This document shows positions 1-64,000 of a DNA stretch of 64,000 nucleotides, in pieces. Positions within the stretch are counted from its first letter, which is position 1, and each line of letters opens with the position of its first letter. The notes beneath the pieces were generated by a model. That model was not told where the DNA came from. It ran no database searches and worked only from the letters and a program-made list of their open reading frames with translations. The translations under genes and the position numbers were made by a program. Origin of the DNA: Sphingomonas caeni (GTDB taxonomy: Bacteria > Pseudomonadota > Alphaproteobacteria > Sphingomonadales > Sphingomonadaceae); NCBI RefSeq assembly GCF_026013415.1, contig NZ_JAPDOK010000001.1, positions 189,342 through 253,341 on the forward strand, given 5' to 3'.

Positions 1-87
1 TTGCGGGTTCTGCTCCATCGCAGGGACCTTCGACTTGGCCTTCTGCGGTTCGCGGCCCTTGCGGACCAGCTGGTTAATCGTCGGCAT
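1..87 (-). CDS. rpsL: 30S ribosomal protein S12, N-terminal part (cut by window edge)
   Basis: The first 29 codons on the minus strand read [11 protein letters not shown] and continue with the typical S12 N-terminus, including the KAKSKVP stretch. S12 is a small-subunit protein at the decoding centre, and its gene usually opens the str operon (rpsL-rpsG-fusA-tuf). The start is the ATG complementary to 85-87. The gene runs off the left edge, so the rest of the operon lies outside. Identification rests on near-exact family sequence; only about a quarter of the protein is visible. Confidence 0.95.
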
Positions 88-162
88 GAAGCCCTTCACC
101 TTTGTGTTACCGGGAAGCCCGGCGGGTTACTTTGCTGGAGCCCTTCACGAAGAATACGAAAA

Positions 163-263
163 GGCCCCGGGTGTCTTTTGACCCCCCGGGCCATTGCGTC
201 TCCAGCAACGTTCAGCGCTTGTCCCGTGAGAATCGATGCCGGAAAACCGGCCTCTCGCGGGAC
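163..263 (-). promoter_or_regulatory. Two strong stem-loops in the rpsL leader
   Basis: On the minus strand, before rpsL, two hairpins follow each other. The distal one pairs 221-231 with 253-263 (11 pairs, one wobble) around an inner stem 238-242/247-251 with an AAAA loop. The proximal one pairs 163-175 with 180-192 (13 positions, two mismatches, four-base loop) and is followed on the minus strand by TTTTCGTATTCTT. That is the shape of an intrinsic terminator, which would make it an attenuator about 75 bases before the rpsL start. No promoter hexamers could be assigned in 264-525, and nothing else was seen in that stretch. Confidence 0.5.
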
Positions 264-525
264 GCGGGGCCTATAACGAGGGCATGGCAGGCGGTCAATG
301 GCCTGAGACGGCCGGGGAGCAGGCGCGCGCATCGACACCCGGGCGGGCCTCAGTCGGCATCGCGCTGATAGCGGATTTGGGGGCGGAATCCATAGGTTTT
401 CAATCGTCTGCTCGGCATGCTGGCCGGAATGCCGGTGCCGGTGCTGACGGGCCTGGTCCCGCCGCCCGCCGACGCCGCACCCGCTTCCTAAGGGGATCGC
501 AACCTCTGTTCGCTAGGCCGGGCGA

Positions 526-1143
526 ATGGCCGCCTGGCGTCTCTCGATCATCAGCCCCACTCTGAAGGTGGAGGTCAGGCGCCGTCTTGTCGCGCGGCAA
601 GGGCCATTGCTCGCCGCCGCGGGCGCGCTGGGATCGGCGCTGCTGCTCGGCTGGAGTTCGCCCGCGCCGTTGCTCGCGATCAACCTCACCCTGATCGGCA
701 TGGCCGGAGTCGCGGGGCTCGGGCTGCTCGCCTATCTGTTCGCGCGGCTGACCGTGGCGCCGCTGGCCGACCCGCGCGTCGCCGCGCTCGCCGCCGCGCT
801 GATCCCGCCCGCGCTCTTCCCCGGAGTCGGGGTCCAGGCGCTGATTATCCCCGTATTTCTCTCGCTTTGGCTCGCCTGGCGGCGCAGCGATCAACGTGTC
901 GTCGCGCTAATGGTGCAATGCGGCGCGCTGGTTGGGCTGGTCAGTGCCGCAGGCGGCGACCCCGTTAACCATTTTATCTTCGCAACAATGCACGGTATAG
1001 CACTGTTTTTCATCCTCAATTGCCTCGATGGAAGCGCCAATGACAATCCCTCAATGGAACGAATGGGGGGTGAAACATGGCTGCCGCAAAATCCGCGTTA
1101 TGCTAGAGCAGTCCGGTTTTCGGAGTCGGGGAGTGGGGAGTAA
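526..1143 (+). CDS. Hypothetical multi-pass membrane protein
   Basis: A 205-residue protein with about five hydrophobic segments (roughly residues 28-43, 49-72, 83-118, 126-142 and 150-165) after a short basic N-terminus. No family was recognised. The C-terminal 40 residues are polar. It ends three bases before the bactofilin start, so the two are probably co-transcribed. The ATG at 526 has only a weak ribosome site; an in-frame GTG at 568 is an alternative. The competing minus-strand reading is low-complexity and looks like a shadow. Confidence 0.6.
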   Translation: MAAWRLSIISPTLKVEVRRRLVARQGPLLAAAGALGSALLLGWSSPAPLLAINLTLIGMAGVAGLGLLAYLFARLTVAPLADPRVAALAAALIPPALFPGVGVQALIIPVFLSLWLAWRRSDQRVVALMVQCGALVGLVSAAGGDPVNHFIFATMHGIALFFILNCLDGSANDNPSMERMGGETWLPQNPRYARAVRFSESGSGE

Positions 1144-1146
1144 CTA

Positions 1147-1632
1147 ATGGCTATGTTTAACAACAATAATCGGGGTCGCGACGAACGCCCGGCAATGCCG
1201 CCGGCACCGCCGCAGCAAAGCAGCTCGAGCAAGCGCGGCATGTTCTCGGTGATCGGGCCCGACATGATCATCACCGGCAACGTCACCGCCACCGCCGATC
1301 TGCACATCGACGGCCGCGTCGAAGGCGATGTCAGCTGCGGCAGCCTCGCCCAGGGCGCGGAAAGCCAGGTTTTCGGCAGCGTCACCGCCGAGACCGCGCG
1401 CATTGCCGGCGCGATCGAGGGCACCGTCCGCGTCAAGCAGCTCACGGTCGAGCGCTCGGCCAAGATCACCGGCGATGTCGAATATGAGAACATCACCATC
1501 GAGAATGGCGGCAATATCGACGGGCGCCTGAAGCATATGAGCACGGTCAATACGAGCGCAGCCGCAGGCCCGCGCCCGGTCGAGACCGCCGTCAGCTCGC
1601 CCTTCGGCGTGGCGAACGAGGAAGCCGCCTGA
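1147..1632 (+). CDS. Bactofilin family cytoskeletal protein
   Basis: A 161-residue protein with a disordered Asn/Pro/Gln/Ser-rich N-terminus (about 1-32), a central bactofilin (DUF583) domain from about 33 to 130 and a short flexible tail. The core shows the glycine- and valine-rich repeats of a right-handed beta-helix (DLHIDGRVEGDV, then similar rungs). Bactofilins form nucleotide-independent filaments that position cell-wall or stalk machinery at the membrane. The ATG is preceded by GGGGAG at good spacing. A membrane protein immediately upstream may be a partner; that link is inference. Confidence 0.93.
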   Translation: MAMFNNNNRGRDERPAMPPAPPQQSSSSKRGMFSVIGPDMIITGNVTATADLHIDGRVEGDVSCGSLAQGAESQVFGSVTAETARIAGAIEGTVRVKQLTVERSAKITGDVEYENITIENGGNIDGRLKHMSTVNTSAAAGPRPVETAVSSPFGVANEEAA

Positions 1633-1654
1633 TCCTCTGATCGGGGCGTTTTGA

Positions 1655-1690
1655 AAAGCGGCGCGATTCCCCCGGGAGCCGCGCCGCTTT
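1655..1690. terminator. Bidirectional terminator hairpin
   Basis: A perfect 11-base-pair stem (1655-1665 with 1680-1690, AAAGCGGCGCG) ends in AAA/TTT on either side, so it can serve both the bactofilin transcript and the convergent minus-strand gene ending at 1695. Confidence 0.75.
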
Positions 1691-1694
1691 CGAT

Positions 1695-2333
1695 TCAGAC
1701 GACCTTGCGTCCGAACACCGGGCGCGCAGGCGCGGGATCGGGCGCCTCGATCAGTCCGGCAGCCTTTTTCGACATATAGCGGGCGAGCGCGGCATCGGCG
1801 TCGAAGCTGGCCGGTGCGGCCTGGCCGGAGGCGGACACGCGCCCTCCCCCGCCCCGCGCCTTCATCGCCAGCAGCGAATCGACGAACTCCTGATAGCGCG
1901 CCTGGTGCAGCTCGGTGGTGGCGAGCGGGAGCTTGAACTCGGTGCTGCCATTGCCGTCGCGGTGAAGGACGACGAGCTGCCATGCCTGCGACTTGCCGGT
2001 ACCGGTCAGCACAATCGAGGCGTCGCCGACATCGGCCCAGGCGATCCGCCGCGTCCGCCACCAGGTCTTGAGCACGAGCGCATCGGATCCGGCCTCAACC
2101 GCGACCCGGTCGCCCACCAGGATCATCATCGCCCGCGTCGCGCCCACGGTGAAGGCGATCCAGATCAGCGGAATGAGCACGCCGTGCCCGATCCCGGTCG
2201 CGAAGATACGCCCCTTGCGTGACTGCGCGGCCCAGTCGGGATGGAGATAGAGCATGAGGAGGAAGGCAGCGCCCAGGCCGCAGAGCAAAGCCACGCCGAC
2301 CAGCTTGCCCTTGCCGTACCGAAGCGTTTCCAT
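1695..2333 (-). CDS. Hypothetical membrane protein with a cytoplasmic PH-like region
   Basis: A 212-residue protein with two hydrophobic segments (about 11-30 and 45-71), then a soluble part from about 75 to 155 that looks like the small beta-rich PH-like domains attached to bacterial membrane proteins (alternating beta strands around WWRTRRIAW and WQLVVLHRDG). The last 50 residues are Ala/Pro-rich. No specific function can be assigned. It is transcribed toward the shared terminator at 1655-1690. Confidence 0.7.
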   Translation of the reverse strand: METLRYGKGKLVGVALLCGLGAAFLLMLYLHPDWAAQSRKGRIFATGIGHGVLIPLIWIAFTVGATRAMMILVGDRVAVEAGSDALVLKTWWRTRRIAWADVGDASIVLTGTGKSQAWQLVVLHRDGNGSTEFKLPLATTELHQARYQEFVDSLLAMKARGGGGRVSASGQAAPASFDADAALARYMSKKAAGLIEAPDPAPARPVFGRKVV

Positions 2334-2390
2334 GGACCGAGCCCCCAGGATTGCGGGCGCAACTCTGCCTTTGGGGGACCTAAGGCCGGG

Positions 2391-2735
2391 TTAATCCCTC
2401 AGCGGATCGTGGCCCCAGTTCATCAGCGACCAGCGCCAGCGCGATCCGGGCACGCGCCATTCGTCGTGCGGCCCCTGCCCGCGATGCCGCGCGACGAAGC
2501 CCGCGACCTTGCGCATATGGGCATAGTCGCCGCCGTCCAGTGCCGCGCGCGGCATGCGCAGGATCGCCGCGATCCGCCGGCCCGAGATGCGGCCGACCGT
2601 GTCGGTTTCGCCCGGGCGCGTATAGCCGACCTTTCGGCTCTCCTCGGTCGCGAGCCATGCCTCGATCTCGTCCGCACTCATGTTCACCGCGGCGTGGAAG
2701 CGCGCCCAGACCTGGTCGTGATCGTCCTTGCCCAT
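2391..2735 (-). CDS. DUF3140 family protein
   Basis: The product matches the small DUF3140 family along its length: FHAAVNMSADE near the N-terminus, WLATEESRKVG, SGRRIAAILR, YAHMRKV, and the hallmark C-terminus SLMNWGHDP. Members are about 90-115 residues and of unproven function, some described as DNA-binding-like. The ATG at 2735 (114 residues, MGKDDHDQ) fits family N-termini. An ATG at 2747 and a TTG at 2771 are in frame, and the TTG overlaps the stop of the upstream gene, so the two genes are coupled. An imperfect hairpin at about 2342-2380 follows the stop. Confidence 0.8.
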   Translation of the reverse strand: MGKDDHDQVWARFHAAVNMSADEIEAWLATEESRKVGYTRPGETDTVGRISGRRIAAILRMPRAALDGGDYAHMRKVAGFVARHRGQGPHDEWRVPGSRWRWSLMNWGHDPLRD

Positions 2736-2767
2736 GCCCGCCCACATGACCCGAGGCGGCACATTTC

Positions 2768-3595
2768 TCAACCGCGTTCGCGCACCCAGCCCGGCGGGAT
2801 CATCCGGCCGGTCGCCTCGTCGCGCGTCCAGCCCTCTGCCAATTGTTTGCGCTCGTCATGCGCCGCGATCGCATTCAGCTTGGTCATGATGCTTTCGGTC
2901 ACCTCCTCGGGACTTCGCACCCTGCGCCACGCATTGCCGCGCGCCGGCTTGCCGCGCCGTTTTTCCTCGCGCCATTTAAGGAAGCGCAGCGCCAGATCGG
3001 GATCGAAGCGCGATTGACCCGCCTCCGCCACGGCGGGCCCCGACGCGGAAGGCGATTCCGCCACCGGCTCACCATCGGCGCCGCATCGATCGATTCCCAG
3101 CGTCGCCAGCCGGAATTCGAGCACCACTTCCGCTTCTTCCAGCGCCGCCTCCATCTGGCGCTCGAAGGCGGGCCACTTCCGCCGCCGCTGCCACACGAGG
3201 CTTTCCGAAAAGCCGATCGCGCGCGCTGCAGCCGCCACATTGCCGCAGCCGCGCAACGTGTCCAGGAACAGATCCTCGGCCCGCTTCGACCATTTGCCGG
3301 TCCGTGTCGCGACGATCTGAACCCGCCCGCTCCGTCCTCCGCGGATCGTCTCGAATTCGGCATCGCCGTCATGCGCGAACGGATCGGTCGCCCCCGCCAG
3401 CCGCCGGTGTGCCTCCTCCAGCGCCGCGCGGCACTCCAGCTCGAACGCGGCATCGCGCCTGCGCCTTTGCTCGGGCACGGTCCGGTCAAACCCCAAAGAC
3501 CGCGCCGCCGCCGCCTGATTCCCCGATCGCCGCAAATGATCGAGAAACGCCACCCGCCGCTCCACCGTAAACCGCCGCACCTTCCGCTTGGCCAT
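2768..3595 (-). CDS. Protein with two tandem homeodomain-like HTH repeats (terminase small-subunit-like)
   Basis: A 275-residue basic protein. Residues about 8-68 and 101-167 are clear copies of one another: both read FLD-LR--GN-AAAAR-(L/I)GF, then QRRR, then AFE and AALEEA. This is a helix-turn-helix of the homeodomain-like kind found in phage terminase small subunits and some recombination proteins. The C-terminal third is charged and ends near PPGWVRERG. The ATG at 3595 has GAGGCGA upstream; a longer reading from 3640 is less likely. There are no phage genes around it, so it is probably a chromosomal DNA-binding protein. DUF3140 follows in an overlapping reading frame. Confidence 0.7.
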   Translation of the reverse strand: MAKRKVRRFTVERRVAFLDHLRRSGNQAAAARSLGFDRTVPEQRRRRDAAFELECRAALEEAHRRLAGATDPFAHDGDAEFETIRGGRSGRVQIVATRTGKWSKRAEDLFLDTLRGCGNVAAAARAIGFSESLVWQRRRKWPAFERQMEAALEEAEVVLEFRLATLGIDRCGADGEPVAESPSASGPAVAEAGQSRFDPDLALRFLKWREEKRRGKPARGNAWRRVRSPEEVTESIMTKLNAIAAHDERKQLAEGWTRDEATGRMIPPGWVRERG

Positions 3596-3804
3596 GAGTT
3601 CGCCTCGAAAATGGGAACGAAAGCGGAACATTTCCCACATTGCAAGAAGGCAATGGGGTGCGTGCGCACGTTATCACTCCGTCCGCTATGCGCCCCAATG
3701 TCGGCCGTTCAGCTCGGCGACCGACGAACCTGGAAGCGGACGCTCGCTCAGATTGCTGAGTGACGGCAGCTAACGACCCAATTGCTGACGTTCGATTGGC
3801 TTAG

Positions 3805-4227
3805 CTATCTAAAGACGTCGTCCAGTTCCTTGTCACCGACAATTCGAAGGGCCAGCGTACCGCGCACGCCGTTGACGATCAGGGCGAGCAGTACGGCTCT
3901 GATCAAGAATGCGGTGACAGACTGAATCGACGTTGGCGAAGCGCCGAGCAGTGCAGAGTCAAGAATCAAGGCAAGTCCTGCCAAGCCCCCTCCGATCCAC
4001 CCTTTCGCCTGCCAAAGGCGTATGCCCCCAACCAGAAAAAGTAGGGGAATGAGGCTGGCTCCGATGAACCACGCGACAGCGTTGCCGAGGGGCTTATCGG
4101 CGACGCTCAGAAAAGCGAAATTGCCTATCGTCAAACGAGCAGCCTGGAAAAAGCAGGCGCCGCCGCCCCACCTTGATGCGCGCTTGGCACTTTCCCGCGT
4201 CGCCAAGCCTGCCAACCAAGTTGCCAC
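3805..4227 (-). CDS. Hypothetical membrane protein
   Basis: A 140-residue protein with four likely membrane segments (about 32-43, 49-71, 75-95 and 100-122). It starts at a GTG preceded by a strong GGGAGG ribosome site eight bases away, which is the main support for its being real. No family was recognised. Base composition is less GC-rich than in the flanking genes, and it lies inside the repeat-bordered islet, which suggests a separate origin. Confidence 0.6.
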   Translation of the reverse strand: MATWLAGLATRESAKRASRWGGGACFFQAARLTIGNFAFLSVADKPLGNAVAWFIGASLIPLLFLVGGIRLWQAKGWIGGGLAGLALILDSALLGASPTSIQSVTAFLIRAVLLALIVNGVRGTLALRIVGDKELDDVFR

Positions 4228-4386
4228 GATAGAAGCCTCCCGCGAACGTCACGCAAACTGGCGAAGAAGGGATCGGCGAGCAAGCTGTGTCGCTACAGAT
4301 GTCCGGTTTCCACCCAATTTCGGACATCCACCGTGACCAGGCGCATTCGCCGACACGAACGGCCGAGATTGGGTGGGAAGCTGCCG

Positions 4387-4641
4387 CTAGAATGCACTTC
4401 GCTCAACCGGGACCCCGACGGTAGTCAATGCTCGGACAAGGTCCGACGACAGCTTTGGGTTGAATTCGAAACCCACGTGCCACGCCGCTCCATCTCGTTC
4501 ACACTCGATAGACAGCGAGCCGTCAGAGTGATGGAGGACCTCTGTAACATCAGAGGGCGCAATCTCGTGAAGGGCCAGCAGCGCGCGTGCCTGATCGACT
4601 GACATTTCCGCTTCAAATCGCGGCTTATTTGGCGTGGGCAT
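4387..4641 (-). CDS. Hypothetical small soluble protein
   Basis: An 84-residue protein beginning MPTPNKPRF. The ATG at 4641 is preceded by AGGAGGT seven bases upstream, nearly ideal, so it is preferred over the longer reading from 4845. The sequence suggests a small alpha/beta fold (VDQARALLALH, then alternating strands) but matches no family I can name. Composition is close to that of its islet neighbour. Confidence 0.65.
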   Translation of the reverse strand: MPTPNKPRFEAEMSVDQARALLALHEIAPSDVTEVLHHSDGSLSIECERDGAAWHVGFEFNPKLSSDLVRALTTVGVPVERSAF

Positions 4642-4865
4642 AAGACCTCCTGCCTTGAGAATAGGCGAAAGGCCGGGGTGAGCAACTTCCGTTAGCAGAA
4701 CGTCCGCACCTGGGTCGTTAGCTGCCGCTCGAGCAGCGGAAATGGGGACGGCAGCTTCGCGGGTTCGCCTCCCGAGAGTGGACAGGCCGCTAACGGCCCA
4801 CAAGGCGACATTCGCCGGTCGCGTCTGCAACCCAGACAATCCCAAAGCGAAGGCACACTCACCCC

Positions 4866-6263
4866 CTAAATATGAATCACCCGCCCATAGGCCGCCAGCA
4901 CGCTCTCATGCATCATCTCGCTCAGCGTCGGATGCGGGAACACCGTCTCCATCAGCTCGGCCTCGGTGGTCTCGAGCGTCTTGCCGATCGTATAGCCCTG
5001 GATCAGCTCGGTCACCTCGGCGCCGATCATGTGCGCGCCGAGCAGCTCGCCCGTCCTGGCGTCGAACACCGTCTTGATGAAGCCCTCCGCCTCGCCCAGC
5101 GCGATCGCCTTGCCGTTGCCGATGAAGGGGAAGTTGCCGACCTTGACCTCGTAGCCGGCCTCCTTCGCCTTGGCCTCGGTCAACCCCACCGACGCGATCT
5201 GCGGGTGGCAATAGGTGCAGCCCGGGATATTGCGCGGGTCCATCGCATGCGGATGGCCGCCCGCGATCGCCTCGGCCGCGATCACGCCCTCATGGCTCGC
5301 CTTGTGCGCGAGCCATGGCGGCGCGGTGACGTCGCCGATGGCGTAGAGCCCGTCGATGTTGGTCTTGCACGCGCCGTCGGTGACGATGTGCCCGCGGTCG
5401 GTCTTCACGCCGAGCGCTTCGAGCCCGATGTTCTCGGTGTTGGGGACGATGCCGATCGCGACGATGACATGGCTGAACTCGCTCGTCGCGACCTTGCCGT
5501 CCTTGTCCTTGATCGAGGCCTTCACGCCCGAGGCGCCCACTTCGAGCTTCTCGACCCCGGCCTTGGTCATGATCGTCATGCCCTGCTTCTTGAGCGACTT
5601 TTCGAGGAAGGCCGACACATCGGCATCCTCGACGGGCACGACGCGGTCGAGCATCTCGACCACCGTCACTTCCGAACCCATGTCGTTATAGAAGCTGGCG
5701 AACTCGATCCCGATCGCACCCGATCCGATCACCAGAAGCTTGGTGGGCATCTCGCCCGGCGTCATCGCGTGGCGATAGGTCCAGACGCGCTTGCCGTCGG
5801 CGGGCGCGAAGGGCAGGTCGCGGGCCCGGGCGCCGGTGGCGACAATGATGTTCTTGGCGGTCAGTTCGGTCTTGCCGCCGTCCTTGTCGGTGACGGTCAG
5901 CTTGCCCTTCGCGGTCAAGACCCCGGTGCCCATATGCACCGCGATCTTGTTCTTCTTCATGAGGCCGGTGACGCCCTTGTTGAGCTGCGACGCGACGCCG
6001 CGCGAGCGCTTCACCACCGCGTCGAGGTCCGCGCTGATCTTCTCGGCGGCCAGCCCGTAATCCTTGGCGTGCTGCATGTAGTGGAAGATCTCGGCCGAGC
6101 GGAGCAGCGCCTTGGTGGGGATGCAGCCCCAGTTGAGGCAGATGCCACCCAGCAGCTCGCGCTCGACGATCGCGGTCTTGAGGCCCAGCTGGCTCGCCCG
6201 GATCGCGGCGACATAGCCGCCCGGGCCCGAACCGAGGACCAGACAATCGTAAGTTTCAGCCAT
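4866..6263 (-). CDS. lpd: Dihydrolipoyl dehydrogenase (E3)
   Basis: A 465-residue flavoprotein that reoxidises dihydrolipoamide on E2 with NAD+. Visible features: the FAD-binding GSGPGG near residue 11, the redox disulphide in GGICLNWGCIPTK (Cys42 and Cys47), the second dinucleotide-binding motif GSGAIG, and the C-terminal HPTLSE holding the active-site base. The start overlaps the end of the upstream membrane gene by 8 bases. It is the last gene of the minus-strand group that starts with pdhC, so it most likely serves pyruvate dehydrogenase, although E3 can be shared with other 2-oxoacid complexes. Confidence 0.97.
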   Translation of the reverse strand: MAETYDCLVLGSGPGGYVAAIRASQLGLKTAIVERELLGGICLNWGCIPTKALLRSAEIFHYMQHAKDYGLAAEKISADLDAVVKRSRGVASQLNKGVTGLMKKNKIAVHMGTGVLTAKGKLTVTDKDGGKTELTAKNIIVATGARARDLPFAPADGKRVWTYRHAMTPGEMPTKLLVIGSGAIGIEFASFYNDMGSEVTVVEMLDRVVPVEDADVSAFLEKSLKKQGMTIMTKAGVEKLEVGASGVKASIKDKDGKVATSEFSHVIVAIGIVPNTENIGLEALGVKTDRGHIVTDGACKTNIDGLYAIGDVTAPPWLAHKASHEGVIAAEAIAGGHPHAMDPRNIPGCTYCHPQIASVGLTEAKAKEAGYEVKVGNFPFIGNGKAIALGEAEGFIKTVFDARTGELLGAHMIGAEVTELIQGYTIGKTLETTEAELMETVFPHPTLSEMMHESVLAAYGRVIHI

Positions 6264-6678
6264 TGCTCATCATTCCCATGCAAGTCAGCAGCCACCCCGA
6301 AAGGCTCCACACCACGCCCCACACCGCGCCGATCACGAATACCGAACTCAGCCGGTGCACGATCCCGTTTGCGTCGAGCTTCGGCAGCTGGTGGCGCTGG
6401 GTGACGAGGGTGCCCAGCACCAGAAACAGGCCGCCGACGATCAGCGCGCGCAGCGCGCCCAGCGGGCCGAACGCCACGTCCGCCCAATTGCCTTCGAACG
6501 GCAGGAACACCAGCACGCTGAGTAGCGCCAGCGCCGGATAGATCGGGATCAGCAGCAGCAGGTCGCCGCCGCTCATCTTGAGCCGTCCGCAAAACGCCAT
6601 CACCATCGGCACCGACAGCATCAGCACCGCGACGAGCAGCCCCTGGAGCAGCGCGAACGGGATCGTGGGAAAGCCCAT
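6256..6678 (-). CDS. Hypothetical inner-membrane protein in the pdh operon
   Basis: A 140-residue protein with four hydrophobic segments (about 6-29, 38-59, 69-90 and 112-134). No known family was recognised. Its ATG overlaps the stop of the thioesterase gene (TGATG) and its end overlaps lpd by 8 bases, so it is translated from the pdhC-lpd transcript. A role in pyruvate metabolism is not implied by the sequence itself. Confidence 0.75.
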   Translation of the reverse strand: MGFPTIPFALLQGLLVAVLMLSVPMVMAFCGRLKMSGGDLLLLIPIYPALALLSVLVFLPFEGNWADVAFGPLGALRALIVGGLFLVLGTLVTQRHQLPKLDANGIVHRLSSVFVIGAVWGVVWSLSGWLLTCMGMMSNG

Positions 6679-7088
6679 CAGCTGGCGGCCTTCACGAACG
6701 GCGGAACGTCGCGCGGACGCCGCGCCTCGTCGATGGCGACGAAGGTGAAACTGGCTTCGGTCACTTTGTGCATTTCTTCCTCATGGCGGTGGCGGCGCCA
6801 CGCCTCGACCGCGACGGTCATCGATGTACGGCCGGTGCGGACCAGTTCGGCGAAGACCGACAGCTCGTCGCCGACCGACACGGGCAAATGAAACTGCATC
6901 CCCTCCACCGCGATCGTCACCGCGCGGCCATGGGCGTGGCGCGACGCCACCGAACCTGCGGCGCTGTCCATCCAGCTCATCAGCCAGCCGCCGAAAATGT
7001 CGCCATAGGGGTTGGCATCGGCGGGCATGGCGATGACGCGAATCGTGGGCGCGCGCTGCGGCGGCGAACCTTCGGGCATGTCAGGCAT
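6678..7088 (-). CDS. Acyl-CoA thioesterase (hotdog fold, YciA-like)
   Basis: A 136-residue protein of the hotdog thioesterase superfamily. The hallmark N(P)YGDIFGGWLMSWMD (residues about 26-41) holds the catalytic Asp, and a second conserved strand VEGMQFHLPVSVGD follows. Family members hydrolyse short- to long-chain acyl-CoAs. The start at 7088 (MPDMPEGS) is chosen because the longer reading has an atypical Arg/Pro-rich extension; it overlaps the upstream small gene by 8 bases. The position between E2 and E3 of pyruvate dehydrogenase suggests control of acetyl- or acyl-CoA pools, which is inference. Confidence 0.88.
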   Translation of the reverse strand: MPDMPEGSPPQRAPTIRVIAMPADANPYGDIFGGWLMSWMDSAAGSVASRHAHGRAVTIAVEGMQFHLPVSVGDELSVFAELVRTGRTSMTVAVEAWRRHRHEEEMHKVTEASFTFVAIDEARRPRDVPPFVKAAS

Positions 7089-7323
7089 CGCCCTCGCCCC
7101 CGGAGCCGGCCTTGCCCGCGGCATTGGCGATGATGGCCTTGTCCTCCTCATAGGCGCGGCGGATCGGGCCGACGCCCATCAGGATCACCGCCCCCATTGC
7201 GATATAGGCGACCAGCCAGATGTCCTTTTCCGCCAATGGGTACGACCAGGTGGCGAGCGCGGCGATCAGCATCGCGGCGAAGATGCCGATCACGATATGG
7301 AGGACCTCAAGCAGGACACGCAT
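7081..7323 (-). CDS. Small two-helix membrane protein
   Basis: An 80-residue protein with two membrane segments (about 4-24 and 35-53) and a Gly/Ala-rich tail. No family was recognised. It starts 11 bases after the pdhC stop and overlaps the thioesterase gene, so it belongs to the same operon. Confidence 0.7.
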   Translation of the reverse strand: MRVLLEVLHIVIGIFAAMLIAALATWSYPLAEKDIWLVAYIAMGAVILMGVGPIRRAYEEDKAIIANAAGKAGSGGEGDA

Positions 7324-7333
7324 CGCCCGGGCC

Positions 7334-8599
7334 TCAGGCGATCATGCCCATGGGCGATTCGACGAGTTCCTTGAACAGCTTCATCAGCTCGGCGCCGTCG
7401 GCGCCGTCGATCGCGCGGTGATCGAAGCTGCCGGTGGCCGACATGATTGTCGCGACGCCCAGCGCGTCGTCGATCACATAGGGCCGCTTCTCGCCCGCGC
7501 CGATCGCCATGATCATGCCCTGGGGCGGATTGATCACCGCCTCGAACTGCTTGATGCCGTACATGCCCATGTTGCTGAGGCTGGCGGTACCGCCCTGATA
7601 TTCGTGCGGCTGGAGCTTGCCCTCGCGCGCGCGGCCCGCCAGGTCCTTCATCTCGGTCGAGATGGCCGAGGGGCTCTTGCCCGCAGCGTCGCGGACGATC
7701 GGGGTGATCAGGCCGGTGGGGGTCGAGACCGCGACCGAGACGTCGGCACGCTGGTACTTGATCAGCTTGTCGCCGGTATAGGTGACATTGCACTTGGGGC
7801 TCTGGATGAGGGCGACGCCGAGCGCCTTGATCAGCAGATCGTTGACCGAGAGCTTGACGTTCCGCGCGGCCAGCGCCGCATTGAGCTCGGTACGCAGCTT
7901 GAGCAAGGCGTCGAGGCGGATATCGACGGTCAGATAGATGTGCGGGACGGTCTGCTTCGATTCGGTGAGGCGGCGCGCGATCGTCTTGCGGATGTTGGAG
8001 AGCTTCTCCTCCTCGTGCGGGATCGTGTCGTCGTACCAGACCGGCTTGTGCCCGGCAGGCGCGGCCGCCGGGGCCGCCGAGGGAGCCTGAGCCGCGGGGG
8101 AAGCGGAGGCAGGTGCGGCGCCGGGCTTGGCGCCCTCGATATCGGCCTTGACGATGCGGCCATTGGGCCCCGAGCCCGATACGCCCGCGAGATCGACGCC
8201 CTTCTCGGCGGCGATGCGCTTGGCGAGCGGGCTGGCCTTGACGCGGTCGCCGGTGGCCGCGCCGTTCGCCTTGGCGGGTGCAGCCGCTGGGGCCGGAGCA
8301 GGCGCAGCTTCGGCCTTGGGAGCGGGCGCGGGCGCCGGAGCGGCGGAGACATCCTCGCCCTCGCCGGCGAGCACCATGATCACCGTGCCGACCTTCACAT
8401 TGTCGGTCCCCTCGGGAACCAGGATCTTGCCGACCACGCCCTCGTCGACCGCCTCGAACTCCATCGTCGCCTTGTCGGTCTCGATCTCGGCCATCAGGTC
8501 GCCGGACTTGACGCTGTCGCCCTCCTTCACCAGCCATTTGGCGAGCGTACCCTCCTCCATGGTGGGCGAGAGGGCGGGCATCTTGATTTCGATCGACAT
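7334..8599 (-). CDS. pdhC: Pyruvate dehydrogenase complex dihydrolipoamide acetyltransferase (E2)
   Basis: A 421-residue E2 that moves acetyl groups from E1-bound intermediates to CoA. The N-terminal lipoyl domain (1-78) carries the lipoylated Lys43 in ETDKATME. An Ala/Pro linker, an E3/E1-binding domain (about 122-158, ending GRIVKADIE) and a second linker lead to the catalytic domain (about 200-421) with the active-site DHRAIDG near the C-terminus. It heads a minus-strand operon ending with lpd. The E1 genes are not in the window; a single lipoyl domain and this layout are typical of alphaproteobacterial PdhC. Confidence 0.95.
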
Positions 8600-8727
8600 G
8601 GGAAGGTCCCGTCTGAGTCACTGGAAAGGGCTCGTGCCTCCCTTTGCCGCCGCCGGGGGCGCGGTCAAGACGACTTGCACGAAAGGCAATCGCACGGCAC
8701 CTAATGCCGAGGAGAGGACTCAGGCCC

Positions 8728-9180
8728 ATGCGCACCTATCTGGTGGTGATCGACGAGAGTCCCGAGGCCGAGATCGCGCTGCGTTTCGCGGCGCGGCGCG
8801 CGGTGAAAACCGGCGGCAATGTCGAAATCCTCGCGCTGATTCCGCAGCCCGAATTCGTCCAGTGGGGCGGCGTGATGGCCGCGATCGAGGAGGAGGCGCG
8901 CGAACGCGCCGACGGCCTCGTCATGCGCGCGGCGGGCACGCTCTTCTCCGAATCGGGCCTCAAGCCCTCGATCACCGTGCGGCAGGGCGACGGCCCCAAG
9001 GTCGTGCGCGAGATGATCGCTGCCAATCCGGACATCGCCGCGCTCGTCCTCGGCGCGGCGGCGGGCGGCACGCCCGGCCCGCTGGTCAGCCATTTCGGCG
9101 CCGACCCGGGATCGCTCAGCATCCCGCTGATGATCGTGCCGGGCTCGCTCGACAAGGACGCGATTGACCGGTTGAGCTGA
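8728..9180 (+). CDS. Universal stress protein (UspA family)
   Basis: A 150-residue single-domain USP: a hydrophobic first strand (MRTYLVVID), a middle region around LALIPQPEF and the C-terminal LVLGAAAGG-TPGPLVSHF, which is the weakly conserved nucleotide-binding loop, followed by IPLMIVPG. Family members help survival under starvation or respiratory stress. The ATG at 8728 has AGGAGAGG upstream; a longer reading from 8644 is unlikely. It is divergent from pdhC across a 128-base spacer. Confidence 0.85.
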   Translation: MRTYLVVIDESPEAEIALRFAARRAVKTGGNVEILALIPQPEFVQWGGVMAAIEEEARERADGLVMRAAGTLFSESGLKPSITVRQGDGPKVVREMIAANPDIAALVLGAAAGGTPGPLVSHFGADPGSLSIPLMIVPGSLDKDAIDRLS

Positions 9181-9199
9181 TCGCCGCACCTTGCGGCCC

Positions 9200-10483
9200 A
9201 TGCGCATCCTCATGACCCTCGCCGCCCTTGTCCTCGCCCTCCCCGCTTCGGCGCAGGTGGCGCCCGATCCGGCGCGGCTGAAATCCAGCGTCGAGACACT
9301 GGTCGGCTTCGGCACCCGCCACACGCTGTCCGACACCGAATCGCCCACCCGCGGCATCGGCGCGGCGCGGCGCTGGGCGATGGGACAGCTCGCCAGGATC
9401 GGCGACCAATGCGGCTGCATCGAGGTCGCCAATATCGGCCGGACCTTCACCGGCCCGCGCGCGCCCAATGGGGTCGAGGTGGTCGATGTGCTCGGCTTCC
9501 AGCAGGGCGCCGATCCCAAGCGCGTCGTCATCGTCATGGCGCATATCGACAGCCGCGTGACCGACGCGCTCAACGCCACCTCGGACGCGCCGGGCGCCAA
9601 CGACAATGCGTCGGGCGTCGCTTTGGTGCTCGAGGCCGCGCGGATCCTGTCGAAGGAAAAGTTCCAGGCGACCATCGTCTACGCAATCGTCTCGGGCGAG
9701 GAGCAGGGGCTATGGGGCGGGCAGCTGCTCGCCGAGACCGCCAGGGAAAAGGGCTGGAACGTCACCGCGGTGCTCAACAACGATATCGTCGGCAATACGA
9801 TTGGGCAGGACGGCAAGCGCTATGCGCGCCAGGTCCGCGTCTTCTCCGAGGGCATCCGCGCGGTCGAGACGCTGCCCGAGCAGCAGGCGCGCCGCGCCGA
9901 TGGCGGCGAGGATGACGGCCCCAGCCGCGCGCTCGCCAAGGCGATCGACGGGATCGCGGGCACGATCCCCGGCGGGCTCGACGTGTTCGTCGACCGGCGG
10001 CCCGACCGGTTCGGGCGCGGCGGCGATCATACCCCCTTCCTCACCCTCGGCTATCCGGCGGTGCGCTTCTCGGTCCAGGCCGAGAATTGGGACGCGCAGC
10101 ATCAGGATCTGCGGACCCAGAATGGCCGCGTCTATGGCGACACGCCCGACCGGATGGACTTCCCTTATCTGGCCAAGGTGACCGCGATCAACGTCGCGAC
10201 GATCCGCCGCCTCGCCAACGCGCCCTCCGCACCGGGCAAGGTGACGCTCAAGGGCGATTTGTCGTTCGACACCAATGTGAGCTGGGATGCGGTGCCGGGG
10301 GCGGTCAAGTACCGCATCTATTGGCGGCGCAACGACACGCAGAACTGGGCGGGCCACAAGGATGTGACGGGAACCAGCGCGGTGCTGGCGAACGTGCCGG
10401 TCGACGATCACTTCATCGGCGTGTCGGCGATCGCCGCCGATGGGTCGGAGAGTTTGGTGACGTTCGGGGGACGCGCCAGATAA
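9200..10483 (+). CDS. Secreted M28 family zinc aminopeptidase
   Basis: A 427-residue protein with a signal peptide (cleavage after PASAQ) and an M28 metallopeptidase domain. Metal ligands are visible in order: the His and Asp of MAHIDSR, Asp in GANDNASG, the paired Glu of SGEEQG, Asp in NNDIVG and His in GGDHTPF. The last 85 residues resemble a fibronectin-type beta domain (VSWDAVPGAVKYRIYWR). It probably trims peptides outside the cytoplasm. The ATG at 9200 is preferred to the TTG at 9191. It lies 19 bases after the stress gene. Confidence 0.9.
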   Translation: MRILMTLAALVLALPASAQVAPDPARLKSSVETLVGFGTRHTLSDTESPTRGIGAARRWAMGQLARIGDQCGCIEVANIGRTFTGPRAPNGVEVVDVLGFQQGADPKRVVIVMAHIDSRVTDALNATSDAPGANDNASGVALVLEAARILSKEKFQATIVYAIVSGEEQGLWGGQLLAETAREKGWNVTAVLNNDIVGNTIGQDGKRYARQVRVFSEGIRAVETLPEQQARRADGGEDDGPSRALAKAIDGIAGTIPGGLDVFVDRRPDRFGRGGDHTPFLTLGYPAVRFSVQAENWDAQHQDLRTQNGRVYGDTPDRMDFPYLAKVTAINVATIRRLANAPSAPGKVTLKGDLSFDTNVSWDAVPGAVKYRIYWRRNDTQNWAGHKDVTGTSAVLANVPVDDHFIGVSAIAADGSESLVTFGGRAR

Positions 10484-10589
10484 GGTCCCGCAAAACGCGT
10501 TCATTGGTGACCTTTTCCCGAGGGGAAAAGCGCAGATTGTTGGATTGATGGGGCGCCAGGGTTGCGCGGCTGATGAGGCGGGCTCGACG

Positions 10590-10658
10590 ATGGCAAAGAG
10601 CGGCCCCGAGGTCCGGGACCCGCCGAGTTGAGCAAGCGAAATCCTACATTGCAAGCCG
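10590..10658 (+). repeat. Dispersed repeat, copy 1 (ATGGCAAAGAGCGG ... TCCTACATTGCAAGC)
   Basis: Shares two conserved blocks, CAAAGAGCGGCCC and AAATCCTACATTGCAAGC, with the inverted copy at 53760-53829. The middle part differs but keeps the same length and the TGAGCA motif. The function is unknown. Confidence 0.65.
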
Positions 10659-10678
10659 GTGCGAGGGTGACACCAATT

Positions 10679-10814
10679 CCCTCTCCCATCGGGAGAGGGA
10701 GGGAGCGACCGCAGGTCGCGGAAGGGTGAGGGTGAACGGCGTAGATGGCTCGTCACCCTCACCCTTCCCACGCCTTCGGCGCGGGCCCCTTCCCTCTCCC
10801 GACGGGAGAGGGAG
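10679..10814. repeat. Palindromic intergenic element (three nested hairpins)
   Basis: An outer hairpin on each side (10679-10687/10691-10699 and 10792-10800/10804-10812, both CCCTCTCCC/GGGAGAGGG) flanks a perfect 14-base stem (10722-10735 with 10753-10766). The whole element is a palindrome of about 135 bases. A related element lies at 33186-33314. It sits between convergent genes and may act as a terminator. Confidence 0.75.
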
Positions 10815-10819
10815 TTAGC

Positions 10820-11899
10820 TTATCGGCACGCGCACGAGCAGCTGCATGGGCGCGGCCTGGGGCGGTGGCGGACCGGGGCGCGATAGACGCGGCGCGGGGC
10901 GCTGCGCACATAGCGGGTCGTCACCACTTCCTCCTCGACCACCTCTTCGACGATCGTGGTGGTCACCACCGGGGGCGACTGGATCACCACCGTGGTGGTG
11001 GTCGAACCCCCGCCATAATAGCCGCCGCCGGAGTAATAACCGCCATTATAGCCATAGCCCCCGCCCTGCTGGGTATAGACTTGCGGGCAGACCTGCGGGC
11101 AGCCGCCCGAGACTTGCACCGCCGGCGGCCCATAGGCCCCCGGCGGCGCATACCCCCCCTGGGGTCCCGCATAATAAGGCGGGTTCGGATCGACATAGCC
11201 GATCGGGCCGCCCTGCTGGCCGCCATAGCCCCCCGCCGACGCGCTGGCGCTCGCCGAGCTCGAGGCGTAGCCGGCGCCCGCCGAGGCGCTCGCGCTCGAC
11301 CAGGCGATGCCGCTCACCGAAGCCTGCACCCCGCCCTGCGCATCGACGAGCACGGCGTCGTCATAATAACGCACCCAGTAGAAGCCATAGGGCGGCGCGC
11401 TGAGGCCGAAACTCAGATAGTCGGGAATCTGGAAGTTGGGCGACAGCCAGTAGGGGGGCAGCTGCCCGCCACGGCGCGGACGGTGATAGCCGCCCCAGCC
11501 GCCGGGCGCCTGGCTTCCGCCCCACCAGCGCCCGCCGACATTGCCGCCCCAGCGGTTGCCGCCGGGCCCATAGGCCTGGTTGGGCGCACCGGCATAGAGC
11601 GGTCCGCCCGTATTCGCCGGCATCGCGCGCATCGGCGCGCCCGGGATCGGGGCGCCCGACTGATTGTAATAAGCGGGGCCGGCAGGATCATAGGGCTGCT
11701 GATTGGCATAGACCGGCCCGCCCGTGGTCATCACCGGCGGATTGTAGCTCGGGGGATTGGGCGAGGCGTAGGGTGCGCCCGGGATCGGCGCGCCCGACTG
11801 GTTGTAATAGACGGGTCCGGGCGAAGTCACCTGCGCGGCTGCAGGCACAGCGGCGGTACACGCTGCGGCAAAAAGGGCCATTTTCAACAGACTACGCAT
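10820..11899 (-). CDS. RcnB-like secreted protein, Gly/Tyr/Pro-rich
   Basis: A 359-residue exported protein. A signal peptide (about 1-23) leads to a Pro/Tyr/Asn-rich part with two copies of YYNQSGAPIPGAP. The middle (about 150-190: LPPYWL, then APPYGFYWVRYYDDAVLVD) fits the RcnB family, periplasmic proteins linked to nickel/cobalt homeostasis in E. coli. The C-terminal half is low-complexity Ser/Ala and Gly/Tyr with a valine/threonine stretch and a basic Cys-containing tail. The ATG at 11899 has GGAGGAG upstream. RcnB assignment covers only the central region; the long repetitive parts are unusual. Confidence 0.7.
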   Translation of the reverse strand: MRSLLKMALFAAACTAAVPAAAQVTSPGPVYYNQSGAPIPGAPYASPNPPSYNPPVMTTGGPVYANQQPYDPAGPAYYNQSGAPIPGAPMRAMPANTGGPLYAGAPNQAYGPGGNRWGGNVGGRWWGGSQAPGGWGGYHRPRRGGQLPPYWLSPNFQIPDYLSFGLSAPPYGFYWVRYYDDAVLVDAQGGVQASVSGIAWSSASASAGAGYASSSASASASAGGYGGQQGGPIGYVDPNPPYYAGPQGGYAPPGAYGPPAVQVSGGCPQVCPQVYTQQGGGYGYNGGYYSGGGYYGGGSTTTTVVIQSPPVVTTTIVEEVVEEEVVTTRYVRSAPRRVYRAPVRHRPRPRPCSCSCACR

Positions 11900-12003
11900 C
11901 GTAAACTCCTCCGCCATGCCCGGCCCCCGCCCGTCATGGTTGATGAAAAGTTTACGCTTTAGCGGACCGCCCCGCCACAACGGGTCATGCTTAACAGAAT
12001 CCC

Positions 12004-12030
12004 AATGCGGGTCAGCACCTGCCCCGCATT
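12004..12030 (-). terminator. Hairpin downstream of msrC
   Basis: An 8-base-pair stem AATGCGGG (12004-12011) with CCCGCATT (12023-12030) just past the msrC stop. There is no T tract, so Rho-independent activity is uncertain. Confidence 0.4.
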
Positions 12031-12036
12031 AAGCTT

Positions 12037-12519
12037 TCAGACGAGGCGGGGTCCCAGCAGCGCCATCAGCGCCTCGCACCCCGCCGCGTCGCCTGCGTCG
12101 AAGCGGGCATGGCTGGGGCTGTCCAGATCGAGCACCCCGATCAGCTCGCCCTGATGGACGATCGGCACCACCAGCTCCGAATTGCTCGCCGAGTCGCAGG
12201 CGATATGCCCGGGAAAGGCGTGGACGTCCGCGACGAGCCGGGTCTCGCGCGCCGCCGCCGCCGCGCCGCACACGCCCTTGCCGAACGGGATGCGGATGCA
12301 CGCCACCTTGCCCTGGAACGGCCCCAGCACCAGTTCGCCGCCGACATTGCGGTAGAAACCCGCCCAATTGAGATCGGGCAGATATTCCCACAGCAAAGCG
12401 GCGGCATTGGCCATGTTGGCGATCGAATCGGGCTCGCCGGCGGTCAGCGAATCGAGCGCGGCGGAAAGCTCGCGATAGAGGTCGGCCTTGCTGCCGGCGG
12501 TGATGGTGAAGTCGTACAT
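12037..12519 (-). CDS. msrC: Free methionine-(R)-sulfoxide reductase (GAF domain)
   Basis: A 160-residue GAF-fold enzyme that reduces free methionine-R-sulfoxide. The three cysteines of the family are present in the usual context: Cys74 in VACIRIPFG, Cys84 in GKGVCG and Cys108 in HIACDSASNSE. The start at 12519 has AGGAAACAGC upstream. It lies 8 bases after arfB on the same strand, so the two are probably co-transcribed with the pseudouridine synthase gene. Confidence 0.93.
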   Translation of the reverse strand: MYDFTITAGSKADLYRELSAALDSLTAGEPDSIANMANAAALLWEYLPDLNWAGFYRNVGGELVLGPFQGKVACIRIPFGKGVCGAAAAARETRLVADVHAFPGHIACDSASNSELVVPIVHQGELIGVLDLDSPSHARFDAGDAAGCEALMALLGPRLV

Positions 12520-12527
12520 GCTGTTTC

Positions 12528-12953
12528 CTAGTCGAGCGAAACCCTGCCGCGTCCTGCCTTGATCTGGGCACGCCCCTTCTTTTCGTCCACCCGCTTCGCC
12601 TTGGCCGCCTTGCTCGGCTTGGTCGGGCGGCGCTTGGCCTGCCGCTCATGTGCCTTGACGAGCAGTTCGGCCACCCGCTCGCGCGCGTCGGCGCGGTTGG
12701 CCTCCTGCGTGCGGAACTTGCGCGCGGTGATCACCAGCTCGCCGCCCGAGGTCATCCTGGTCCCCGCGAGGGTCTTCAGCCGCTGATAGGCATAGGGCTC
12801 GAGCCCCAGCCGGAACACATCGACGCGCAGCTGCACCGCGGTCGCGACCTTGTTGACATTCTGCCCCCCGGGTCCGGACGCCGCGAGGAACTTCTCCTCG
12901 ACGATGGCATCTTCCCAGGAACGATCGGCTTCAGCCACGCCCGAACCCGACAT
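12528..12953 (-). CDS. arfB: Alternative ribosome-rescue factor / peptidyl-tRNA hydrolase ArfB
   Basis: A 141-residue protein with the class I release-factor GGQ motif (GPGGQNVNK, GGQ at 29-31) and a basic Lys/Arg-rich C-terminal tail that in ArfB enters the empty mRNA channel of stalled ribosomes. It frees ribosomes stuck on non-stop mRNAs. The ATG at 12953 is preferred over a longer Cys/Arg-rich reading from 12992. It overlaps the end of the pseudouridine synthase gene by 23 bases. Confidence 0.93.
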   Translation of the reverse strand: MSGSGVAEADRSWEDAIVEEKFLAASGPGGQNVNKVATAVQLRVDVFRLGLEPYAYQRLKTLAGTRMTSGGELVITARKFRTQEANRADARERVAELLVKAHERQAKRRPTKPSKAAKAKRVDEKKGRAQIKAGRGRVSLD

Positions 12954-13593
12954 TGTGGAAGCGCACCGGCAGCGGCGCTTCGGCGGTGACATCGGGCTTG
13001 CCCTCGCGCGGCAGGATCAGCCCCGCGGCGTGGAGCATCACCGCCGGCCCGCCCTTGCCGTAGACCGGATCGCCGACGATCGGCAGCCCCAGCCCCTCGG
13101 CGGCATGGACGCGCAGCTGATGGGTGCGGCCCGTCTCGGGATAGAAAGCGAGCATCGCCCGGCCCTTGACCCGCTCGATCACCTTCCAGCGGGTCCGCGC
13201 GGGCTTGCCCCCGGGGTCCCCGGTCATGCGCCAGCCTTCCTCCGCGGACGAGACCTTGATCAGCGGCAGGTCGATCTCGCCGGTATCCGCCTCGGGCTCG
13301 CCCTCGAGGATCGCGACATAGCGCTTGGTTACAGCCCCCGCCTCGAACGCCTGGCCGAAGCGCTTGTGCGCCTTGGGATTGCGCGCGAGAAGCAGGCAGC
13401 CGCTGGTATCGCGGTCGAGCCGGTGAACCGGCAGCGGCAGCCGCTTGAAGCCGAAGGTCAGCTCGCCGAGCAGATCCTCGAGGCTGGTCGCGCGGTCGCG
13501 CGGGCGATCGACCGGCAAGCCCGCGGGCTTGTCGATGACGATCGCCTCACCGTCGATGAAGAGCACGCGGTCCTTGAACATGGGGGCGCCCAT
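12931..13593 (-). CDS. RluA-family RNA pseudouridine synthase
   Basis: A 220-residue synthase of the RluA/RsuA superfamily. The catalytic HRLDRDTSG (about residues 76-84) carries the essential Asp; other conserved blocks are AIVIDKPAGLPV, the KRYVA strand and TGRTHQLRVH. There is no S4 domain, so it is a short RluA-like enzyme acting on tRNA or rRNA; the target cannot be told from sequence. The start at 13593 is chosen for the upstream AAGGA; 13581 is another possibility. Confidence 0.9.
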   Translation of the reverse strand: MGAPMFKDRVLFIDGEAIVIDKPAGLPVDRPRDRATSLEDLLGELTFGFKRLPLPVHRLDRDTSGCLLLARNPKAHKRFGQAFEAGAVTKRYVAILEGEPEADTGEIDLPLIKVSSAEEGWRMTGDPGGKPARTRWKVIERVKGRAMLAFYPETGRTHQLRVHAAEGLGLPIVGDPVYGKGGPAVMLHAAGLILPREGKPDVTAEAPLPVRFHNVGFGRG

Positions 13594-13635
13594 GCCAGCA
13601 TCCTTGGTTTCAGCAAAGCCGAAACACTGCGGCAT

Positions 13636-13705
13636 CAGCCCGCTCCCCCACCCGGCCTCCCTTACTTCAGTAGCCCTATGGGAGGCCGGGTGGGGGAGCG
13701 GGCTG
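13636..13705 (-). terminator. 26-base perfect inverted repeat (terminator or repeat element)
   Basis: 13636-13661 pairs perfectly with 13680-13705 around an 18-base loop. The arms are C- or G-rich and contain CTCCCCCACCCGGCCTCCC. It lies between the lectin stop and the pseudouridine synthase start and has no T tract. Similar G-rich palindromes recur in the window. Confidence 0.6.
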
Positions 13706-13734
13706 GTACCGCTTCAACGCAAGCTAATAGAGTC

Positions 13735-14760
13735 TCAGCGGAAGCGGATCTCGCATACCGACATGCGGCCCTGGACCGTGGTGCGCCACTGGCCGGTCCA
13801 GTCGCCGCGTATCTCGACGGCCTTGGCGCGGCATTTGGTCTCGGCATCGCGCTGGTTCCAGATCGGTCCGACCTCGATCTCGCGGACCACGGCGTTGCCG
13901 CCATAGCCGCCGTTATTGTTGCCATACCCGCCATTATTGCCATAGCCGCCGCCGCGCCGCATCTGGCAGACCGACATCCGGCCCGCCTGGGTTGTGTACC
14001 ATTGGCCGGTCCATTCGAGGCGGAGTTCGGCGGCCTTGGCGCGGCATTTCTGCTCGGCATCGCGCTGGTTCCAGATCGGCCCGACCTCGACATCGCGGGT
14101 GCCGTCGCGGCCCCAATCGTCGTTGTTGCCATAGCCCCCGCCGCCGCGCCGCATCTCGCACACCGACATGCGGCCCTGCACGGTCGTGTGCCACTGCCCG
14201 GTCCAATCGAGCCGCAGCTCGGCGGCCTTGGCGCGGCATTTCTGCTCGGCGTCGCGCTGGTTCCAGATCGGCCCGACCTCGACATCGCGGGTGCCGTCGC
14301 GGCCCCAATTGTCGTTACGCCCGCCCCAGTCATTGTCGCGGCGGCCCGGCCCCTGCCCGTCGCCGCGGCGTCCGCGCCAGCCGCGGGTGCGGTTGCCGGC
14401 ATCGACATCGGTGATGCGGTAGAGCAGCCGCGTCGGCGCGAACACCGGCGTGCCGTAAATCTCGCCGCGGTTGAGGTCGATCTGCACGCGGACGCCGCCG
14501 CGCGCGCGGTCGATCAGCCACACGCCGCCATAGTCACGCCGCTCCTGTTCGAATTCGTGGATCACCGTTCCCTGGTCGCCATATTCGATCCAGCGCCCGC
14601 TCTCGAGCTGCTCGAACGAGCCGCCGCCGCTGTGGAAGACGCGGGTGACGGTGTTGCCGTTCACCCCGCCCCAACGGTCCTGCAACGGGGCGACGGGGCT
14701 GGCGGGGGCGGTGAAGGCGGGCGCGGCGGCAAGCGCGGCGGCGAGAAGCAGGGCAGGCAT
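13735..14760 (-). CDS. Secreted protein with three MVL-type mannan-binding lectin domains
   Basis: A 341-residue exported protein. A signal peptide (about 1-18) is followed by a beta-rich N-terminal region (about 28-125), a Gly/Arg/Asp/Asn linker and three near-identical domains at about 161-203, 225-267 and 297-338. Each reads EVGPIWNQRDAE-KC, then W-TGQW-TT--GRMSVC. This is the signature of the mannan-binding MVL family first described in a cyanobacterium, where tandem domains bind oligomannose. Paired cysteines in each domain suggest disulphides. The ATG at 14760 has GGGAGA upstream. Sugar specificity is inferred; the N-terminal region was not recognised. Confidence 0.85.
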   Translation of the reverse strand: MPALLLAAALAAAPAFTAPASPVAPLQDRWGGVNGNTVTRVFHSGGGSFEQLESGRWIEYGDQGTVIHEFEQERRDYGGVWLIDRARGGVRVQIDLNRGEIYGTPVFAPTRLLYRITDVDAGNRTRGWRGRRGDGQGPGRRDNDWGGRNDNWGRDGTRDVEVGPIWNQRDAEQKCRAKAAELRLDWTGQWHTTVQGRMSVCEMRRGGGGYGNNDDWGRDGTRDVEVGPIWNQRDAEQKCRAKAAELRLEWTGQWYTTQAGRMSVCQMRRGGGYGNNGGYGNNNGGYGGNAVVREIEVGPIWNQRDAETKCRAKAVEIRGDWTGQWRTTVQGRMSVCEIRFR

Positions 14761-14841
14761 GACATCGTCTCCCTTGGATGATCGCATGGTTGTGCAGCGT
14801 TCAACTCGCAAGCGCAACGATAGTGCCGCCGCGCGCCAAAT

Positions 14842-14869
14842 CGCGGCCGTCCCGAAGGGGACGGCCGCG
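14842..14869 (-). terminator. Terminator-like hairpin after wrbA
   Basis: A perfect 12-base-pair GC-rich stem (14842-14853 with 14858-14869) closed by a GAAG tetraloop, 20 bases beyond the wrbA stop. No T tract. Confidence 0.55.
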
Positions 14870-14890
14870 ACCGGGGGAAGACCGGGGATG

Positions 14891-15520
14891 TCAGAGGGCG
14901 GGTTCGAGGGTCCTTTCCGCAGCGGCGACCTTGCCCGCCAGCGCGGCGATCTTGCGGCCCTGATAGCGCGCGCCGTCCAGCTCGCTCGCGCTCGGGCGGC
15001 GGCTGCCATTGCCGTCGGCGATGGTGGTCGCGCCATAGGGCGATCCGCCCTTGACCTCGTCCACGCCGCCCTGGCCCTGAAAGCCATAGTCGAGCCCAAC
15101 CACCGTCAGCCCGAAATGCATCAGGTTGGTGATGATCGAGAAGAGCGTGGTCTCCTGCCCGCCATGCTGGGTCGCGGTCGAGGTGAAGGCGCCGCCGATC
15201 TTGCCGTTGAGCTTGCCGCTCATCCACAGGCCGCCGGCCTTGTCCCAAAAGGCCGCCATCTGGCTGGGCATCCGCCCGAAGCGGGTCGGCGCGCCGACGA
15301 TGATGCCGTCATAGTCGCCGAGCGCGTTGACGTCGTCGAGCTGGGGATGGGTCTGGTCGACCACGAAGCCCGCGGCTTCGGCGACCTCGAACGGCGCGGT
15401 TTCGGGCACGCGGCGGACATCGACCTCGGCCCCGGCGCTGCGCGCGCCATCGGCGACCGCGTCGGCCATGGTCGCGAGGTGGCCATAGGAGGAATAATAA
15501 AGGACGAGGATCTTGGGCAT
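14891..15520 (-). CDS. wrbA: NAD(P)H:quinone oxidoreductase, WrbA type
   Basis: A 209-residue flavodoxin-fold quinone reductase. The FMN phosphate loop YYSSYGH is at residues 8-14, [10 protein letters not shown] at about 76-85, and the family block [12 protein letters not shown] at about 114-125. It reduces quinones by two electrons and so limits redox cycling. The start has GGAAGGAG upstream. It follows the pirin gene on the same strand, with the LysR regulator divergent on the other side. Confidence 0.95.
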
Positions 15521-15578
15521 GAGAGTCTCCTTCCCCTCCCGCGGGTGCGGAAGGGCGTGATTGGAAATCGGAAAGGGT

Positions 15579-15613
15579 GGGGAGAGGCGTGTTTAGGGGG
15601 CTGGCCTCTCCCC
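15579..15613 (-). terminator. Hairpin after the pirin gene
   Basis: GGGGAGAGGC (15579-15588) pairs perfectly with GCCTCTCCCC (15604-15613), starting 11 bases beyond the pirin stop. There is no T tract. Confidence 0.45.
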
Positions 15614-15623
15614 GGGGATCGAT

Positions 15624-16343
15624 TCAGTCGGCGTCGACCAGGACGATCTCGGCGTCTTCGAGCGCGGTGATCGTGACGGTCTTGCCGCCGGTCAGCGCGG
15701 CGCCGTCGCGGGCGTTGATCCGCTCGCCATCGATCTCGAGCGCGCCGGTGGCGGGGACGAGATAGGCGTGGCGGCCCTCGCCAACGCTGTGGGTCAGGCT
15801 CTCGCCGGCCTTGAGTGTCGCGCCCAGCACGCGGGCATCGGCGCGGATCGGCAGCGCGTCGCCATCCTCGGCGAACCCGCTCGCCAGCGTCACGAAACGG
15901 CCGCTGCGGTCGCCCTTGGGAAACGGCTTGGCGCCCCAGCTCGGCTGGCCGCCGCCTTCGCGCGGCAGGATCCAGATCTGGAAGAGCGTCGTCGTCTCGG
16001 GCTCGAGATTATATTCGGCGTGGCGGATGCCACTGCCCGCGCTCATCACCTGGACGTCGCCGGCCTCGGTTCGGCCCTTGTTGCCCATCGAGTCCTGGTG
16101 CGTGATCGCGCCTTTGCGGACATAGGTGATGATTTCCATATTCTGGTGCGGATGCGCCGGAAAGCCCGAATTCGGGCCGATCTCGTCGTCGTTCCACACG
16201 CGCAGCGCGCCCCAGCCCATCCGGGCCGGGTCGTGATAGTCCGCGAAACTGAAATGGTGCCGCGCGTTGAGCCAGCCATGGTCCGCATGGCCGAGGGTTT
16301 CGAAGGGGCGGCGGTCGATGGTGGTAGTGGTGGTGTCGATCAT
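15624..16343 (-). CDS. Pirin family protein
   Basis: A 239-residue bicupin. The N-terminal cupin shows the metal-binding pattern (DHGWLNARHHFSF, then FPAHPHQNMEI and the later conserved Glu in the MSAGSGIRHAE block). Pirins bind iron; bacterial members can have quercetinase activity or act as redox-linked regulators, but which applies here is open. The ATG at 16343 has AAGGA upstream, and the longer reading into the repeat element is discarded. It is divergent from a LysR gene, as often seen for pirin/quinone reductase groups. Confidence 0.92.
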   Translation of the reverse strand: MIDTTTTTIDRRPFETLGHADHGWLNARHHFSFADYHDPARMGWGALRVWNDDEIGPNSGFPAHPHQNMEIITYVRKGAITHQDSMGNKGRTEAGDVQVMSAGSGIRHAEYNLEPETTTLFQIWILPREGGGQPSWGAKPFPKGDRSGRFVTLASGFAEDGDALPIRADARVLGATLKAGESLTHSVGEGRHAYLVPATGALEIDGERINARDGAALTGGKTVTITALEDAEIVLVDAD

Positions 16344-16436
16344 GTCGATGATCCTTGTTAGCTTGGCCCCTAGATAAGCCATCGGATCACCGCGTAAATG
16401 GAAACGTTGGAAACAGATGGTTTCTGGTTTACACAT

Positions 16437-16592
16437 TCCTCCCCCGCTGCGCAGGCAGCGGGGGAGGTGGCAGGCGAAGCCTGACGGAGGGGGCTTCACC
16501 ACTAACCGCAGGCTAGCGGCTAATGGTGAAACCCCCTCCACCACCGCTTCGCGGCGGTCCCCCTCCCCCGCAGGTGCCCTGCGAGGGAGGAA
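16437..16592. repeat. Palindromic intergenic element with nested inverted repeats
   Basis: GGAGGGGGCTTCACCA (16486-16501) pairs with 16524-16539 with one mismatch. Shorter hairpins lie on both sides (CCCCCGCTGCGCAGGCAGCGGGGG to the left, CACCGCTTCGCGGCGGT to the right). It occupies the divergent pirin/LysR spacer and resembles the element at 27728-27854. Confidence 0.7.
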
Positions 16593-16603
16593 AAGGAAAA
16601 CGA

Positions 16604-17515
16604 ATGAAACTCCCCGATTTCGAAGCCTGGGCGATCTTCGCCTCCGTGGTCGAGCATCGCAGCTTCAGCGGCGCCGCGACCGCGCTCGGCGTCTCCAAGG
16701 CGACCGTCTCCAAGGCGATCAGCCGGCTCGAGACCCGCCTCGGCACCACCCTGTTCCACCGCACCTCGCGCCGCCTGACGCTCACCGACAGCGGCCAAGC
16801 GCTCGCCGAGCGCGCCCAGCGCATCCTCACCGAGGGCCAATGCGCCGAGGAGCATGCGCTCGACGCCGCCAGCGCGCCCGCGGGCCTGGTCCGCATCGCC
16901 GCGCCGCTCACCTTCGGAATCAAGGCGCTCGGCCCCGTCCTCGCCGATTTCCTTGGCGCACACCCCGCCATCCGCATCGACCTGCGACTCTCCGATGCGT
17001 TCGTCGATATCGTGGGCGAGGGGATCGACATCGCCGTCCGCATCGCCGAACTGCCCGACAGCTCGCTTCGCGCGCGCCGCCTCGGCCCGGTCACCGGCCA
17101 TATCGTCGGCTCCCCCGCCTATTTCGAACGGCATGGCCGCCCGCGCCACCCCGCCGATCTCGCGACCCATGCCTGCTTCACCTATGCCAATATCGCCAAT
17201 CCCGATGTCTGGCGCTTTCGCAAGGCGGGCGGCGAGGAGGCGTCGGTGCGCGTCGAGGGCCCGATCCGCACCGACAATGGCGAGGCGATCCTCCCCGCGC
17301 TGCGCGCCGGGCTCGGCATCGCGGTCCTGCCCGGCTTCATCGTCGACGAGGACCTCGCGGCGGGCCGCCTCGAAAGCGTGCTCCCCGAATGGTCGGCGGG
17401 CGCTTCGGGCCTGCACCTCATCACGCCCCCCGGAACGCTCCGCCCCGCGCGCGTCGAGGTGCTGCTCGACTATCTGACCGAACGCCTGCGCAAGGCCTGC
17501 GCCGAACCGCGCTGA
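16604..17515 (+). CDS. LysR family transcriptional regulator
   Basis: A 303-residue regulator. The N-terminal winged helix-turn-helix (about 1-60; SFSGAATALGVSKATVSKAISRLE, quoted only in part by position 21-44) is followed by the periplasmic-binding-like sensor domain (about 88-295). The ATG at 16604 (MKLPDFEAW) is preferred because the upstream extension is a translation of the repeat element. Divergent orientation to the pirin-wrbA pair suggests it controls them in response to a redox or quinone-like signal, which is inference from arrangement. Confidence 0.93.
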   Translation: MKLPDFEAWAIFASVVEHRSFSGAATALGVSKATVSKAISRLETRLGTTLFHRTSRRLTLTDSGQALAERAQRILTEGQCAEEHALDAASAPAGLVRIAAPLTFGIKALGPVLADFLGAHPAIRIDLRLSDAFVDIVGEGIDIAVRIAELPDSSLRARRLGPVTGHIVGSPAYFERHGRPRHPADLATHACFTYANIANPDVWRFRKAGGEEASVRVEGPIRTDNGEAILPALRAGLGIAVLPGFIVDEDLAAGRLESVLPEWSAGASGLHLITPPGTLRPARVEVLLDYLTERLRKACAEPR

Positions 17516-17523
17516 CCCTTTAC

Positions 17524-17662
17524 GAGTCATTACGGAAGTTTCGCCGGCCCCGCCCCCCTCTAGAGCGATTCGCATAGCGCTTGACTCGCCGCGACTCGCG
17601 GAGTCAGGCCGGTTAGGACGAAATTAACCTTTTGCCTTCAGACACGCTTAGGTTAATGAATC
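17524..17662 (+). promoter_or_regulatory. ctrA control region with six GANTC sites and CtrA-box-like motifs
   Basis: GANTC sites are at 17524, 17567, 17583, 17593, 17601 and 17658. A near-consensus CtrA box, TTAG-N7-TTAACC, is at 17613-17629, and an inverted half site GGTTAA is at 17651-17656. In Caulobacter, ctrA is autoregulated and its P1 promoter responds to CcrM methylation at GANTC. The same logic is suggested here. Confidence 0.65.
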
Positions 17663-17717
17663 GCTCAGGGTGAGGGTGCCAGGTGGGCAACGACATCCGG
17701 GGGCAAGGGGACTGCTG

Positions 17718-18425
<708 letters not shown>

Positions 18426-18446
18426 CGCACCAGTTTTACGGGGGAC

Positions 18447-18480
18447 AAGGGCCGCGGTTCGAAAGGACCGCGGCCCTTTT
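18447..18480 (+). terminator. Intrinsic terminator of ctrA
   Basis: A perfect 12-base-pair stem (18447-18458 with 18467-18478, AAGGGCCGCGGT) followed by TTTT, 21 bases after the ctrA stop. Confidence 0.9.
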
Positions 18481-18489
18481 CGTTGGCGG

Positions 18490-18963
18490 TTAGCGGGCCG
18501 ATCCGCCGCACGGCGCTGCGGCGTTCGCCGCGAACTTCCGGGCGACGATCCGGATGGTCTTGCCGCCCACCGAGACCGGGCCGGACAGCACGACGTCCCT
18601 CGCGCTGCCATAGCGGAGCGCAAGCGTGTTGGCGTCCAGCCAGTGAAGTTCCACGCCGCGGGCGCAGCGGCTGGATGCTGCCACCAGACGGGCCACGCCA
18701 ATCGGCGTCTCGCCCCGATGATCCGCCGGATGCAGTTCGACCAGATAGCCGTATGGCGTCGTCGCCCCGCCATTTGTCTCGATCAGGATCGCGTGCGTGA
18801 GCCCATCCGGCGATTTGGCCCAGGCGACCTGATCGCGCGAGGGCTCCCCGAACAGATCGAGGCATCCTGAAAGCAGCAACGGAAGGATCAGGGCCGCGGC
18901 TGCACCAAGCCGCGGCCCCTTCGCCAGGTGGACAAGGGGCTGCCCGCCCGCGAACTCAGTCAA
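18490..18963 (-). CDS. Hypothetical lipoprotein
   Basis: A 157-residue protein whose hydrophobic N-terminus ends in the lipobox LSGC (Cys about residue 34), so it is probably lipidated and membrane-anchored. The mature part has AKSPDGLTHAILIETNGG, a pattern seen in small hypothetical lipoproteins. No function is known to me. The only start giving a full signal peptide is the TTG at 18963, which overlaps the preceding gene by 8 bases. Confidence 0.7.
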   Translation of the reverse strand: MTEFAGGQPLVHLAKGPRLGAAAALILPLLLSGCLDLFGEPSRDQVAWAKSPDGLTHAILIETNGGATTPYGYLVELHPADHRGETPIGVARLVAASSRCARGVELHWLDANTLALRYGSARDVVLSGPVSVGGKTIRIVARKFAANAAAPCGGSAR

Positions 18964-19249
18964 GGATGCCGACCGCCAGTTCGGCCCAGACCGTCAGGAA
19001 CACGGCGAGGATCGCGACCCCGGCGAGCGTGCGCGCGGTGCTATTCCGTGTCAGCCGCACCGCGACCTCGAACGCACTGCACGCGGCCGCGAGCATCGCG
19101 CCCATGGTGATGAAATCCTCCGGACCCCAGTCCACTTCGCGGGTGAACTGCATCGCGACCGCGGGGACCGCCAGCAGCGCGGCAGCCCCGCCCCACATCG
19201 CGATCCGCCAGCTACCGCCTGCCCCGCGCATTTCCATGCTATCCGCCAT
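18956..19249 (-). CDS. Small membrane protein
   Basis: A 97-residue protein with three hydrophobic segments (about 15-34, 48-66 and 74-95). No family was recognised. It overlaps the lipoprotein gene, so the two are expressed together. Confidence 0.7.
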   Translation of the reverse strand: MADSMEMRGAGGSWRIAMWGGAAALLAVPAVAMQFTREVDWGPEDFITMGAMLAAACSAFEVAVRLTRNSTARTLAGVAILAVFLTVWAELAVGILD

Positions 19250-19333
19250 TGCCCTGCCCTCCGTTGCGAGGGGCTTTTCCCAGAAACGCTTGCAGCGCTG
19301 ATCCCGCCGCCGAGGAGATTTGGTGCAGAGGCG

Positions 19334-20176
19334 TCAGAGCCCCTCGCAAATCTCCGGATGCTCGCGCACCAGCGCCTGGATCCCCATCAGCATCGCGTTG
19401 CAATCGCTGCTCACCTCGGGAGTCTTGCGGCGCATCGGCCCGAACTCGCCGCGCGCGCCGCCGCCGTGGCGGAGCACCACAACGGCATATTCGGTCGAGA
19501 AGGCCGGGCAGCGCTTGGTGAGCGCCTGCCAATTGACCCCCTCGCCCTCGCCCCAATTCTTCGCATCCTCCTCGGGGCAGCTGATTCCGGGACTGAAGGT
19601 GGCGAGCATGCACCCGCTCTCATCGGCCTTGTAGCGTTGGTAGAGCGGCTCGAGCGAGGGGTGATAGCGCCGCGCGCCGTACGAGGTCTGGAACAGCCCG
19701 GCCTCGGCCGAATCATGCGCCGAATAGGGGTCCTGCATCCAGCGGCCGAGGCAGTGCCGCCCCGAACTCTCCTCCATGCCGAGCCCGAGCAGCAGCGTGT
19801 AGGAGAAGCGCAGCATGTCCGCCGGCCCCTCGCGCCCGGTCATGCCGAGCGCCTTGAACGCCTCGGGATATTGATCGAGCCCGTCATTCGCCCCCGGCCG
19901 CGCCGCGGGCGCGGAGGCCGCGGCGACCTCGGCGCGCTCAGGGTGGCAGAGCGCGCGGGCGAAGACGAGCGCCACGCCCTCGGTATAGGCGCCGGGCGCG
20001 CGGCCCTGGCCGTTCGCCCAATGATGCGAGGCACAGGCCGAGGCGCGGGCATAGTCCGCGACCGCGCCGGGCCCCAGTCTGGCGACAAGCGCCGGCGCGG
20101 GAGGGATGATGGTGTAGCCGGTCGCGCATCCCGCCACCGCGCCTGCGATCAGCACCGCCGCCAGCCTCGCCATCAT
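19334..20176 (-). CDS. Lipoprotein with a lysozyme-like ESSG motif, function unknown
   Basis: A 280-residue protein with a lipobox (AVAGC, Cys about residue 17). The middle holds GLGMEESSGRHCLGRW, DTAEAGLFQ-like (DSAEAGLFQTSYGA) and several cysteines. The combination resembles a family of uncharacterised alphaproteobacterial proteins and recalls the Glu-Ser-Ser active site of lytic transglycosylases, so a cell-wall role is possible but unproven. The ATG at 20176 forms an ATGA overlap with the HPP gene, which decides the start. Confidence 0.72.
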   Translation of the reverse strand: MMARLAAVLIAGAVAGCATGYTIIPPAPALVARLGPGAVADYARASACASHHWANGQGRAPGAYTEGVALVFARALCHPERAEVAAASAPAARPGANDGLDQYPEAFKALGMTGREGPADMLRFSYTLLLGLGMEESSGRHCLGRWMQDPYSAHDSAEAGLFQTSYGARRYHPSLEPLYQRYKADESGCMLATFSPGISCPEEDAKNWGEGEGVNWQALTKRCPAFSTEYAVVVLRHGGGARGEFGPMRRKTPEVSSDCNAMLMGIQALVREHPEICEGL

Positions 20177-20712
20177 TGCCCTCTCCCTCGGGGATGGGGA
20201 TAGGCGCGGCCCGAGAAGCGATGGAAGAGGATTGCGACCAGCACCAGCACCACCGCGTTGAACCCCACCGGGAACAGCGCGAAGCCGAAAGTCGCCGCCG
20301 CGCTGCCATGCGTATCGAGCACCGGCAACAGCGAGGCGCCGCCGCCCGGCGGGTGCATGCACCGGAGCACCGCCATACCGAACACGCCCAGCGACACCGC
20401 CGTCGCCGCGGCGAGCGGTCCGTGGCCGAACAGCTGCACCGCCGCAGCGCCCGACAATGCCGAGACGATATTGCCGCCGATCACCTGCCAGGGCTGGCCG
20501 AACGGGCTTTCCGGCACCGCGAACAGCAGCACCGACGAGGAGCCCATCGACGCGACCAGCACCATCGCGCCCTCGCGCCCGGGCATCAGCCAGGTGCAGA
20601 TCAGCGCGGTCAGCAATATGCCGGCGAACGCGCCGAGCGTCGCCACGAAGCGGTCGCGCCACGCGACCGCCACCGGCGTCGGCGTGAAGAGCCGGTCGAG
20701 CCGCTCGCTCAC
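20173..20712 (-). CDS. HPP family integral membrane protein
   Basis: A 179-residue protein with four membrane segments and the signature RCMHPPGGG (about residues 111-119) that names the HPP family. Members have been linked to nitrite transport in cyanobacteria and plastids; the substrate here is unknown. The GTG start at 20712 overlaps the stop of the amidohydrolase (GTGA), and its own stop overlaps the next gene, so translation of the operon is coupled. Confidence 0.85.
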   Translation of the reverse strand: MSERLDRLFTPTPVAVAWRDRFVATLGAFAGILLTALICTWLMPGREGAMVLVASMGSSSVLLFAVPESPFGQPWQVIGGNIVSALSGAAAVQLFGHGPLAAATAVSLGVFGMAVLRCMHPPGGGASLLPVLDTHGSAAATFGFALFPVGFNAVVLVLVAILFHRFSGRAYPHPRGRGQ

Positions 20713-22367
20713 CCCGGCTTCTTCAACTGCCACACCCGCTCGCCGCCCACCCAGGTTTCGAGCACCTGGGTGCCGCGCAGCTCGGTCGGGCTGGCGAGCA
20801 GCGGATCGCGGTCGAGGATCAGGAAGTCCGCGCGCATGCCGGCCGCGAGCCGCCCGAACCTGGTCTCGGCGAACCCGGCATAGGCCGCGCCGATCGTGAA
20901 GGCCGCCCAGGCCTCCTCGCGGGTGATCACCTCCTGGGGGCGCCAGCCGCCATAGGGCTGGAGGTCGCCATCCTGCCGGGTGAAGCCCACCGCCCAGCCG
21001 ACGAACGGATTGGGGCTCTCGACCGGAAAGTCCGATCCGAACGCCAAATGGCTCCCGTTGCGCAGCATCGAGCGCCAGGCATAGGCGCCCGCGAGCCGAT
21101 CGGGGCCCAGCCGCGCCTCGGCCATGTGCATGTCGCTGGTCTGGTGGACCGGCTGCATCGAGGCGATGATGCCGAACTTGCCGAAGCGCGGCAGGTCCGC
21201 GGGATCGACGATCTGGGCGTGCTCGATCCGCCAGCGCCGGTCGCCCTTGAAATTGTCGGAAAGCACCTCGATCGCATCGAGCACCTGCTTGTTCGCGCGG
21301 TCGCCGATCGCGTGGACCGCGATCTGGAAACCGTCCATCGCGCCGCGGCTCATCAGGTTGAGCAACTGGTCGTCCGACAGGAAGCCGAGCCCGCGCTGCC
21401 CCGGCGCATCTGCATAATCGGCCTTGAGCCACGCGCCGCGGCTGCCCAGCGCGCCATCGGCGTAGAGCTTGATCCCGCCCATGCGCAGCCGGTCGCCATA
21501 GAGCCACGGCGTCGGCTCGTGTCCCGCCACCGCCAGCACCGTATCGACCCCATGGCCATAGCTCATGATGCGCAGCTTCAGGTAACCGAGATCGCCCATC
21601 CGGCGATAGGTCAGCCAGTCCTCGACGGTGGTGCCCATGTCGGTGGTGGCGGTGATGCCGAGCTTGAAGAGGATGTCCTGCGCCGCGAGGAAGGCGGCGT
21701 TGCGGTCGCGCGGGGTGGGTTGGGGCACGACCTTGTCAACCAGCGCGGTGGCCGCATCGACGAACACGCCCGCGGGCTCGCCCTTGGCGCCGCGCTCGAT
21801 CCGCCCGCCCGCCGGGTCCTTGGTCGCGGCGGTGATCCCGGCGAGCTGGATCGCGCGGCTGTTCGCCCAGCCGGCATGGCCGTCGACTCGCTCGAGCCAC
21901 ACCGGCCGGTCGGCAACCACGGAATCCAGATCGGCTGCCGTCGGGAAACGGCCCAGCCCCCAGCGCTCCTGGTTCCAGCCGAAGCCGATGATCCATTTGG
22001 CCGGATTGGCGGCGGAATAGGCCGCGATCTTGTCCTGCGCTTCCTTGAGGCTGCGTGTCTGCGACAGATCGAGCCGCAGCGACTGGAAGCCGAGCGCCAT
22101 CACATGCCCGTGCGCGTCGATCATGCCGGGGATCATGGTCTTGCCGCCCATGTCCATCCGCCATTCGAGCTGCTTGGGCCGCTTCTCGTTGCCCGCGAGC
22201 AGCCGCGTGACCACGCCGTCGCGGTTGAACATCAGCCCCGAGAAGCGGACGACCTCGCCCTTCTCGCCCAGCGTCATCCCGTTTACGTTGTCGACCAGCC
22301 CGTCGGCGTGCGCGGCGGGGGCGAGCAGGATCGAAAGGAGCGCGAGCGCCCGAACCAGGAACTTCAC
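20709..22367 (-). CDS. Secreted amidohydrolase (YtcJ-like)
   Basis: A 552-residue metal-dependent hydrolase with a signal peptide (cleavage after APAAHA). The metal-binding DAHGHV lies near residue 84, later conserved blocks are GIKLYADGALGSRGA, IAVHAIGDRAN, RIEHAQ and FGSDFPVES. This is the arrangement of the amidohydrolase_3/YtcJ family, most of whose substrates are unknown. The GTG at 22367 overlaps the upstream stop (GTGA). Confidence 0.9.
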   Translation of the reverse strand: MKFLVRALALLSILLAPAAHADGLVDNVNGMTLGEKGEVVRFSGLMFNRDGVVTRLLAGNEKRPKQLEWRMDMGGKTMIPGMIDAHGHVMALGFQSLRLDLSQTRSLKEAQDKIAAYSAANPAKWIIGFGWNQERWGLGRFPTAADLDSVVADRPVWLERVDGHAGWANSRAIQLAGITAATKDPAGGRIERGAKGEPAGVFVDAATALVDKVVPQPTPRDRNAAFLAAQDILFKLGITATTDMGTTVEDWLTYRRMGDLGYLKLRIMSYGHGVDTVLAVAGHEPTPWLYGDRLRMGGIKLYADGALGSRGAWLKADYADAPGQRGLGFLSDDQLLNLMSRGAMDGFQIAVHAIGDRANKQVLDAIEVLSDNFKGDRRWRIEHAQIVDPADLPRFGKFGIIASMQPVHQTSDMHMAEARLGPDRLAGAYAWRSMLRNGSHLAFGSDFPVESPNPFVGWAVGFTRQDGDLQPYGGWRPQEVITREEAWAAFTIGAAYAGFAETRFGRLAAGMRADFLILDRDPLLASPTELRGTQVLETWVGGERVWQLKKPG

Positions 22368-23230
22368 TTGGGCAATCTCCTCACGAGCGCGCTGGTATCC
22401 TGACGGCCGCCGCCCATGCCGACAACCTCGGCATAGAATTGATCGACCAACGCCGTCATCGGCAGCAGCGCGCCGCTGCGGTGCGCCTCGGCGAGCGCGA
22501 GGCCCAGATCCTTGCGCATCCAGTCGATCGCGAAGCCGAAGTCGAACCTGTCCTCGGCCATGGTCCGCCAGCGATTCTCCATCTGCCAGCTCTGCGCCGC
22601 CCCGCCCGAGATCGCCTCGAACACCTTGTCGAGATCGAGATCGGCCGCCTGGGCGAAGCGCAGCCCCTCGGACACGCCCTGCAGCACCCCGGCGATGCAG
22701 ATCTGGTTGACCATCTTGGTCACCTGCCCCGCGCCGGGCCCGCCGACATGGACGATCCGCTTGGCATAGGGCTGCATCACCGGCGTGGCGGCCGCCATCG
22801 CCTCGGCGGAACCGCCGCACATGATCGAGAGCTGGCCATTCTCGGCCCCCGCCTGCCCGCCCGAGACCGGCGCGTCGACCGAGAGGAAGCCCCGCGCACC
22901 CGCCTCGGCATCGAGCCGCCGCGCGATCTCGGCCGAGACGGTCGTGTGATCGACGAACAGCGCGCCCGCCCGCATCGCCTGGAAGGCACCGTACGGCCCG
23001 AGCGTCACCTGCTCGAGATCGGCGTCGCGCCCGACGCAGCTCATCACCACGTCCTGCCCCTCGGCGGCTTCGACCGGGGTCGCCGCCGCGCGCCCGCCAT
23101 GCGCCGCAGCCCACGTAGCGGCCTTTTCGACGCTGCGATTATAGACCGTCAGTTCATGCCCCGCCCCGGCCAGATGCCGCGCGATGGGGCCGCCCATCAC
23201 GCCGAGCCCTAGAAATGCGATTTTCGCCAT
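22364..23230 (-). CDS. NAD(P)-dependent beta-hydroxyacid dehydrogenase
   Basis: A 288-residue member of the 3-hydroxyisobutyrate dehydrogenase superfamily. The Rossmann motif GLGVMGGP is at 7-14, the substrate-binding DAPVSGG at about 118-124 and the catalytic Lys in AGQVTKMVNQ at about 171. A second, different member (mmsB) lies at 34305, so this one probably serves another hydroxyacid such as tartronate semialdehyde or a longer-chain compound. First gene of an overlapping four-gene operon. Confidence 0.88.
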   Translation of the reverse strand: MAKIAFLGLGVMGGPIARHLAGAGHELTVYNRSVEKAATWAAAHGGRAAATPVEAAEGQDVVMSCVGRDADLEQVTLGPYGAFQAMRAGALFVDHTTVSAEIARRLDAEAGARGFLSVDAPVSGGQAGAENGQLSIMCGGSAEAMAAATPVMQPYAKRIVHVGGPGAGQVTKMVNQICIAGVLQGVSEGLRFAQAADLDLDKVFEAISGGAAQSWQMENRWRTMAEDRFDFGFAIDWMRKDLGLALAEAHRSGALLPMTALVDQFYAEVVGMGGGRQDTSALVRRLPK

Positions 23231-23275
23231 AGGCGACGGGGCATAGGGAAGACTGGCCGCGTGCGCCAGACCGGT

Positions 23276-23575
23276 TCAGCAGCCCAGGTCGCCGCCCAGC
23301 CGCCAGACCGAGAGATGCGAGGTGACATAGCCGAATTCGACGGTGCGACCGCTGGCACAGGTGACGCGGAGCGACGCATCGGCGCTCGGCACGCCGAAGA
23401 AGATGCCGCCCGGATAGCGTTGAAGCTCGATCGACCCGCTCGCGGTCACGAACTCGGCGCGTACCGCCCGGTCGCTCGCGTCGCGAAGCACCACACTTCC
23501 GCGGAAATAGAGCCAGCATGCCGCAGTCAGCAGCACGGCAAGGATCGCGAACAGGAACAGCAGCAGGCCGCGCAT
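23276..23575 (-). CDS. Hypothetical membrane-anchored protein
   Basis: A 99-residue protein with one N-terminal membrane segment (about 3-24), then a short beta-rich domain with two cysteines (VTCASG and the C-terminal Cys). No family was recognised. The ATG at 23575 has GGGAGAG upstream; the long reading extending to 25066 runs antisense through the threonine deaminase gene and is rejected. Confidence 0.65.
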   Translation of the reverse strand: MRGLLLFLFAILAVLLTAACWLYFRGSVVLRDASDRAVRAEFVTASGSIELQRYPGGIFFGVPSADASLRVTCASGRTVEFGYVTSHLSVWRLGGDLGC

Positions 23576-23650
23576 TCGCTTCTCTCCCTCGACATACCGG
23601 CCATACGGGCAGTTTCCCCCACGCGCCAGATGGTCTAGGGCCCCGACACT

Positions 23651-24886
23651 ATGGCTACCAAAACCGCACCCGCCGAAACCCTTCCCGTCACGCTCGAAGA
23701 CGTGCTGGCGGCGCGGATGCGCATTGGCGATGCGGTGGTGCGCACCCCGACCCTGATCAGCCGGACGCTTTCGGAGCTCACTGGCGCGACCGTCTATCTC
23801 AAGTTCGAGAATCTCCAGTTCACCGCGGCCTATAAGGAGCGCGGCGCGCTCAACACCCTGCTCCAGCTCAACCCGCAGACCAGCGGCGTGATCGCGGCGT
23901 CGGCGGGCAATCATGCGCAGGGCCTCGCCTATCACGCCAACCGGCTCGGCATCCCGAGCACGATCGTGATGCCCAAGAATACCCCGATCGTGAAGGTCAC
24001 CCAGACCGAGGGCCATGGCGCGACGGTGATCCTCGAGGGCGAGACTTTCGACGCGGCTTACGCGCACGCCCGCAAGCTCGAGGCGGAGCAGGACCTGACC
24101 TTCGTCCATCCGTTCGACGATACGCGGATCATCGCGGGCCAGGGCACCGTCGCGCTCGAAATGCTCGAGGACGTGCCCGATCTCGACACGCTGGTGGTGC
24201 CGCTCGGCGGCGGCGGGCTGATCTCGGGCATCGCCACCGTCGCCAAGGCGCAGGGCCGTCCGATCGAGGTGATCGGCGTCGAGGCCGAGCTCTACCCCTC
24301 GATGTACAACCGCATCAACCACACCGACATGCCGTGCGCGGGCGACACGCTTGCCGAAGGCATCGCGGTCAAGGAGCCCGGCGCGATCACCGAACGGATC
24401 GTCCGTGCGCTGGTCGACGACATCGTCCTGGTCGGCGAGCGGCGCCTGGAAGAAGCGGTCAGCCTGCTCCTCCAGATCGAGAAGACCGTGGTCGAGGGCG
24501 CGGGCGCCGCGGGCCTCGCCGCTCTGCTCTCCGAGCCCGAGCGGTTCAAGGGCAAGAAAGTCGGCACCGTGCTGTGCGGCGGCAATATCGACACGCGGCT
24601 GCTCGCGAACGTGCTGCTGCGCGATCTCGCCCGTTCGGGCCGCCTCGCGCGGCTGCGCATCCAGCTCCAGGACCGCCCCGGCGCGCTCTACAATGTCGCG
24701 CGCATCTTCCACGAACAGGGCGTCAACATCATCGAGGTCTATCACCAGCGCGTCTTCACCACGCTGCCGGCCAAGGGCCTGATCACCGAGATCGAATGCG
24801 AGACGCGCGACCGCAACCATCTCGACCGGCTGATCACGGCGCTGCGCCGCGCGCAGTATGAGGTGAGCCAGGCGGAACTGGCGTAA
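23651..24886 (+). CDS. ilvA: Threonine ammonia-lyase (biosynthetic/catabolic type with ACT domain)
   Basis: A 411-residue PLP enzyme that converts threonine to 2-oxobutyrate and ammonia, the first step toward isoleucine. PLP-binding Lys62 lies in AAYKERGAL, the phosphate loop is PLGGGGLISG, and residues about 325-411 form one ACT domain (DRPGALYNVARIFHE). A single ACT domain and this length match the shorter allosteric form. It stands alone, with a terminator overlapping its stop codon. Confidence 0.93.
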   Translation: MATKTAPAETLPVTLEDVLAARMRIGDAVVRTPTLISRTLSELTGATVYLKFENLQFTAAYKERGALNTLLQLNPQTSGVIAASAGNHAQGLAYHANRLGIPSTIVMPKNTPIVKVTQTEGHGATVILEGETFDAAYAHARKLEAEQDLTFVHPFDDTRIIAGQGTVALEMLEDVPDLDTLVVPLGGGGLISGIATVAKAQGRPIEVIGVEAELYPSMYNRINHTDMPCAGDTLAEGIAVKEPGAITERIVRALVDDIVLVGERRLEEAVSLLLQIEKTVVEGAGAAGLAALLSEPERFKGKKVGTVLCGGNIDTRLLANVLLRDLARSGRLARLRIQLQDRPGALYNVARIFHEQGVNIIEVYHQRVFTTLPAKGLITEIECETRDRNHLDRLITALRRAQYEVSQAELA

Positions 24887-24913
24887 ATTCCTCCCCGGGA
24901 CGGGGAGGAATTT
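24885..24913 (+). terminator. Terminator of the threonine deaminase gene
   Basis: AAATTCCTCCCC (24885-24896) pairs perfectly with GGGGAGGAATTT (24902-24913). The stem begins inside the stop codon and the 3' arm ends in TTT. Confidence 0.75.
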
Positions 24914-24935
24914 ATCCACCACAATCTGACGAAGC

Positions 24936-25038
24936 GAATCACACGCGCGACCAACCGAGTCGCCGCGCGATTCACACGATTCGTCTACGCAGTTATACTG
25001 AGCCCGAAACGCTCCCCCTGCGCGCCTGCGCGGGATTC
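24936..25038 (+). promoter_or_regulatory. GANTC cluster upstream of bpt
   Basis: Five CcrM-type GANTC sites start at 24936, 24957, 24969, 24978 and 25034. A DnaA-box-like TTATCCACC is just left, at 24912-24920. The intergenic region (24914-25180) otherwise shows no gene. This density suggests methylation-sensitive control or a protein-binding region; no promoter hexamers were assigned. Confidence 0.45.
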
Positions 25039-25180
25039 CCGGCCTTGTCCGCGGCTCGTTTCGCAATCGTAAAGCGTTAACTCTCTTTCATGGTAAAGCG
25101 CCTTTTCATCGTCTTTTTCCCGGGTAATAGTTGCTTGCGAGGCCGCGTTCCGACGGCCGCGAGCAAGGGGCGAAAAGGGC

Positions 25181-25966
25181 GTGACTGCACTCTCACGTTT
25201 TCCGCGGTTCTTCGTGACGAGCCCTTCGCCGTGCCCGTATTTGCCCGGCAAGCAGGAACGTAAGATCTTCACCGAGCTGAGCGGTCCGCATGCGGGCGAG
25301 CTCAACGACGCGCTCGGCCGGATCGGTTTCCGCCGCAGCCAGTCGGTCGCCTACCGCCCCAGCTGCGCGGGCTGCACCGCCTGCGTCTCGGTCCGCGTCG
25401 TCGCGGGCGAGTTCAAGCCCAACGCCAGCCAGCGCAAGCTCCTGAAGCGCCACTCGGACCTCGAAGTCACTGCGTGCAAGCCCTGGGCGACCGAGGAACA
25501 GTTCGAGCTGCTCCACCGCTATCTCGGCGCGCGCCACCCCGGCGGCGGCATGGCCGCGATGGACGAGGGCGATTATGCCGACATGGTCGAGCAGTCGCCG
25601 GTCACCTCGTTCGTGGTCGAATATCGCGAGCCCATGACCGCCAGCGGCCATCGCGGCCGGCTGGTCGGCGCGTGCATCACCGATCAGCAGGCCGACGGCC
25701 TCTCGATGATCTACAGTTTCTTCCTCGCCGACGAGGAGAGCCGCCCGGGCCTGGGCAACTACATCATCATGGACCATATCCTGCGCGCCCGCGCCGCCGG
25801 CCTGCCCTATGTCTATCTCGGCTATTGGGTGAAGGGCAGCGAGCGGATGGCGTACAAGACCCGCTATCGCCCGATCGAAGTGCTGGGCCCCAATGGCTGG
25901 TCGCTGATGGAAGACGAGGAGGCGCTGGCGATGCCGGTGCCGGTGCGGATCGCCGAACTGGCCTGA
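25181..25966 (+). CDS. bpt: Aspartate/glutamate leucyltransferase
   Basis: A 261-residue N-end-rule transferase that adds leucine from Leu-tRNA to proteins with N-terminal Asp or Glu, marking them for ClpS/ClpAP. Conserved blocks: [10 protein letters not shown] near residue 17, YRPSC--C-ACVSVRV with the Cys pair (about 57-73), GGMAAMD, YSFF and [17 protein letters not shown]. The GTG start gives the family-typical N-terminus. It converges with the transglutaminase-like gene, separated by three bases. Confidence 0.94.
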
Positions 25967-25969
25967 GGC

Positions 25970-26773
25970 CTATTCCTCGCCGCCCAGCCGGTCGACGTGC
26001 AGGTCCACATCGAGCTGCTCGCGCCCATGTCCCACCCGCGTGCCCGCGATCGGCGCCGCGCCGGTGGCGTCCAGCCCCACCGCGACGCGGACATAGCTTT
26101 CGTCCGGGCTGAGCCCCGTCGCCGGATCGAAGCCGATCCAGCCCAGCGCTTCGACATAAGCCTCCGCCCAGGCATGCGGCGCCGAATGCGCCTCGCCATC
26201 GGTGCGATAGCCCGAGACGTAGCGCGCGGGCGCGCCCAGATGCCGCGCGCCGGCGATGAAGATCTGCGCCACGTCGCGCGAGGTCACCGTCTTCGCCGCA
26301 AAGGCCTGCGCGGCGGCACAGCCCCGGTCGGGCAAATCCGGCGCGTCGGGGAAACGGCCATGGAGCGCCGCGTTGAGCCGGTGCAGCCCGTCGAGCGCCT
26401 CCCCCGCCGCCACATCCGCCGCGAACTCGGCCAGCGTCACGCTCGCCTGCGTCCGCGGGGTCGAGCGCAGATAGAAGAGCGGCGGCAGCGGCTCGGCCGC
26501 GCCGCAGATCACCCCGGCATTCTCGCTGGTCAGCACCTCGCCGATCACGCTCAGCTCGAGTGCGGCGATCGGCCCCTCGGCGTACAGCATCGTCACGGCA
26601 TTGCCGAACCCGTCGATCGCCTCGCGTAGCCGCGCGTCGCAATCGACCCCGATCCGCCAGCTCACCACCGTTTGGTCCTGGGTGTCGGTTGGGGTCAGCC
26701 GCAGCATCTGGACGATCCGGTCCTGCGCCTGGCTGAAGCGATACTGCGTCCTATGCTCGATCGCGATGCGCAT
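25970..26773 (-). CDS. Transglutaminase-like protein with Ser in place of the catalytic Cys
   Basis: A 267-residue protein with the bacterial transglutaminase N-terminal domain (about 1-80) and the transglutaminase-like core (about 150-225). The core shows VTSRDVAQIFI, GAPARYVSGY, PHAWAEAYV and IGFDP. The usual motif is G-V-C-Q-D-x-A-H; here Ser165 takes the Cys position, while His200 and Asp216 of the triad are kept. It starts inside the alpha-E stop (overlap) and is last in the ATP-grasp/alpha-E operon. Confidence 0.9.
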   Translation of the reverse strand: MRIAIEHRTQYRFSQAQDRIVQMLRLTPTDTQDQTVVSWRIGVDCDARLREAIDGFGNAVTMLYAEGPIAALELSVIGEVLTSENAGVICGAAEPLPPLFYLRSTPRTQASVTLAEFAADVAAGEALDGLHRLNAALHGRFPDAPDLPDRGCAAAQAFAAKTVTSRDVAQIFIAGARHLGAPARYVSGYRTDGEAHSAPHAWAEAYVEALGWIGFDPATGLSPDESYVRVAVGLDATGAAPIAGTRVGHGREQLDVDLHVDRLGGEE

Positions 26774-27714
26774 CAGATGAACCTGAACTGCCGCGCCACG
26801 GCGGCGTCGAGCATCGCATTCTCGGCGATGAAGGCTTCGAGATATTGATGCAGCCCGGAGACGATCACGTCGGTTGTCTTGGTCTTCTGCATCCGTGCCA
26901 TCCGCGCGCGCGCCATCCGGTCGGCCTCGCCCTGCAGGCCGGTCCGCTTGGCGAGCGCGCTGAGCAGCGTCACCACCTCCTCGACGCACGCGGCCAGGCT
27001 GCGCGGCAGCTCGAAGCGGCTGATCAGCAGGTCGATCACGTTGCGGGGCTTCAATCCGTCGCTGTACAGCCAGCGATAGGCGGTCACCGCCGAGACGGTC
27101 TGGAGGATCGTCGTCCACTGGTCGCGATCGACCGCCCCGCCCACGCGCTCGCCCTCGGGCAGCAGGATGTGATATTTAACGTCGAGCAGCCGCGCGGTAT
27201 TGTCCGCGCGCTCGACCGCGGCGCCGAGCTGGATCAGCAGCGTCGCCTCGTTGCGCATCATCCGGTGGATCGCGCCCTCGAACCCGCGCGTCTCGCCCTT
27301 CACCGCCTCGAGCAGGTTCAGCGTCTCGGTCGGCCCGCCGGTGCTGCTGCGGTTGTGGAACATCAGCCAGGCGCGGTTGATCGCGGTCCAGGCCTCACGG
27401 GTCAGCGCGGTGCGGACGGCGCGGGCATTGTTGCGCGCGCGATCGAGGCACGAGACGATCGAGCCGGGGTGGCTCGCATCGAGCGCGAGGAAGCGCGCGA
27501 CATGCGCGAGCGTCACCGGATGCCCGGTCGCGGCGAACGCCTTGTCGGTGTAGCTCACCGCCAGCGCCGACTGCCACGCCGCCTCCCCCGCGGGCCGCGC
27601 CGAGAGCGCGTCGAGCCGCACGGTCGCCTCGACGAGGCGCGCGATGAAATCCGCCCGCTCGAGGTAACGGCCGAGCCAGTAGAGCGCGGCGGCGGTGCGC
27701 GAGAGCATCAGCAT
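26773..27714 (-). CDS. Alpha-E domain protein (DUF403)
   Basis: A 313-residue all-alpha protein beginning MLMLSRTAAALYWLGRYLERAD, the hallmark of the alpha-E family. These proteins are almost always encoded next to circularly permuted ATP-grasp and transglutaminase-like genes and are predicted partners in a peptide-ligating or peptide-modifying system. The start at 27714 has GGGGAG upstream. The spacer to the ATP-grasp gene holds a large palindromic element. Confidence 0.9.
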   Translation of the reverse strand: MLMLSRTAAALYWLGRYLERADFIARLVEATVRLDALSARPAGEAAWQSALAVSYTDKAFAATGHPVTLAHVARFLALDASHPGSIVSCLDRARNNARAVRTALTREAWTAINRAWLMFHNRSSTGGPTETLNLLEAVKGETRGFEGAIHRMMRNEATLLIQLGAAVERADNTARLLDVKYHILLPEGERVGGAVDRDQWTTILQTVSAVTAYRWLYSDGLKPRNVIDLLISRFELPRSLAACVEEVVTLLSALAKRTGLQGEADRMARARMARMQKTKTTDVIVSGLHQYLEAFIAENAMLDAAVARQFRFI

Positions 27715-27727
27715 GGCGGCACTCCCC

Positions 27728-27854
27728 ATCCTCCCCCGCCAGGGGGAGGTGGCAGCCGCAGGCTGACGGAGGGGGCGGATTCCAGAACGCTGACGGCGGG
27801 AGTCCTCCCCCTCCGTCGCGCTGCGCGCGCCACCTCCCCCTGGCGGGGGAGGAT
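27728..27854. repeat. 127-base palindromic element with 26-base perfect ends
   Basis: 27728-27753 and 27829-27854 are perfect inverted copies; inside them GACGGAGGGGG pairs with CCCCCTCCGTC. It lies between two genes of one operon and could form a large hairpin in the transcript. Confidence 0.8.
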
Positions 27855-27871
27855 TTGAGTGTGAAGCCCCC

Positions 27872-29314
27872 TCACGCCCCCGCCTCCGGCGACAACACGA
27901 AGCTGTCCTTCGTCCCCCCGCCCTGGCTCGAATTCACCACCAGCGAGCCTTCGCGCAGCGCCACCCGGGTCAGCCCGCCCGGCACCACCCGCACCCCGTC
28001 GCTCCCCGTCAGCACGAACGGCCGGAAATCGACATGGCGCGGCGCCAGCCCCTTCTCGGTCATCGTCGGCACGGTCGAGAGCGCGAGCGTCGGCTGGGCG
28101 ATATAGCGGTGCGGCTCGGCGATCAGCGCGGCGCGGAATTCCTCGATCTGGGCGCTTGTGGCGGTCGGGCCCACCAGCATGCCGTACCCGCCCGATCCGT
28201 CGACCAGCTTCACCACCAGATCGGCAAGGTTGTCGAGCACATATTTCAGCGCCTGGGGCTCGCGACAGCGCCAGGTCTCGACATTGGGCAGCTTGGCCTC
28301 GCCGCCCGAATAGAAGCGCACGATCTCGGGCATGTAGCTATAGATCGCCTTGTCGTCGGCGATGCCGTTCCCGGGCGCGTTGAGGATCGCGACATTGCCC
28401 GCGCGGTACGCCGCGATCAGCCCCGGCACGCCCAGCATCGAATCGGGGCGGAAGGCGAGCGGATCGAGATAGTCGTCGTCGATCCGGCGATAGATCACAT
28501 CGACGCGCACCCGGCCCGCGATGGTCTGCATGAACACGACATCGTCATCGACCACTAGATCGGCCGGCTCGACCAGTTCGACCCCCATCGAGTCCGCGAG
28601 GAAGCTGTGCTCGTAATAGGCCGAGTTGAAATGTCCCGGCGTCAGCACGACGCACACCGGGGTCGATTTGCCCATATGCGGCGCGACCGAGCGCATCGTC
28701 TGGAGGAGCATGTCCGGATAGGAGTCGACCGGCTCGACGCGGAAATCGCGGAACAGCTCGGGGCACAGCCGGATCATCGCCTCGCGATTCTCGAGCATGT
28801 ACGAGACGCCCGAGGGGGTTCGCGCATTGTCCTCGAGCACATAGAATTCGTCGGGGCCGGTGCGCACCAGATCGATCCCGCAGATATGCGCCCACACGCC
28901 GTGCGGCGGCCGCACCCGGTTCACCTCGGGGCGGAACTGCTCGTTGAGCAGCACCAGCTCGTTGGGGATCACCCCCTCCTTCAGGATGCGGGCGTCGCCA
29001 TAGATGTCCTCGAGAAAGGCGTTGATCGCCTGGACGCGCTGGACCAGCCCTTCGCTCAGCCGCGCCCATTCGTCGTGAAGGAAGACGCGCGGGACGATGT
29101 CGAACGGGATGATCCGCTCGGCGGCGTCGCTGTCCCCATAGACCGCGAAGGTGATCCCCAGCTGGCGGAAGGTCACCTCGGCCGATTGCTGGCGGCGCTG
29201 GAGTTCGTCGGCGGGGGTCTCGGCGATCCACCGCGCAAGCGACGCGAATTCCGCGCGCGGAGACGCAGGCCCGCCATGCCCCCAGATTTCGTCAAACGCC
29301 CCGCGTGCCGCCAT
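27872..29314 (-). CDS. Circularly permuted type 2 ATP-grasp protein
   Basis: A 480-residue protein of the DUF404/DUF407 (CP_ATPgrasp) family. Recognisable blocks include RIIPFDIVPRV, NAFLEDIYGD-RIL, GVWAHICGIDLVR, LEDNARTPSGVSYMLENR, NAPGNGIADDKAIYSYM and VKLVDGSGGYGMLVGP. Members are predicted to ligate amino groups to carboxylates using ATP. It heads the group with alpha-E and transglutaminase-like genes. The product of the system is unknown. Confidence 0.93.
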   Translation of the reverse strand: MAARGAFDEIWGHGGPASPRAEFASLARWIAETPADELQRRQQSAEVTFRQLGITFAVYGDSDAAERIIPFDIVPRVFLHDEWARLSEGLVQRVQAINAFLEDIYGDARILKEGVIPNELVLLNEQFRPEVNRVRPPHGVWAHICGIDLVRTGPDEFYVLEDNARTPSGVSYMLENREAMIRLCPELFRDFRVEPVDSYPDMLLQTMRSVAPHMGKSTPVCVVLTPGHFNSAYYEHSFLADSMGVELVEPADLVVDDDVVFMQTIAGRVRVDVIYRRIDDDYLDPLAFRPDSMLGVPGLIAAYRAGNVAILNAPGNGIADDKAIYSYMPEIVRFYSGGEAKLPNVETWRCREPQALKYVLDNLADLVVKLVDGSGGYGMLVGPTATSAQIEEFRAALIAEPHRYIAQPTLALSTVPTMTEKGLAPRHVDFRPFVLTGSDGVRVVPGGLTRVALREGSLVVNSSQGGGTKDSFVLSPEAGA

Positions 29315-29382
29315 TCGCTCCCCAAGTGCCGGAACCTGCTATGGTTCCATGCTGCAACGCTTTGCTGCGGCGCACAAGGGGG

Positions 29383-31446
29383 TCACTTCCCCGCGGCAAG
29401 ATCCGTCAGCATCCCCTGCGTCAGGATCTGCGGCAGCACCTGCGGCTCGGCCGCGCCCGGCTTGTACCAGAGATAGAGCGGCACGCCCGCACGGTTGTGC
29501 TTCTCGATGAAGCGGCCGAGCGCCGGGTCGCCATCGGTCCAGTCGCCCACCAGCACCGCGACCTTGCCGTCCGCCAGCGCCTTCGCCACCGCTTCGGTCT
29601 CGATCACGCCCTTCTCGTTGACCTTGCAGGTGAGGCACCAATCGGCGGTGAAATAGGCGAAGACCGGGCGGCCCTCGGCCTGCAGTTCGGCGAGGCGCTT
29701 CTCGCTGAAGGGTTCGGCGCCCGCGAGCGCCTGTTGCACCCCGCCGGCGGCGGGGGCGGGCTTGATCAGCGCCACCGCGGCGACCGAGAGCAGGATCAGC
29801 GGCAGCGGGAGCAGCCACGCCGCCTTGCCCTTCATCTGCCGGATGCCCGCCCACCACAGGCCGAGCGCCAGCAGCAGCGCCGCGCCGAGCCCGACCGTCA
29901 TCCCGTTGACGCCTGCTTCCTGCCCGAGCACCCAGGCGAGCGCGATCGCGGTCAGGAACATCGGCACCGAGAGGATGCGGCGGAAGGTCTCCATCCATGC
30001 GCCGGGCCTGGGCAGCCGCCGGCGTAGCGCGGGGACGAAGCCGAGCAGCAGGAAGGGCAAGGCGATCCCGAGCCCCAAGCCGCCGAACACCGCCATCGCC
30101 GCAGGCGTCGGCAGGACGAGCGCCGCCCCGAGCGCGGTCGCCATGAAGGGCCCGGTGCACGGCGTCGCGATGAACGCCGCGAGCGCGCCGGTCATGAAGG
30201 CGCCGCCGGTCCCCTGCCCCGCCATCCGGTTGATGAAGCCGGGGGTCATTACCTCGAACAGCCCCGCGAGGTTGAGCGCGATCCCCGTCACCACGAGCAG
30301 CAGCAGCAGGATCACCTTGGGGTCCTGCAGCTGGAAGGCCCAGCCGAGGCTCGCCCCGCCCGCGCGCAGCGCCAGCAAGGTCCCGCCCAGCGCGAGGCAC
30401 ACCAGCACCACGCCAGCCGCGTACGCCAAAGCCTCTGCGCGCGGATGGCCCTCGCCATCATTGGCCTTGGCGAGGCTCAGCGCCTTGAGGCTCAGGATCG
30501 GAAATACGCACGGCATGATGTTGAGCAGCACGCCCCCCAGCACCGCCCCGCCGAACGCGAGCAACGCGGTCCACCACACGCCCTGCGTCTGCGCCAGCAC
30601 GGGGGCGGTCACCGCGGCCGCCACCGTGCCTGGCACCGCCCGGATCGCGAAGCCGCGCCCCATGCCCACCCCGAGCACGCCCTCGATCGGCCCGCCCGGG
30701 AATTCCGGCGCAGTTCCGTCCTTGGCCTTGGTCGCGATCACCAGCCGGTCGCCGTCCCGCACCGTGGATTGCGGCGCGCTGTAATCGACCACCTTGTCGG
30801 TGATCGGATAGAAATAGACATCGTCTGCCGCCGCGCTTTCGGGGAACGGAACCGAAAGCCGGAAGCCCCCGCCCGACACCTGATAGGTCGCGTCGCTTCC
30901 CAGCGGCTTGGGGATCGCCGCGCGCCATCCATCGAACTGCGCGCGCCGCTCGGGCGCCACCGCGCCGTCGCCTACCGTCATCGATGCCGTCAGTGTCGCG
31001 TTTTCGGGCACGCACATCTCGTTGGTGCAAACCAGATAGTCGAGCTTGACGCTGATCGGCAGCACGGTCCCCGGCGCGATCCCGGCCGGAATCTTGAGCG
31101 TCACGAAGCGCGTATAGGGCTTCTCATAGACATAGTTCATCAGCCCGCCGATCAGCAGCCGCTGGGGCACCGGATAGCTGAATTCGCCCGCAGTCACTCC
31201 CTTGGGCAAGGTCCATTCGGCCTTGGTCGAAAGCCCCGCGTCACCGGGGTTGAGCCAATAGGCATGCCAGCGCGGCTTGGGCGCGCCGGCCAGCGCCACC
31301 GTCACCTCGCTGTCGGGGGCAGGGGTGTCGCTCTCGGGCACCAGCTGGAGCAGCACATGCGGCCCCGGCTCGATCTCTTGCGCCGTCGCCGGAGCGCCCA
31401 TCAGCGCGAGCAAAAGCGCCATCAACCCGAAACAAAAAGCTCGCAT
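29383..31446 (-). CDS. DsbD/ScsB-type thiol:disulphide interchange protein
   Basis: A 687-residue membrane protein that carries electrons from cytoplasmic thioredoxin to the periplasm. A signal peptide (about 1-22) leads to a periplasmic domain with VCTNEMCVPE (cysteine pair), then eight or so membrane segments with the cysteines in NIMPCVFP and TPCTGP, and a C-terminal thioredoxin-like domain with DWCLTCK. The N-terminal domain resembles ScsB more than classical DsbD. The ATG at 31446 is chosen for the signal peptide. It stands alone, divergent from phoK. Confidence 0.9.
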   Translation of the reverse strand: MRAFCFGLMALLLALMGAPATAQEIEPGPHVLLQLVPESDTPAPDSEVTVALAGAPKPRWHAYWLNPGDAGLSTKAEWTLPKGVTAGEFSYPVPQRLLIGGLMNYVYEKPYTRFVTLKIPAGIAPGTVLPISVKLDYLVCTNEMCVPENATLTASMTVGDGAVAPERRAQFDGWRAAIPKPLGSDATYQVSGGGFRLSVPFPESAAADDVYFYPITDKVVDYSAPQSTVRDGDRLVIATKAKDGTAPEFPGGPIEGVLGVGMGRGFAIRAVPGTVAAAVTAPVLAQTQGVWWTALLAFGGAVLGGVLLNIMPCVFPILSLKALSLAKANDGEGHPRAEALAYAAGVVLVCLALGGTLLALRAGGASLGWAFQLQDPKVILLLLLVVTGIALNLAGLFEVMTPGFINRMAGQGTGGAFMTGALAAFIATPCTGPFMATALGAALVLPTPAAMAVFGGLGLGIALPFLLLGFVPALRRRLPRPGAWMETFRRILSVPMFLTAIALAWVLGQEAGVNGMTVGLGAALLLALGLWWAGIRQMKGKAAWLLPLPLILLSVAAVALIKPAPAAGGVQQALAGAEPFSEKRLAELQAEGRPVFAYFTADWCLTCKVNEKGVIETEAVAKALADGKVAVLVGDWTDGDPALGRFIEKHNRAGVPLYLWYKPGAAEPQVLPQILTQGMLTDLAAGK

Positions 31447-31519
31447 GGCCCGTCCTTGCCCTCGCCCGATCGATCCCCGATAGCAGCAGGGCACAGGGTT
31501 TGACCACGCCGGAGGTGGC

Positions 31520-33181
31520 ATGAAAATCATACGCACGTTCGCCGCATTGTTCGCGCTTGCCGCCGCCACCCCGGCCCTGGCCCAGCAGACCCCGCCCAAG
31601 CTGGTCGTCGTCGTCTCGGTCGATCAATTCTCGGCCGATCTCTTCGCCGAATACCGCACCGTCTTCACCGGCGGCTTCGCGCGGCTGCTGACCGGCGCGG
31701 TCTTCCCCTCGGGCTATCAGAGCCACGCCGCGACCGAGACCTGCCCCGGCCATTCGACCATCCTCACCGGGGCCCGTCCCGCGCGCACCGGCATCGTCGC
31801 CAATGACTGGATCGATTTCGCCGCGGCGCGCGGCGACAAGCCCAACTTCATGGTCTATTGCGCCGAGGACGAAAGCCTGCCCGGCACAAGCTCGTCCAAC
31901 TATGTCGTCTCCGACAAGCATCTGAAGGTGCCCACGCTCGGCGAATGGATGAAGCTCGCCGATCCCGCCAGCCGCGTCGTCTCGGTCGCGGGCAAGGACC
32001 GCGCCGCGGTGATGATGGGCGGGCACAAGGTCGACGAGCTCTGGTGGTTCTGGGACAAGAGCCGCAGCTTCCAAAGCTATGCCGGCCGCGCGATGCCGGC
32101 CGCGGTGACCAACGCCAACACCGCACTCACCACGCGCCTCGCCCAGCCGCAGAAACCCATGCCGCTCCCCGCCTTCTGCATCCCGCGCAACCGCGCGTTC
32201 GAGGCGGGCAGTCAAACCGTCGGCGCTGGCCGCTTCGCGCGCAAGGCGGTGGGCGAGAAGGACAGCCTCCAGCCCTTCAAGGCCTCGCCCGAGTTCGACG
32301 ATACGGTCTTCTCGCTCGCCACCCAGCTCGCCGGCGACATGAAGCTCGGTCAGGGCAAGTCCACCGACCTGCTGATCATCGGCGCCTCGGCCACCGACTA
32401 TGTCGGCCATAGCTACGGCACCGAGGGCAGCGAGATGTGCATCCAGATGCTCGCGCTCGACCAGCGGCTCGGCCGCCTGTTCGCCGCGCTCGACAAGACC
32501 GGGGTCGATTACGAGGTCGTCCTGACCGCCGATCATGGCGGGCTCGACATCCCCGAGCGCAACCGCGAGCATGGCGCGACCATGGCAGCGCGCACAAGCC
32601 TGACCGACGACGGCAAGGAGGCGTTGCTCGGCGTCTCGCGGATCGGCAAGCAGATCGGCGACACGCTCGGCATCACCGGCCCGATCCTGTTCGGCGGCAT
32701 CCCGGGCGACGTCTATATCAATCCAGCCCTGACCCGCACCCAGCGCGAGGCGGTCCAGCAGGAGGCAATCCGCATCCTGCGCCAGAACCCGCAAGTCTAT
32801 GACGTCTACACGCGGGAGCAGATCGCCGCGACGCCCAGCCCCAAGGGTCCGCCCGAGACCTGGACGATGCTCGAACGCGCCCGCGCCGCGCTCGACCCGG
32901 GCCGCACCGGCGACCTCGTCGTGGCGCTGCGCCCGCGCATCACCCCGATCGCGGTCCCAATGCAGGGCTACACCGCCACCCATGGCAGCTTCTGGGACTA
33001 TGACCGCCGCGTGCCGATCCTGTTCTGGCGGCGCGGGATGACGGGGTTCGAGCATCCGCTGTCGGTCGAGACGGTGGATATCGCGCCGACGCTGGCGGCG
33101 ACGCTGGGCGTGCGGGTGCCGGTGGAGATCGACGGGCGCTGCCTGGACCTGGACGCGGGGCCGGGGACGACGTGTAAGTGA
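31520..33181 (+). CDS. phoK: PhoK-type alkaline phosphatase
   Basis: A 553-residue secreted phosphatase. After a signal peptide (cleavage after ALA), the sequence follows PhoK of Sphingomonas: metal ligand Asp35 in SVDQFSADLF, nucleophile Thr74 in AATETCPGHST, SVAGKDRAA-MMGG, SATDYVGH, TADHGGLD, and ATHGSFWD-DRRVPILF. The family uses a Thr nucleophile and zinc/calcium and is active at high pH. The ATG has GGAGGTGGC upstream. It would supply phosphate from organic esters. No Pho box was found by eye upstream. Confidence 0.93.
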   Translation: MKIIRTFAALFALAAATPALAQQTPPKLVVVVSVDQFSADLFAEYRTVFTGGFARLLTGAVFPSGYQSHAATETCPGHSTILTGARPARTGIVANDWIDFAAARGDKPNFMVYCAEDESLPGTSSSNYVVSDKHLKVPTLGEWMKLADPASRVVSVAGKDRAAVMMGGHKVDELWWFWDKSRSFQSYAGRAMPAAVTNANTALTTRLAQPQKPMPLPAFCIPRNRAFEAGSQTVGAGRFARKAVGEKDSLQPFKASPEFDDTVFSLATQLAGDMKLGQGKSTDLLIIGASATDYVGHSYGTEGSEMCIQMLALDQRLGRLFAALDKTGVDYEVVLTADHGGLDIPERNREHGATMAARTSLTDDGKEALLGVSRIGKQIGDTLGITGPILFGGIPGDVYINPALTRTQREAVQQEAIRILRQNPQVYDVYTREQIAATPSPKGPPETWTMLERARAALDPGRTGDLVVALRPRITPIAVPMQGYTATHGSFWDYDRRVPILFWRRGMTGFEHPLSVETVDIAPTLAATLGVRVPVEIDGRCLDLDAGPGTTCK

Positions 33182-33185
33182 ACTC

Positions 33186-33314
33186 CTTCTCCCTTTAGGG
33201 GAGAAGAAAGGGGCCCGCTCGCGAAGCGAGTGGGAAGGATGAGGGGGCGAGCCTAATGTCCTCACCCTTCCGCCGACTGCGTCGGCTCCCTCCCTCTCCC
33301 CTTCAGGGAGAGGG
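33186..33314. repeat. Palindromic element between convergent genes
   Basis: Hairpins 33186-33193/33199-33206 and 33292-33300/33306-33314 (the latter again CCCTCTCCC/GGGAGAGGG) flank GGAAGGATGAGG and CCTCACCCTTCC. The architecture matches the element at 10679-10814, with a diverged interior. Confidence 0.7.
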
Positions 33315-33316
33315 AA

Positions 33317-34255
33317 TTACCGCCGCACCTCGAACGGCCGCATCCCCGTCAGCCGGTTGTTGGCGAGATCGATCCGCTGGTGGCTCAGATCCGCCACGAA
33401 CGCCGGGTCGCCGCCCGCGCCCGGGGCCATGCTCGCCTCGTTATCCTCGATGCGCAGGCCGGCGGACGGATAGGTCTTCCCCTCCGCCGCGATGACGATC
33501 AGGCCCGATCCATTCTCCTTGTTCGGCCCCTGCACGAATATGTTGCGCGCGATCAGCCCGACGCCGCCTTCGGACAGATCGACCATGTAGTTGGTGTTGT
33601 GCCCCTGGCTGTCGTCGAAGCTCGAATCGAGAATCTGGACGTGCGGCACGCGCAATTTGACATAGTGGCCGCCGGTCCCGCGCTCGAAGCGGCTACGAGT
33701 GACGATCACCTCGCCCTGATTGGCGAGATAGATCGAATGGCTGCAATTGGGCGCCTGATCGCACTGGCCGAGGCCGGAGAAGGTCGAGCGGTCGATGGTG
33801 ATCTTCTGCCCCGAAGGATTGCCGCCGAGAATGCCTTCCTGGCTGTCGAGGAACATCGAGTTGATGACGACCAGGTCGCCGGTCTCGATGCGGATGCCCG
33901 CGCCGTTGCCGTCATTGACGCTGTAGCCGCGGAACACGAGCCCATCGACCACCGACCCACGCCCGCGCAGCACCAGGGCCGCCTTGTCCTCGCACGTCTC
34001 CTTCTCGAAGATCGCCTGGCCCGGGACGGCAGCCTTGAAGGTAATGAACCCCGCTTCCTGCACCGCGCATTCGCGATAGGTGCCCGGCGCGATCACGATC
34101 GTCGCGCGGCGGTCGCCCACCGCGCGGACGGCAGCGTCGAGCGTGTCGAAGCCCTCGCCCGATTCAGCAATGGTGAAGCGCGCGGGAGCCTGTTGCTGCG
34201 CGGCGGCGGGCGCGGTCAGCGCAAGGGCGAGCAAAGGCAGGACAATGCGGCGCAT
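33317..34255 (-). CDS. Secreted right-handed beta-helix protein
   Basis: A 312-residue exported protein with a signal peptide ending APAAAQ. The start of the mature part (FDTLDAAVRAVGDRRATIVIAPGTYRE) is typical of pectate-lyase-like beta-helices, and later rungs alternate short hydrophobic strands with Asn/Asp turns (DGLVFRGYSVNDGNGAG, then DSSFDDSQGHNTNYMVD). Such proteins bind or cleave polysaccharides, but no catalytic residues are assigned. Several cysteines could form disulphides. The ATG at 34255 has GGAG upstream. Confidence 0.8.
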   Translation of the reverse strand: MRRIVLPLLALALTAPAAAQQQAPARFTIAESGEGFDTLDAAVRAVGDRRATIVIAPGTYRECAVQEAGFITFKAAVPGQAIFEKETCEDKAALVLRGRGSVVDGLVFRGYSVNDGNGAGIRIETGDLVVINSMFLDSQEGILGGNPSGQKITIDRSTFSGLGQCDQAPNCSHSIYLANQGEVIVTRSRFERGTGGHYVKLRVPHVQILDSSFDDSQGHNTNYMVDLSEGGVGLIARNIFVQGPNKENGSGLIVIAAEGKTYPSAGLRIEDNEASMAPGAGGDPAFVADLSHQRIDLANNRLTGMRPFEVRR

Positions 34256-34304
34256 GAGGGGCTCCTTCTCACGCGCAGGATGCCCCGTGAAGGCGAATAG
34301 AGGG

Positions 34305-35195
34305 TTAACCCACCTTCTGGTCGCGCAGCCTTTGGATGATCCCGGAAAAGTCCTTGGCCCCATGGCCCTGCGCGACGAACTCCTCGTAGAGTTCGGCCGC
34401 CCGCGCGCCCATCGGCGTATCGGCGCAGGCATTCGCCGCGGCCTCCATCGCCAGCCGCAGATCCTTGAGCATCAGCGCCGCGGCGAACCCGCCCTGATAG
34501 TCGCGGTCCGCGGGGCTTTCGGGCCCCACGCCGGGGACGGGGCAATAGCTCGTCATCGACCAGCTCTGTCCCGAGCTCACCGAGGCGATGTCGTAGAATT
34601 TCTGAAGGTCGAGCCCGAGCTTCTCCGCCAGCACGAACGCCTCGCACGTCGCGATCATCTCCGCGCCGAGCAGCATGTTGTTGCACACCTTCGCCGCCTG
34701 GCCCGATCCGCTCGCGCCCGCATGGATCACCGCCTTGCCCATGTCGGCGAGGAAGGGCTCTGCCCTGGCAAAGCCCTGCTCGGTCCCGCCGACCATGAAG
34801 GTGAGCGTCCCCGCATTCGCGGCGGCAATCCCGCCCGAGACCGGCGCATCGACCGCGAGCAGCCCGCGCGCCTGCGCAGCTTCGGCCACGCGCCGCGCGG
34901 TATCGACGTCGATCGTCGAGCAGTCGATCAGGATCGCCGCCGGATCGGCATGCTCGAACACGGTCTCGCTATAGACGCTGTCGACATGCTTGCCCGCGGG
35001 CAGCATCGTCACGATCGCCTCGGCGCCCTTGATCGCGCCCGCCGCATCCTCGGCGGGCAGGCACCCCGCGAGCCGCGCGCGCTCGAGCGCATCGGCCGAC
35101 AGGTCGAAGGCGCGGACGTCATGCCCCGCCTTGGCAAGGTTCGCGGCCATCCCGCCGCCCATGTTTCCGAGCCCGATAAATGCGACGCGTGCCAC
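34305..35195 (-). CDS. mmsB: 3-Hydroxyisobutyrate dehydrogenase
   Basis: A 296-residue enzyme oxidising 3-hydroxyisobutyrate to methylmalonate semialdehyde in valine breakdown. The Rossmann motif GLGNMGGGM is at 8-16, DAPVSGGI at about 120 and catalytic Lys in GQAAKVCNNM at about 171. The GTG start follows the stop of the upstream small gene directly (TAGGTG) with GAGAAGG in front. Its place at the end of the valine operon supports the name. Confidence 0.94.
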   Translation of the reverse strand: MARVAFIGLGNMGGGMAANLAKAGHDVRAFDLSADALERARLAGCLPAEDAAGAIKGAEAIVTMLPAGKHVDSVYSETVFEHADPAAILIDCSTIDVDTARRVAEAAQARGLLAVDAPVSGGIAAANAGTLTFMVGGTEQGFARAEPFLADMGKAVIHAGASGSGQAAKVCNNMLLGAEMIATCEAFVLAEKLGLDLQKFYDIASVSSGQSWSMTSYCPVPGVGPESPADRDYQGGFAAALMLKDLRLAMEAAANACADTPMGARAAELYEEFVAQGHGAKDFSGIIQRLRDQKVG

Positions 35196-35420
35196 CTATG
35201 CCTTCTCCGAAATCTTGAGAAAAACCCCGGCCACGATCCAAAGCATCGCCGTGACAACAATACTCAGAGTGTAGAATTGAGCCAAGAACGACAGCGACGG
35301 GCCATCGTCGCGTCCGATCCAGGTTAAAGGGATCAGCACCGCCACGATCCACCAGAACACGATGAAAGCGCGCATTCGTCGCCCCGTTCGGCGATAAAAG
35401 GCGCGCATCCAGTCGGTCAT
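35196..35420 (-). CDS. Small membrane protein in the valine operon
   Basis: A 74-residue protein with two membrane segments (about 16-33 and 45-68) and a basic N-terminus. No family was recognised. Its ATG overlaps the enoyl-CoA hydratase stop (ATGA) and its stop abuts mmsB, so it is clearly translated within this operon. Confidence 0.75.
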
Positions 35421-36190
35421 TTCCCCGTCCAGTTCCCCGGCCGTTTCTCGACGAACGCGCTCATGCCCTCGCTCTGATCCGCCGTCCCGAACAGCGCATG
35501 GAACAGCCGCCGCTCGAACGCGACGCCCTGCGCCAGCGTCGTCTCGAACGCCGCATTGACCATCTCCTTGTTGGCCTTGACCGCGAGCGGCGCCATCGAC
35601 GCGATCAGCGCCGCGGTCTTGACCGCCTCCTCGACCAGCTCGGCGGCGGGCAGGATGCGGCTCACCAGCCCGGCGCGCTCGGCCTCGGCGGCGTCCATCA
35701 TCCGGCCGGTCAGGCACATCTCCATCGCCTTGGCCTTGCCCACCGCGCGGGTCAGCCGCTGCGATCCGCCCATGCCCGGCGAGACGGCGAGCTTGATCTC
35801 GGGCTGGCCGAACTTGGCGGTGTCCGCCGCGAGGATGAAGTCGCACATCATCGCCACCTCGCACCCGCCACCCAGTGCATAGCCCGAAACCGCAGCGATG
35901 ATCGGCTTGCGCGTGCGGCAGAATGCGTCCCAGCCCGAGAAGAAGTCGTGGCCGTACATGTCGGCAAAGCCCTGCGCCTGCATCTCCTTGATGTCGGCGC
36001 CCGCGGCAAAGGCCTTCTCGCTGCCGGTCAGCACCGCGCAACCCTGCGACGGATCGGCATCGAAGGCGCGCATTGCGTCGAGCAGCTCGCTCAGCACCTG
36101 ACTGTTGAGCGCGTTGAGCGCCTGCGGCCGGTTGAGCGTCACCAGCGTCACGGCGCCGCGCTGTTCGACGAGGATGGTTTCGTAGGACAT
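35417..36190 (-). CDS. Enoyl-CoA hydratase
   Basis: A 257-residue crotonase-fold enzyme. Oxyanion-hole and catalytic blocks are [26 protein letters not shown] and [20 protein letters not shown], with the second catalytic Glu in this last block. In this context it hydrates methacrylyl-CoA. The start at 36190 makes a TGATG junction with the upstream stop; an ATG at 36205 is also in frame. Confidence 0.94.
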
Positions 36191-37212
36191 CAGATCGGGC
36201 TCCATGCTTCGTCATCGGGAAGCGGTTCGAAGAACGCATCGGTATCGGCTGCGGGTGCCCAATGCGGCGCGCCGTCCTTGTCGACCAGCAGCGCGCGGAC
36301 GCCCTCGCGGAAATCGGGATGGCGGATCAGGCGGACCATCAGCCCATATTCCATCCGCATCTCGTCGACGAAATGCGGCTGTTTGGGGCTCTCGACCAGC
36401 ATCCTGAGCGAGACCGCGCAGGCGGTGGGCGATTTCGAGCGGATCGTCGCGGCCTGGTCGCGCGCCCATTGATCCTTCTCGGCGTCGAGGCAGGCGAGGA
36501 TCTCCTCGAGCGTATCGGGCGCGAAGCAGCGGTCGATCAGCTCGAGCCGCCACATGATCGGCGCCACCGGCAGCTCGATCGAGGCTTCGTCGAGGATCGC
36601 CTGGACGCGGAACGGGTCCTTGGCGATGCGCGCCTTGACCCCCTCCAGCCGGTCCGACGGGATATAGTGGGTCGCCAGCCGCAGCGCCTGGCACTCGGCC
36701 CCGTTGAGCCGCGCGCCGGTGAGCGCCAGATATTGCGCGAGCCGCCCGCGCAGCCGCGACAGATAGCGCCCGCCGCCGACATCGGGGAAGATTCCGATCG
36801 TCGTCTCGGGCATCGCGAACATCGTGTTCTCGGTCGCGACGCGATAGCGGCACGGGCACGCAATCCCCACGCCGCCGCCCATCGTCACCCCGTCCATGAA
36901 GGCCACGCCGGCCTTGGGATAGGTGTACATCAGATGGTTGAGCCGATACTCGTCGAAGAAGAAGCTGCGCGCCGCGGCGTCCTGTCCCTCCACGGTCTTC
37001 GCGATCCCCACGACATCGCCGCCCGCGCAGAAGCCCCTGCCCTCGGCATGGTCGATCAGCACGATCCGCATCTCGGGATCGTCGCGCCATTCCAGCAAAG
37101 CGGCGGTCATCGCCCGCACCATATCGGTATTCAGCGAATGCAGTGCCTTGGGCCGGTTGAGCCGCAGGCGCCCCGCCGCGCCTTCCTTGTAGGCCCGAAT
37201 CTCGTCAGTCAT
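36190..37212 (-). CDS. 3-Hydroxyisobutyryl-CoA hydrolase
   Basis: A 340-residue crotonase-superfamily hydrolase releasing free 3-hydroxyisobutyrate, a step specific to valine catabolism. It is longer than hydratases and shows HIBCH features: [39 protein letters not shown] and a C-terminal [11 protein letters not shown]. It overlaps phaC at TGATG and the hydratase likewise. Confidence 0.93.
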
Positions 37213-38873
37213 CAGGGCGCCTTAGCGTAAGAACCGGGCGCGGGCTCGATTCCGTCCGCGATTTGGCGCGCCGGCAGCTTTTTCCCCGATCCGTGTTCGC
37301 CGAGCCACACGTCCCAGAGCGGCCACCACGAGCCCTCGTGCCGGGTCGCGGAGGCAAGCCATGCGTCGGCGCTGTCCGGCCGCGCATCGCTCGTCCAATA
37401 GCCATGCTTGTTGGCGGCAGGCGGATTGATGACGCCGGCATTGTGCCCCGATCCGCCGAGGATGAAGTCGGCCTCGAGCAGCTTCGCGCCGTCATAGACC
37501 GCACTCCACGCCGAGACATGATCCTCCTTGAGCGCGATCACCAGCATCGGCGTGGCGATCGCGGCGAGATCGATCGGCACGCCGTCCACCGCGAACCCCG
37601 AGCCGCGCAGCTTGTTCTCGAACAGCAGGTCGCGATTATACGATTTGAGGAAGCCCGCGGGAATCCGCGCGCCATCCTCGAACCAATAGAGCAGGTCGCT
37701 CGGCGGCGCGGGACGGTCGAGCAGATAATGGTTCACCACCGACGACCAGATCAGATCGTTCGCGCGCATTGCCGCAAACAGCCGCTGCAGCTCCACGCTG
37801 TCGATAAAGCCCTGCCGGTCGACATGCCCTTCGAGCGCGGCCAGATGCGCCTCGTGCACAAAGGCCGACCAGTCGCGCATATCGGCGAAATCGACCATCG
37901 ATCCGATCAGCGTGGCCGAATTGACCTCGCCGCCACGCCCCGTCGCCGCAAGCCACGCCAGCGCGATCGCGACGAGCGTGCCGCCAAGGCAGAAGGCGAA
38001 CAGATCGGGCTTCTCGCCCGTCCGCTCGCGCACCACCGCGATTGCCTCGACGATCCCTTCGAGGACGTACGACCCGACATCGGCGTCGCGATGCGCCTCG
38101 GTCGGGTTGACCCAGGAGATGACGAACACCGTCCGCCCCTGATCGACCAGCCACTTCACCAGGCTCTGCCGCGGCACCAGGTCGATCATGTAGAAGCGGT
38201 TCACCAGCGGGGGCACGTAGAGCAGCGGCTCGGCGGCGACGTCCGCGGTGGCGGGATCGTATTGGATCAGCTGGAACAGCCGGTTCTGGAACACGACCTT
38301 GCCCGGGGTCGCGGCGATGGTCTCGCCCTTCACGAAGGCGCCCGGATCGGACCGGCGCTGCACCAGCCCCTTGCCGCTCGCCAGATCCTCGACGAGGTTC
38401 TTGAAGCCCTGGGCGAGGTTCGCCCCCTTGGTCTCCAGCGTCCGCTGGACCACGTCCGGATTGGTCATCGCGAAATTGCTGGGGCTGACCGCGTTCAGAT
38501 ACTGGTCGAGCAGGAATCGCACCATCGCGCTTTCGTCGCCCTTGCCCACCAGCGAACGCAGTTGCTCCGACGCCAGCAGATAGGCGTCGCGGAGCGTCCG
38601 GTAATAGGGGTCCTCGGCCCATGCCGCCGCCGAAAAGCGCCGGTCGCGCACCTTCTCGCCCGGCTCGGGGGACCAGGCCTTCATCCAGAAATCGCCCCAT
38701 TGCCGGGCGGCATCCATCTGCACCGCGAACAGATCCACGGGCTTCATTCCGCTGGCAAAGTCCGCCATCGCCCCCGCCACCGCGAACGGATCATAGGGCT
38801 GGGTCGCGGGCAGCTTCATCGCCTTGGTCATGGCCTCCGCGGCGTCATGCCAGGTTTTCACCGGATCGCTCAT
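37212..38873 (-). CDS. phaC: Class I poly(3-hydroxyalkanoate) synthase
   Basis: A 553-residue PhaC. The alpha/beta-hydrolase domain has the PHA-synthase lipase-box variant F-C-L-G-G-T with nucleophile Cys295, and the partners Asp451 (KEDH) and His477 (GSGHNAG). The N-terminal block around SNFAMTNPDVVQ and YVPPLVNRFYMIDL is also typical. It polymerises hydroxyacyl-CoAs into storage polyester. It overlaps its neighbours on both sides (ATGA and TGATG), so it is built into the valine catabolic operon. No phaA, phaB, phasin or phaR is nearby. Confidence 0.93.
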   Translation of the reverse strand: MSDPVKTWHDAAEAMTKAMKLPATQPYDPFAVAGAMADFASGMKPVDLFAVQMDAARQWGDFWMKAWSPEPGEKVRDRRFSAAAWAEDPYYRTLRDAYLLASEQLRSLVGKGDESAMVRFLLDQYLNAVSPSNFAMTNPDVVQRTLETKGANLAQGFKNLVEDLASGKGLVQRRSDPGAFVKGETIAATPGKVVFQNRLFQLIQYDPATADVAAEPLLYVPPLVNRFYMIDLVPRQSLVKWLVDQGRTVFVISWVNPTEAHRDADVGSYVLEGIVEAIAVVRERTGEKPDLFAFCLGGTLVAIALAWLAATGRGGEVNSATLIGSMVDFADMRDWSAFVHEAHLAALEGHVDRQGFIDSVELQRLFAAMRANDLIWSSVVNHYLLDRPAPPSDLLYWFEDGARIPAGFLKSYNRDLLFENKLRGSGFAVDGVPIDLAAIATPMLVIALKEDHVSAWSAVYDGAKLLEADFILGGSGHNAGVINPPAANKHGYWTSDARPDSADAWLASATRHEGSWWPLWDVWLGEHGSGKKLPARQIADGIEPAPGSYAKAP

Positions 38874-40015
38874 TGCCGCGTCAGCTCGCGCCCGACGATC
38901 ATCCGCATCACCTGGTTCGTCCCCTCGAGGATCGAATTGACGCGCAGGTCGCGCCAGAAACGCTCGATCGGATAGTCCTTCAGATAGCCGTATCCGCCAT
39001 ACAGCTGGAGCGCCCGGTCGGTCACCGAGCTCGCCGTATCGGTGGCGAAGCGCTTGGCCATCGCCGCGAACTTGGTCTTGTCGGGCGCGCCCGCGGTCAC
39101 CTTGGCCGCCGCGAGATAGAGCAGCGCCCGCGCCGCCTCGAGCTCGGTCGCCATGTCCGCGAGCACGAACTGGGTGTTCTGGAAATCGGCGATCGGCTTG
39201 CCGAACTGCTGGCGCTCCTTGGTGTACTTCACCGCCTCGTCGAGGCAACGCTGCGCCCCGCCCAACGAGGTCGCGCCGATATTGAGCCGCCCGCCGTCGA
39301 GCCCCATCATCGCAATGCGGAACCCCTCGCCCTCGCCGCCGACGATATTCTCGGCCGGCACGCGGACATTCTCGAAGGTCACCGCCGCGGTCGGGCTGGC
39401 ATTCCAGCCGAGCTTGCGTTCCTTGGCACCGAAGCTGACCCCGGGCATGTCCTTCTCGATGACGAGGCAGGTGATGCCTTTTGGCCCCTCGACCCCGGTG
39501 CGTACCATGGTGACGTAGATGTCGTTGACGCCGGCGCCCGAGATGAACTGCTTCGAGCCATTGACCACCCAATGGTCGCCGTCGCGCAGCGCCTTGGTCT
39601 TGAGCGCGGCGGCGTCCGAGCCCGAGCTCGGTTCGGTCAGGCAATAGCTCGCCATCGTCTCCATGCTGATGAGGCCCGGCAGATACTTGTCCTTCACCGC
39701 CTGCCCGCCGAACCGGTCGATCATCCAGGTCGCCATGTTGTGGATCGAGATGAAGGCGCTGGTCGGCACGCAGCCATAGGCCATCGCCTCCATGATCAGC
39801 GCCGCCTCGAGCCGTCCCAGCCCGATCCCGCCACTCTCTTCGGAGACATAGATCGAGGCGAAGCCCAGCTCGGCTGCGGCCTTGATGGTATCGCGTGGGA
39901 AGATGTGGTTCTCGTCCCATTCGGCCGCGTGCGGCGCGATCGCGTCGGCGGTGAACTGGCGCGCCATCTCCTGGATCTGGAGCTGCTCGTCGGTGAGTTC
40001 GAACTGGGTGGTCAT
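38870..40015 (-). CDS. Acyl-CoA dehydrogenase (probable isobutyryl-CoA dehydrogenase)
   Basis: A 381-residue FAD enzyme. ACAD blocks: YCLTEPSSGSDAAAL, then RQQFGKPIADFQ and the C-terminal RVNSILEGTNQVMRMIVGREL. It opens the valine operon and probably oxidises isobutyryl-CoA to methacrylyl-CoA, the substrate of the hydratase downstream. Substrate is inferred from context and similarity to ACAD8-type enzymes. Confidence 0.9.
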   Translation of the reverse strand: MTTQFELTDEQLQIQEMARQFTADAIAPHAAEWDENHIFPRDTIKAAAELGFASIYVSEESGGIGLGRLEAALIMEAMAYGCVPTSAFISIHNMATWMIDRFGGQAVKDKYLPGLISMETMASYCLTEPSSGSDAAALKTKALRDGDHWVVNGSKQFISGAGVNDIYVTMVRTGVEGPKGITCLVIEKDMPGVSFGAKERKLGWNASPTAAVTFENVRVPAENIVGGEGEGFRIAMMGLDGGRLNIGATSLGGAQRCLDEAVKYTKERQQFGKPIADFQNTQFVLADMATELEAARALLYLAAAKVTAGAPDKTKFAAMAKRFATDTASSVTDRALQLYGGYGYLKDYPIERFWRDLRVNSILEGTNQVMRMIVGRELTRQ

Positions 40016-40091
40016 GCCCTGCTTTCCGGGGGTTCCTGTAAAGAGCTCCCCCTAGTCCCGCTGTTCCCCGAACGCAAAGTTGCAGCGGATA

Positions 40092-41036
40092 CTATTCCGC
40101 CAGCACCGTCTCATGCAGCACCCGCTCGGCGAACAGCCGGTTGGCAAGCGGGATATCGTTGCGTTCGTACCAGCGCGGCAAGGGCAGCCCCTTCTCCCAC
40201 GCCGCCGCCTCGGTGAGCGTGCCGCCCGAATGCGGCGTATCGGGAAAGAGCTTGCTGATCGGATCGGCAAAGGCCGCGTCGGCGCTGACGATCTCCCAGC
40301 CATCGGCCTTCAGCGCCGCGACCAGATCGGGGATGTACATCGCCGCAAGGTCGGTTTCGTGGAGCAGCATCACATGGATCGGCGAGCGCCCCCAGGTCCC
40401 AATCGCGAGATCGTCGTAGAAATCGGCGGCGAGCACGTGCGATTCGACATAGAGCGCCTTGAGCGCGTCCATATCGATCGTCTTGCCCGCGCGTTTCGCG
40501 GCGATGGTGAGCGATTCCATGTTCCAGTCCGAGGCCTCGGCGGTGACGTACCCGTTCCGATACCCCCGTGCCGCCAGCCCCGCGCGCACCGCGTCGCGCT
40601 TGGCCTTGTCCGCGCCGCCCTCGTCGAGGAACGGAAAGCGGAACCAGGGCCGAAAGCCGGGCTGTTGGCGCAGCCACGCATCGGCCTTGTCGATGTTGGC
40701 GAGATAGTCCTCGGCGCTCATCGCGTTCAGGTGCGGGTGGTTCCAGCTGTGATTGCCGATCACATGCCCCGCCGCGACATAGGCCGCGATCCGCCGCTCG
40801 CCGCCCTTGCCGTCCTCATTGAGCAGAAAGCCCGGATTGACGAAGAACGCGACCTGCGGAACGCCCGCCATGCGCAGCCCCGCGATCAGCCGATCGGTGC
40901 GCTGGTCGGGCGTCAGGAAGGCGCCGCGGTTGCGCGGCACATCGTCGAAGGTCAGCGCGATCCGCTTCGGCGCGGCGGCAGCGGGAAGCGCAACCAGCAC
41001 CGCAAGCACCAGCATCAGCTTCGCCCAAATCCGCAT
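40092..41036 (-). CDS. Secreted polysaccharide deacetylase (NodB domain)
   Basis: A 314-residue exported enzyme. After the signal peptide (about 1-22), the NodB motif 1 LTFDDVP and the metal-binding HSWNHPH (HxxxxH) are present, with later blocks FRFPFLDEGG and LLHETD. It probably removes acetyl groups from cell-wall or exopolysaccharide sugars. The ATG at 41036 is preferred over a TTG at 41054. It lies 76 bases upstream of the acyl-CoA dehydrogenase end region and is divergent from the AraC gene. Confidence 0.88.
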   Translation of the reverse strand: MRIWAKLMLVLAVLVALPAAAAPKRIALTFDDVPRNRGAFLTPDQRTDRLIAGLRMAGVPQVAFFVNPGFLLNEDGKGGERRIAAYVAAGHVIGNHSWNHPHLNAMSAEDYLANIDKADAWLRQQPGFRPWFRFPFLDEGGADKAKRDAVRAGLAARGYRNGYVTAEASDWNMESLTIAAKRAGKTIDMDALKALYVESHVLAADFYDDLAIGTWGRSPIHVMLLHETDLAAMYIPDLVAALKADGWEIVSADAAFADPISKLFPDTPHSGGTLTEAAAWEKGLPLPRWYERNDIPLANRLFAERVLHETVLAE

Positions 41037-41106
41037 GCGCAAACCCCTCTCCAATCTTGCTCGCCGGAATAGACGTTACGGCCCCGGAGCGCCATAAGCC
41101 GCGGCG

Positions 41107-42159
41107 ATGACCCGGATGATCCTCATCGACACCTGCCTGCGCCTTCTTTCGGTAGGCCAGCTGTTGCTGATCGCGCTGGTGGTGGCGCGCAGCTCCGCGC
41201 CGTTGCGGATCCGCGCGACGACGGTGCTGCTGCTCGTCTGCATCGCCTCCTATCTCGCCAACGTCGCGCCGGTGCTCGACCTGTGGCAGTCGCCGGTCTG
41301 GGCGCCGGTCCAGCTCGCCTCGCAGGCGGCGCCACTGCTGCTGTGGATCTTCGCGCACCAGATCCTCGAACGCCCGGTCGACCGCCGCGTCGTGCTGATC
41401 TCGATCGCGATCATCCTCGGCTGCTGGGCGAACTTCCTCCTCGCGACCCATTGGACGCGCACCTATCCGATGGTCGCCGACATCTCCTATCACCTGCTGG
41501 CTGCGCTGCTGACGCTGCACGCGATCTGGATCGCCTGGCGCGAGCGCGGCGACGACCTGATCGAGAAGCGCCGCCTGTTCCGCGCGGGCTTCGTCATCCT
41601 GGTCGGCGTCCAGGCGCTGTGCGTGATCGGGGCCGAGAGCTGGTACGGCTTCGCCAATACCGAGCCGCGGCTGCTCGTCGTCCAGTCGGCGGGGACATTG
41701 CTCACCGTGATGCTGCTTGGCGCGGTGCTGCTGTCGAGCAATGGCGAGCTGCTGTTCGACGCCGACGCCGCGCCGCCGCCGCGCCCGGCCCTCTCCCCCG
41801 CCGAGCAGGTCCTCAACAACAAGCTCGACGCGGCGATGGCCGCCCATGTCTATCGCGAGCCCAACCTCAGCATCGGCGCGCTGGCCGACAGGCTCGACGT
41901 CCCCGAGCATCGCCTGCGCGCGCTGATCAACCAGCGGCTCGGCTATCGCAACTTCTCCGCCTTTCTCAACGCGCACCGCATCGCCGATGCCCGCGCCTGG
42001 CTGGGCGACCCGGCCAAGGTCGACCTGCCCGTCCTCACCCTGGCGATGGATCTCGGTTACGGCAGCCTTGCCCCGTTCAACCGCGCCTTCCGCGACGCGA
42101 CCGGCCAGACCCCCACCGATTACCGCCGCGCCGCGTTCGCCATTCCTGAAAATCCCTGA
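41107..42159 (+). CDS. Seven-helix membrane protein with C-terminal AraC DNA-binding domain
   Basis: A 350-residue regulator. Residues 1-225 hold seven predicted membrane helices; residues about 240-345 are an AraC/XylS double helix-turn-helix (LSIGALADRLDVPEHRLRALIN and the second helix pair ending FNRAFRDATGQTPTDYRR). It may sense a membrane or lipophilic signal. The sterol desaturase follows 94 bases later on the same strand and may be its target. Confidence 0.88.
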   Translation: MTRMILIDTCLRLLSVGQLLLIALVVARSSAPLRIRATTVLLLVCIASYLANVAPVLDLWQSPVWAPVQLASQAAPLLLWIFAHQILERPVDRRVVLISIAIILGCWANFLLATHWTRTYPMVADISYHLLAALLTLHAIWIAWRERGDDLIEKRRLFRAGFVILVGVQALCVIGAESWYGFANTEPRLLVVQSAGTLLTVMLLGAVLLSSNGELLFDADAAPPPRPALSPAEQVLNNKLDAAMAAHVYREPNLSIGALADRLDVPEHRLRALINQRLGYRNFSAFLNAHRIADARAWLGDPAKVDLPVLTLAMDLGYGSLAPFNRAFRDATGQTPTDYRRAAFAIPENP

Positions 42160-42253
42160 TCGATTTCGAAATCGGCGCTATTTTTCCAGCGCCGCAGCGA
42201 CGGCGCGAGCGCCCGCCACTAGCCGGTCCCCACCGAACAACGGGAGACAGGCA

Positions 42254-43081
42254 ATGCCCGAATGGATACCCAGTGGGATCAGGCGCTTCGCCGATCACGG
42301 CGTGGAAATGTTCGCGATCGAGATGATGCGCTATCTCGTCGCGGCCGGCAGCGTGACCTTGCTGCTATGGCTGGCCAGGGGCTGGACCCTGCCCCGCCGC
42401 ATCCAGGCGCGCATGGCCGGCTGGAGCGATCGCCGCCGCGAATTCGTCAATTCGCTGATCTCGGTCGGCATCTTCGCGCTCACCAGCATCTACATCTTCG
42501 CCATGGTCGAGGCGGGCTATTACAGCATCCCCTTCGCCCCGCCCCCGCTCTGGCTCGGGCTGGCCGAGATCATCGGCCTCGTCCTCGCGCACGACGCCTA
42601 TTTCTACTGGATGCACCGGGCCCTGCACAGCCGCCTCATGTTCCGCCGCGCGCATCTGGAGCATCATCTCTCGCGCACCCCGACGCCCTGGGCAGCCTAT
42701 AGCTTCGCCCCGATCGAGGGGCTGTTCGAGGCCTCGTTCGTCCCGCTGATGCTCGTGCTGACGCCGATCCACGGCGTGGCGCTGCTCGCCTTCGTGCTCC
42801 ACCAGATCATCCGGAACGTGATCGGCCATATGGGGCACGAGCTCGCCTGGCCCGGCTTCACCCGTTCGCGCTGGACCGGCTGGCTCACCACCACCACCCA
42901 TCACGACCTCCACCACAGCCAGGGCAACCACAATTTCGGGCTCTACTTCACCTGGTGGGACCGCTGGATGGGCACCGAACACCCCCGCTACCACGAGGCC
43001 TTCGAGACTGCGGCGATCCCGTGGTTCGGCAGGAAGAATGTGGTCGCGACGGCCCCTGAACCGCTACCGTTCGAATTTTGA
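42254..43081 (+). CDS. Sterol desaturase / fatty acid hydroxylase family protein
   Basis: A 275-residue membrane protein with about five membrane segments. The di-iron histidine boxes are complete: HDAYFYWMHR, HLEHH and HHDLHH. Family members hydroxylate or desaturate sterols, carotenoids or fatty acyl chains; the substrate is not evident. The ATG at 42254 follows GGGAGACAGG. A good intrinsic terminator follows. Confidence 0.9.
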   Translation: MPEWIPSGIRRFADHGVEMFAIEMMRYLVAAGSVTLLLWLARGWTLPRRIQARMAGWSDRRREFVNSLISVGIFALTSIYIFAMVEAGYYSIPFAPPPLWLGLAEIIGLVLAHDAYFYWMHRALHSRLMFRRAHLEHHLSRTPTPWAAYSFAPIEGLFEASFVPLMLVLTPIHGVALLAFVLHQIIRNVIGHMGHELAWPGFTRSRWTGWLTTTTHHDLHHSQGNHNFGLYFTWWDRWMGTEHPRYHEAFETAAIPWFGRKNVVATAPEPLPFEF

Positions 43082-43093
43082 AGAGGCACCCCT

Positions 43094-43123
43094 CCTCCCC
43101 CGGGCGACCGGGGGAGGCTTTTT
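43094..43123 (+). terminator. Intrinsic terminator of the sterol desaturase gene
   Basis: CCTCCCCCGG (43094-43103) pairs perfectly with 43108-43117 around GCGA, followed by CTTTTT. Confidence 0.88.
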
Positions 43124-43124
43124 C

Positions 43125-44621
43125 TCACCCCATCGTCGGAATCACGAACGCGTTGCCGCCATCAGGCGAGCCATCCGGCCAGCGCTGGGTGATCGTCTTG
43201 GTCTTGGTCCAGAAGCGGACCCCCTCCATGCCGTGCTGGTTGATGTCGCCGAACGCCGAGCGCTTCCAGCCGCCGAAGCTGTGATAGGCGACCGGCACCG
43301 GGATCGGCACGTTGATCCCCACCATCCCGACATTCACCCGCGCCGCGAATTCGCGCGCGGCATGGCCGTTGCGGGTGAAGATCGCGACGCCGTTGCCGTA
43401 CTGATGCTCGCTCGGCAGCCGCAGCGCACTCTCGAAATCGGGCGCGCGGACGATCTGGAGGACGGGGCCGAAAATCTCTTCCTGATAGGATTTCATCTGC
43501 GGGGTGACGCGATCGAACAGCGACGGCCCGATGAAGAACCCTTCTTCATGCCCCTGCAGCGTGAAGCCGCGGCCATCGACCACCAGCTCGGCGCCCTCGT
43601 CCACGCCGGTCTGGATCCAGCCCTCGACGCGCGCCTTGTGCGCCGCGTTCACCACCGGCCCGTAATGCGCCTCGGCATCGGTGGAGACGCCCACCCGGAG
43701 CTTCTCGATCGCCGGGATCAGTTTCTCGCGCAGCGCATCGGCAGTCCTGTCGCCCACCGGCACCACCACCGGCAGCGCCATGCAGCGCTCGCCGGCAGAG
43801 CCGAACGCGGCGCCCGAAAGGTCGGCCACGACCTGATCGAGATCGGCGTCGGGCATCACGATGCCGTGGTTCTTGGCCCCGCCCATCGCCTGGACGCGCT
43901 TCCCGGCCTCGACCCCGCGGCGGTACACATAATGCGCGATGTCCGAGCTCCCCACGAAGCTCACCGCGGCAATCGCCGGATGATCGAGGATCGCGTCGAC
44001 CATCTCCTTGTCGCCATGCACGACCTGCAGGATGCCCTCGGGCAGCCCCGCCTCGCGGAACAGCTCGGCGAGCCGCACCGGCACGCTGGGATCGCGCTCC
44101 GAGGGCTTGAGGATGAAGGCATTGCCCACCGCGATCGCGACGCCGCTCATCCACAGCGGGATCATCGCCGGGAAGTTGAACGGCGTGATCCCCGCGCCGA
44201 TCCCCAGTGGCTGGCGCATCGAATAGACGTCGATCCCCGGCCCCGCGCCCTGGGTATACTCACCCTTCAGCGCATGCGGGATGCCGCACGCGAACTCGAT
44301 CACCTCGAGCCCGCGCTGGATATCGCCCTTGGCGTCGGCGATCACCTTGCCATGCTCGGACGAGAGGAGGTGTGCCAGCTCGTCCATATTGGCCTCGACC
44401 AGCGCCTTGAAGTTGAACATCACCCGCGCGCGGCGCTGCGGATTGGTCGCGGCCCAGGCCGGCTGCGCGGCCTGCGCGGCGGCGACCGCCCTGTCGAGCT
44501 CCGCCTGGGTGCCGAACTGGACATGGGCCTGGACCTGGCCGGTATTGGGATCGAACACCTCTCCGGTGCGCGCGGCGCCACCGCCACTATGGCCGGCGAT
44601 GACATGATCGATGATACGCAT
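43125..44621 (-). CDS. mmsA: CoA-acylating methylmalonate-semialdehyde dehydrogenase
   Basis: A 498-residue aldehyde dehydrogenase converting methylmalonate semialdehyde to propionyl-CoA, the last valine-specific step. The catalytic Cys lies in FGSAGERCMALPVVVPVG, a sequence that distinguishes MmsA from other ALDHs; GGAKNHGIVMPDADLD and EIFGPVLQIVRA also match. It is separated from the rest of the valine operon by three unrelated genes and transcribed on its own. Confidence 0.95.
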   Translation of the reverse strand: MRIIDHVIAGHSGGGAARTGEVFDPNTGQVQAHVQFGTQAELDRAVAAAQAAQPAWAATNPQRRARVMFNFKALVEANMDELAHLLSSEHGKVIADAKGDIQRGLEVIEFACGIPHALKGEYTQGAGPGIDVYSMRQPLGIGAGITPFNFPAMIPLWMSGVAIAVGNAFILKPSERDPSVPVRLAELFREAGLPEGILQVVHGDKEMVDAILDHPAIAAVSFVGSSDIAHYVYRRGVEAGKRVQAMGGAKNHGIVMPDADLDQVVADLSGAAFGSAGERCMALPVVVPVGDRTADALREKLIPAIEKLRVGVSTDAEAHYGPVVNAAHKARVEGWIQTGVDEGAELVVDGRGFTLQGHEEGFFIGPSLFDRVTPQMKSYQEEIFGPVLQIVRAPDFESALRLPSEHQYGNGVAIFTRNGHAAREFAARVNVGMVGINVPIPVPVAYHSFGGWKRSAFGDINQHGMEGVRFWTKTKTITQRWPDGSPDGGNAFVIPTMG

Positions 44622-44694
44622 GGTCTCTCCTCGGGCGACAGGGCCCGACTCAATGTTTGTAATTTAATTGCTTTGGCACAGCGAAAGCTCGCTG

Positions 44695-45474
44695 TCAGCG
44701 GGGCGTGCGACCGGTCGGCACGGGAAGCAGATGGCCGTCCGCGTCGGCGACCATCATCACCTCGACCCCGAACGCCTCGCGCAGGGGTGCATGCGCCAGC
44801 GCCTCGCGCGCCGGGCCGAAGGCGACGACGCGGCCCTCGCTCATCAGCAGCACATCATCGGCCGCCCTTGCCGCCTGGACGAGGTCGTGGAGCACGATCA
44901 CCACCCCCATGCCCGAGGCCGCCAGCCCCCTCAGCTGCGCGAGCATGTCGAGCTGATGCACCGGATCGAGGCTCGCGAGCGGCTCGTCCGCCAGCAGCCA
45001 TTGGGGCCGGCCGGCCAGCACGCGCGCGAGCAGGACCCGCGCCCGCTCGCCGCCCGAAAGCTGATCGATGCGGCGCTCCGCCAGGCCGATCGTATCGGTC
45101 GCCGCGAGCGCCATCATGATCGCGGCCTGATCGTCATGGGAAAGCCCCGCAAAGGGCGAGCGGTGCGGCAGCCGCCCCAGCGCCACCAGCTCGCGCACCC
45201 CGACATTCCAATGCACGCTGCCGTCCTGCGGCAGATAGCCGATCGTCTTCGCGCGCTCGGCGAGATCGATCCGCGTCAGCAATTTCTCGCCATAGCGCAC
45301 CGACCCGGCATCGGGCTCGATCAGCCCGGCAAGCGATTTGACGAGCGTGGTCTTGCCCGACCCATTGGGCCCGAGGATCGCGGTGATCCGCCCCGCCGTC
45401 AGGTTCGCGCTCACGCCGCGCAACACCTTGCGCGCACCCAGGCTCACCTCGAGATCGCGGACATTCAGGTCCAT
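44695..45474 (-). CDS. btuD: Cobalamin ABC transporter ATP-binding protein
   Basis: A 259-residue ABC ATPase: Walker A GPNGSGKTT, signature LSGGERARVLLAR, Walker B WLLADEP and the switch His in VIVLHD. It belongs to the iron-siderophore/haem/B12 uptake class. The name rests on the operon, which starts with a cobalamin riboswitch. It overlaps the permease gene by 10 bases. Confidence 0.88.
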   Translation of the reverse strand: MDLNVRDLEVSLGARKVLRGVSANLTAGRITAILGPNGSGKTTLVKSLAGLIEPDAGSVRYGEKLLTRIDLAERAKTIGYLPQDGSVHWNVGVRELVALGRLPHRSPFAGLSHDDQAAIMMALAATDTIGLAERRIDQLSGGERARVLLARVLAGRPQWLLADEPLASLDPVHQLDMLAQLRGLAASGMGVVIVLHDLVQAARAADDVLLMSEGRVVAFGPAREALAHAPLREAFGVEVMMVADADGHLLPVPTGRTPR

Positions 45475-46436
45475 GCCGAGCTCCGCATCTTGAGCAGCAG
45501 TGCAAAGAAGAAGGGCGCACCGAGCAGCGCCATCGCCACGCCCAGCCTGATCTCCCCCGCCATCGGCGCGAGCCGGACGAGGCTGTCGGCGGCGAGCACC
45601 AGGGCCGCGCCGCCCAGCATGCTCGGCAACAGCAACGCGCCTGGCCGCGCCCCGGTCAGCGGACGCAGCAGATGCGGGACGATCAGCCCGACAAAGCCGA
45701 TCACCCCGGTGACCGCCACGCTCGCGCCGACAACCAATCCCGATCCGGCGACGATCAGCAACTGGGTGCGATCGAGCCGCATCCCCATCGAGCGCGCCGC
45801 CGCCTCGCCCAGCGTCAGCGCGTCGAGCGCCCGCCCGGTCAGCAGCAACAGCGCGCACCCGCCCGCGATGAACGGTACCGCGAGCTGCGCCTCGGCAAAG
45901 CTCCGGTCGGTCAGCGATCCCATGATCCAGTCGATGATCTCGGCCACCGCATAGGGATTGGGCGCGACCGAGATCAGGAAGGCCGTGAGCGCGCCCGACA
46001 GGCTCGCCAGCACCGTCCCCGCGAGGATGAACGCCACCGCGCTCTCCGCCCGCCATGCCAGCCCCGCGAGCAGCAGCATCGACAGGCACGCCGCGCCCAT
46101 CGCCCCGGCGAAGATCAGCAACGGCGTCGTCACCGAAAAGATCACGATCATCGCCACCGCGCCCAGCGCCGCGCTCGACGACACCCCGACCACCGCCGGG
46201 TCGGCAAGCGGGTTGCGCAGATAGCCCTGCAATACCGCGCCGGTGAGCCCCAGCCCCGCCCCGATCGCCAGCCCGAGAATCGCGCGCGGCAGGCGCAGCT
46301 CGGCGATGATCCACCAGCCGGGATCGTTCGTGAACCAGGCGCCGGGCGGCACCCAGGCCTTGCCCGCCATCAGCGAGCCGAGGAAGAGGAGCACCACCAG
46401 CGCCGCCAGCCCGCCCATCAGACCGAAGCGCTTCAT
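45465..46436 (-). CDS. btuC: Cobalamin ABC transporter permease (FecCD family)
   Basis: A 323-residue permease with about ten membrane helices and the FecCD blocks [33 protein letters not shown] and [12 protein letters not shown]. Its ATG overlaps the btuF stop (ATGA). It forms the inner-membrane channel with the ATPase downstream. Confidence 0.88.
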   Translation of the reverse strand: [323 protein letters not shown]

Positions 46437-47257
46437 CGCAGCCCCCGCCGCACTTCGGCCAGCCGCGCCATCGCACGCGGGATGGTCGGGCCGCCGCAAT
46501 TGACGAGGCTGCGCTCGAACCGCACCTGCGTCACGCGCCCGCCCAGATGCGCCAGCGCGCGCCCGCGCACTTCCGCCGCCCGCGACGAGGCGAGGCGGCC
46601 GGGCTGGTCGGGCACGAGCATCACGCGCGGCGGATCGGTCACGATGCGCTCGATGGGCAGCGTGCCCGTAAACTGCAATCCATAATGCGCCGCCTGATTG
46701 CTGAACCCTGCCAGCGCCAGCATCTGATCGAGCAGATTGCCGCTGCCCGAGGCCAGATTCCCGGCGATCCACACCAGCGCCGGAGCCCGCGGCCCGGACC
46801 ACGCCGCCGCCGCGACCGCCCCGTCGATCCGCGCATTCATCGCCTCGCCCGCCTTCTCGGCTCCGATCGCCGCCGCCAGCTCGGTCACCTGGCGCTTGCT
46901 CGCCTCGATCGTCACCGGCGAATCGAGATAGAGAGTCTTCAGCCCCGCCCGCCGGTACGCCTCGCGCGTCGCGGGCGCGGTGAAGCTGCTCGCCACCACC
47001 AGATCGGGCCGCATCGCGATCACCTCTTCCGCGCTCCCCGTCGTCGAGCGGAACCGCGCCGCCACCTCGAGCGGGATCGAGGTGGCGGTCGGGTCCTTCG
47101 AATAATGGCTGATCGCCGCGATCCGCCCGGGCGGGACCAGTTCGACCAGCATCGCATCGGCACAGGGGTTGGTCGAGACGATCCCGCCGCCCCATTTCGA
47201 AGGCGGCGCCGCGCAACTCGCTGCGAGCAGACAGAGCAGCGCGGCGCCGGTTCGCAT
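46433..47257 (-). CDS. btuF: Cobalamin-binding lipoprotein of the ABC transporter
   Basis: A 274-residue substrate-binding protein with a lipobox (LLAASC, Cys about 15), so it is a membrane-tethered periplasmic receptor. The body is a BtuF/FepB-like fold: STNPCADAMLVELVPP-RIAAIS, then a long connecting helix after residue 120. Its ATG overlaps the btuB stop (TGATG). The operon and riboswitch point to vitamin B12. Confidence 0.85.
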   Translation of the reverse strand: MRTGAALLCLLAASCAAPPSKWGGGIVSTNPCADAMLVELVPPGRIAAISHYSKDPTATSIPLEVAARFRSTTGSAEEVIAMRPDLVVASSFTAPATREAYRRAGLKTLYLDSPVTIEASKRQVTELAAAIGAEKAGEAMNARIDGAVAAAAWSGPRAPALVWIAGNLASGSGNLLDQMLALAGFSNQAAHYGLQFTGTLPIERIVTDPPRVMLVPDQPGRLASSRAAEVRGRALAHLGGRVTQVRFERSLVNCGGPTIPRAMARLAEVRRGLR

Positions 47258-49119
47258 CAGTCGAACTTCATCCGCACGCCCGCATAGGCCGCGCGGCCCA
47301 TCGTGCCGTAGCCGGCGACGGTCTGATACTGTTCGTCGAACACATTATCGACGCGGCCATAGAGCGAGAATTGCCCGCTCACCGGAATCTCCGCGCGCAG
47401 ATTGACCAGGGTGAAGCCCTTGAGCTTCACGCTGTTCGAGGCATTGTCGAAACTGTCCCCGCGCAGCTGCACCGAGGCGCCGACGCTCAGGTCGAACGGG
47501 AAGCGGTAATCGACCGCGAAATTCGCCACGTCGCGCGGCCGGCGGGCGAGATCCTTGTACAGGTTCGCCCCCGGCGAGCGGTTCTCGGCGCGCACATGCG
47601 TGAAATTGGCGCGGAGTGTCAGGCCCGCCACCGGCTGCGCCACGGCCTCGACCTCATAGCCTTCGGTCTTCGCCCGGGCGATATTGCCATAGCTGAAGGC
47701 GCCCAGATCGAAGTCGATCTGGTTGGTCGTGTCGCGGTGGAACCAGGTCCCGCTCAGCGTCAGCCAGCCGACATTCTGGTCGAAACCGGCCTCATAGCTC
47801 ACCGCGGTTTCGGGCTTGAGCGTCGGCGTCCCGAAAAAGCTGTAGAGCTGGTAGAGCGTCGGCGCCTTGAACCCCTCGCCATAATTGGCGCGGAACACCG
47901 TGTTCGGCGAGGGGCGGAAGGAGCCGCTGAGCGCGAAGCTGGCATGGCTGCCGAAGCGGCGATGATCGTCCTGCCGCATGCCGAGATTGATCGTCAGCGC
48001 GTCCACCGGCTTGACGATCGCCTCGCCGAAAAAGCTGGTGATCCCGGTCGAGGCGGTGGTGCTCCCGTCGGTGAAGCGGCTGTCCTCATGCTCGGCGCCG
48101 ACCACCAGCCGGAACTCCTCCGCCACGCGGAGATTGCCGCGATAGAGATAACGCTCGCTGCTCCCCCGCCCGAAAAAGACCGGCGTCGTGCCCACCGCGG
48201 GATCGAAATTGTCGCGGTCGATATCGGCGGCGGTGAAGCTCAGCTCATTCTCGAGCGCCCCGCCGAACAGAGCCGCATGCAGCCCGGCATAGCCGTACAG
48301 CTCTTTCGCGGTCGAATATTCGCCGGTATCGGCAAAGCTGTAGGTCGGCGGCGGGAAACCATCGAGATCGGCGCGGCTGTCGGCATAATAGCCGCGCAGG
48401 TCGACCGAGACGTCGGGAGTGATGAACGCCTCGACCCGGCCGGTGACGCCGTATTGGCGGTATCCGTCGGCCTCGGTCCCGTTCGCCGCGGCGGAGATGC
48501 CGTCGGTGGTGGTATAGCCCGCGGTCAGCGCGCCGCTGAGATGCTCGTTGCCGCCGCTGATCGCCGCATTGCCCGACCAGGTGCCGAAGCTGCCGCCCTC
48601 GGCCGAAGCGCGCGCGTGGAAGCCGTCGCGCCCGCTCATCGTCACCACATTGACGACGCCGCCGATCGCCTGGCTGCCCCACACGGTCGAGTTCGGCCCG
48701 CGCAGCACCTCGACGCTGTTGACCGCGCCCGCGAGCAGATTGCCGAAATCATAGCCGCCGCCGGGCGAGGAGGGATCGTTGACGCGGACGCCGTCGATCA
48801 GCACGAGCGTCTGCTCGCCCTCGGCCCCGCGCACGCGCACGCCGGTAAAGCCGCCCAGCCCGCCATTGCGGGTCACGCTGATCCCCGGAACCGTGGAGAG
48901 CGCGTCGGACAGGGTCACCGCCTGGGTCCGGTCGAGCTCGGCGCGGCCGATCACCGACACCGCCCGCCCGCTGTCGCGCGCGGGCTGGGCGATGCCGGCG
49001 GCAACGACGACGATCTCCTCATTGTCGCTTTGGCTCCCGGTATCGCCCGTCTGCGCGAGCGCAGGCACCGCAGGCAGCATCGCGGCGGATGCAAACAGCA
49101 AAAACTTGAAAGACTTCAT
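47257..49119 (-). CDS. btuB: TonB-dependent vitamin B12 receptor
   Basis: A 620-residue outer-membrane receptor. A signal peptide is followed by the TonB box-like EEIVVVAAG and the plug (ALSTVPGISVTRNGGLGGFTGVRVRG, LIDGVRVND, EVLRGPNSTVWGSQAIGGVVNVVT), then a 22-strand-type barrel ending in a C-terminal aromatic/hydrophobic strand (AYAGVRMKFD). The ATG at 49119 has GAAGG upstream; a GTG at 49122 precedes it. The cobalamin riboswitch lies about 120 bases upstream, which fixes the substrate. Confidence 0.93.
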   Translation of the reverse strand: MKSFKFLLFASAAMLPAVPALAQTGDTGSQSDNEEIVVVAAGIAQPARDSGRAVSVIGRAELDRTQAVTLSDALSTVPGISVTRNGGLGGFTGVRVRGAEGEQTLVLIDGVRVNDPSSPGGGYDFGNLLAGAVNSVEVLRGPNSTVWGSQAIGGVVNVVTMSGRDGFHARASAEGGSFGTWSGNAAISGGNEHLSGALTAGYTTTDGISAAANGTEADGYRQYGVTGRVEAFITPDVSVDLRGYYADSRADLDGFPPPTYSFADTGEYSTAKELYGYAGLHAALFGGALENELSFTAADIDRDNFDPAVGTTPVFFGRGSSERYLYRGNLRVAEEFRLVVGAEHEDSRFTDGSTTASTGITSFFGEAIVKPVDALTINLGMRQDDHRRFGSHASFALSGSFRPSPNTVFRANYGEGFKAPTLYQLYSFFGTPTLKPETAVSYEAGFDQNVGWLTLSGTWFHRDTTNQIDFDLGAFSYGNIARAKTEGYEVEAVAQPVAGLTLRANFTHVRAENRSPGANLYKDLARRPRDVANFAVDYRFPFDLSVGASVQLRGDSFDNASNSVKLKGFTLVNLRAEIPVSGQFSLYGRVDNVFDEQYQTVAGYGTMGRAAYAGVRMKFD

Positions 49120-49240
49120 CACAAGACACCTTCATCAAAGGCCGTCTCGTAGGTGCGAGACCGACCCATTTGGTGTCGCTCGCTCGGGGGGTTTCATCCC
49201 CCGTCCGCCCGGTGCACCCCGCCCGCGCGAAGGAATCGAC

Positions 49241-49404
49241 TGTGACCGGCAGGTCTCCTGGCTTCCGGGTCGCCACCGGGCGCGTCGCCTTCCCGAAGCA
49301 TGCGCTCCAGTGGCTTTCATGACGCGCCGGTTCACCGGTCACAGTTGCGGGGGCAGCATCGGTCTTGAACCGATTTCCCTTTTCATCCCTTGCGGGACAC
49401 CGTT
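49241..49404 (-). promoter_or_regulatory. Cobalamin riboswitch
   Basis: On the minus strand the canonical order is complete: CGGTGTCCCGC, AAGGGAT-GAAAAGGGAA, GCTGCCCCCGCAACTGTGA, GCCACTG, GGGAAGGCG and the B12 box GCCAGGAGACCTGCC. Adenosylcobalamin binding to this RNA normally switches off expression downstream. It precedes btuB and hence the whole importer operon. Confidence 0.97.
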
Positions 49405-49576
49405 CACGGCTCGCCCTGTATCGGGCACGCCCCGCCGTTGCAACCGCCCGCGCGGCAGCCGGGAACCCGCACCGTCCGGAATCGTTACGCTCGCGTAGCG
49501 GGTGTAGGGCCCGCTAAGCGCTTGACCCACCGGCGCAAGTTTAGAACAAAGCGAACGCAGCCGGGGGGCGGCTACG

Positions 49577-51466
49577 ATGAGTTTTTGGCCTATGCGCTAC
49601 CGTTGGTGCGTGCCCTTGCTCCTTTCGCTCGCGGCAGTGCCCGCGGCAGCGAAGGACCAGGACGATCCGCAGGATCTGTCGAGTCTCTCGATCGAAGAAC
49701 TGTCGCAACTCCCCGTCCGGTCGGCATCGAAGCGCGAGGAGCCGCTGAGCGAGGTCCCCACCGCGCTCTATGTCATCACCGAGGCCGATATCGCCCGCGC
49801 GAACGGTACCGCGCTGCCCGAAATCCTGCGCCAGGCGCCCAACCTCCATGTCGAGCGCGTCAATGGCAGCCAGTACGCCATCACCGCGCGCGGTTTCAAC
49901 GGCGTCGAACCCTCGAACAAGATTCTCGCGCTGGTCGATGGGCGCAGCATCTATTCGACCCTCCATTCGGGCGTGTTCTGGGAACTCCATGCCCCGCTCG
50001 CCGAGGATCTCCAGCAGATCGAGGTGGTCAGCGGCCCAGGCGGCACGCTTTACGGCCCCAACGCGGTCAACGGCGTGATCAACGTGATCAGCAAGGAAGC
50101 GGGCGACACCCAGGGGCTGCTGGTGCGCGGCACCGGCGGGCGCGACGAGCGCACTGCTGCGGCACGCTTCGGCTTCACCCTCGGCGACAATGCGGCGATG
50201 CGGGTCTACGGCAATTATTTCGACCGCGAGAATCTGCCCACCGGCTTCGGCCCCAATCTGAGCGACGGCATCCGCGGCTTCCAGTTCGGCTTCCGCAGCG
50301 ACAGCGATTTCGGCGCGAGCCACGTCACCGTCCAGGGCGACATGTTCAGGAACCGCACCTTCCAGGTCGCGGGCGACGGCAATCGCGGGCATGACGTGCT
50401 CGCGCGCTGGTCGACCGATCTGGGCGGCGGATCGTCGGTCCAGATCCAGGGCTATTACGACTATTTCGAGCGCCGTTCGATGCTGACGATCGACCGGCTC
50501 GAGACGATCGATGTCGAGGGCCAGTATAATCTCGAATCGGGGGGGCATCACCTCGTCGCGGGCCTCGGCGTCCGCACGACGCGCGACCAGTTCGTCAACA
50601 ATCTCAACGCTTTCCAGCTCAATCCGCCGCGCGACCGGCTGTGGATCGGCAACGGCTTCGTCCAGGACAGGTTCGCGCTGACGCCCAGCCTCTCGCTGAT
50701 CGCCGGCTTCAAGCTCGAAAGCTCGTCCTTCTCGGGGCTCCAGTTCCTGCCCAATCTCCGCCTCGCCTGGCGGCCGAGCGAGCATGCGACGCTCTGGGCC
50801 TCGGTCAGCCGTGCGGTGCGCACCCCGTCGCGGATCGACCGCGGGCTGGCGGCGGTGCCGATCCTGATCACCGCGCCCGATTTCGCCTCCGAAAAGCTGA
50901 TCGCGTTCGAGGCCGGCTATCGCGGCCAGCCGACGCGTTCCACCTCGCTCTCGGTCTCGGTCTTCTACAATCGCTACACCGACCTGCGCAGCGTCCGCGC
51001 ATTGGGCGGGGCCGCCTTCTTCCCGGTCCAGCTCGCCAACGATCTGCAGGGCAATGAATATGGCGTCGAGGCATGGGGGACACAGCAGCTCACCCCTTGG
51101 TGGCGGCTGAGCGCGGGCGGCTTCTGGCTCAAGCGCGATTTCGGCGTGGCGCCCGGCGGCATGGATATCGGCGCCGCTTCGATCGGGCGCGATCCCGGCT
51201 ATCAGGTCCAGCTCCGCTCGCAGATCACCTTGCCTCGGGGCTTCACCATGGACGCCGGCCTGCGCGCGGTCGGCGCGCTCGAGAATCCGCATGTCGATGG
51301 CTATGCCGAGGCCGATGCGCGCCTCGGCTATCAGTTCCAAAACGGCGTCGAGATCTTCGCGGTCGGCGACAATCTGCTCCATGCCAGCCATCTCGAGAGC
51401 AACGACGTGCAGCGCACCCAGCGCATCGAGCGCAGTTTCAGCGTCGGGGCGCGGCTGCGCTTCTGA
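49577..51466 (+). CDS. TonB-dependent outer-membrane receptor
   Basis: A 629-residue receptor. A signal peptide (to about 25) is followed by a short acidic segment (LSSLSIEELSQLPV), a plug domain with LPEILRQAPNLHVERVNGSQYAITARGFNG, LVDGRSIY and GPGGTLYGPNAVNGVINVIS, and a barrel ending GARLRF. The N-terminal segment and plug place it with receptors often encoded beside YfiR and sensor kinases. Its stop overlaps the yfiR-like start (TGATG). Ligand unknown. Confidence 0.92.
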   Translation: MSFWPMRYRWCVPLLLSLAAVPAAAKDQDDPQDLSSLSIEELSQLPVRSASKREEPLSEVPTALYVITEADIARANGTALPEILRQAPNLHVERVNGSQYAITARGFNGVEPSNKILALVDGRSIYSTLHSGVFWELHAPLAEDLQQIEVVSGPGGTLYGPNAVNGVINVISKEAGDTQGLLVRGTGGRDERTAAARFGFTLGDNAAMRVYGNYFDRENLPTGFGPNLSDGIRGFQFGFRSDSDFGASHVTVQGDMFRNRTFQVAGDGNRGHDVLARWSTDLGGGSSVQIQGYYDYFERRSMLTIDRLETIDVEGQYNLESGGHHLVAGLGVRTTRDQFVNNLNAFQLNPPRDRLWIGNGFVQDRFALTPSLSLIAGFKLESSSFSGLQFLPNLRLAWRPSEHATLWASVSRAVRTPSRIDRGLAAVPILITAPDFASEKLIAFEAGYRGQPTRSTSLSVSVFYNRYTDLRSVRALGGAAFFPVQLANDLQGNEYGVEAWGTQQLTPWWRLSAGGFWLKRDFGVAPGGMDIGAASIGRDPGYQVQLRSQITLPRGFTMDAGLRAVGALENPHVDGYAEADARLGYQFQNGVEIFAVGDNLLHASHLESNDVQRTQRIERSFSVGARLRF

Positions 51467-52014
51467 TGGCGCCCCGCCGCCTCCTCCCTGCGCTTCTCGG
51501 CGCACTGGCAACCGCGACGATGGCCGCGGCGGCGCCGGCCTTCGCCCAGGCGAGCGAGCAGGCGGTCAAGGCGGCCTTCGTCCCCAAATTCGCGCGCTAT
51601 GTCGGCTGGCCGCCCGCCGCCCAGCCCGGCGCCGGCCAGCCCTATTATCTGTGCGTCATCGGCCGCGACCCCTTCGGAGCGCTGATCGACCGCGCCGCGG
51701 CGAGCGAGGTGATCGACGGCCATCCGGTCGCGGTCCGCCGCTTCGCCAGCATCGATTTCGAAGCGGTCGCGGGCTGCCACCTTGCCTTCATCGCCGGCGC
51801 CAACGACGCCGCCACCGCGCAGATGGTCGAGGGGCTCAAGCGCCAGGCCGTGCTCACCATCACCGATGCGCGCAACGGCCATGCCCGCGGCATGATCCAT
51901 TTCGCGGTGGTCGCGGGCCGCGTCCGCTTCTCGATCGATCAGGGCACCGCCGCCGGGCGCGGCATCACGATCAGCTCGCGGCTGCTTGCGCTCGCGGTCG
52001 AGGTGAAACCATGA
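51466..52014 (+). CDS. YfiR family periplasmic protein (DUF4154)
   Basis: A 182-residue exported protein. A signal peptide (about 1-27) precedes the YfiR core: ASEQAVKAAFVPKFARYVGWP, YYLCVIGRDPFG, GHPVAVRRF, CHLAFIAG and the C-terminal GRVRFSIDQGTAAGRGITISSRLLALA. In Pseudomonas, YfiR represses an inner-membrane signalling partner. Here the partner is probably the hybrid kinase, whose start overlaps this stop (ATGA). Confidence 0.92.
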   Translation: MAPRRLLPALLGALATATMAAAAPAFAQASEQAVKAAFVPKFARYVGWPPAAQPGAGQPYYLCVIGRDPFGALIDRAAASEVIDGHPVAVRRFASIDFEAVAGCHLAFIAGANDAATAQMVEGLKRQAVLTITDARNGHARGMIHFAVVAGRVRFSIDQGTAAGRGITISSRLLALAVEVKP

Positions 52015-53759
52015 GGGCGCTGCTCGCCCGCGCCGCGGCCTGGCTGCGCAACCTCCCCGCCGCCGCGGCCGCCGGGCTGGTCGCGCTGATCGTGGTGGCG
52101 GCCGGTACCGCAATCATCCTCCAGAGCGAAGCCAGCTATAGAGCGCAAAAATCCGAGGAAGCGCAGGTCCAGGCCGATATCCTCGCCTCCAGCATCGTCG
52201 CCGCGATCGATTTCGGCGATGCGGCCGCCGCCCAGGAGGCCGCCGACGCGATGCGCGTCAACCGCCAGCTCCGCGGCGTCGCCATCTACGATCGCTCAGG
52301 CACGCGCATCGCCGGCTATCGCCGCGACGGCCTCGGGCAAAGACCCACGCTCGCCGAAGCGCGCTCGGTCACCAGTCCCGGCATCGTCGCCGAGGCCCCG
52401 GTGATGAAGGACCGCAAGCGGATCGGCACCGTCCGGCTCGCGGTCGACCGCCAGCCGCTCGACACGCGCTTCGGCCGTTACGCCGTGATCGCCCTGCTCG
52501 TGCTGATGGCGGCGTTCGTCGTCGGCGTGCTCGGCGTCGCGCAGGCGATGCTCCGCCGCGCCAACCGCGAGTTGGAGCTTCGCGCGACCGCGCTCGGCGA
52601 AGCCAATAGCGAGCTCACCCACCAGATCGCCGAGCGCGCCAAGGCCGAGGACCAGCTCCGCCAGGCGCAAAAGATGCAGGCGCTCGGCCAGCTCACCGGC
52701 GGGATCGCGCACGACTTCAACAATCTGCTGACGGTGATCCAGGGTTCGGCCGACATGCTCACCCGTCCCGGGCTCAAGGCCGAGCGCCGCCAGCGCTTCG
52801 CCGAGGCGATCGTCCAGGCCGCCGCGCGCGCCGCCGCGCTCACCGGCCAGCTCCTCGCCTTCGCCCGCCGCCAGCCGCTCCAGCCCGAGGTGATCGACGT
52901 CAACGCGATGATCGCGGGGATGATCGACCTGCTCGACCGCACGCTCGGCGAGCGCTTCACGATCCGCACCGATCTGTCCCACGAGGCCTGCGCGGTCGAG
53001 GCCGATCGCGCCCAGCTCGCATCGGCCGTCCTGAATATTGCGGTCAATGCCCGCGACGCCATGCCCGACGGCGGCTCGCTCGCCATTGCCACCGAACGCG
53101 TCCATCACGAGGAGGGCGACCAGATCGCGATCTGCGTCACCGATACCGGCGCCGGCATGGACGAGGAGACCCAGACGCGCGCGCTCGAACCCTTCTTCAC
53201 CACCAAGGGCGCGGGCAAGGGCACCGGGCTCGGCCTCAGCCAGGTCTATGGCTTCGCGACCCAATCGGGCGGCGATCTCAAGATCGTCAGTACGCCGGGC
53301 GAAGGCACCACAGTCACCATCCTCCTCCCCTGCAGCGATGCGCCGCTTCCCGCGCCCGAAACCGGCCCCGGCGAGGCGCGCGCGGCGCAAATCGGCGCGG
53401 TGCTGCTGGTCGAGGACAATGAGGAGGTCGGCGAATTCGCCGAGGCGATGCTGCGCGAGCTCGGCCATAGCGTCACCTGGGCCCGCTCGGCTGCCGAAGC
53501 GCTCCAGGCCGTCGCCGAACGTCCGTTCGACGTGGTGCTGAGCGACGTGGTGATGCCCATGATGAGCGGGATCGAGCTCGCCGACCAGCTCCGCCTGCTC
53601 CAGCCCGATCTGCCGCTCGTCCTCACCACCGGTTACAGCGACGAAATCGCCCGCTCGGGCACGGGCGGGCGCCCGGTGCTGCTCAAGCCCTACCGGATCG
53701 AAACGCTGGCGGCGGTGCTCGACGAGGCGTTGATGGGAGCGAAGGCGGAGGCGGAATAG
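52011..53759 (+). CDS. Hybrid sensor histidine kinase with C-terminal receiver
   Basis: A 582-residue kinase. A membrane helix (about 17-38), a periplasmic sensor (about 40-155, CHASE8-like), a second helix (about 157-180), a coiled coil (185-225), the HisKA box with His234 in GGIAHDFNNLL, an ATPase domain (N346, DTGAGM, GKGTGLGLSQVYG) and a receiver with Asp512 in LSDVVMP and Lys559. The receiver is followed by no output domain, so phosphate is passed on or the receiver tunes the kinase. It closes the receptor-YfiR-kinase operon. Confidence 0.92.
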   Translation: MRALLARAAAWLRNLPAAAAAGLVALIVVAAGTAIILQSEASYRAQKSEEAQVQADILASSIVAAIDFGDAAAAQEAADAMRVNRQLRGVAIYDRSGTRIAGYRRDGLGQRPTLAEARSVTSPGIVAEAPVMKDRKRIGTVRLAVDRQPLDTRFGRYAVIALLVLMAAFVVGVLGVAQAMLRRANRELELRATALGEANSELTHQIAERAKAEDQLRQAQKMQALGQLTGGIAHDFNNLLTVIQGSADMLTRPGLKAERRQRFAEAIVQAAARAAALTGQLLAFARRQPLQPEVIDVNAMIAGMIDLLDRTLGERFTIRTDLSHEACAVEADRAQLASAVLNIAVNARDAMPDGGSLAIATERVHHEEGDQIAICVTDTGAGMDEETQTRALEPFFTTKGAGKGTGLGLSQVYGFATQSGGDLKIVSTPGEGTTVTILLPCSDAPLPAPETGPGEARAAQIGAVLLVEDNEEVGEFAEAMLRELGHSVTWARSAAEALQAVAERPFDVVLSDVVMPMMSGIELADQLRLLQPDLPLVLTTGYSDEIARSGTGGRPVLLKPYRIETLAAVLDEALMGAKAEAE

Positions 53760-53829
53760 CCCGCTTGCAATGTAGGATTTGGCCTGCTCAGCTAGGCGCG
53801 CTCCGTGGTCCAGGGCCGCTCTTTGACAT
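53760..53829 (-). repeat. Dispersed repeat, copy 2
   Basis: Inverted relative to the copy at 10590-10658. Conserved blocks are GCTTGCAATGTAGGATTT and GGGCCGCTCTTTG, separated by a diverged middle. It begins right after the kinase stop. Confidence 0.65.
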
Positions 53830-53862
53830 GGCGAATCCGAACCCTGCGCAACCTGCGCGATG

Positions 53863-53937
53863 GTGTGACCTTCGTGTGACTTTCCGTTTCGCACGATCGG
53901 CGAACAAAGCGCGTTTTCGCCTAACCTTCGCCTAACC
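53863..53937 (+). repeat. Two tandem 11-base duplications
   Basis: GTGTGACCTTC/GTGTGACTTTC occupies 53863-53884 and TTCGCCTAACC twice occupies 53916-53937. Eleven-base spacing is one helical turn and is what OmpR/PhoB-type regulators use. No gene starts nearby on the plus strand. Confidence 0.5.
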
Positions 53938-53971
53938 TTCCACATACCGGGACACGCGAGCCGGGCAGCAA

Positions 53972-54004
53972 AAAGCCCGCCAAGTCGCTGACCTGGCGGG
54001 CTTT
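53972..54004. terminator. Terminator of the tRNA gene (bidirectional)
   Basis: AAAGCCCGCCA (53972-53982) pairs with TGGCGGGCTTT (53994-54004). On the minus strand it is followed by TTTTTGC, directly after the tRNA. Confidence 0.85.
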
Positions 54005-54006
54005 AA

Positions 54007-54081
54007 TGGTGGGCGTGGCAAGGATTGAACTTGCGACCCCTGCGATGTCAACACAGTGCTCTACCACTGAGCTACACGCCC
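54007..54081 (-). tRNA. tRNA-Val (GAC anticodon)
   Basis: A 75-base cloverleaf on the minus strand including an encoded CCA. Acceptor GGGCGTG pairs with CACGCCC; the D arm is GCTC-AGTGGTA-GAGC; the anticodon stem CTGTG/CGCAG closes the loop TTGACAT with anticodon GAC; the T arm reads GGGTC-GCAAGTTCAATCC-like around TTCAATC. The discriminator base is A. Confidence 0.95.
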
Positions 54082-54170
54082 AAGGCCCGTGCTTTTGAAG
54101 ACGCGGGCCGAAACGGGAAGCGGGCCTTTAGCCGCACAAATCCCCCCGCGCAAGCGCCGCGGGAGCGAAT

Positions 54171-54548
54171 TCAGATATTCGTCGAAAAGCTGTCGCGCTC
54201 GAACAGCCGGTCCACCTCGAGCACCAGGTCGCGCAAATGGAAGGGCTTGGAGAGCACCCGCGCCTGCGGCACCTGCTTGCCGGCCTTGAGCGTCACCGCC
54301 GCAAAGCCGGTGATGAACATCACCCGCATGTCGGGCGCGATGTCGCCCGCGCGCTGCGCCAGCTCGATCCCGTCCATCTCGGGCATGACGATGTCGGTCA
54401 GCAGCAGGTCGAACTGCTCATTCTCAAGCAGCGGCAGCGCCTCGGTGCCGCGGTCGACCGCGCTGACGGCATAGCCCGAACGCTCGAGCGCGCGCGTCAG
54501 ATATTCGCGCATCACCTTGTCGTCCTCGGCCAGCAAAATACGATACAT
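54171..54548 (-). CDS. cpdR: Single-domain response regulator CpdR
   Basis: A 125-residue stand-alone receiver. It starts MYRILLAEDDKVMREYL, has Asp52 in LLLTDIVMPEMDG and Lys in VLSKPFHLRDL. The sequence and length match CpdR, which in its unphosphorylated state brings ClpXP and its substrates together at the cell pole, promoting turnover of cell-cycle proteins including CtrA. The ATG at 54548 gives the family start; the reading from 54593 is longer than usual. Confidence 0.92.
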   Translation of the reverse strand: MYRILLAEDDKVMREYLTRALERSGYAVSAVDRGTEALPLLENEQFDLLLTDIVMPEMDGIELAQRAGDIAPDMRVMFITGFAAVTLKAGKQVPQARVLSKPFHLRDLVLEVDRLFERDSFSTNI

Positions 54549-54667
54549 GCGGTCCCCACCCTGGTCTTGGTCGGCAGCGATACTATGCGCCAAGCCCTTA
54601 AGATTTTCCAGCGCGCCGCGCGACGTGCCGTTGCCGTCTTGGGACGGTATCCCTATTCGATGACATC

Positions 54668-55513
54668 GTGACGTCGGCCGCTTCCTTCCAGCTTCATGGT
54701 CCCGAGGACCCGGTCAGCCCGGTGATCCTGTCGGTGCCGCATGCCGGGCGCGACTATCCGCTGCCGCTCCGCGCGGCGCTGCGGGTGCCCCTCGCCGCGC
54801 TCCGCCCGCTCGAGGATCGCCACGCCGACGATCTCGCCATCGCGGCGCGCGGCGGCGAGACCCTGTTCGTCGCCCGCCGCGCCCGCGCCTGGATCGATCT
54901 CAACCGCGCCGAGCATGAGCGCGACCCCAAGCTCGACGACGGCGCCTCGCCCAAATCCCAGCCCTTGTCCGCCAAGCTTCGCAGCGGGCTCGGCCTCGTC
55001 CCCCGTCGCGTCGCCACGGCGGGCGACATCTGGCAGCGCCGCCTCACCGGCGAGGAAGTCGGCGCGCGCATCGCCGCCGATCACCGCCCCTATCACGCGG
55101 CGCTTGCCGGCGCCCTGAAGGCGGCGCGCGACCGCTTCGGGATCGCGGTCCTGCTCGACATCCACTCGATGCCCCCGCTCGGCGCTCCCGAGACCGCCCC
55201 GCGCATCGTCCTGGGCGACCGGTTCGGCCGCTCGGCCTCGTCGCGTTTCCTGGGCCGGCTCGAAGGCGTCGCCCGCGCCCATTGCATCGCCTCGGCGATC
55301 AACGCCCCCTATTCGGGCGGCCACATCCTCGACCGCCACGCCGATCCGCGAAAGCATATCCACGCGATCCAGATCGAGTTCGACCGCTCGCTCTATCTGG
55401 ACGAGCGCCTCGACCTGCCCGGCCCCGGCTTCGCCGCCGCCGTCCGCGCGCTCAAGGCGATGATCGAGGCCGTCGCCGACGAAGCGCTCCCCGCGGCGAT
55501 CGCCGCGGAGTGA
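54668..55513 (+). CDS. N-formylglutamate amidohydrolase family protein
   Basis: A 281-residue hydrolase of the HutG/FGase family. Blocks: VILSVPHAGRDYP near the N-terminus, DLNRAEHERDP, ADHRPYHAAL, LLDIHSMPP and APYSGGHI-DRH. It would release formate from N-formylglutamate, the end of one histidine breakdown route, but no other hut genes are present, so the substrate is uncertain. The start is a GTG; the nearby ATG at 54660 hits a stop at once. Confidence 0.88.
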   Translation: MTSAASFQLHGPEDPVSPVILSVPHAGRDYPLPLRAALRVPLAALRPLEDRHADDLAIAARGGETLFVARRARAWIDLNRAEHERDPKLDDGASPKSQPLSAKLRSGLGLVPRRVATAGDIWQRRLTGEEVGARIAADHRPYHAALAGALKAARDRFGIAVLLDIHSMPPLGAPETAPRIVLGDRFGRSASSRFLGRLEGVARAHCIASAINAPYSGGHILDRHADPRKHIHAIQIEFDRSLYLDERLDLPGPGFAAAVRALKAMIEAVADEALPAAIAAE

Positions 55514-55560
55514 TCTGATCGGCTACGCCGATGGGCGCCGCCTTTTGCCGAAGCAGGCAC

Positions 55561-55665
55561 AAAAAAACCGCCCGGTGTTTCCACCGGGCGGCCAAGGTTC
55601 AGGGAGGAGACACGCCCGGAGGCGTGTCGCACGATCCCGCGAAAGGGGGGACACGAGACCATGCA
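55561..55665 (-). ncRNA. Candidate small RNA with its own promoter and terminator
   Basis: On the minus strand, TTGAAA (55695-55700) and TATATC (55672-55677) are exactly 17 bases apart, a good sigma-70 promoter. About 100 bases on, a perfect 10-base-pair hairpin (55568-55577/55582-55591) is followed by seven Ts. Between lie an 8-base-pair hairpin (55609-55616/55621-55628) and an exposed CTCCTCCCT (55601-55609), which resembles the anti-Shine-Dalgarno motifs of several alphaproteobacterial sRNAs. There is no protein-coding frame with a ribosome site. sapC has a separate terminator upstream. Confidence 0.7.
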
Positions 55666-55770
55666 AGAAGGGATATACGTAACAGGGCCTTAGGTTTCAA
55701 GACCATGCCCCGCACTGCGGCAAAACGCGCAAGGCCCGGGTTCAGCCGTGGCGGCGCGTCCGAAAAGGAA

Positions 55771-55804
55771 ACGGCGCGGCGAGGATGGTCCCTCGCCGCG
55801 CCGT
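55771..55804 (-). terminator. Intrinsic terminator of sapC
   Basis: A perfect 14-base-pair stem (55771-55784 with 55791-55804), followed on the minus strand by TTTCCTTTTC, 19 bases after the sapC stop. Confidence 0.85.
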
Positions 55805-55823
55805 CCTGTCTCCAGCTAGCCGA

Positions 55824-56600
55824 TCAGCTCACCAGCTGCGGCACCGGCGTCTTGCCCTGCTGCTGCTGGCGCGCGAACACGTCGCGCATCATCGAGAGCG
55901 AGAAGAGATGGGCGTAGATGAGCGGCAGCATGCCGTTCTGGACGATCTTGCGCAGCTGATCGCCGCGCAGCTCGTTGAGCTTCGCCTCGTCGACCATCAG
56001 GAAGCCGCGATAGATGAACGGCTGCGCCGCGCCCTCGGGCTGGATGGTGACCTCGCCGTCGATCAGGATGTCGAGCTCCTTGAGGTCCTTGATGAACATC
56101 GCGGTGCGCTGGCCGGCCTGTTCGAACTGCTCGTTGAAGCCGAGGATCGCCTTGGTCGCCTCGCTCGGCTGGCCGTCCTCGAACAGCCGCTCGCCCTCGT
56201 CGAACTTGCCGATCAGGTCGGTGGTCGGATCGAAGCACAGCGACAGCTCGTCATTGTCCGGGTTCAGCCGCGCGAGCAGATAGGGGTAACGGCGGATATA
56301 GGCGGGGACGTAGAACGGGTCCTGGGTCAGCTTGCCCTCTTCGTCGAAGAAGACGTTGACGCCCTCGTTGAGGCCCATCAGCGCCAGCGGCACCGGCTCG
56401 TCGCCCACCGAGAAGACGATCGGCATGTGGCGCTGCGCGACCGGGAACTCCTCCACCGTCAGCGGAATCGCGTGGACGTTCGCCACGAACGGCGCGCGAT
56501 CGGCGCCGCGGATGCGGAAATCGGCATGCTCTTGGGTCGAAAGCGGCATGAGGTCCTTGTAGAACAAGGGAAGTGCCTGCTGCTGCGGCGCGCTGGCCAT
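55824..56600 (-). CDS. sapC: SapC family protein
   Basis: A 258-residue protein with the SapC hallmark blocks PLFYKDLMPL near the N-terminus, PFVANVHAIPLTVEEF, PIVFS and GLNEGVNVFFDEEGKL. SapC-like proteins are common in sphingomonads and relatives, sometimes next to TonB receptors, and were first noted with surface-layer proteins; the biochemical role is not known. Here it stands alone with its own terminator. The ATG at 56600 has AGGAG upstream. Confidence 0.9.
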   Translation of the reverse strand: MASAPQQQALPLFYKDLMPLSTQEHADFRIRGADRAPFVANVHAIPLTVEEFPVAQRHMPIVFSVGDEPVPLALMGLNEGVNVFFDEEGKLTQDPFYVPAYIRRYPYLLARLNPDNDELSLCFDPTTDLIGKFDEGERLFEDGQPSEATKAILGFNEQFEQAGQRTAMFIKDLKELDILIDGEVTIQPEGAAQPFIYRGFLMVDEAKLNELRGDQLRKIVQNGMLPLIYAHLFSLSMMRDVFARQQQQGKTPVPQLVS

Positions 56601-56649
56601 TGGAATCTCCTGGAGAATCTTCGTCGGGATGCGAAATGCGGGTGGGGGT

Positions 56650-58092
56650 CTATGGCCCCCGGCGCCCGGGCGCAAGCGTGACAAGCTTTCCCGGATTGAG
56701 AATCCCGTGCGGATCGAGCGCGGACTTGATCGCGCGCAGGGCGGCGATGCGCGACGGCGGGCCCAGCCGTTCCAGTTCGGCACGCTTCATCTGGCCGATT
56801 CCATGCTCCGCCGAGATCGATCCGCCCGCCGCCACGACCATGTCGTGGACCAGCCGCGTGATCGCCGGCGCCTGCTCGGCATAGAAGGCGTCGCGGTCGG
56901 CCCCGATGGGCGCGCGGACATGGAAATGGACATTCCCGTCGCCCAGATGACCGAAGGCGGTCGCATGGGTGCCCGGGAAGCGCGCCTCGGCCTCGGCCGC
57001 GCCCTCGATCATGAAGCGCGGCATGTCCGCCACCGGCACCGAGATATCGTGCTGGACCGCGGGCCCGCTCGCGCGCTCGGCTTCGGAGAGCGAATCGCGG
57101 ATCCGCCAGAAGGCCTCGGCCTGCGCCTCGCTCGCCGCGACCACCGCGTCGGCGATCAGCCCGGCCTCCAACGCTTCGCCAAGCAGGGGCTCGAGCATCG
57201 CCGCGGGCGGCTCGCCGTCCGGATCGCTCGACACCGCCTCGATCAGCACGTGCCAGGGATGCCTGCCCTCGAGCGGCGAACGCGTGCCCGGTATATGCTC
57301 GAGCACCAGCGCGAGCGAATCGCCGGGAACGATCTCGAAGCTTTCGATCGCGGGGCTTTCGATCCGCCGCAACAGGTCGAGCGCGGCCTGCGGACTCGCC
57401 AGCCCCACCCATGCCACCGCCCGCGCGGCGATGGCGGGGACGAGACGCAGGCTCGCGGCGGTGATCACCCCCAGCGTCCCCTCCGCCCCGATCAGCAGCT
57501 GGTTGAGGTCGTACCCCCGATTGTCCTTCTTGAGCGCGGCGAGCCCGTCATGCACCGATCCGTCGGGCAACACCGCCTCCACCCCCGCGACGAGGCTGCG
57601 CATCGTCCCGAAGCGCAGCACCTGCGTGCCCCCGGCATTGGTCGAAACCAGCCCGCCCACCGTCGCGCTTCCCTTGGCCCCCAGGGTCAGCGGAAAGCGC
57701 CGCCCGGCCGCCAGCGCGGCCGCGTGCAGATCGGCAAGGATCACCCCTGCCTCCGCCACGGCGAGGTTGGCGGCCGGATCGAGCGTGCGGATATGATTCA
57801 TCCGCCTGAGCGACAGGATCAGCGCCGATCCGTCCGCCGGCGGCGTCGCCCCGCCCACCATCGACGTATTTCCCCCCTGCGGCACCAGCGGGACGCCGCT
57901 TTGGTTCGCCAGCCCGACGATCGCCGCCACTTCCTCACGCGAAGAAGGCGCCAGGATCGCAGGCGAAGCACCCGCATAACGCCCCCGCCAATCGCTCAAC
58001 CAGGGCGCGATCGTGTCCGCGTCGGTTATCGCCGCCTTGGGCCCGAAACGCGCGGCGACGGCATCGATCAGGGTCTGCTGGGCGGGTGTCAT
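56650..58092 (-). CDS. FAD-linked 2-hydroxyacid dehydrogenase (GlcD/D2HGDH-like)
   Basis: A 480-residue flavoenzyme. The PCMH-type FAD domain has VPQGGNTSMVGGATP, GAKGSATVGGLVSTNAGGTQVLRFG and LLIGAEGTLGVIT; the C-terminal FAD-oxidase domain has AFGHLGDGNVHFH and ISAEHGIGQMKR. This is the pattern of D-lactate, glycolate and D-2-hydroxyglutarate dehydrogenases. The substrate is not resolved. ATG 58092 is used; 58110 is equally possible. Confidence 0.9.
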   Translation of the reverse strand: MTPAQQTLIDAVAARFGPKAAITDADTIAPWLSDWRGRYAGASPAILAPSSREEVAAIVGLANQSGVPLVPQGGNTSMVGGATPPADGSALILSLRRMNHIRTLDPAANLAVAEAGVILADLHAAALAAGRRFPLTLGAKGSATVGGLVSTNAGGTQVLRFGTMRSLVAGVEAVLPDGSVHDGLAALKKDNRGYDLNQLLIGAEGTLGVITAASLRLVPAIAARAVAWVGLASPQAALDLLRRIESPAIESFEIVPGDSLALVLEHIPGTRSPLEGRHPWHVLIEAVSSDPDGEPPAAMLEPLLGEALEAGLIADAVVAASEAQAEAFWRIRDSLSEAERASGPAVQHDISVPVADMPRFMIEGAAEAEARFPGTHATAFGHLGDGNVHFHVRAPIGADRDAFYAEQAPAITRLVHDMVVAAGGSISAEHGIGQMKRAELERLGPPSRIAALRAIKSALDPHGILNPGKLVTLAPGRRGP

Positions 58093-58189
58093 GGCCGCGG
58101 GCGTTAGCATGCGCGTCCCGAACCGGCCAATGCACACATGAAAATCAGTTCATCCACCGTTCAAACCTGTGCGATAGAACCGCGCGTTC

Positions 58190-58663
58190 ATGCTGAAGCC
58201 GTTCCTCGTCTCCGCAGCCGCCCTGACGCTGCTCGCCGCGCCCGCGGCGCTGATTGCGCGCGGCATTTCGGGGCCCGACGCGGTCGCCGAAGGCGAACAG
58301 CATTATGTCATCCATGTCCCCCGCATCACCATCACCACCACCACGGTGGTCACCCGCACGCGCGCCGCGCCCGCCGCGCTTCCGCCGCCGATGGTCGAGC
58401 GCAAGGCGGACGATTGCCTGCGCATGCAGCGCGTCGTCGCTTTCGCGGTCACCGAGCGCGACAGCGTCGATCTGATGCTCAACGACGGCTCGCGGATGCG
58501 CGTCAAACTGGGCAGCAACTGCCCGTCGCTCGGCTTCTATTCGGGCTTCTATGTCCGCCCCAACCCAGACGGAAAGATGTGCGCCGGCCGCGACAGCATC
58601 CGCTCTCGCTCAGGGGGTTCCTGCGAGATCAAGGCTTTCAGGAACCTGGTTCCCGCCCGTTAG
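58190..58663 (+). CDS. Hypothetical secreted protein
   Basis: A 157-residue exported protein with a signal peptide (about 1-20), a Thr/Val-rich stretch and a C-terminal part with four cysteines (NCPSLGFYSGFYV, KMCAGRD, GGSCEI). Such proteins are widespread and unnamed in sphingomonads. No function can be given. Confidence 0.75.
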   Translation: MLKPFLVSAAALTLLAAPAALIARGISGPDAVAEGEQHYVIHVPRITITTTTVVTRTRAAPAALPPPMVERKADDCLRMQRVVAFAVTERDSVDLMLNDGSRMRVKLGSNCPSLGFYSGFYVRPNPDGKMCAGRDSIRSRSGGSCEIKAFRNLVPAR

Positions 58664-58799
58664 TTTGCTCGCCTCGCGGCGAGGTCGCGGCACCGGCCCG
58701 CTGTCGGTGCAGCCGACACAACTTGACAATCCACCCTAAATCCGCAAGCGCGCGGCGTAGCTAACGCCCGCCTTTCGCCCGCGTTTTCCGGACATCCGC

Positions 58800-60203
58800 A
58801 TGAGCTTTGCCGATCTCGGCCTTTCCGACGAACTGTTACGTGCCGTGGACGAGTCCGGGTACAGCGAACCCACGCCGATTCAGAAGCAGGCAATCCCCTC
58901 GGTCCTGATGGGCCGCGACCTGATCGGTATCGCCCAGACCGGCACCGGCAAGACCGCCGCCTTCGTGCTTCCGATGATCGATATCCTTGGCGAGGGCCGC
59001 ACCCGCGCGATGATGCCGCGCTCGCTGATTCTCGAGCCGACGCGTGAGCTCGCCGCGCAGGTCGCCGAGAATTTCGACAAATATGGCAAGTACCACAAGC
59101 TCTCGATGGCGCTGCTGATCGGCGGCGTCTCGATGGGCGACCAGCAAAAGGCCCTGCAAGGCGGCGTCGATGTGCTCATCGCCACGCCGGGCCGGCTTAT
59201 GGACCTGTTCGGCCGCGGCAAGATATTGCTCACCGGCTGCAACCTGCTCGTGATCGACGAGGCGGACCGGATGCTCGATATGGGGTTCATCCCCGATATC
59301 GAGGAAATCTGCACCAAGTTGCCCAAGCAGCGCCAGACGCTCCTGTTCTCCGCGACGATGCCGCCGGTGATCAAGAAGCTGGCCGACAAGTTCCTCGACA
59401 ATCCCAAACAGGTCGAGGTCGCGCGCCCCGCATCGGCCAACATCAATATCCGCCAATGGGTGGTCCCCACCGCCTCGGCGAAGAAGCGCGAAGTGCTGCG
59501 CGAGCTGCTGCGGCAGGAAGACGTCACTAACGCGATCATCTTCTGCAACCGCAAGACGATGGTGCGCGATTTGAACAAGGCGCTCCAGAAAAGCGGCTTC
59601 CGCTCGACCGAGATCCATGGCGACATGGAGCAGCCCCAGCGCATCGCCGAGCTCGAGCGATTCAAGGCGGGCGAGGTCAACATCCTCGTCGCCTCGGACG
59701 TCGCCGCGCGCGGGCTCGACATCAAGGGCGTGAGCCACGTCTTCAACTTCGACGCGCCCTGGCACCCCGACGATTATGTCCACCGCATCGGCCGCACCGG
59801 CCGCGCGGGGGCGACGGGTGTTGCCTACACGCTGGTGACCCCCGAAGACGCCGAGAATATCGACAATATCGAGAAGCTGACCGGCCAGAAGATCGAGCGG
59901 CTGACGACGGTCGGCGGCGGCGAGGCGGCGGATGAGCGCCCGGCGCGCGAGGACAAGAAGCCGCGCCGCGGCGAAAAGCCCAAGCGCGAAGCCGAAAGGC
60001 CGAAGGCGGAAGCTGGGCGCGAAAAGACCGAGGCCAAGCCCAGGCCGGCGCCGGCCCCGCGCGAGGAGCCCCGCCGCGAGCCGCGCGACGACAGCCGCAA
60101 CCGTCCGCCGAAACGGCGCGAACCGGCGCCCGCCGACGAAGGTCCCGATGACGGCTGGAACGGGCCGATGCCCGATTTCCTGCGCTTCACGCTGGGCGAA
60201 TAG
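58800..60203 (+). CDS. DEAD-box RNA helicase (RhlE-like)
   Basis: A 467-residue helicase with all core motifs: Q motif (SEPTPIQKQAIP), AQTGTGKT, PTRELAAQV, ATPGRLMD, DEADRMLDMGF, SATMP, ASDVAARGLD and HRIGRTGRAG. The last 95 residues are a Lys/Arg/Glu/Pro-rich low-complexity tail, likely for RNA binding, ending in a conserved-looking MPDFLRFTLG. It probably acts in rRNA maturation or mRNA decay, often induced by cold. Confidence 0.94.
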   Translation: MSFADLGLSDELLRAVDESGYSEPTPIQKQAIPSVLMGRDLIGIAQTGTGKTAAFVLPMIDILGEGRTRAMMPRSLILEPTRELAAQVAENFDKYGKYHKLSMALLIGGVSMGDQQKALQGGVDVLIATPGRLMDLFGRGKILLTGCNLLVIDEADRMLDMGFIPDIEEICTKLPKQRQTLLFSATMPPVIKKLADKFLDNPKQVEVARPASANINIRQWVVPTASAKKREVLRELLRQEDVTNAIIFCNRKTMVRDLNKALQKSGFRSTEIHGDMEQPQRIAELERFKAGEVNILVASDVAARGLDIKGVSHVFNFDAPWHPDDYVHRIGRTGRAGATGVAYTLVTPEDAENIDNIEKLTGQKIERLTTVGGGEAADERPAREDKKPRRGEKPKREAERPKAEAGREKTEAKPRPAPAPREEPRREPRDDSRNRPPKRREPAPADEGPDDGWNGPMPDFLRFTLGE

Positions 60204-60287
60204 CCGCTTCGGCTCCGCCAAGCTGTTCTTCGTTTCCAATCCCTGCGCGCGCCCCTATCTTGGCTGCGATTCCATGGGGTTGAACCG

Positions 60288-60803
60288 ATGATCCATCGCC
60301 GCTCGCTGCTTGCCCTGCCGCTCATTGCCTTCCTGCCCGCGTTCCGCGCCCCGGGCAGCCCGGCGCCGCGGGTGAGCATCGGCACGGTCGCGCAGCTCCC
60401 CCGGCCGCTGCCCGCGCCATATGACGCGACCGCCGATGCGACGTCGCAGGTCGATGCCGCCCTCAAGCGCGCGCGCCGGTCGCACAAGCCGCTGCTGATC
60501 GATTTCGGCGCGAACTGGTGCGCCGATTGCCGCGTGCTCGCCGGCGTGCTCGAACTGCCAGAGATGCGCGGCTGGGTCGCGCATAAGTTCGAGCTGGTCC
60601 AGGTCGATGTCGGCCGGTTCGACCGCAACCTCGACATCGCCAAGCGCTTTACCGGGCAGGCGCTGGGCGCGATCCCCGCCGTGTTCATCGTCGATGCGAA
60701 GAGCAGCAAGCTGCGCAACGCGGAATCGATCCTCGCGCTGGGAGATGCGAGGGTGATGCGCCCGCAGGCGATCGCCGACTGGCTGGCGCAATGGACGAGC
60801 TGA
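60288..60803 (+). CDS. Exported thioredoxin-like protein
   Basis: A 171-residue protein with a signal peptide that begins MIHRRSLLALPL and a thioredoxin fold with the active site NWCADCR (about residues 77-83) and a later cis-Pro (GAIPAVFIV). It probably reduces or maintains thiols outside the cytoplasm. It overlaps the DUF1289 gene by 13 bases. Confidence 0.88.
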   Translation: MIHRRSLLALPLIAFLPAFRAPGSPAPRVSIGTVAQLPRPLPAPYDATADATSQVDAALKRARRSHKPLLIDFGANWCADCRVLAGVLELPEMRGWVAHKFELVQVDVGRFDRNLDIAKRFTGQALGAIPAVFIVDAKSSKLRNAESILALGDARVMRPQAIADWLAQWTS

Positions 60804-60988
60804 TCGAGTTCGTCCCGCCGATCCCCAGCCCCTGCATCAATGTCTGCCGGATCGACCGCGGCAGCCGCTGGTGCGCGGGATGCGGGCGGACCAACGCAGA
60901 GATTGCGCGCTGGGGCTATACCGACGACGCCGATCGCGACGCGGTGATGGCCGAACTGCCCGCGCGGCTGGCGGCGATGGGGAGCTGA
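60791..60988 (+). CDS. DUF1289 family small protein
   Basis: A 65-residue protein with four spaced cysteines: SPCINVCRID, then WCAGCGRTNAEIARW. This is the DUF1289 signature and suggests binding of a metal or an iron-sulphur cluster. Function unknown. It is coupled to the thioredoxin-like gene by overlap. Confidence 0.9.
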   Translation: MDELIEFVPPIPSPCINVCRIDRGSRWCAGCGRTNAEIARWGYTDDADRDAVMAELPARLAAMGS

Positions 60989-61027
60989 GCTCCCCAGGCG
61001 TCATCCCGGCGAAGCGGGGAAGACGCC
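60979..61027. terminator. Hairpin pair between convergent genes
   Basis: GGGGAGC-TGA-GCTCCCC (60979-60995) spans the DUF1289 stop codon, and GGCGTC/GACGCC (60997-61002/61022-61027) follows around CCCGGCGAAGCGGGG. There is no T tract; termination is likely but not certain. Confidence 0.5.
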
Positions 61028-61036
61028 AGGAGCCGC

Positions 61037-61663
61037 TCAAGCCGGCGCCAGTTCCGCCGCCAGTGCGTCGTCGAGCTCGTTGCCGCGCTTGTACGCCTCG
61101 CGCGCGCTCACCCGGCCATAATAGTCGGCAAAGGCATCGCGCTTGGGCAATGTTCCGAACTGCACGCCCCAGCCCACCGCCGACCCGACATAGACGTCCG
61201 CCGCGGTGAAGCGGTCGCCCGCGATATAGGGATGCGCCGAGACCGCCTTTTCCAGCGTATCGACCGCGAGATCGTAATTGCCATAGCCGAACATCCGGCC
61301 CTGCTCGGGGCTGGGCACGAACTTGGCGAAATTATTGGTGACCGCCTGCTCCAGCGGCCCGGCGGCGAAGAACAGCCAGCGATAATAATCGGCCCGCTCC
61401 GCCTCGGTCGGCGCCAGCCCCGCCTCGGGGAAGGCGTCGGCCAGATAGGCGCAGATCGCCGCGCATTCGGTCACCACCTTGCCCTTGTGGACGATCGCCG
61501 GGACCTTCCCCATCGGATTGATCGAGAGATAGGGCTCGGCCTTCATCGTCGAGGCGTAGTCGACCAGCTCGGTGCGATATTCCGCCCCGCTCTCCTCGAG
61601 CATCCAGCGGATGATCCGCCCGCGCGATTGCGGGTTGGTGTAGAAAACCAGTTCGTCAGCCAT
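61037..61663 (-). CDS. Glutathione S-transferase
   Basis: A 208-residue GST. N-terminal thioredoxin-like domain with YTNPQSRGRIIRWMLEE, INPMGKVPA and the glutathione-contacting TECAAICAYLAD; C-terminal helical domain with AGDRFTAADVY. It conjugates or reduces electrophiles. The ATG has GGAGGAG upstream. Confidence 0.93.
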   Translation of the reverse strand: MADELVFYTNPQSRGRIIRWMLEESGAEYRTELVDYASTMKAEPYLSINPMGKVPAIVHKGKVVTECAAICAYLADAFPEAGLAPTEAERADYYRWLFFAAGPLEQAVTNNFAKFVPSPEQGRMFGYGNYDLAVDTLEKAVSAHPYIAGDRFTAADVYVGSAVGWGVQFGTLPKRDAFADYYGRVSAREAYKRGNELDDALAAELAPA

Positions 61664-61726
61664 GGTTTCGCTCCTCCGATTCGTTGGAACATATCATGAA
61701 CGATATGACCGCCGCGTCAAGCACGG

Positions 61727-62599
61727 TCAAAGCGTCGAGAAGGTCGCCAGCAGCCGCGCCCACGCCTTCTCCGCCTGCGCCTGATTGTAGACCCGGCTGT
61801 CCGGCGGGCACCAGCCATGGTTCGCCCCGGCATAGACTTCGATCTCGGCGGGGACCTTCGCGGCGACGAAAGCCGCGCGGAGCGTCTCCTTGTCCTGCGG
61901 TGCGCGCTGGTCGTCATTCTCGGCGACCGCGAACAGATAGCGCCCCTTCATCTGCGGCACGAGCAAGTGCGGGCTATCGGGATTGGGGGTCACCAGCCCA
62001 CCGCCATGGAAGGACCCGCCCGCACGCACCCGCCCGTTCACCGCCGCGGCGGTGCGCATCACCAGCGGCCCGCCCATGCAATAGCCGGTGGTGCCGATGC
62101 CGCGCTTCCGGTCGGTCTCCTTCTGCGCGTCGATGAACTTGATGAAGGCCGTCGCATCGCCGATCGTCGCATCGGGCGTGAGCAGCTTGCGATATTCCAT
62201 CGCGCGCGAGCGGATCTCGGGGGCGTCGGGCGCCTCGCCCTCCTTGGTGTAGGGCGGCTTGGCCGAGCGGTAGAAGGGATTGACGGTCAGCACCGCATAG
62301 CCCGACTCGGCGAGCCGGTCGGCCATCTGGCGAAAGGCGGGGCGCAGACCGCCAATGTCCGGCCATACCAGCACGCCGGGATGCTTGCCGCGCGCGGGCG
62401 CGACGAAATAGGCATCGCACACGCCGTCGGGCGTGGTGATGGTGACGTCCCGGCCCTTGACCGGCATCGCGTTGGCGGCGCGCGGCAGCAGCGCCATCAG
62501 CCCCGCGGCGGCGGTTCCGGCGCCGAAGGCCCGGCGCGAAATCCCGCCGGTCGTGGCGAGGAAGCGATCATTGTCGGCGGCGGTCAGTTCATCGCACAT
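61727..62599 (-). CDS. Dienelactone hydrolase family protein with Tat-like signal
   Basis: A 290-residue alpha/beta hydrolase. A twin-arginine motif (SRRAFGAG, 21-28) precedes a hydrophobic stretch ending ANA, so Tat export is likely. The DLH triad is visible: Cys174 in GYCMGG, Asp230 and His261 in GANHGW. DLH-type enzymes open lactone rings or hydrolyse small esters; the substrate is unknown. Confidence 0.9.
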   Translation of the reverse strand: MCDELTAADNDRFLATTGGISRRAFGAGTAAAGLMALLPRAANAMPVKGRDVTITTPDGVCDAYFVAPARGKHPGVLVWPDIGGLRPAFRQMADRLAESGYAVLTVNPFYRSAKPPYTKEGEAPDAPEIRSRAMEYRKLLTPDATIGDATAFIKFIDAQKETDRKRGIGTTGYCMGGPLVMRTAAAVNGRVRAGGSFHGGGLVTPNPDSPHLLVPQMKGRYLFAVAENDDQRAPQDKETLRAAFVAAKVPAEIEVYAGANHGWCPPDSRVYNQAQAEKAWARLLATFSTL

Positions 62600-62687
62600 G
62601 CTCGTCTCTCCCTATCCCGACCTCGCCCGAGTCTAGCGCCCGCGCCGCCCCTTCCAAAGCGCGATTTCGTCTGCTCTACCCGCAACG

Positions 62688-63503
62688 ATGCAACTCGCCG
62701 CCTATCTCGACCGCATCGGCCATACCGGCCCGATCGCGCCCGATCTCGCCACGCTCGAATCGATCGTGCGCGCGCATATCGCCACGGTACCGTTCGAGAA
62801 TCTGGATGTGCAGTTGGACCGGCCCGTCGGGATCGGCCTCGACTCGATCTTCGCCAAGATCGTCGGCGCACGGCGCGGCGGCTGGTGTTTCGAACAGAAT
62901 GGCTTGCTCGGCTGGGCGCTCGGCGAGATCGGGTTCGAGGTGCGGCGGATTTCCGCTGGCGTGATGCGCGTCGTGCGCGGCGACATGGCGCTCGGCAATC
63001 ACCTCGCGCTGATCGTCATGCTCGACGGGCAGCCCTGGCTGGTCGATGTCGGCTTTGGCGGATCGCAGGCAGCACCGCTTCCGCTTCGGGAAGGCGAGCG
63101 GCTCGACACTCCCTTCGCCGTCTCGCTGACCGAGGCCAATGGCTGGTGGCGCTTCGCCGAACGCGCGGGCGAAGGCGATCCGTTCAGCTTCGATTTCCGC
63201 GCCGAGCCGGCCGACGAGGCGCTGCTCGCGGCGCGGTGCGCGGCGCTCCAGGCCGATCCCGAATCGGTCTTCGTCCAGAACCTCGTCGTCCAGCAACGCC
63301 AGGGCGACCGGCACCTCACGTTGCGCGGACGGGTATTCAGCATCCGATCGGCCGAGGGCGAGGAGAAGAAGCTGGTCGATAGCGCCGACGAGTTCGTCAC
63401 GCTGCTGGGCGACCGGTTCGGGCTCAACCTTCCCGAAGCCGCCGGGCTGTGGGACAAGGTCTGTGTGCGCCACGAGCTGTTGTTCGCCAAGGAGGATCGG
63501 TGA
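62688..63503 (+). CDS. nat: Arylamine N-acetyltransferase
   Basis: A 271-residue enzyme moving acetyl from acetyl-CoA to arylamines or hydrazines. The catalytic triad is Cys67 in RRGGWCFEQN, His105 in NHLALIV and Asp120 in VDVGFGGS. Length and N-terminal YLDRIG match bacterial NATs. The next gene starts inside its stop codon (TGATG). Confidence 0.94.
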   Translation: MQLAAYLDRIGHTGPIAPDLATLESIVRAHIATVPFENLDVQLDRPVGIGLDSIFAKIVGARRGGWCFEQNGLLGWALGEIGFEVRRISAGVMRVVRGDMALGNHLALIVMLDGQPWLVDVGFGGSQAAPLPLREGERLDTPFAVSLTEANGWWRFAERAGEGDPFSFDFRAEPADEALLAARCAALQADPESVFVQNLVVQQRQGDRHLTLRGRVFSIRSAEGEEKKLVDSADEFVTLLGDRFGLNLPEAAGLWDKVCVRHELLFAKEDR

Positions 63504-63868
63504 TGGACGACCCCACCGCCATCGCCCGGCCCTTCGTGCCCGCAAAGGATTTCGCGCTGAGCAAGGCATTCTACGACGCGATCGGCTTCGAGAAGCAGCA
63601 TGACGGCGAGGTCGCGATCTACCGGATCGGCGCGACCAGCTTCATCCTGCAAAACTATTATGTGCCCGACTGGGCAAACAATTTCATGATGCAGCTGCTG
63701 GTCGATGATCTGGACGGCTGGTGGGCGCACCTCGACGCGCTCGACCTGCCAGCGCGCTTCGGCGTGCCGACGCTCCGCGCGCCTGCGATGCAGCCCTGGG
63801 GGTTGCGCGTGGGCTATCTGGTCGATCCGTCGGGCGTGCTGTGGCACGTGGCCCAGCGTTCCGAATGA
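63503..63868 (+). CDS. VOC/glyoxalase superfamily protein
   Basis: A 121-residue single-module vicinal-oxygen-chelate protein (ARPFVPAKDFALSKAFYDAIGFE, a central sheet, and YLVDPSGVLWHVAQ at the end). VOC proteins include resistance proteins and small metal-dependent enzymes; no specific role is evident. Start decided by TGATG coupling to nat, with AAGGAGG upstream. Confidence 0.88.
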   Translation: MDDPTAIARPFVPAKDFALSKAFYDAIGFEKQHDGEVAIYRIGATSFILQNYYVPDWANNFMMQLLVDDLDGWWAHLDALDLPARFGVPTLRAPAMQPWGLRVGYLVDPSGVLWHVAQRSE

Positions 63869-63892
63869 TTCCCCTCCCTGCAGGGAGGGGAA
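63869..63892. terminator. Bidirectional terminator hairpin
   Basis: TTCCCCTCCC (63869-63878) and GGGAGGGGAA (63883-63892) pair perfectly around TGCA, between the VOC gene stop and the convergent partial gene. Confidence 0.65.
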
Positions 63893-63900
63893 CTTAAGGC

Positions 63901-64000
63901 TCAGCGGAACAGATTCTCCGCGGTCGGCTCGGCGTTCGGGTCGCCATGCTCGGCGATCTCGGCGGCGTGCGCCGCGGCGGTGCGCTCGGCGCGCAGCTCC
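63901..64000 (-). CDS. C-terminal end of an unidentified protein (cut by window edge)
   Basis: The last 32 codons of a minus-strand gene, ending AENLFR and stop at 63901-63903. It is Ala/Glu-rich and probably helical. Codon use agrees with coding sequence, but too little is present to name it. Confidence 0.55.
   Translation of the reverse strand, partial: ELRAERTAAAHAAEIAEHGDPNAEPTAENLFR

Follow-up and report, generated by a model that had tools for sequence, protein, structure and literature searches.

Locus layout and predicted fold

The 64,000-nucleotide stretch of Sphingomonas caeni DNA analyzed here (the window) carries on its minus strand a predicted small RNA (sRNA) flanked by an N-formylglutamate amidohydrolase gene (FGase) and by sapC (Table 1). 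FGase adjoins the RNA in 28 of 30 loci of the genus and in 45 of 50 further loci of the order. The sapC gene is also adjacent in 28 of the 30 genus loci, at a distance that varies (its end is more than 600 nt away in L007, L014, and L015). In much of the family, a response-regulator receiver gene (54171 to 54593, minus strand) and a tRNA gene (54010 to 54081, minus strand) likewise remain beside this FGase-sRNA-sapC block. The window also contains a cobalamin riboswitch (49231 to 49419, minus strand, 121 bits).

Table 1. Coordinates in the window of the predicted RNA, its elements, and the adjoining genes
Feature	Position	Strand	Remarks
FGase	54668..55513	plus	PF05013, 195 bits; convergent neighbor
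Predicted sRNA transcript	55561..55664	minus	About 104 nt; 5' end placed from the -10 box
Rho-independent terminator	Stem 55593-55566; seven Ts 55567-55561	minus	12-bp stem, 4-nt loop
Single-stranded anti-SD core, UCCUCCCUGAACCUU	55594..55608	minus	Unpaired probability 0.86-1.0
Hairpin 2, GACACGCC-UCCG-GGCGUGUC	55609..55628	minus	Corresponds to the first hairpin of RF00519
Hairpin 1 (5')	55629..55664	minus	13-bp stem; addition relative to the RF00519 model
C-rich loop element of hairpin 1, CGUGUCCCCCCUUUCGCG	55638..55655	minus	Near-invariant in 30 genus orthologs
Unpaired part of hairpin 1 loop, UCCCCCCUUU	55651-55642	minus	
-10 box, TATATC	55677-55672	minus	17-nt spacer from the -35 box; read from sequence
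-35 box, TTGAAA	55700-55695	minus	Read from sequence
G+C-rich hairpin after sapC	55771..55804	minus	14-bp stem, tail TTCCTTTT; read from sequence; probable terminator
sapC	55824..56600	minus	PF07277, 227 bits; upstream, same strand as the RNA

A preliminary description of this DNA had reported promoter-like boxes, about 100 transcribed bases, and a perfect terminator with seven Ts, all of which were found on the minus strand. A start at about position 55664 would lie 7 to 8 nt past the -10 box and give a transcript of about 104 nt through the end of the T-run, whose terminator was the sole terminator-like site within 3.5 kb in a consensus scan. The same description credited sapC with a terminator of its own; the 14-bp hairpin makes this plausible, but its T tail is imperfect and was not called by the consensus scan.

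The predicted fold of the RNA has a free energy of -62.4 to -62.6 kcal/mol (z = -8.0 relative to dinucleotide shuffles) and exposes two anti-Shine-Dalgarno (anti-SD)-like sites in the Sphingomonas RNA, namely, the C-rich loop of hairpin 1 and the classic core. The near-invariant loop of hairpin 1 was absent from the preliminary description. The anti-SD 9-mer CTCCTCCCT (55609 to 55601, minus strand) had been portrayed as unpaired between two hairpins, which holds for most of its length but not for its first C. Because this C closes hairpin 2, the single-stranded portion is UCCUCCCUGAACCUU. The 9-mer is not enriched genome-wide, with 9 copies compared to 14 for a reversed control; since it is not rare in the genome, the case for the RNA rests on conservation and not on motif frequency.

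Conservation and covariation of the RNA

A 139-base segment covering the RNA gave DNA-similarity matches in 34 of the 36 other genomes of the genus, the two genomes without a match being incomplete assemblies. Among 30 aligned genus loci, two-sided compensatory changes were found in 20 of the 33 base pairs, a result obtained in 0 of 500 shuffles. Paired cells amounted to 98.0% compared to 88.1% in shuffles, and none of the 500 shuffles reached any of the five measures. The signal was distributed over all three helices, with two-sided changes in 7 of 12 pairs of helix 1 (95.5% of cells paired across the 30 sequences), 6 of 8 pairs of hairpin 2 (100% of cells paired), and 7 of 13 pairs of the terminator stem. 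While the stems vary, the core UCCUCCCUGAACCU is invariant in all 30 genus orthologs and the CGUGUCCCCCCUUUCGCG loop is almost so. At the level of the order, covariance model R1 matched 186 of 248 genomes, belonging to 62 of 71 genera. Among 65 distinct sequences of the order, 30 of the 33 pairs vary on both sides (12 of 12 in helix 1), in an alignment that is model-fitted and therefore leans towards the model. In both the genus and the order, covariation was far above that of shuffles and slid controls. The stems and the CCTCC motif, on whose conservation in related genomes the preliminary description had staked its reading, are strongly conserved.

The promoter boxes are conserved as well. 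In the genus alignment, a -35 sequence, (C)TTGAA or TTGCAA, occurs at equal distance and a -10 sequence, TATATT, TAAGTT, or TATGTT, at the matching position, with near-fixed box spacing across the 30 loci, and the region upstream of the boxes shows no conservation. Scanning named genomes for the exact 18-mer CGUGUCCCCCCUUUCGCG returned almost only Sphingomonas and close relatives. The anti-SD core lay 26 to 31 nt downstream of the 18-mer in 77 of 80 contigs; the remaining three comprised two apparent chance matches in unrelated metagenome-assembled genomes and one locus truncated at the end of the available contig sequence. A matching -35/-10 pair was present in 75 of the 77 contigs carrying both the 5' loop and the core. 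In other genera of the family, loop 1 is UUCCCCUCAUGG-like, compared to UCCCCCCUUU in Sphingomonas. One record titled Arthrobacter sp. TPD3018 (L311, QDFQ01000002.1) carries the Sphingomonas-specific sRNA and is probably a misnamed Sphingomonas.

Given the orthologs throughout the genus, the compensatory changes, and the conserved boxes, the stand-alone sRNA put forward in the preliminary description, i.e., a structured RNA transcribed as an independent unit, is well supported by comparative sequence data. Very probably, its product is a conserved regulatory RNA, about 104 bases long, that is predicted to block the ribosome-binding sites of target messages.

Three other readings of the same element were weighed against these data. 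The preliminary description had suggested a structural switch in which GACACGCC pairs either with the downstream hairpin arm or with an upstream CGTGTC in mutually exclusive folds. The two segments are indeed complementary, and the alternative helix has 92.8% of its cells paired, but this figure arises because both sides are conserved, equals the shuffled expectation of 92.4% (187 of 500), and comes without covariation. In addition, 11 of 30 orthologs cannot form the outer alternative pair C18-G51 but compensate in hairpin 2, and the alternative fold lies about 20 kcal/mol above the predicted one (-42.5 compared to -62.6 kcal/mol). We therefore dropped the switch as very improbable. The element might instead act only in cis, either as a read-through 3' untranslated region of sapC or as a bidirectional terminator shared by sapC and FGase, with no trans function; the imperfect T-run of the sapC terminator and the position of the RNA between convergent genes would fit such an arrangement. 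Yet 75 of 77 contigs have the promoter boxes at a constant distance, conservation does not extend upstream of the boxes, and the distance to sapC is variable. The most invariant positions are also unpaired loops rather than stems, and a terminator needs no such loops, which makes a purely cis role quite improbable. Finally, an ATG at position 55662 opens a minus-strand frame, as would be needed if the RNA were an mRNA for a small protein. However, that frame has no stop inside the transcript and runs antisense through FGase, the ATG is replaced by GTACGG in most orthologs, loop lengths vary by 1 to 3 nt so that any frame is broken, and the sequence changes are compensatory for pairing. A coding function can thus practically be discounted.

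Relationship to alphaR8 and to other RF00519 loci

Members of the alphaR8 family are recognized by a terminator, by an unpaired UUUCCUCCCU that follows a hairpin, and, in most species, by a position next to an N-formylglutamate amidohydrolase gene (PMC12559287). Each of these hallmarks has a counterpart at the Sphingomonas locus. A Rho-independent terminator with a covarying 12-bp stem and seven Ts directly follows the core, the RNA is linked to FGase, and a single-stranded 10-mer of the UUUCCUCCCU type lies downstream of a hairpin. The core plus its two preceding bases reads UCUCCUCCCU, a 9/10 match to the alphaR8 10-mer, in which UCCUCCCU is unpaired. The covariance-model match is also full length, as RF00519 (suhB/mmgR) aligns over model positions 1 to 77 of 77 to 55632-55553 with 37.2 bits (E = 2e-6), below the Rfam gathering cutoff of 41 bits, which is an annotation cutoff and not a biological trait. 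None of the 20 Sphingomonadaceae orthologs tested reached the gathering score either, and the Rfam scan of the locus returned no rival family near the level of RF00519. In other families of the order, FGase-linked syntenic loci reach 50 to 67 bits (maximum, 67.4), and the exact UUUCCUCCCU is found in these other families at syntenic loci L097 and L129 and at FGase-linked loci among L039 to L060. Because the window locus falls below the gathering score while syntenic loci elsewhere pass it, we filed it as a divergent alphaR8 variant.

On sequence and positional grounds, the RNA is a positional ortholog of the alphaR8 family, and we consider it likely that the locus is the Sphingomonas copy of the FGase-linked, trans-acting alphaR8 sRNA (known as MmgR in Sinorhizobium and as SisA in Caulobacter), with a length of about 104 nt. 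Its membership in this family, beside FGase, was missed in the preliminary description. The Sphingomonas RNA shares with SisA and MmgR the order of hairpin, single-stranded UCCUCCCU core, and Rho-independent terminator, as well as the FGase linkage, but differs in several respects. It has an extra 5' hairpin with a conserved C-rich loop, located 5' of the RF00519 model, and carries UCUCCUCCCU where alphaR8 has UUUCCUCCCU. Its hairpin 2 is longer and G+C-rich, whereas the first hairpin of alphaR8 is weak. MmgR is only 77 nt long, and SisA pairs via nt 33 to 45, compared to a core at about +57 in Sphingomonas. The RNA appears to be a regulator of an ordinary type, namely, a well-supported alphaR8 variant that has been poorly annotated to date.

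An unrelated anti-SD sRNA, such as AbcR (alphar15), NfeR1 (alphar14), or cuckoo/CcsR, could have come to resemble alphaR8 by convergence on CCUCC. AbcR1 and AbcR2 carry CUCCUCCC in a 5' loop and UUCCCCUC between SL1 and SL2 (PMC8844928), and the Sphingomonas RNA resembles them in layout, with one C-rich anti-SD site in the loop of its 5' hairpin and another, separate one between stems. Furthermore, alphar15 RNAs have been described as partly homologous to RF00519 (PMC7143759). However, the order of UUCCCCUC and CUCCUCCC is swapped, the locus is another one, adjoining FGase and not an ArsR/lsrB pair, and the Rfam scan up to E = 10 matched RF00519 over its full length but listed no family of the AbcR or NfeR type. 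Intermediates that have the exact alphaR8 10-mer are also present at this locus in members of the order. The likeness to AbcR is one of layout and not evidence of descent, and convergence is an improbable explanation compared to alphaR8 membership.

Two RF00519 matches above the cutoff were found elsewhere in the same genome (L069, C12:317986-318063; L070, C2:72502-72577). They differ from the FGase-linked RNA in having the core AUCCUCUCCUAAA and another upstream block; GCCTTTCAGGCATCCTCTCCTAAA is common to both, as is a conserved block upstream in which TTGCA/TGCAA is frequent (CTTTTCGCACTTGCAACATA in relatives). No FGase match was found near L069, L070, or the sampled relatives L045, L046, L049, L055, L058, L059, L061, and L062. 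These loci may represent a separate sphingomonad sRNA family or divergent siblings of alphaR8, possibly, as a guess, under the control of a PhaR/AniA-like regulator. In Sphingopyxis granuli TFA, SuhB, which bears the RF00519 name, is a sphingomonad sRNA that blocks thnR translation with Hfq (PMC6563040). Its reported length of 61 nt is too short for the Sphingomonas RNA of about 104 nt, and it may correspond instead to matches that are not linked to FGase, such as L069 and L070. In Sphingomonas, standard annotation overlooks the ortholog linked to FGase but labels other loci suhB, and studies that rely on Rfam may therefore target the wrong gene. In alphaproteobacteria, alphaR8 RNAs regulate how carbon is stored and nutrients are taken up.

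Proposed mode of action, candidate targets, and the 5' loop

The RNA would have a sigma-70-type promoter of its own, and Hfq would bind it at the U-run of the terminator. Its core would pair with ribosome-binding sites that are rich in purines (AGGGAGGA) and lie shortly before start codons, resulting in a translation block and in destabilization of the target mRNAs. By analogy with SisA, the targets are expected among nutrient-uptake functions, notably TonB-dependent receptors. SisA associates with Hfq, its targets are rich in TonB-dependent receptors, and reporter and compensatory-mutation experiments show that it represses a TonB-dependent receptor mRNA via the 10-mer (PMC12559287). From these experiments and from the exposed, invariant core of the Sphingomonas RNA, we infer that the RNA most likely acts in trans in an Hfq-dependent manner, pairing with ribosome-binding sites and thereby repressing uptake genes, for example, those for TonB-dependent receptors.

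In six genomes of the genus, a TonB plug domain was encoded by 5 of the 40 open reading frames (ORFs) preceded by AGGGAGGA, compared to about 1.4% of genes (binomial P of about 2e-4; the background derives from 329 plug matches in roughly 24.9 Mb and an estimated 0.95 genes per kb), a comparison confounded by general SD strength and bearing on a receptor class considered partly post hoc, after the matches had been seen. None of the 12 such ORFs in the S. caeni genome encodes a TonB plug. For these three reasons, the enrichment is only suggestive of receptor targets. Perfect-match candidates of the form AGGGAGGA-N3-12-ATG numbered 17 in the S. caeni genome and 12 in a close relative, with no protein in common.

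That the 5' loop is nearly invariant throughout the genus suggests a second functional site. This loop, UCCCCCCUUUCG in Sphingomonas and UUCCCCUCAUGG-like in other genera, would most likely be another anti-SD-like seed, directed at other targets, or a docking site for a sponge RNA or a protein. We tentatively propose, as a possibility somewhat short of an even chance, that the Sphingomonadaceae alphaR8 gained a second, independent seed, carried by a 5' hairpin that covaries and has a C-rich loop conserved to almost the same degree as the classic core. If so, one RNA could control two target sets or be titrated via one site while acting via the other. Candidate targets of loop 1, of the form GAAAGGGGG-N-ATG, gave 24 matches in six genomes compared to 5 for the control, and one of the matches in the S. 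caeni genome is the antisense of the sRNA locus itself.
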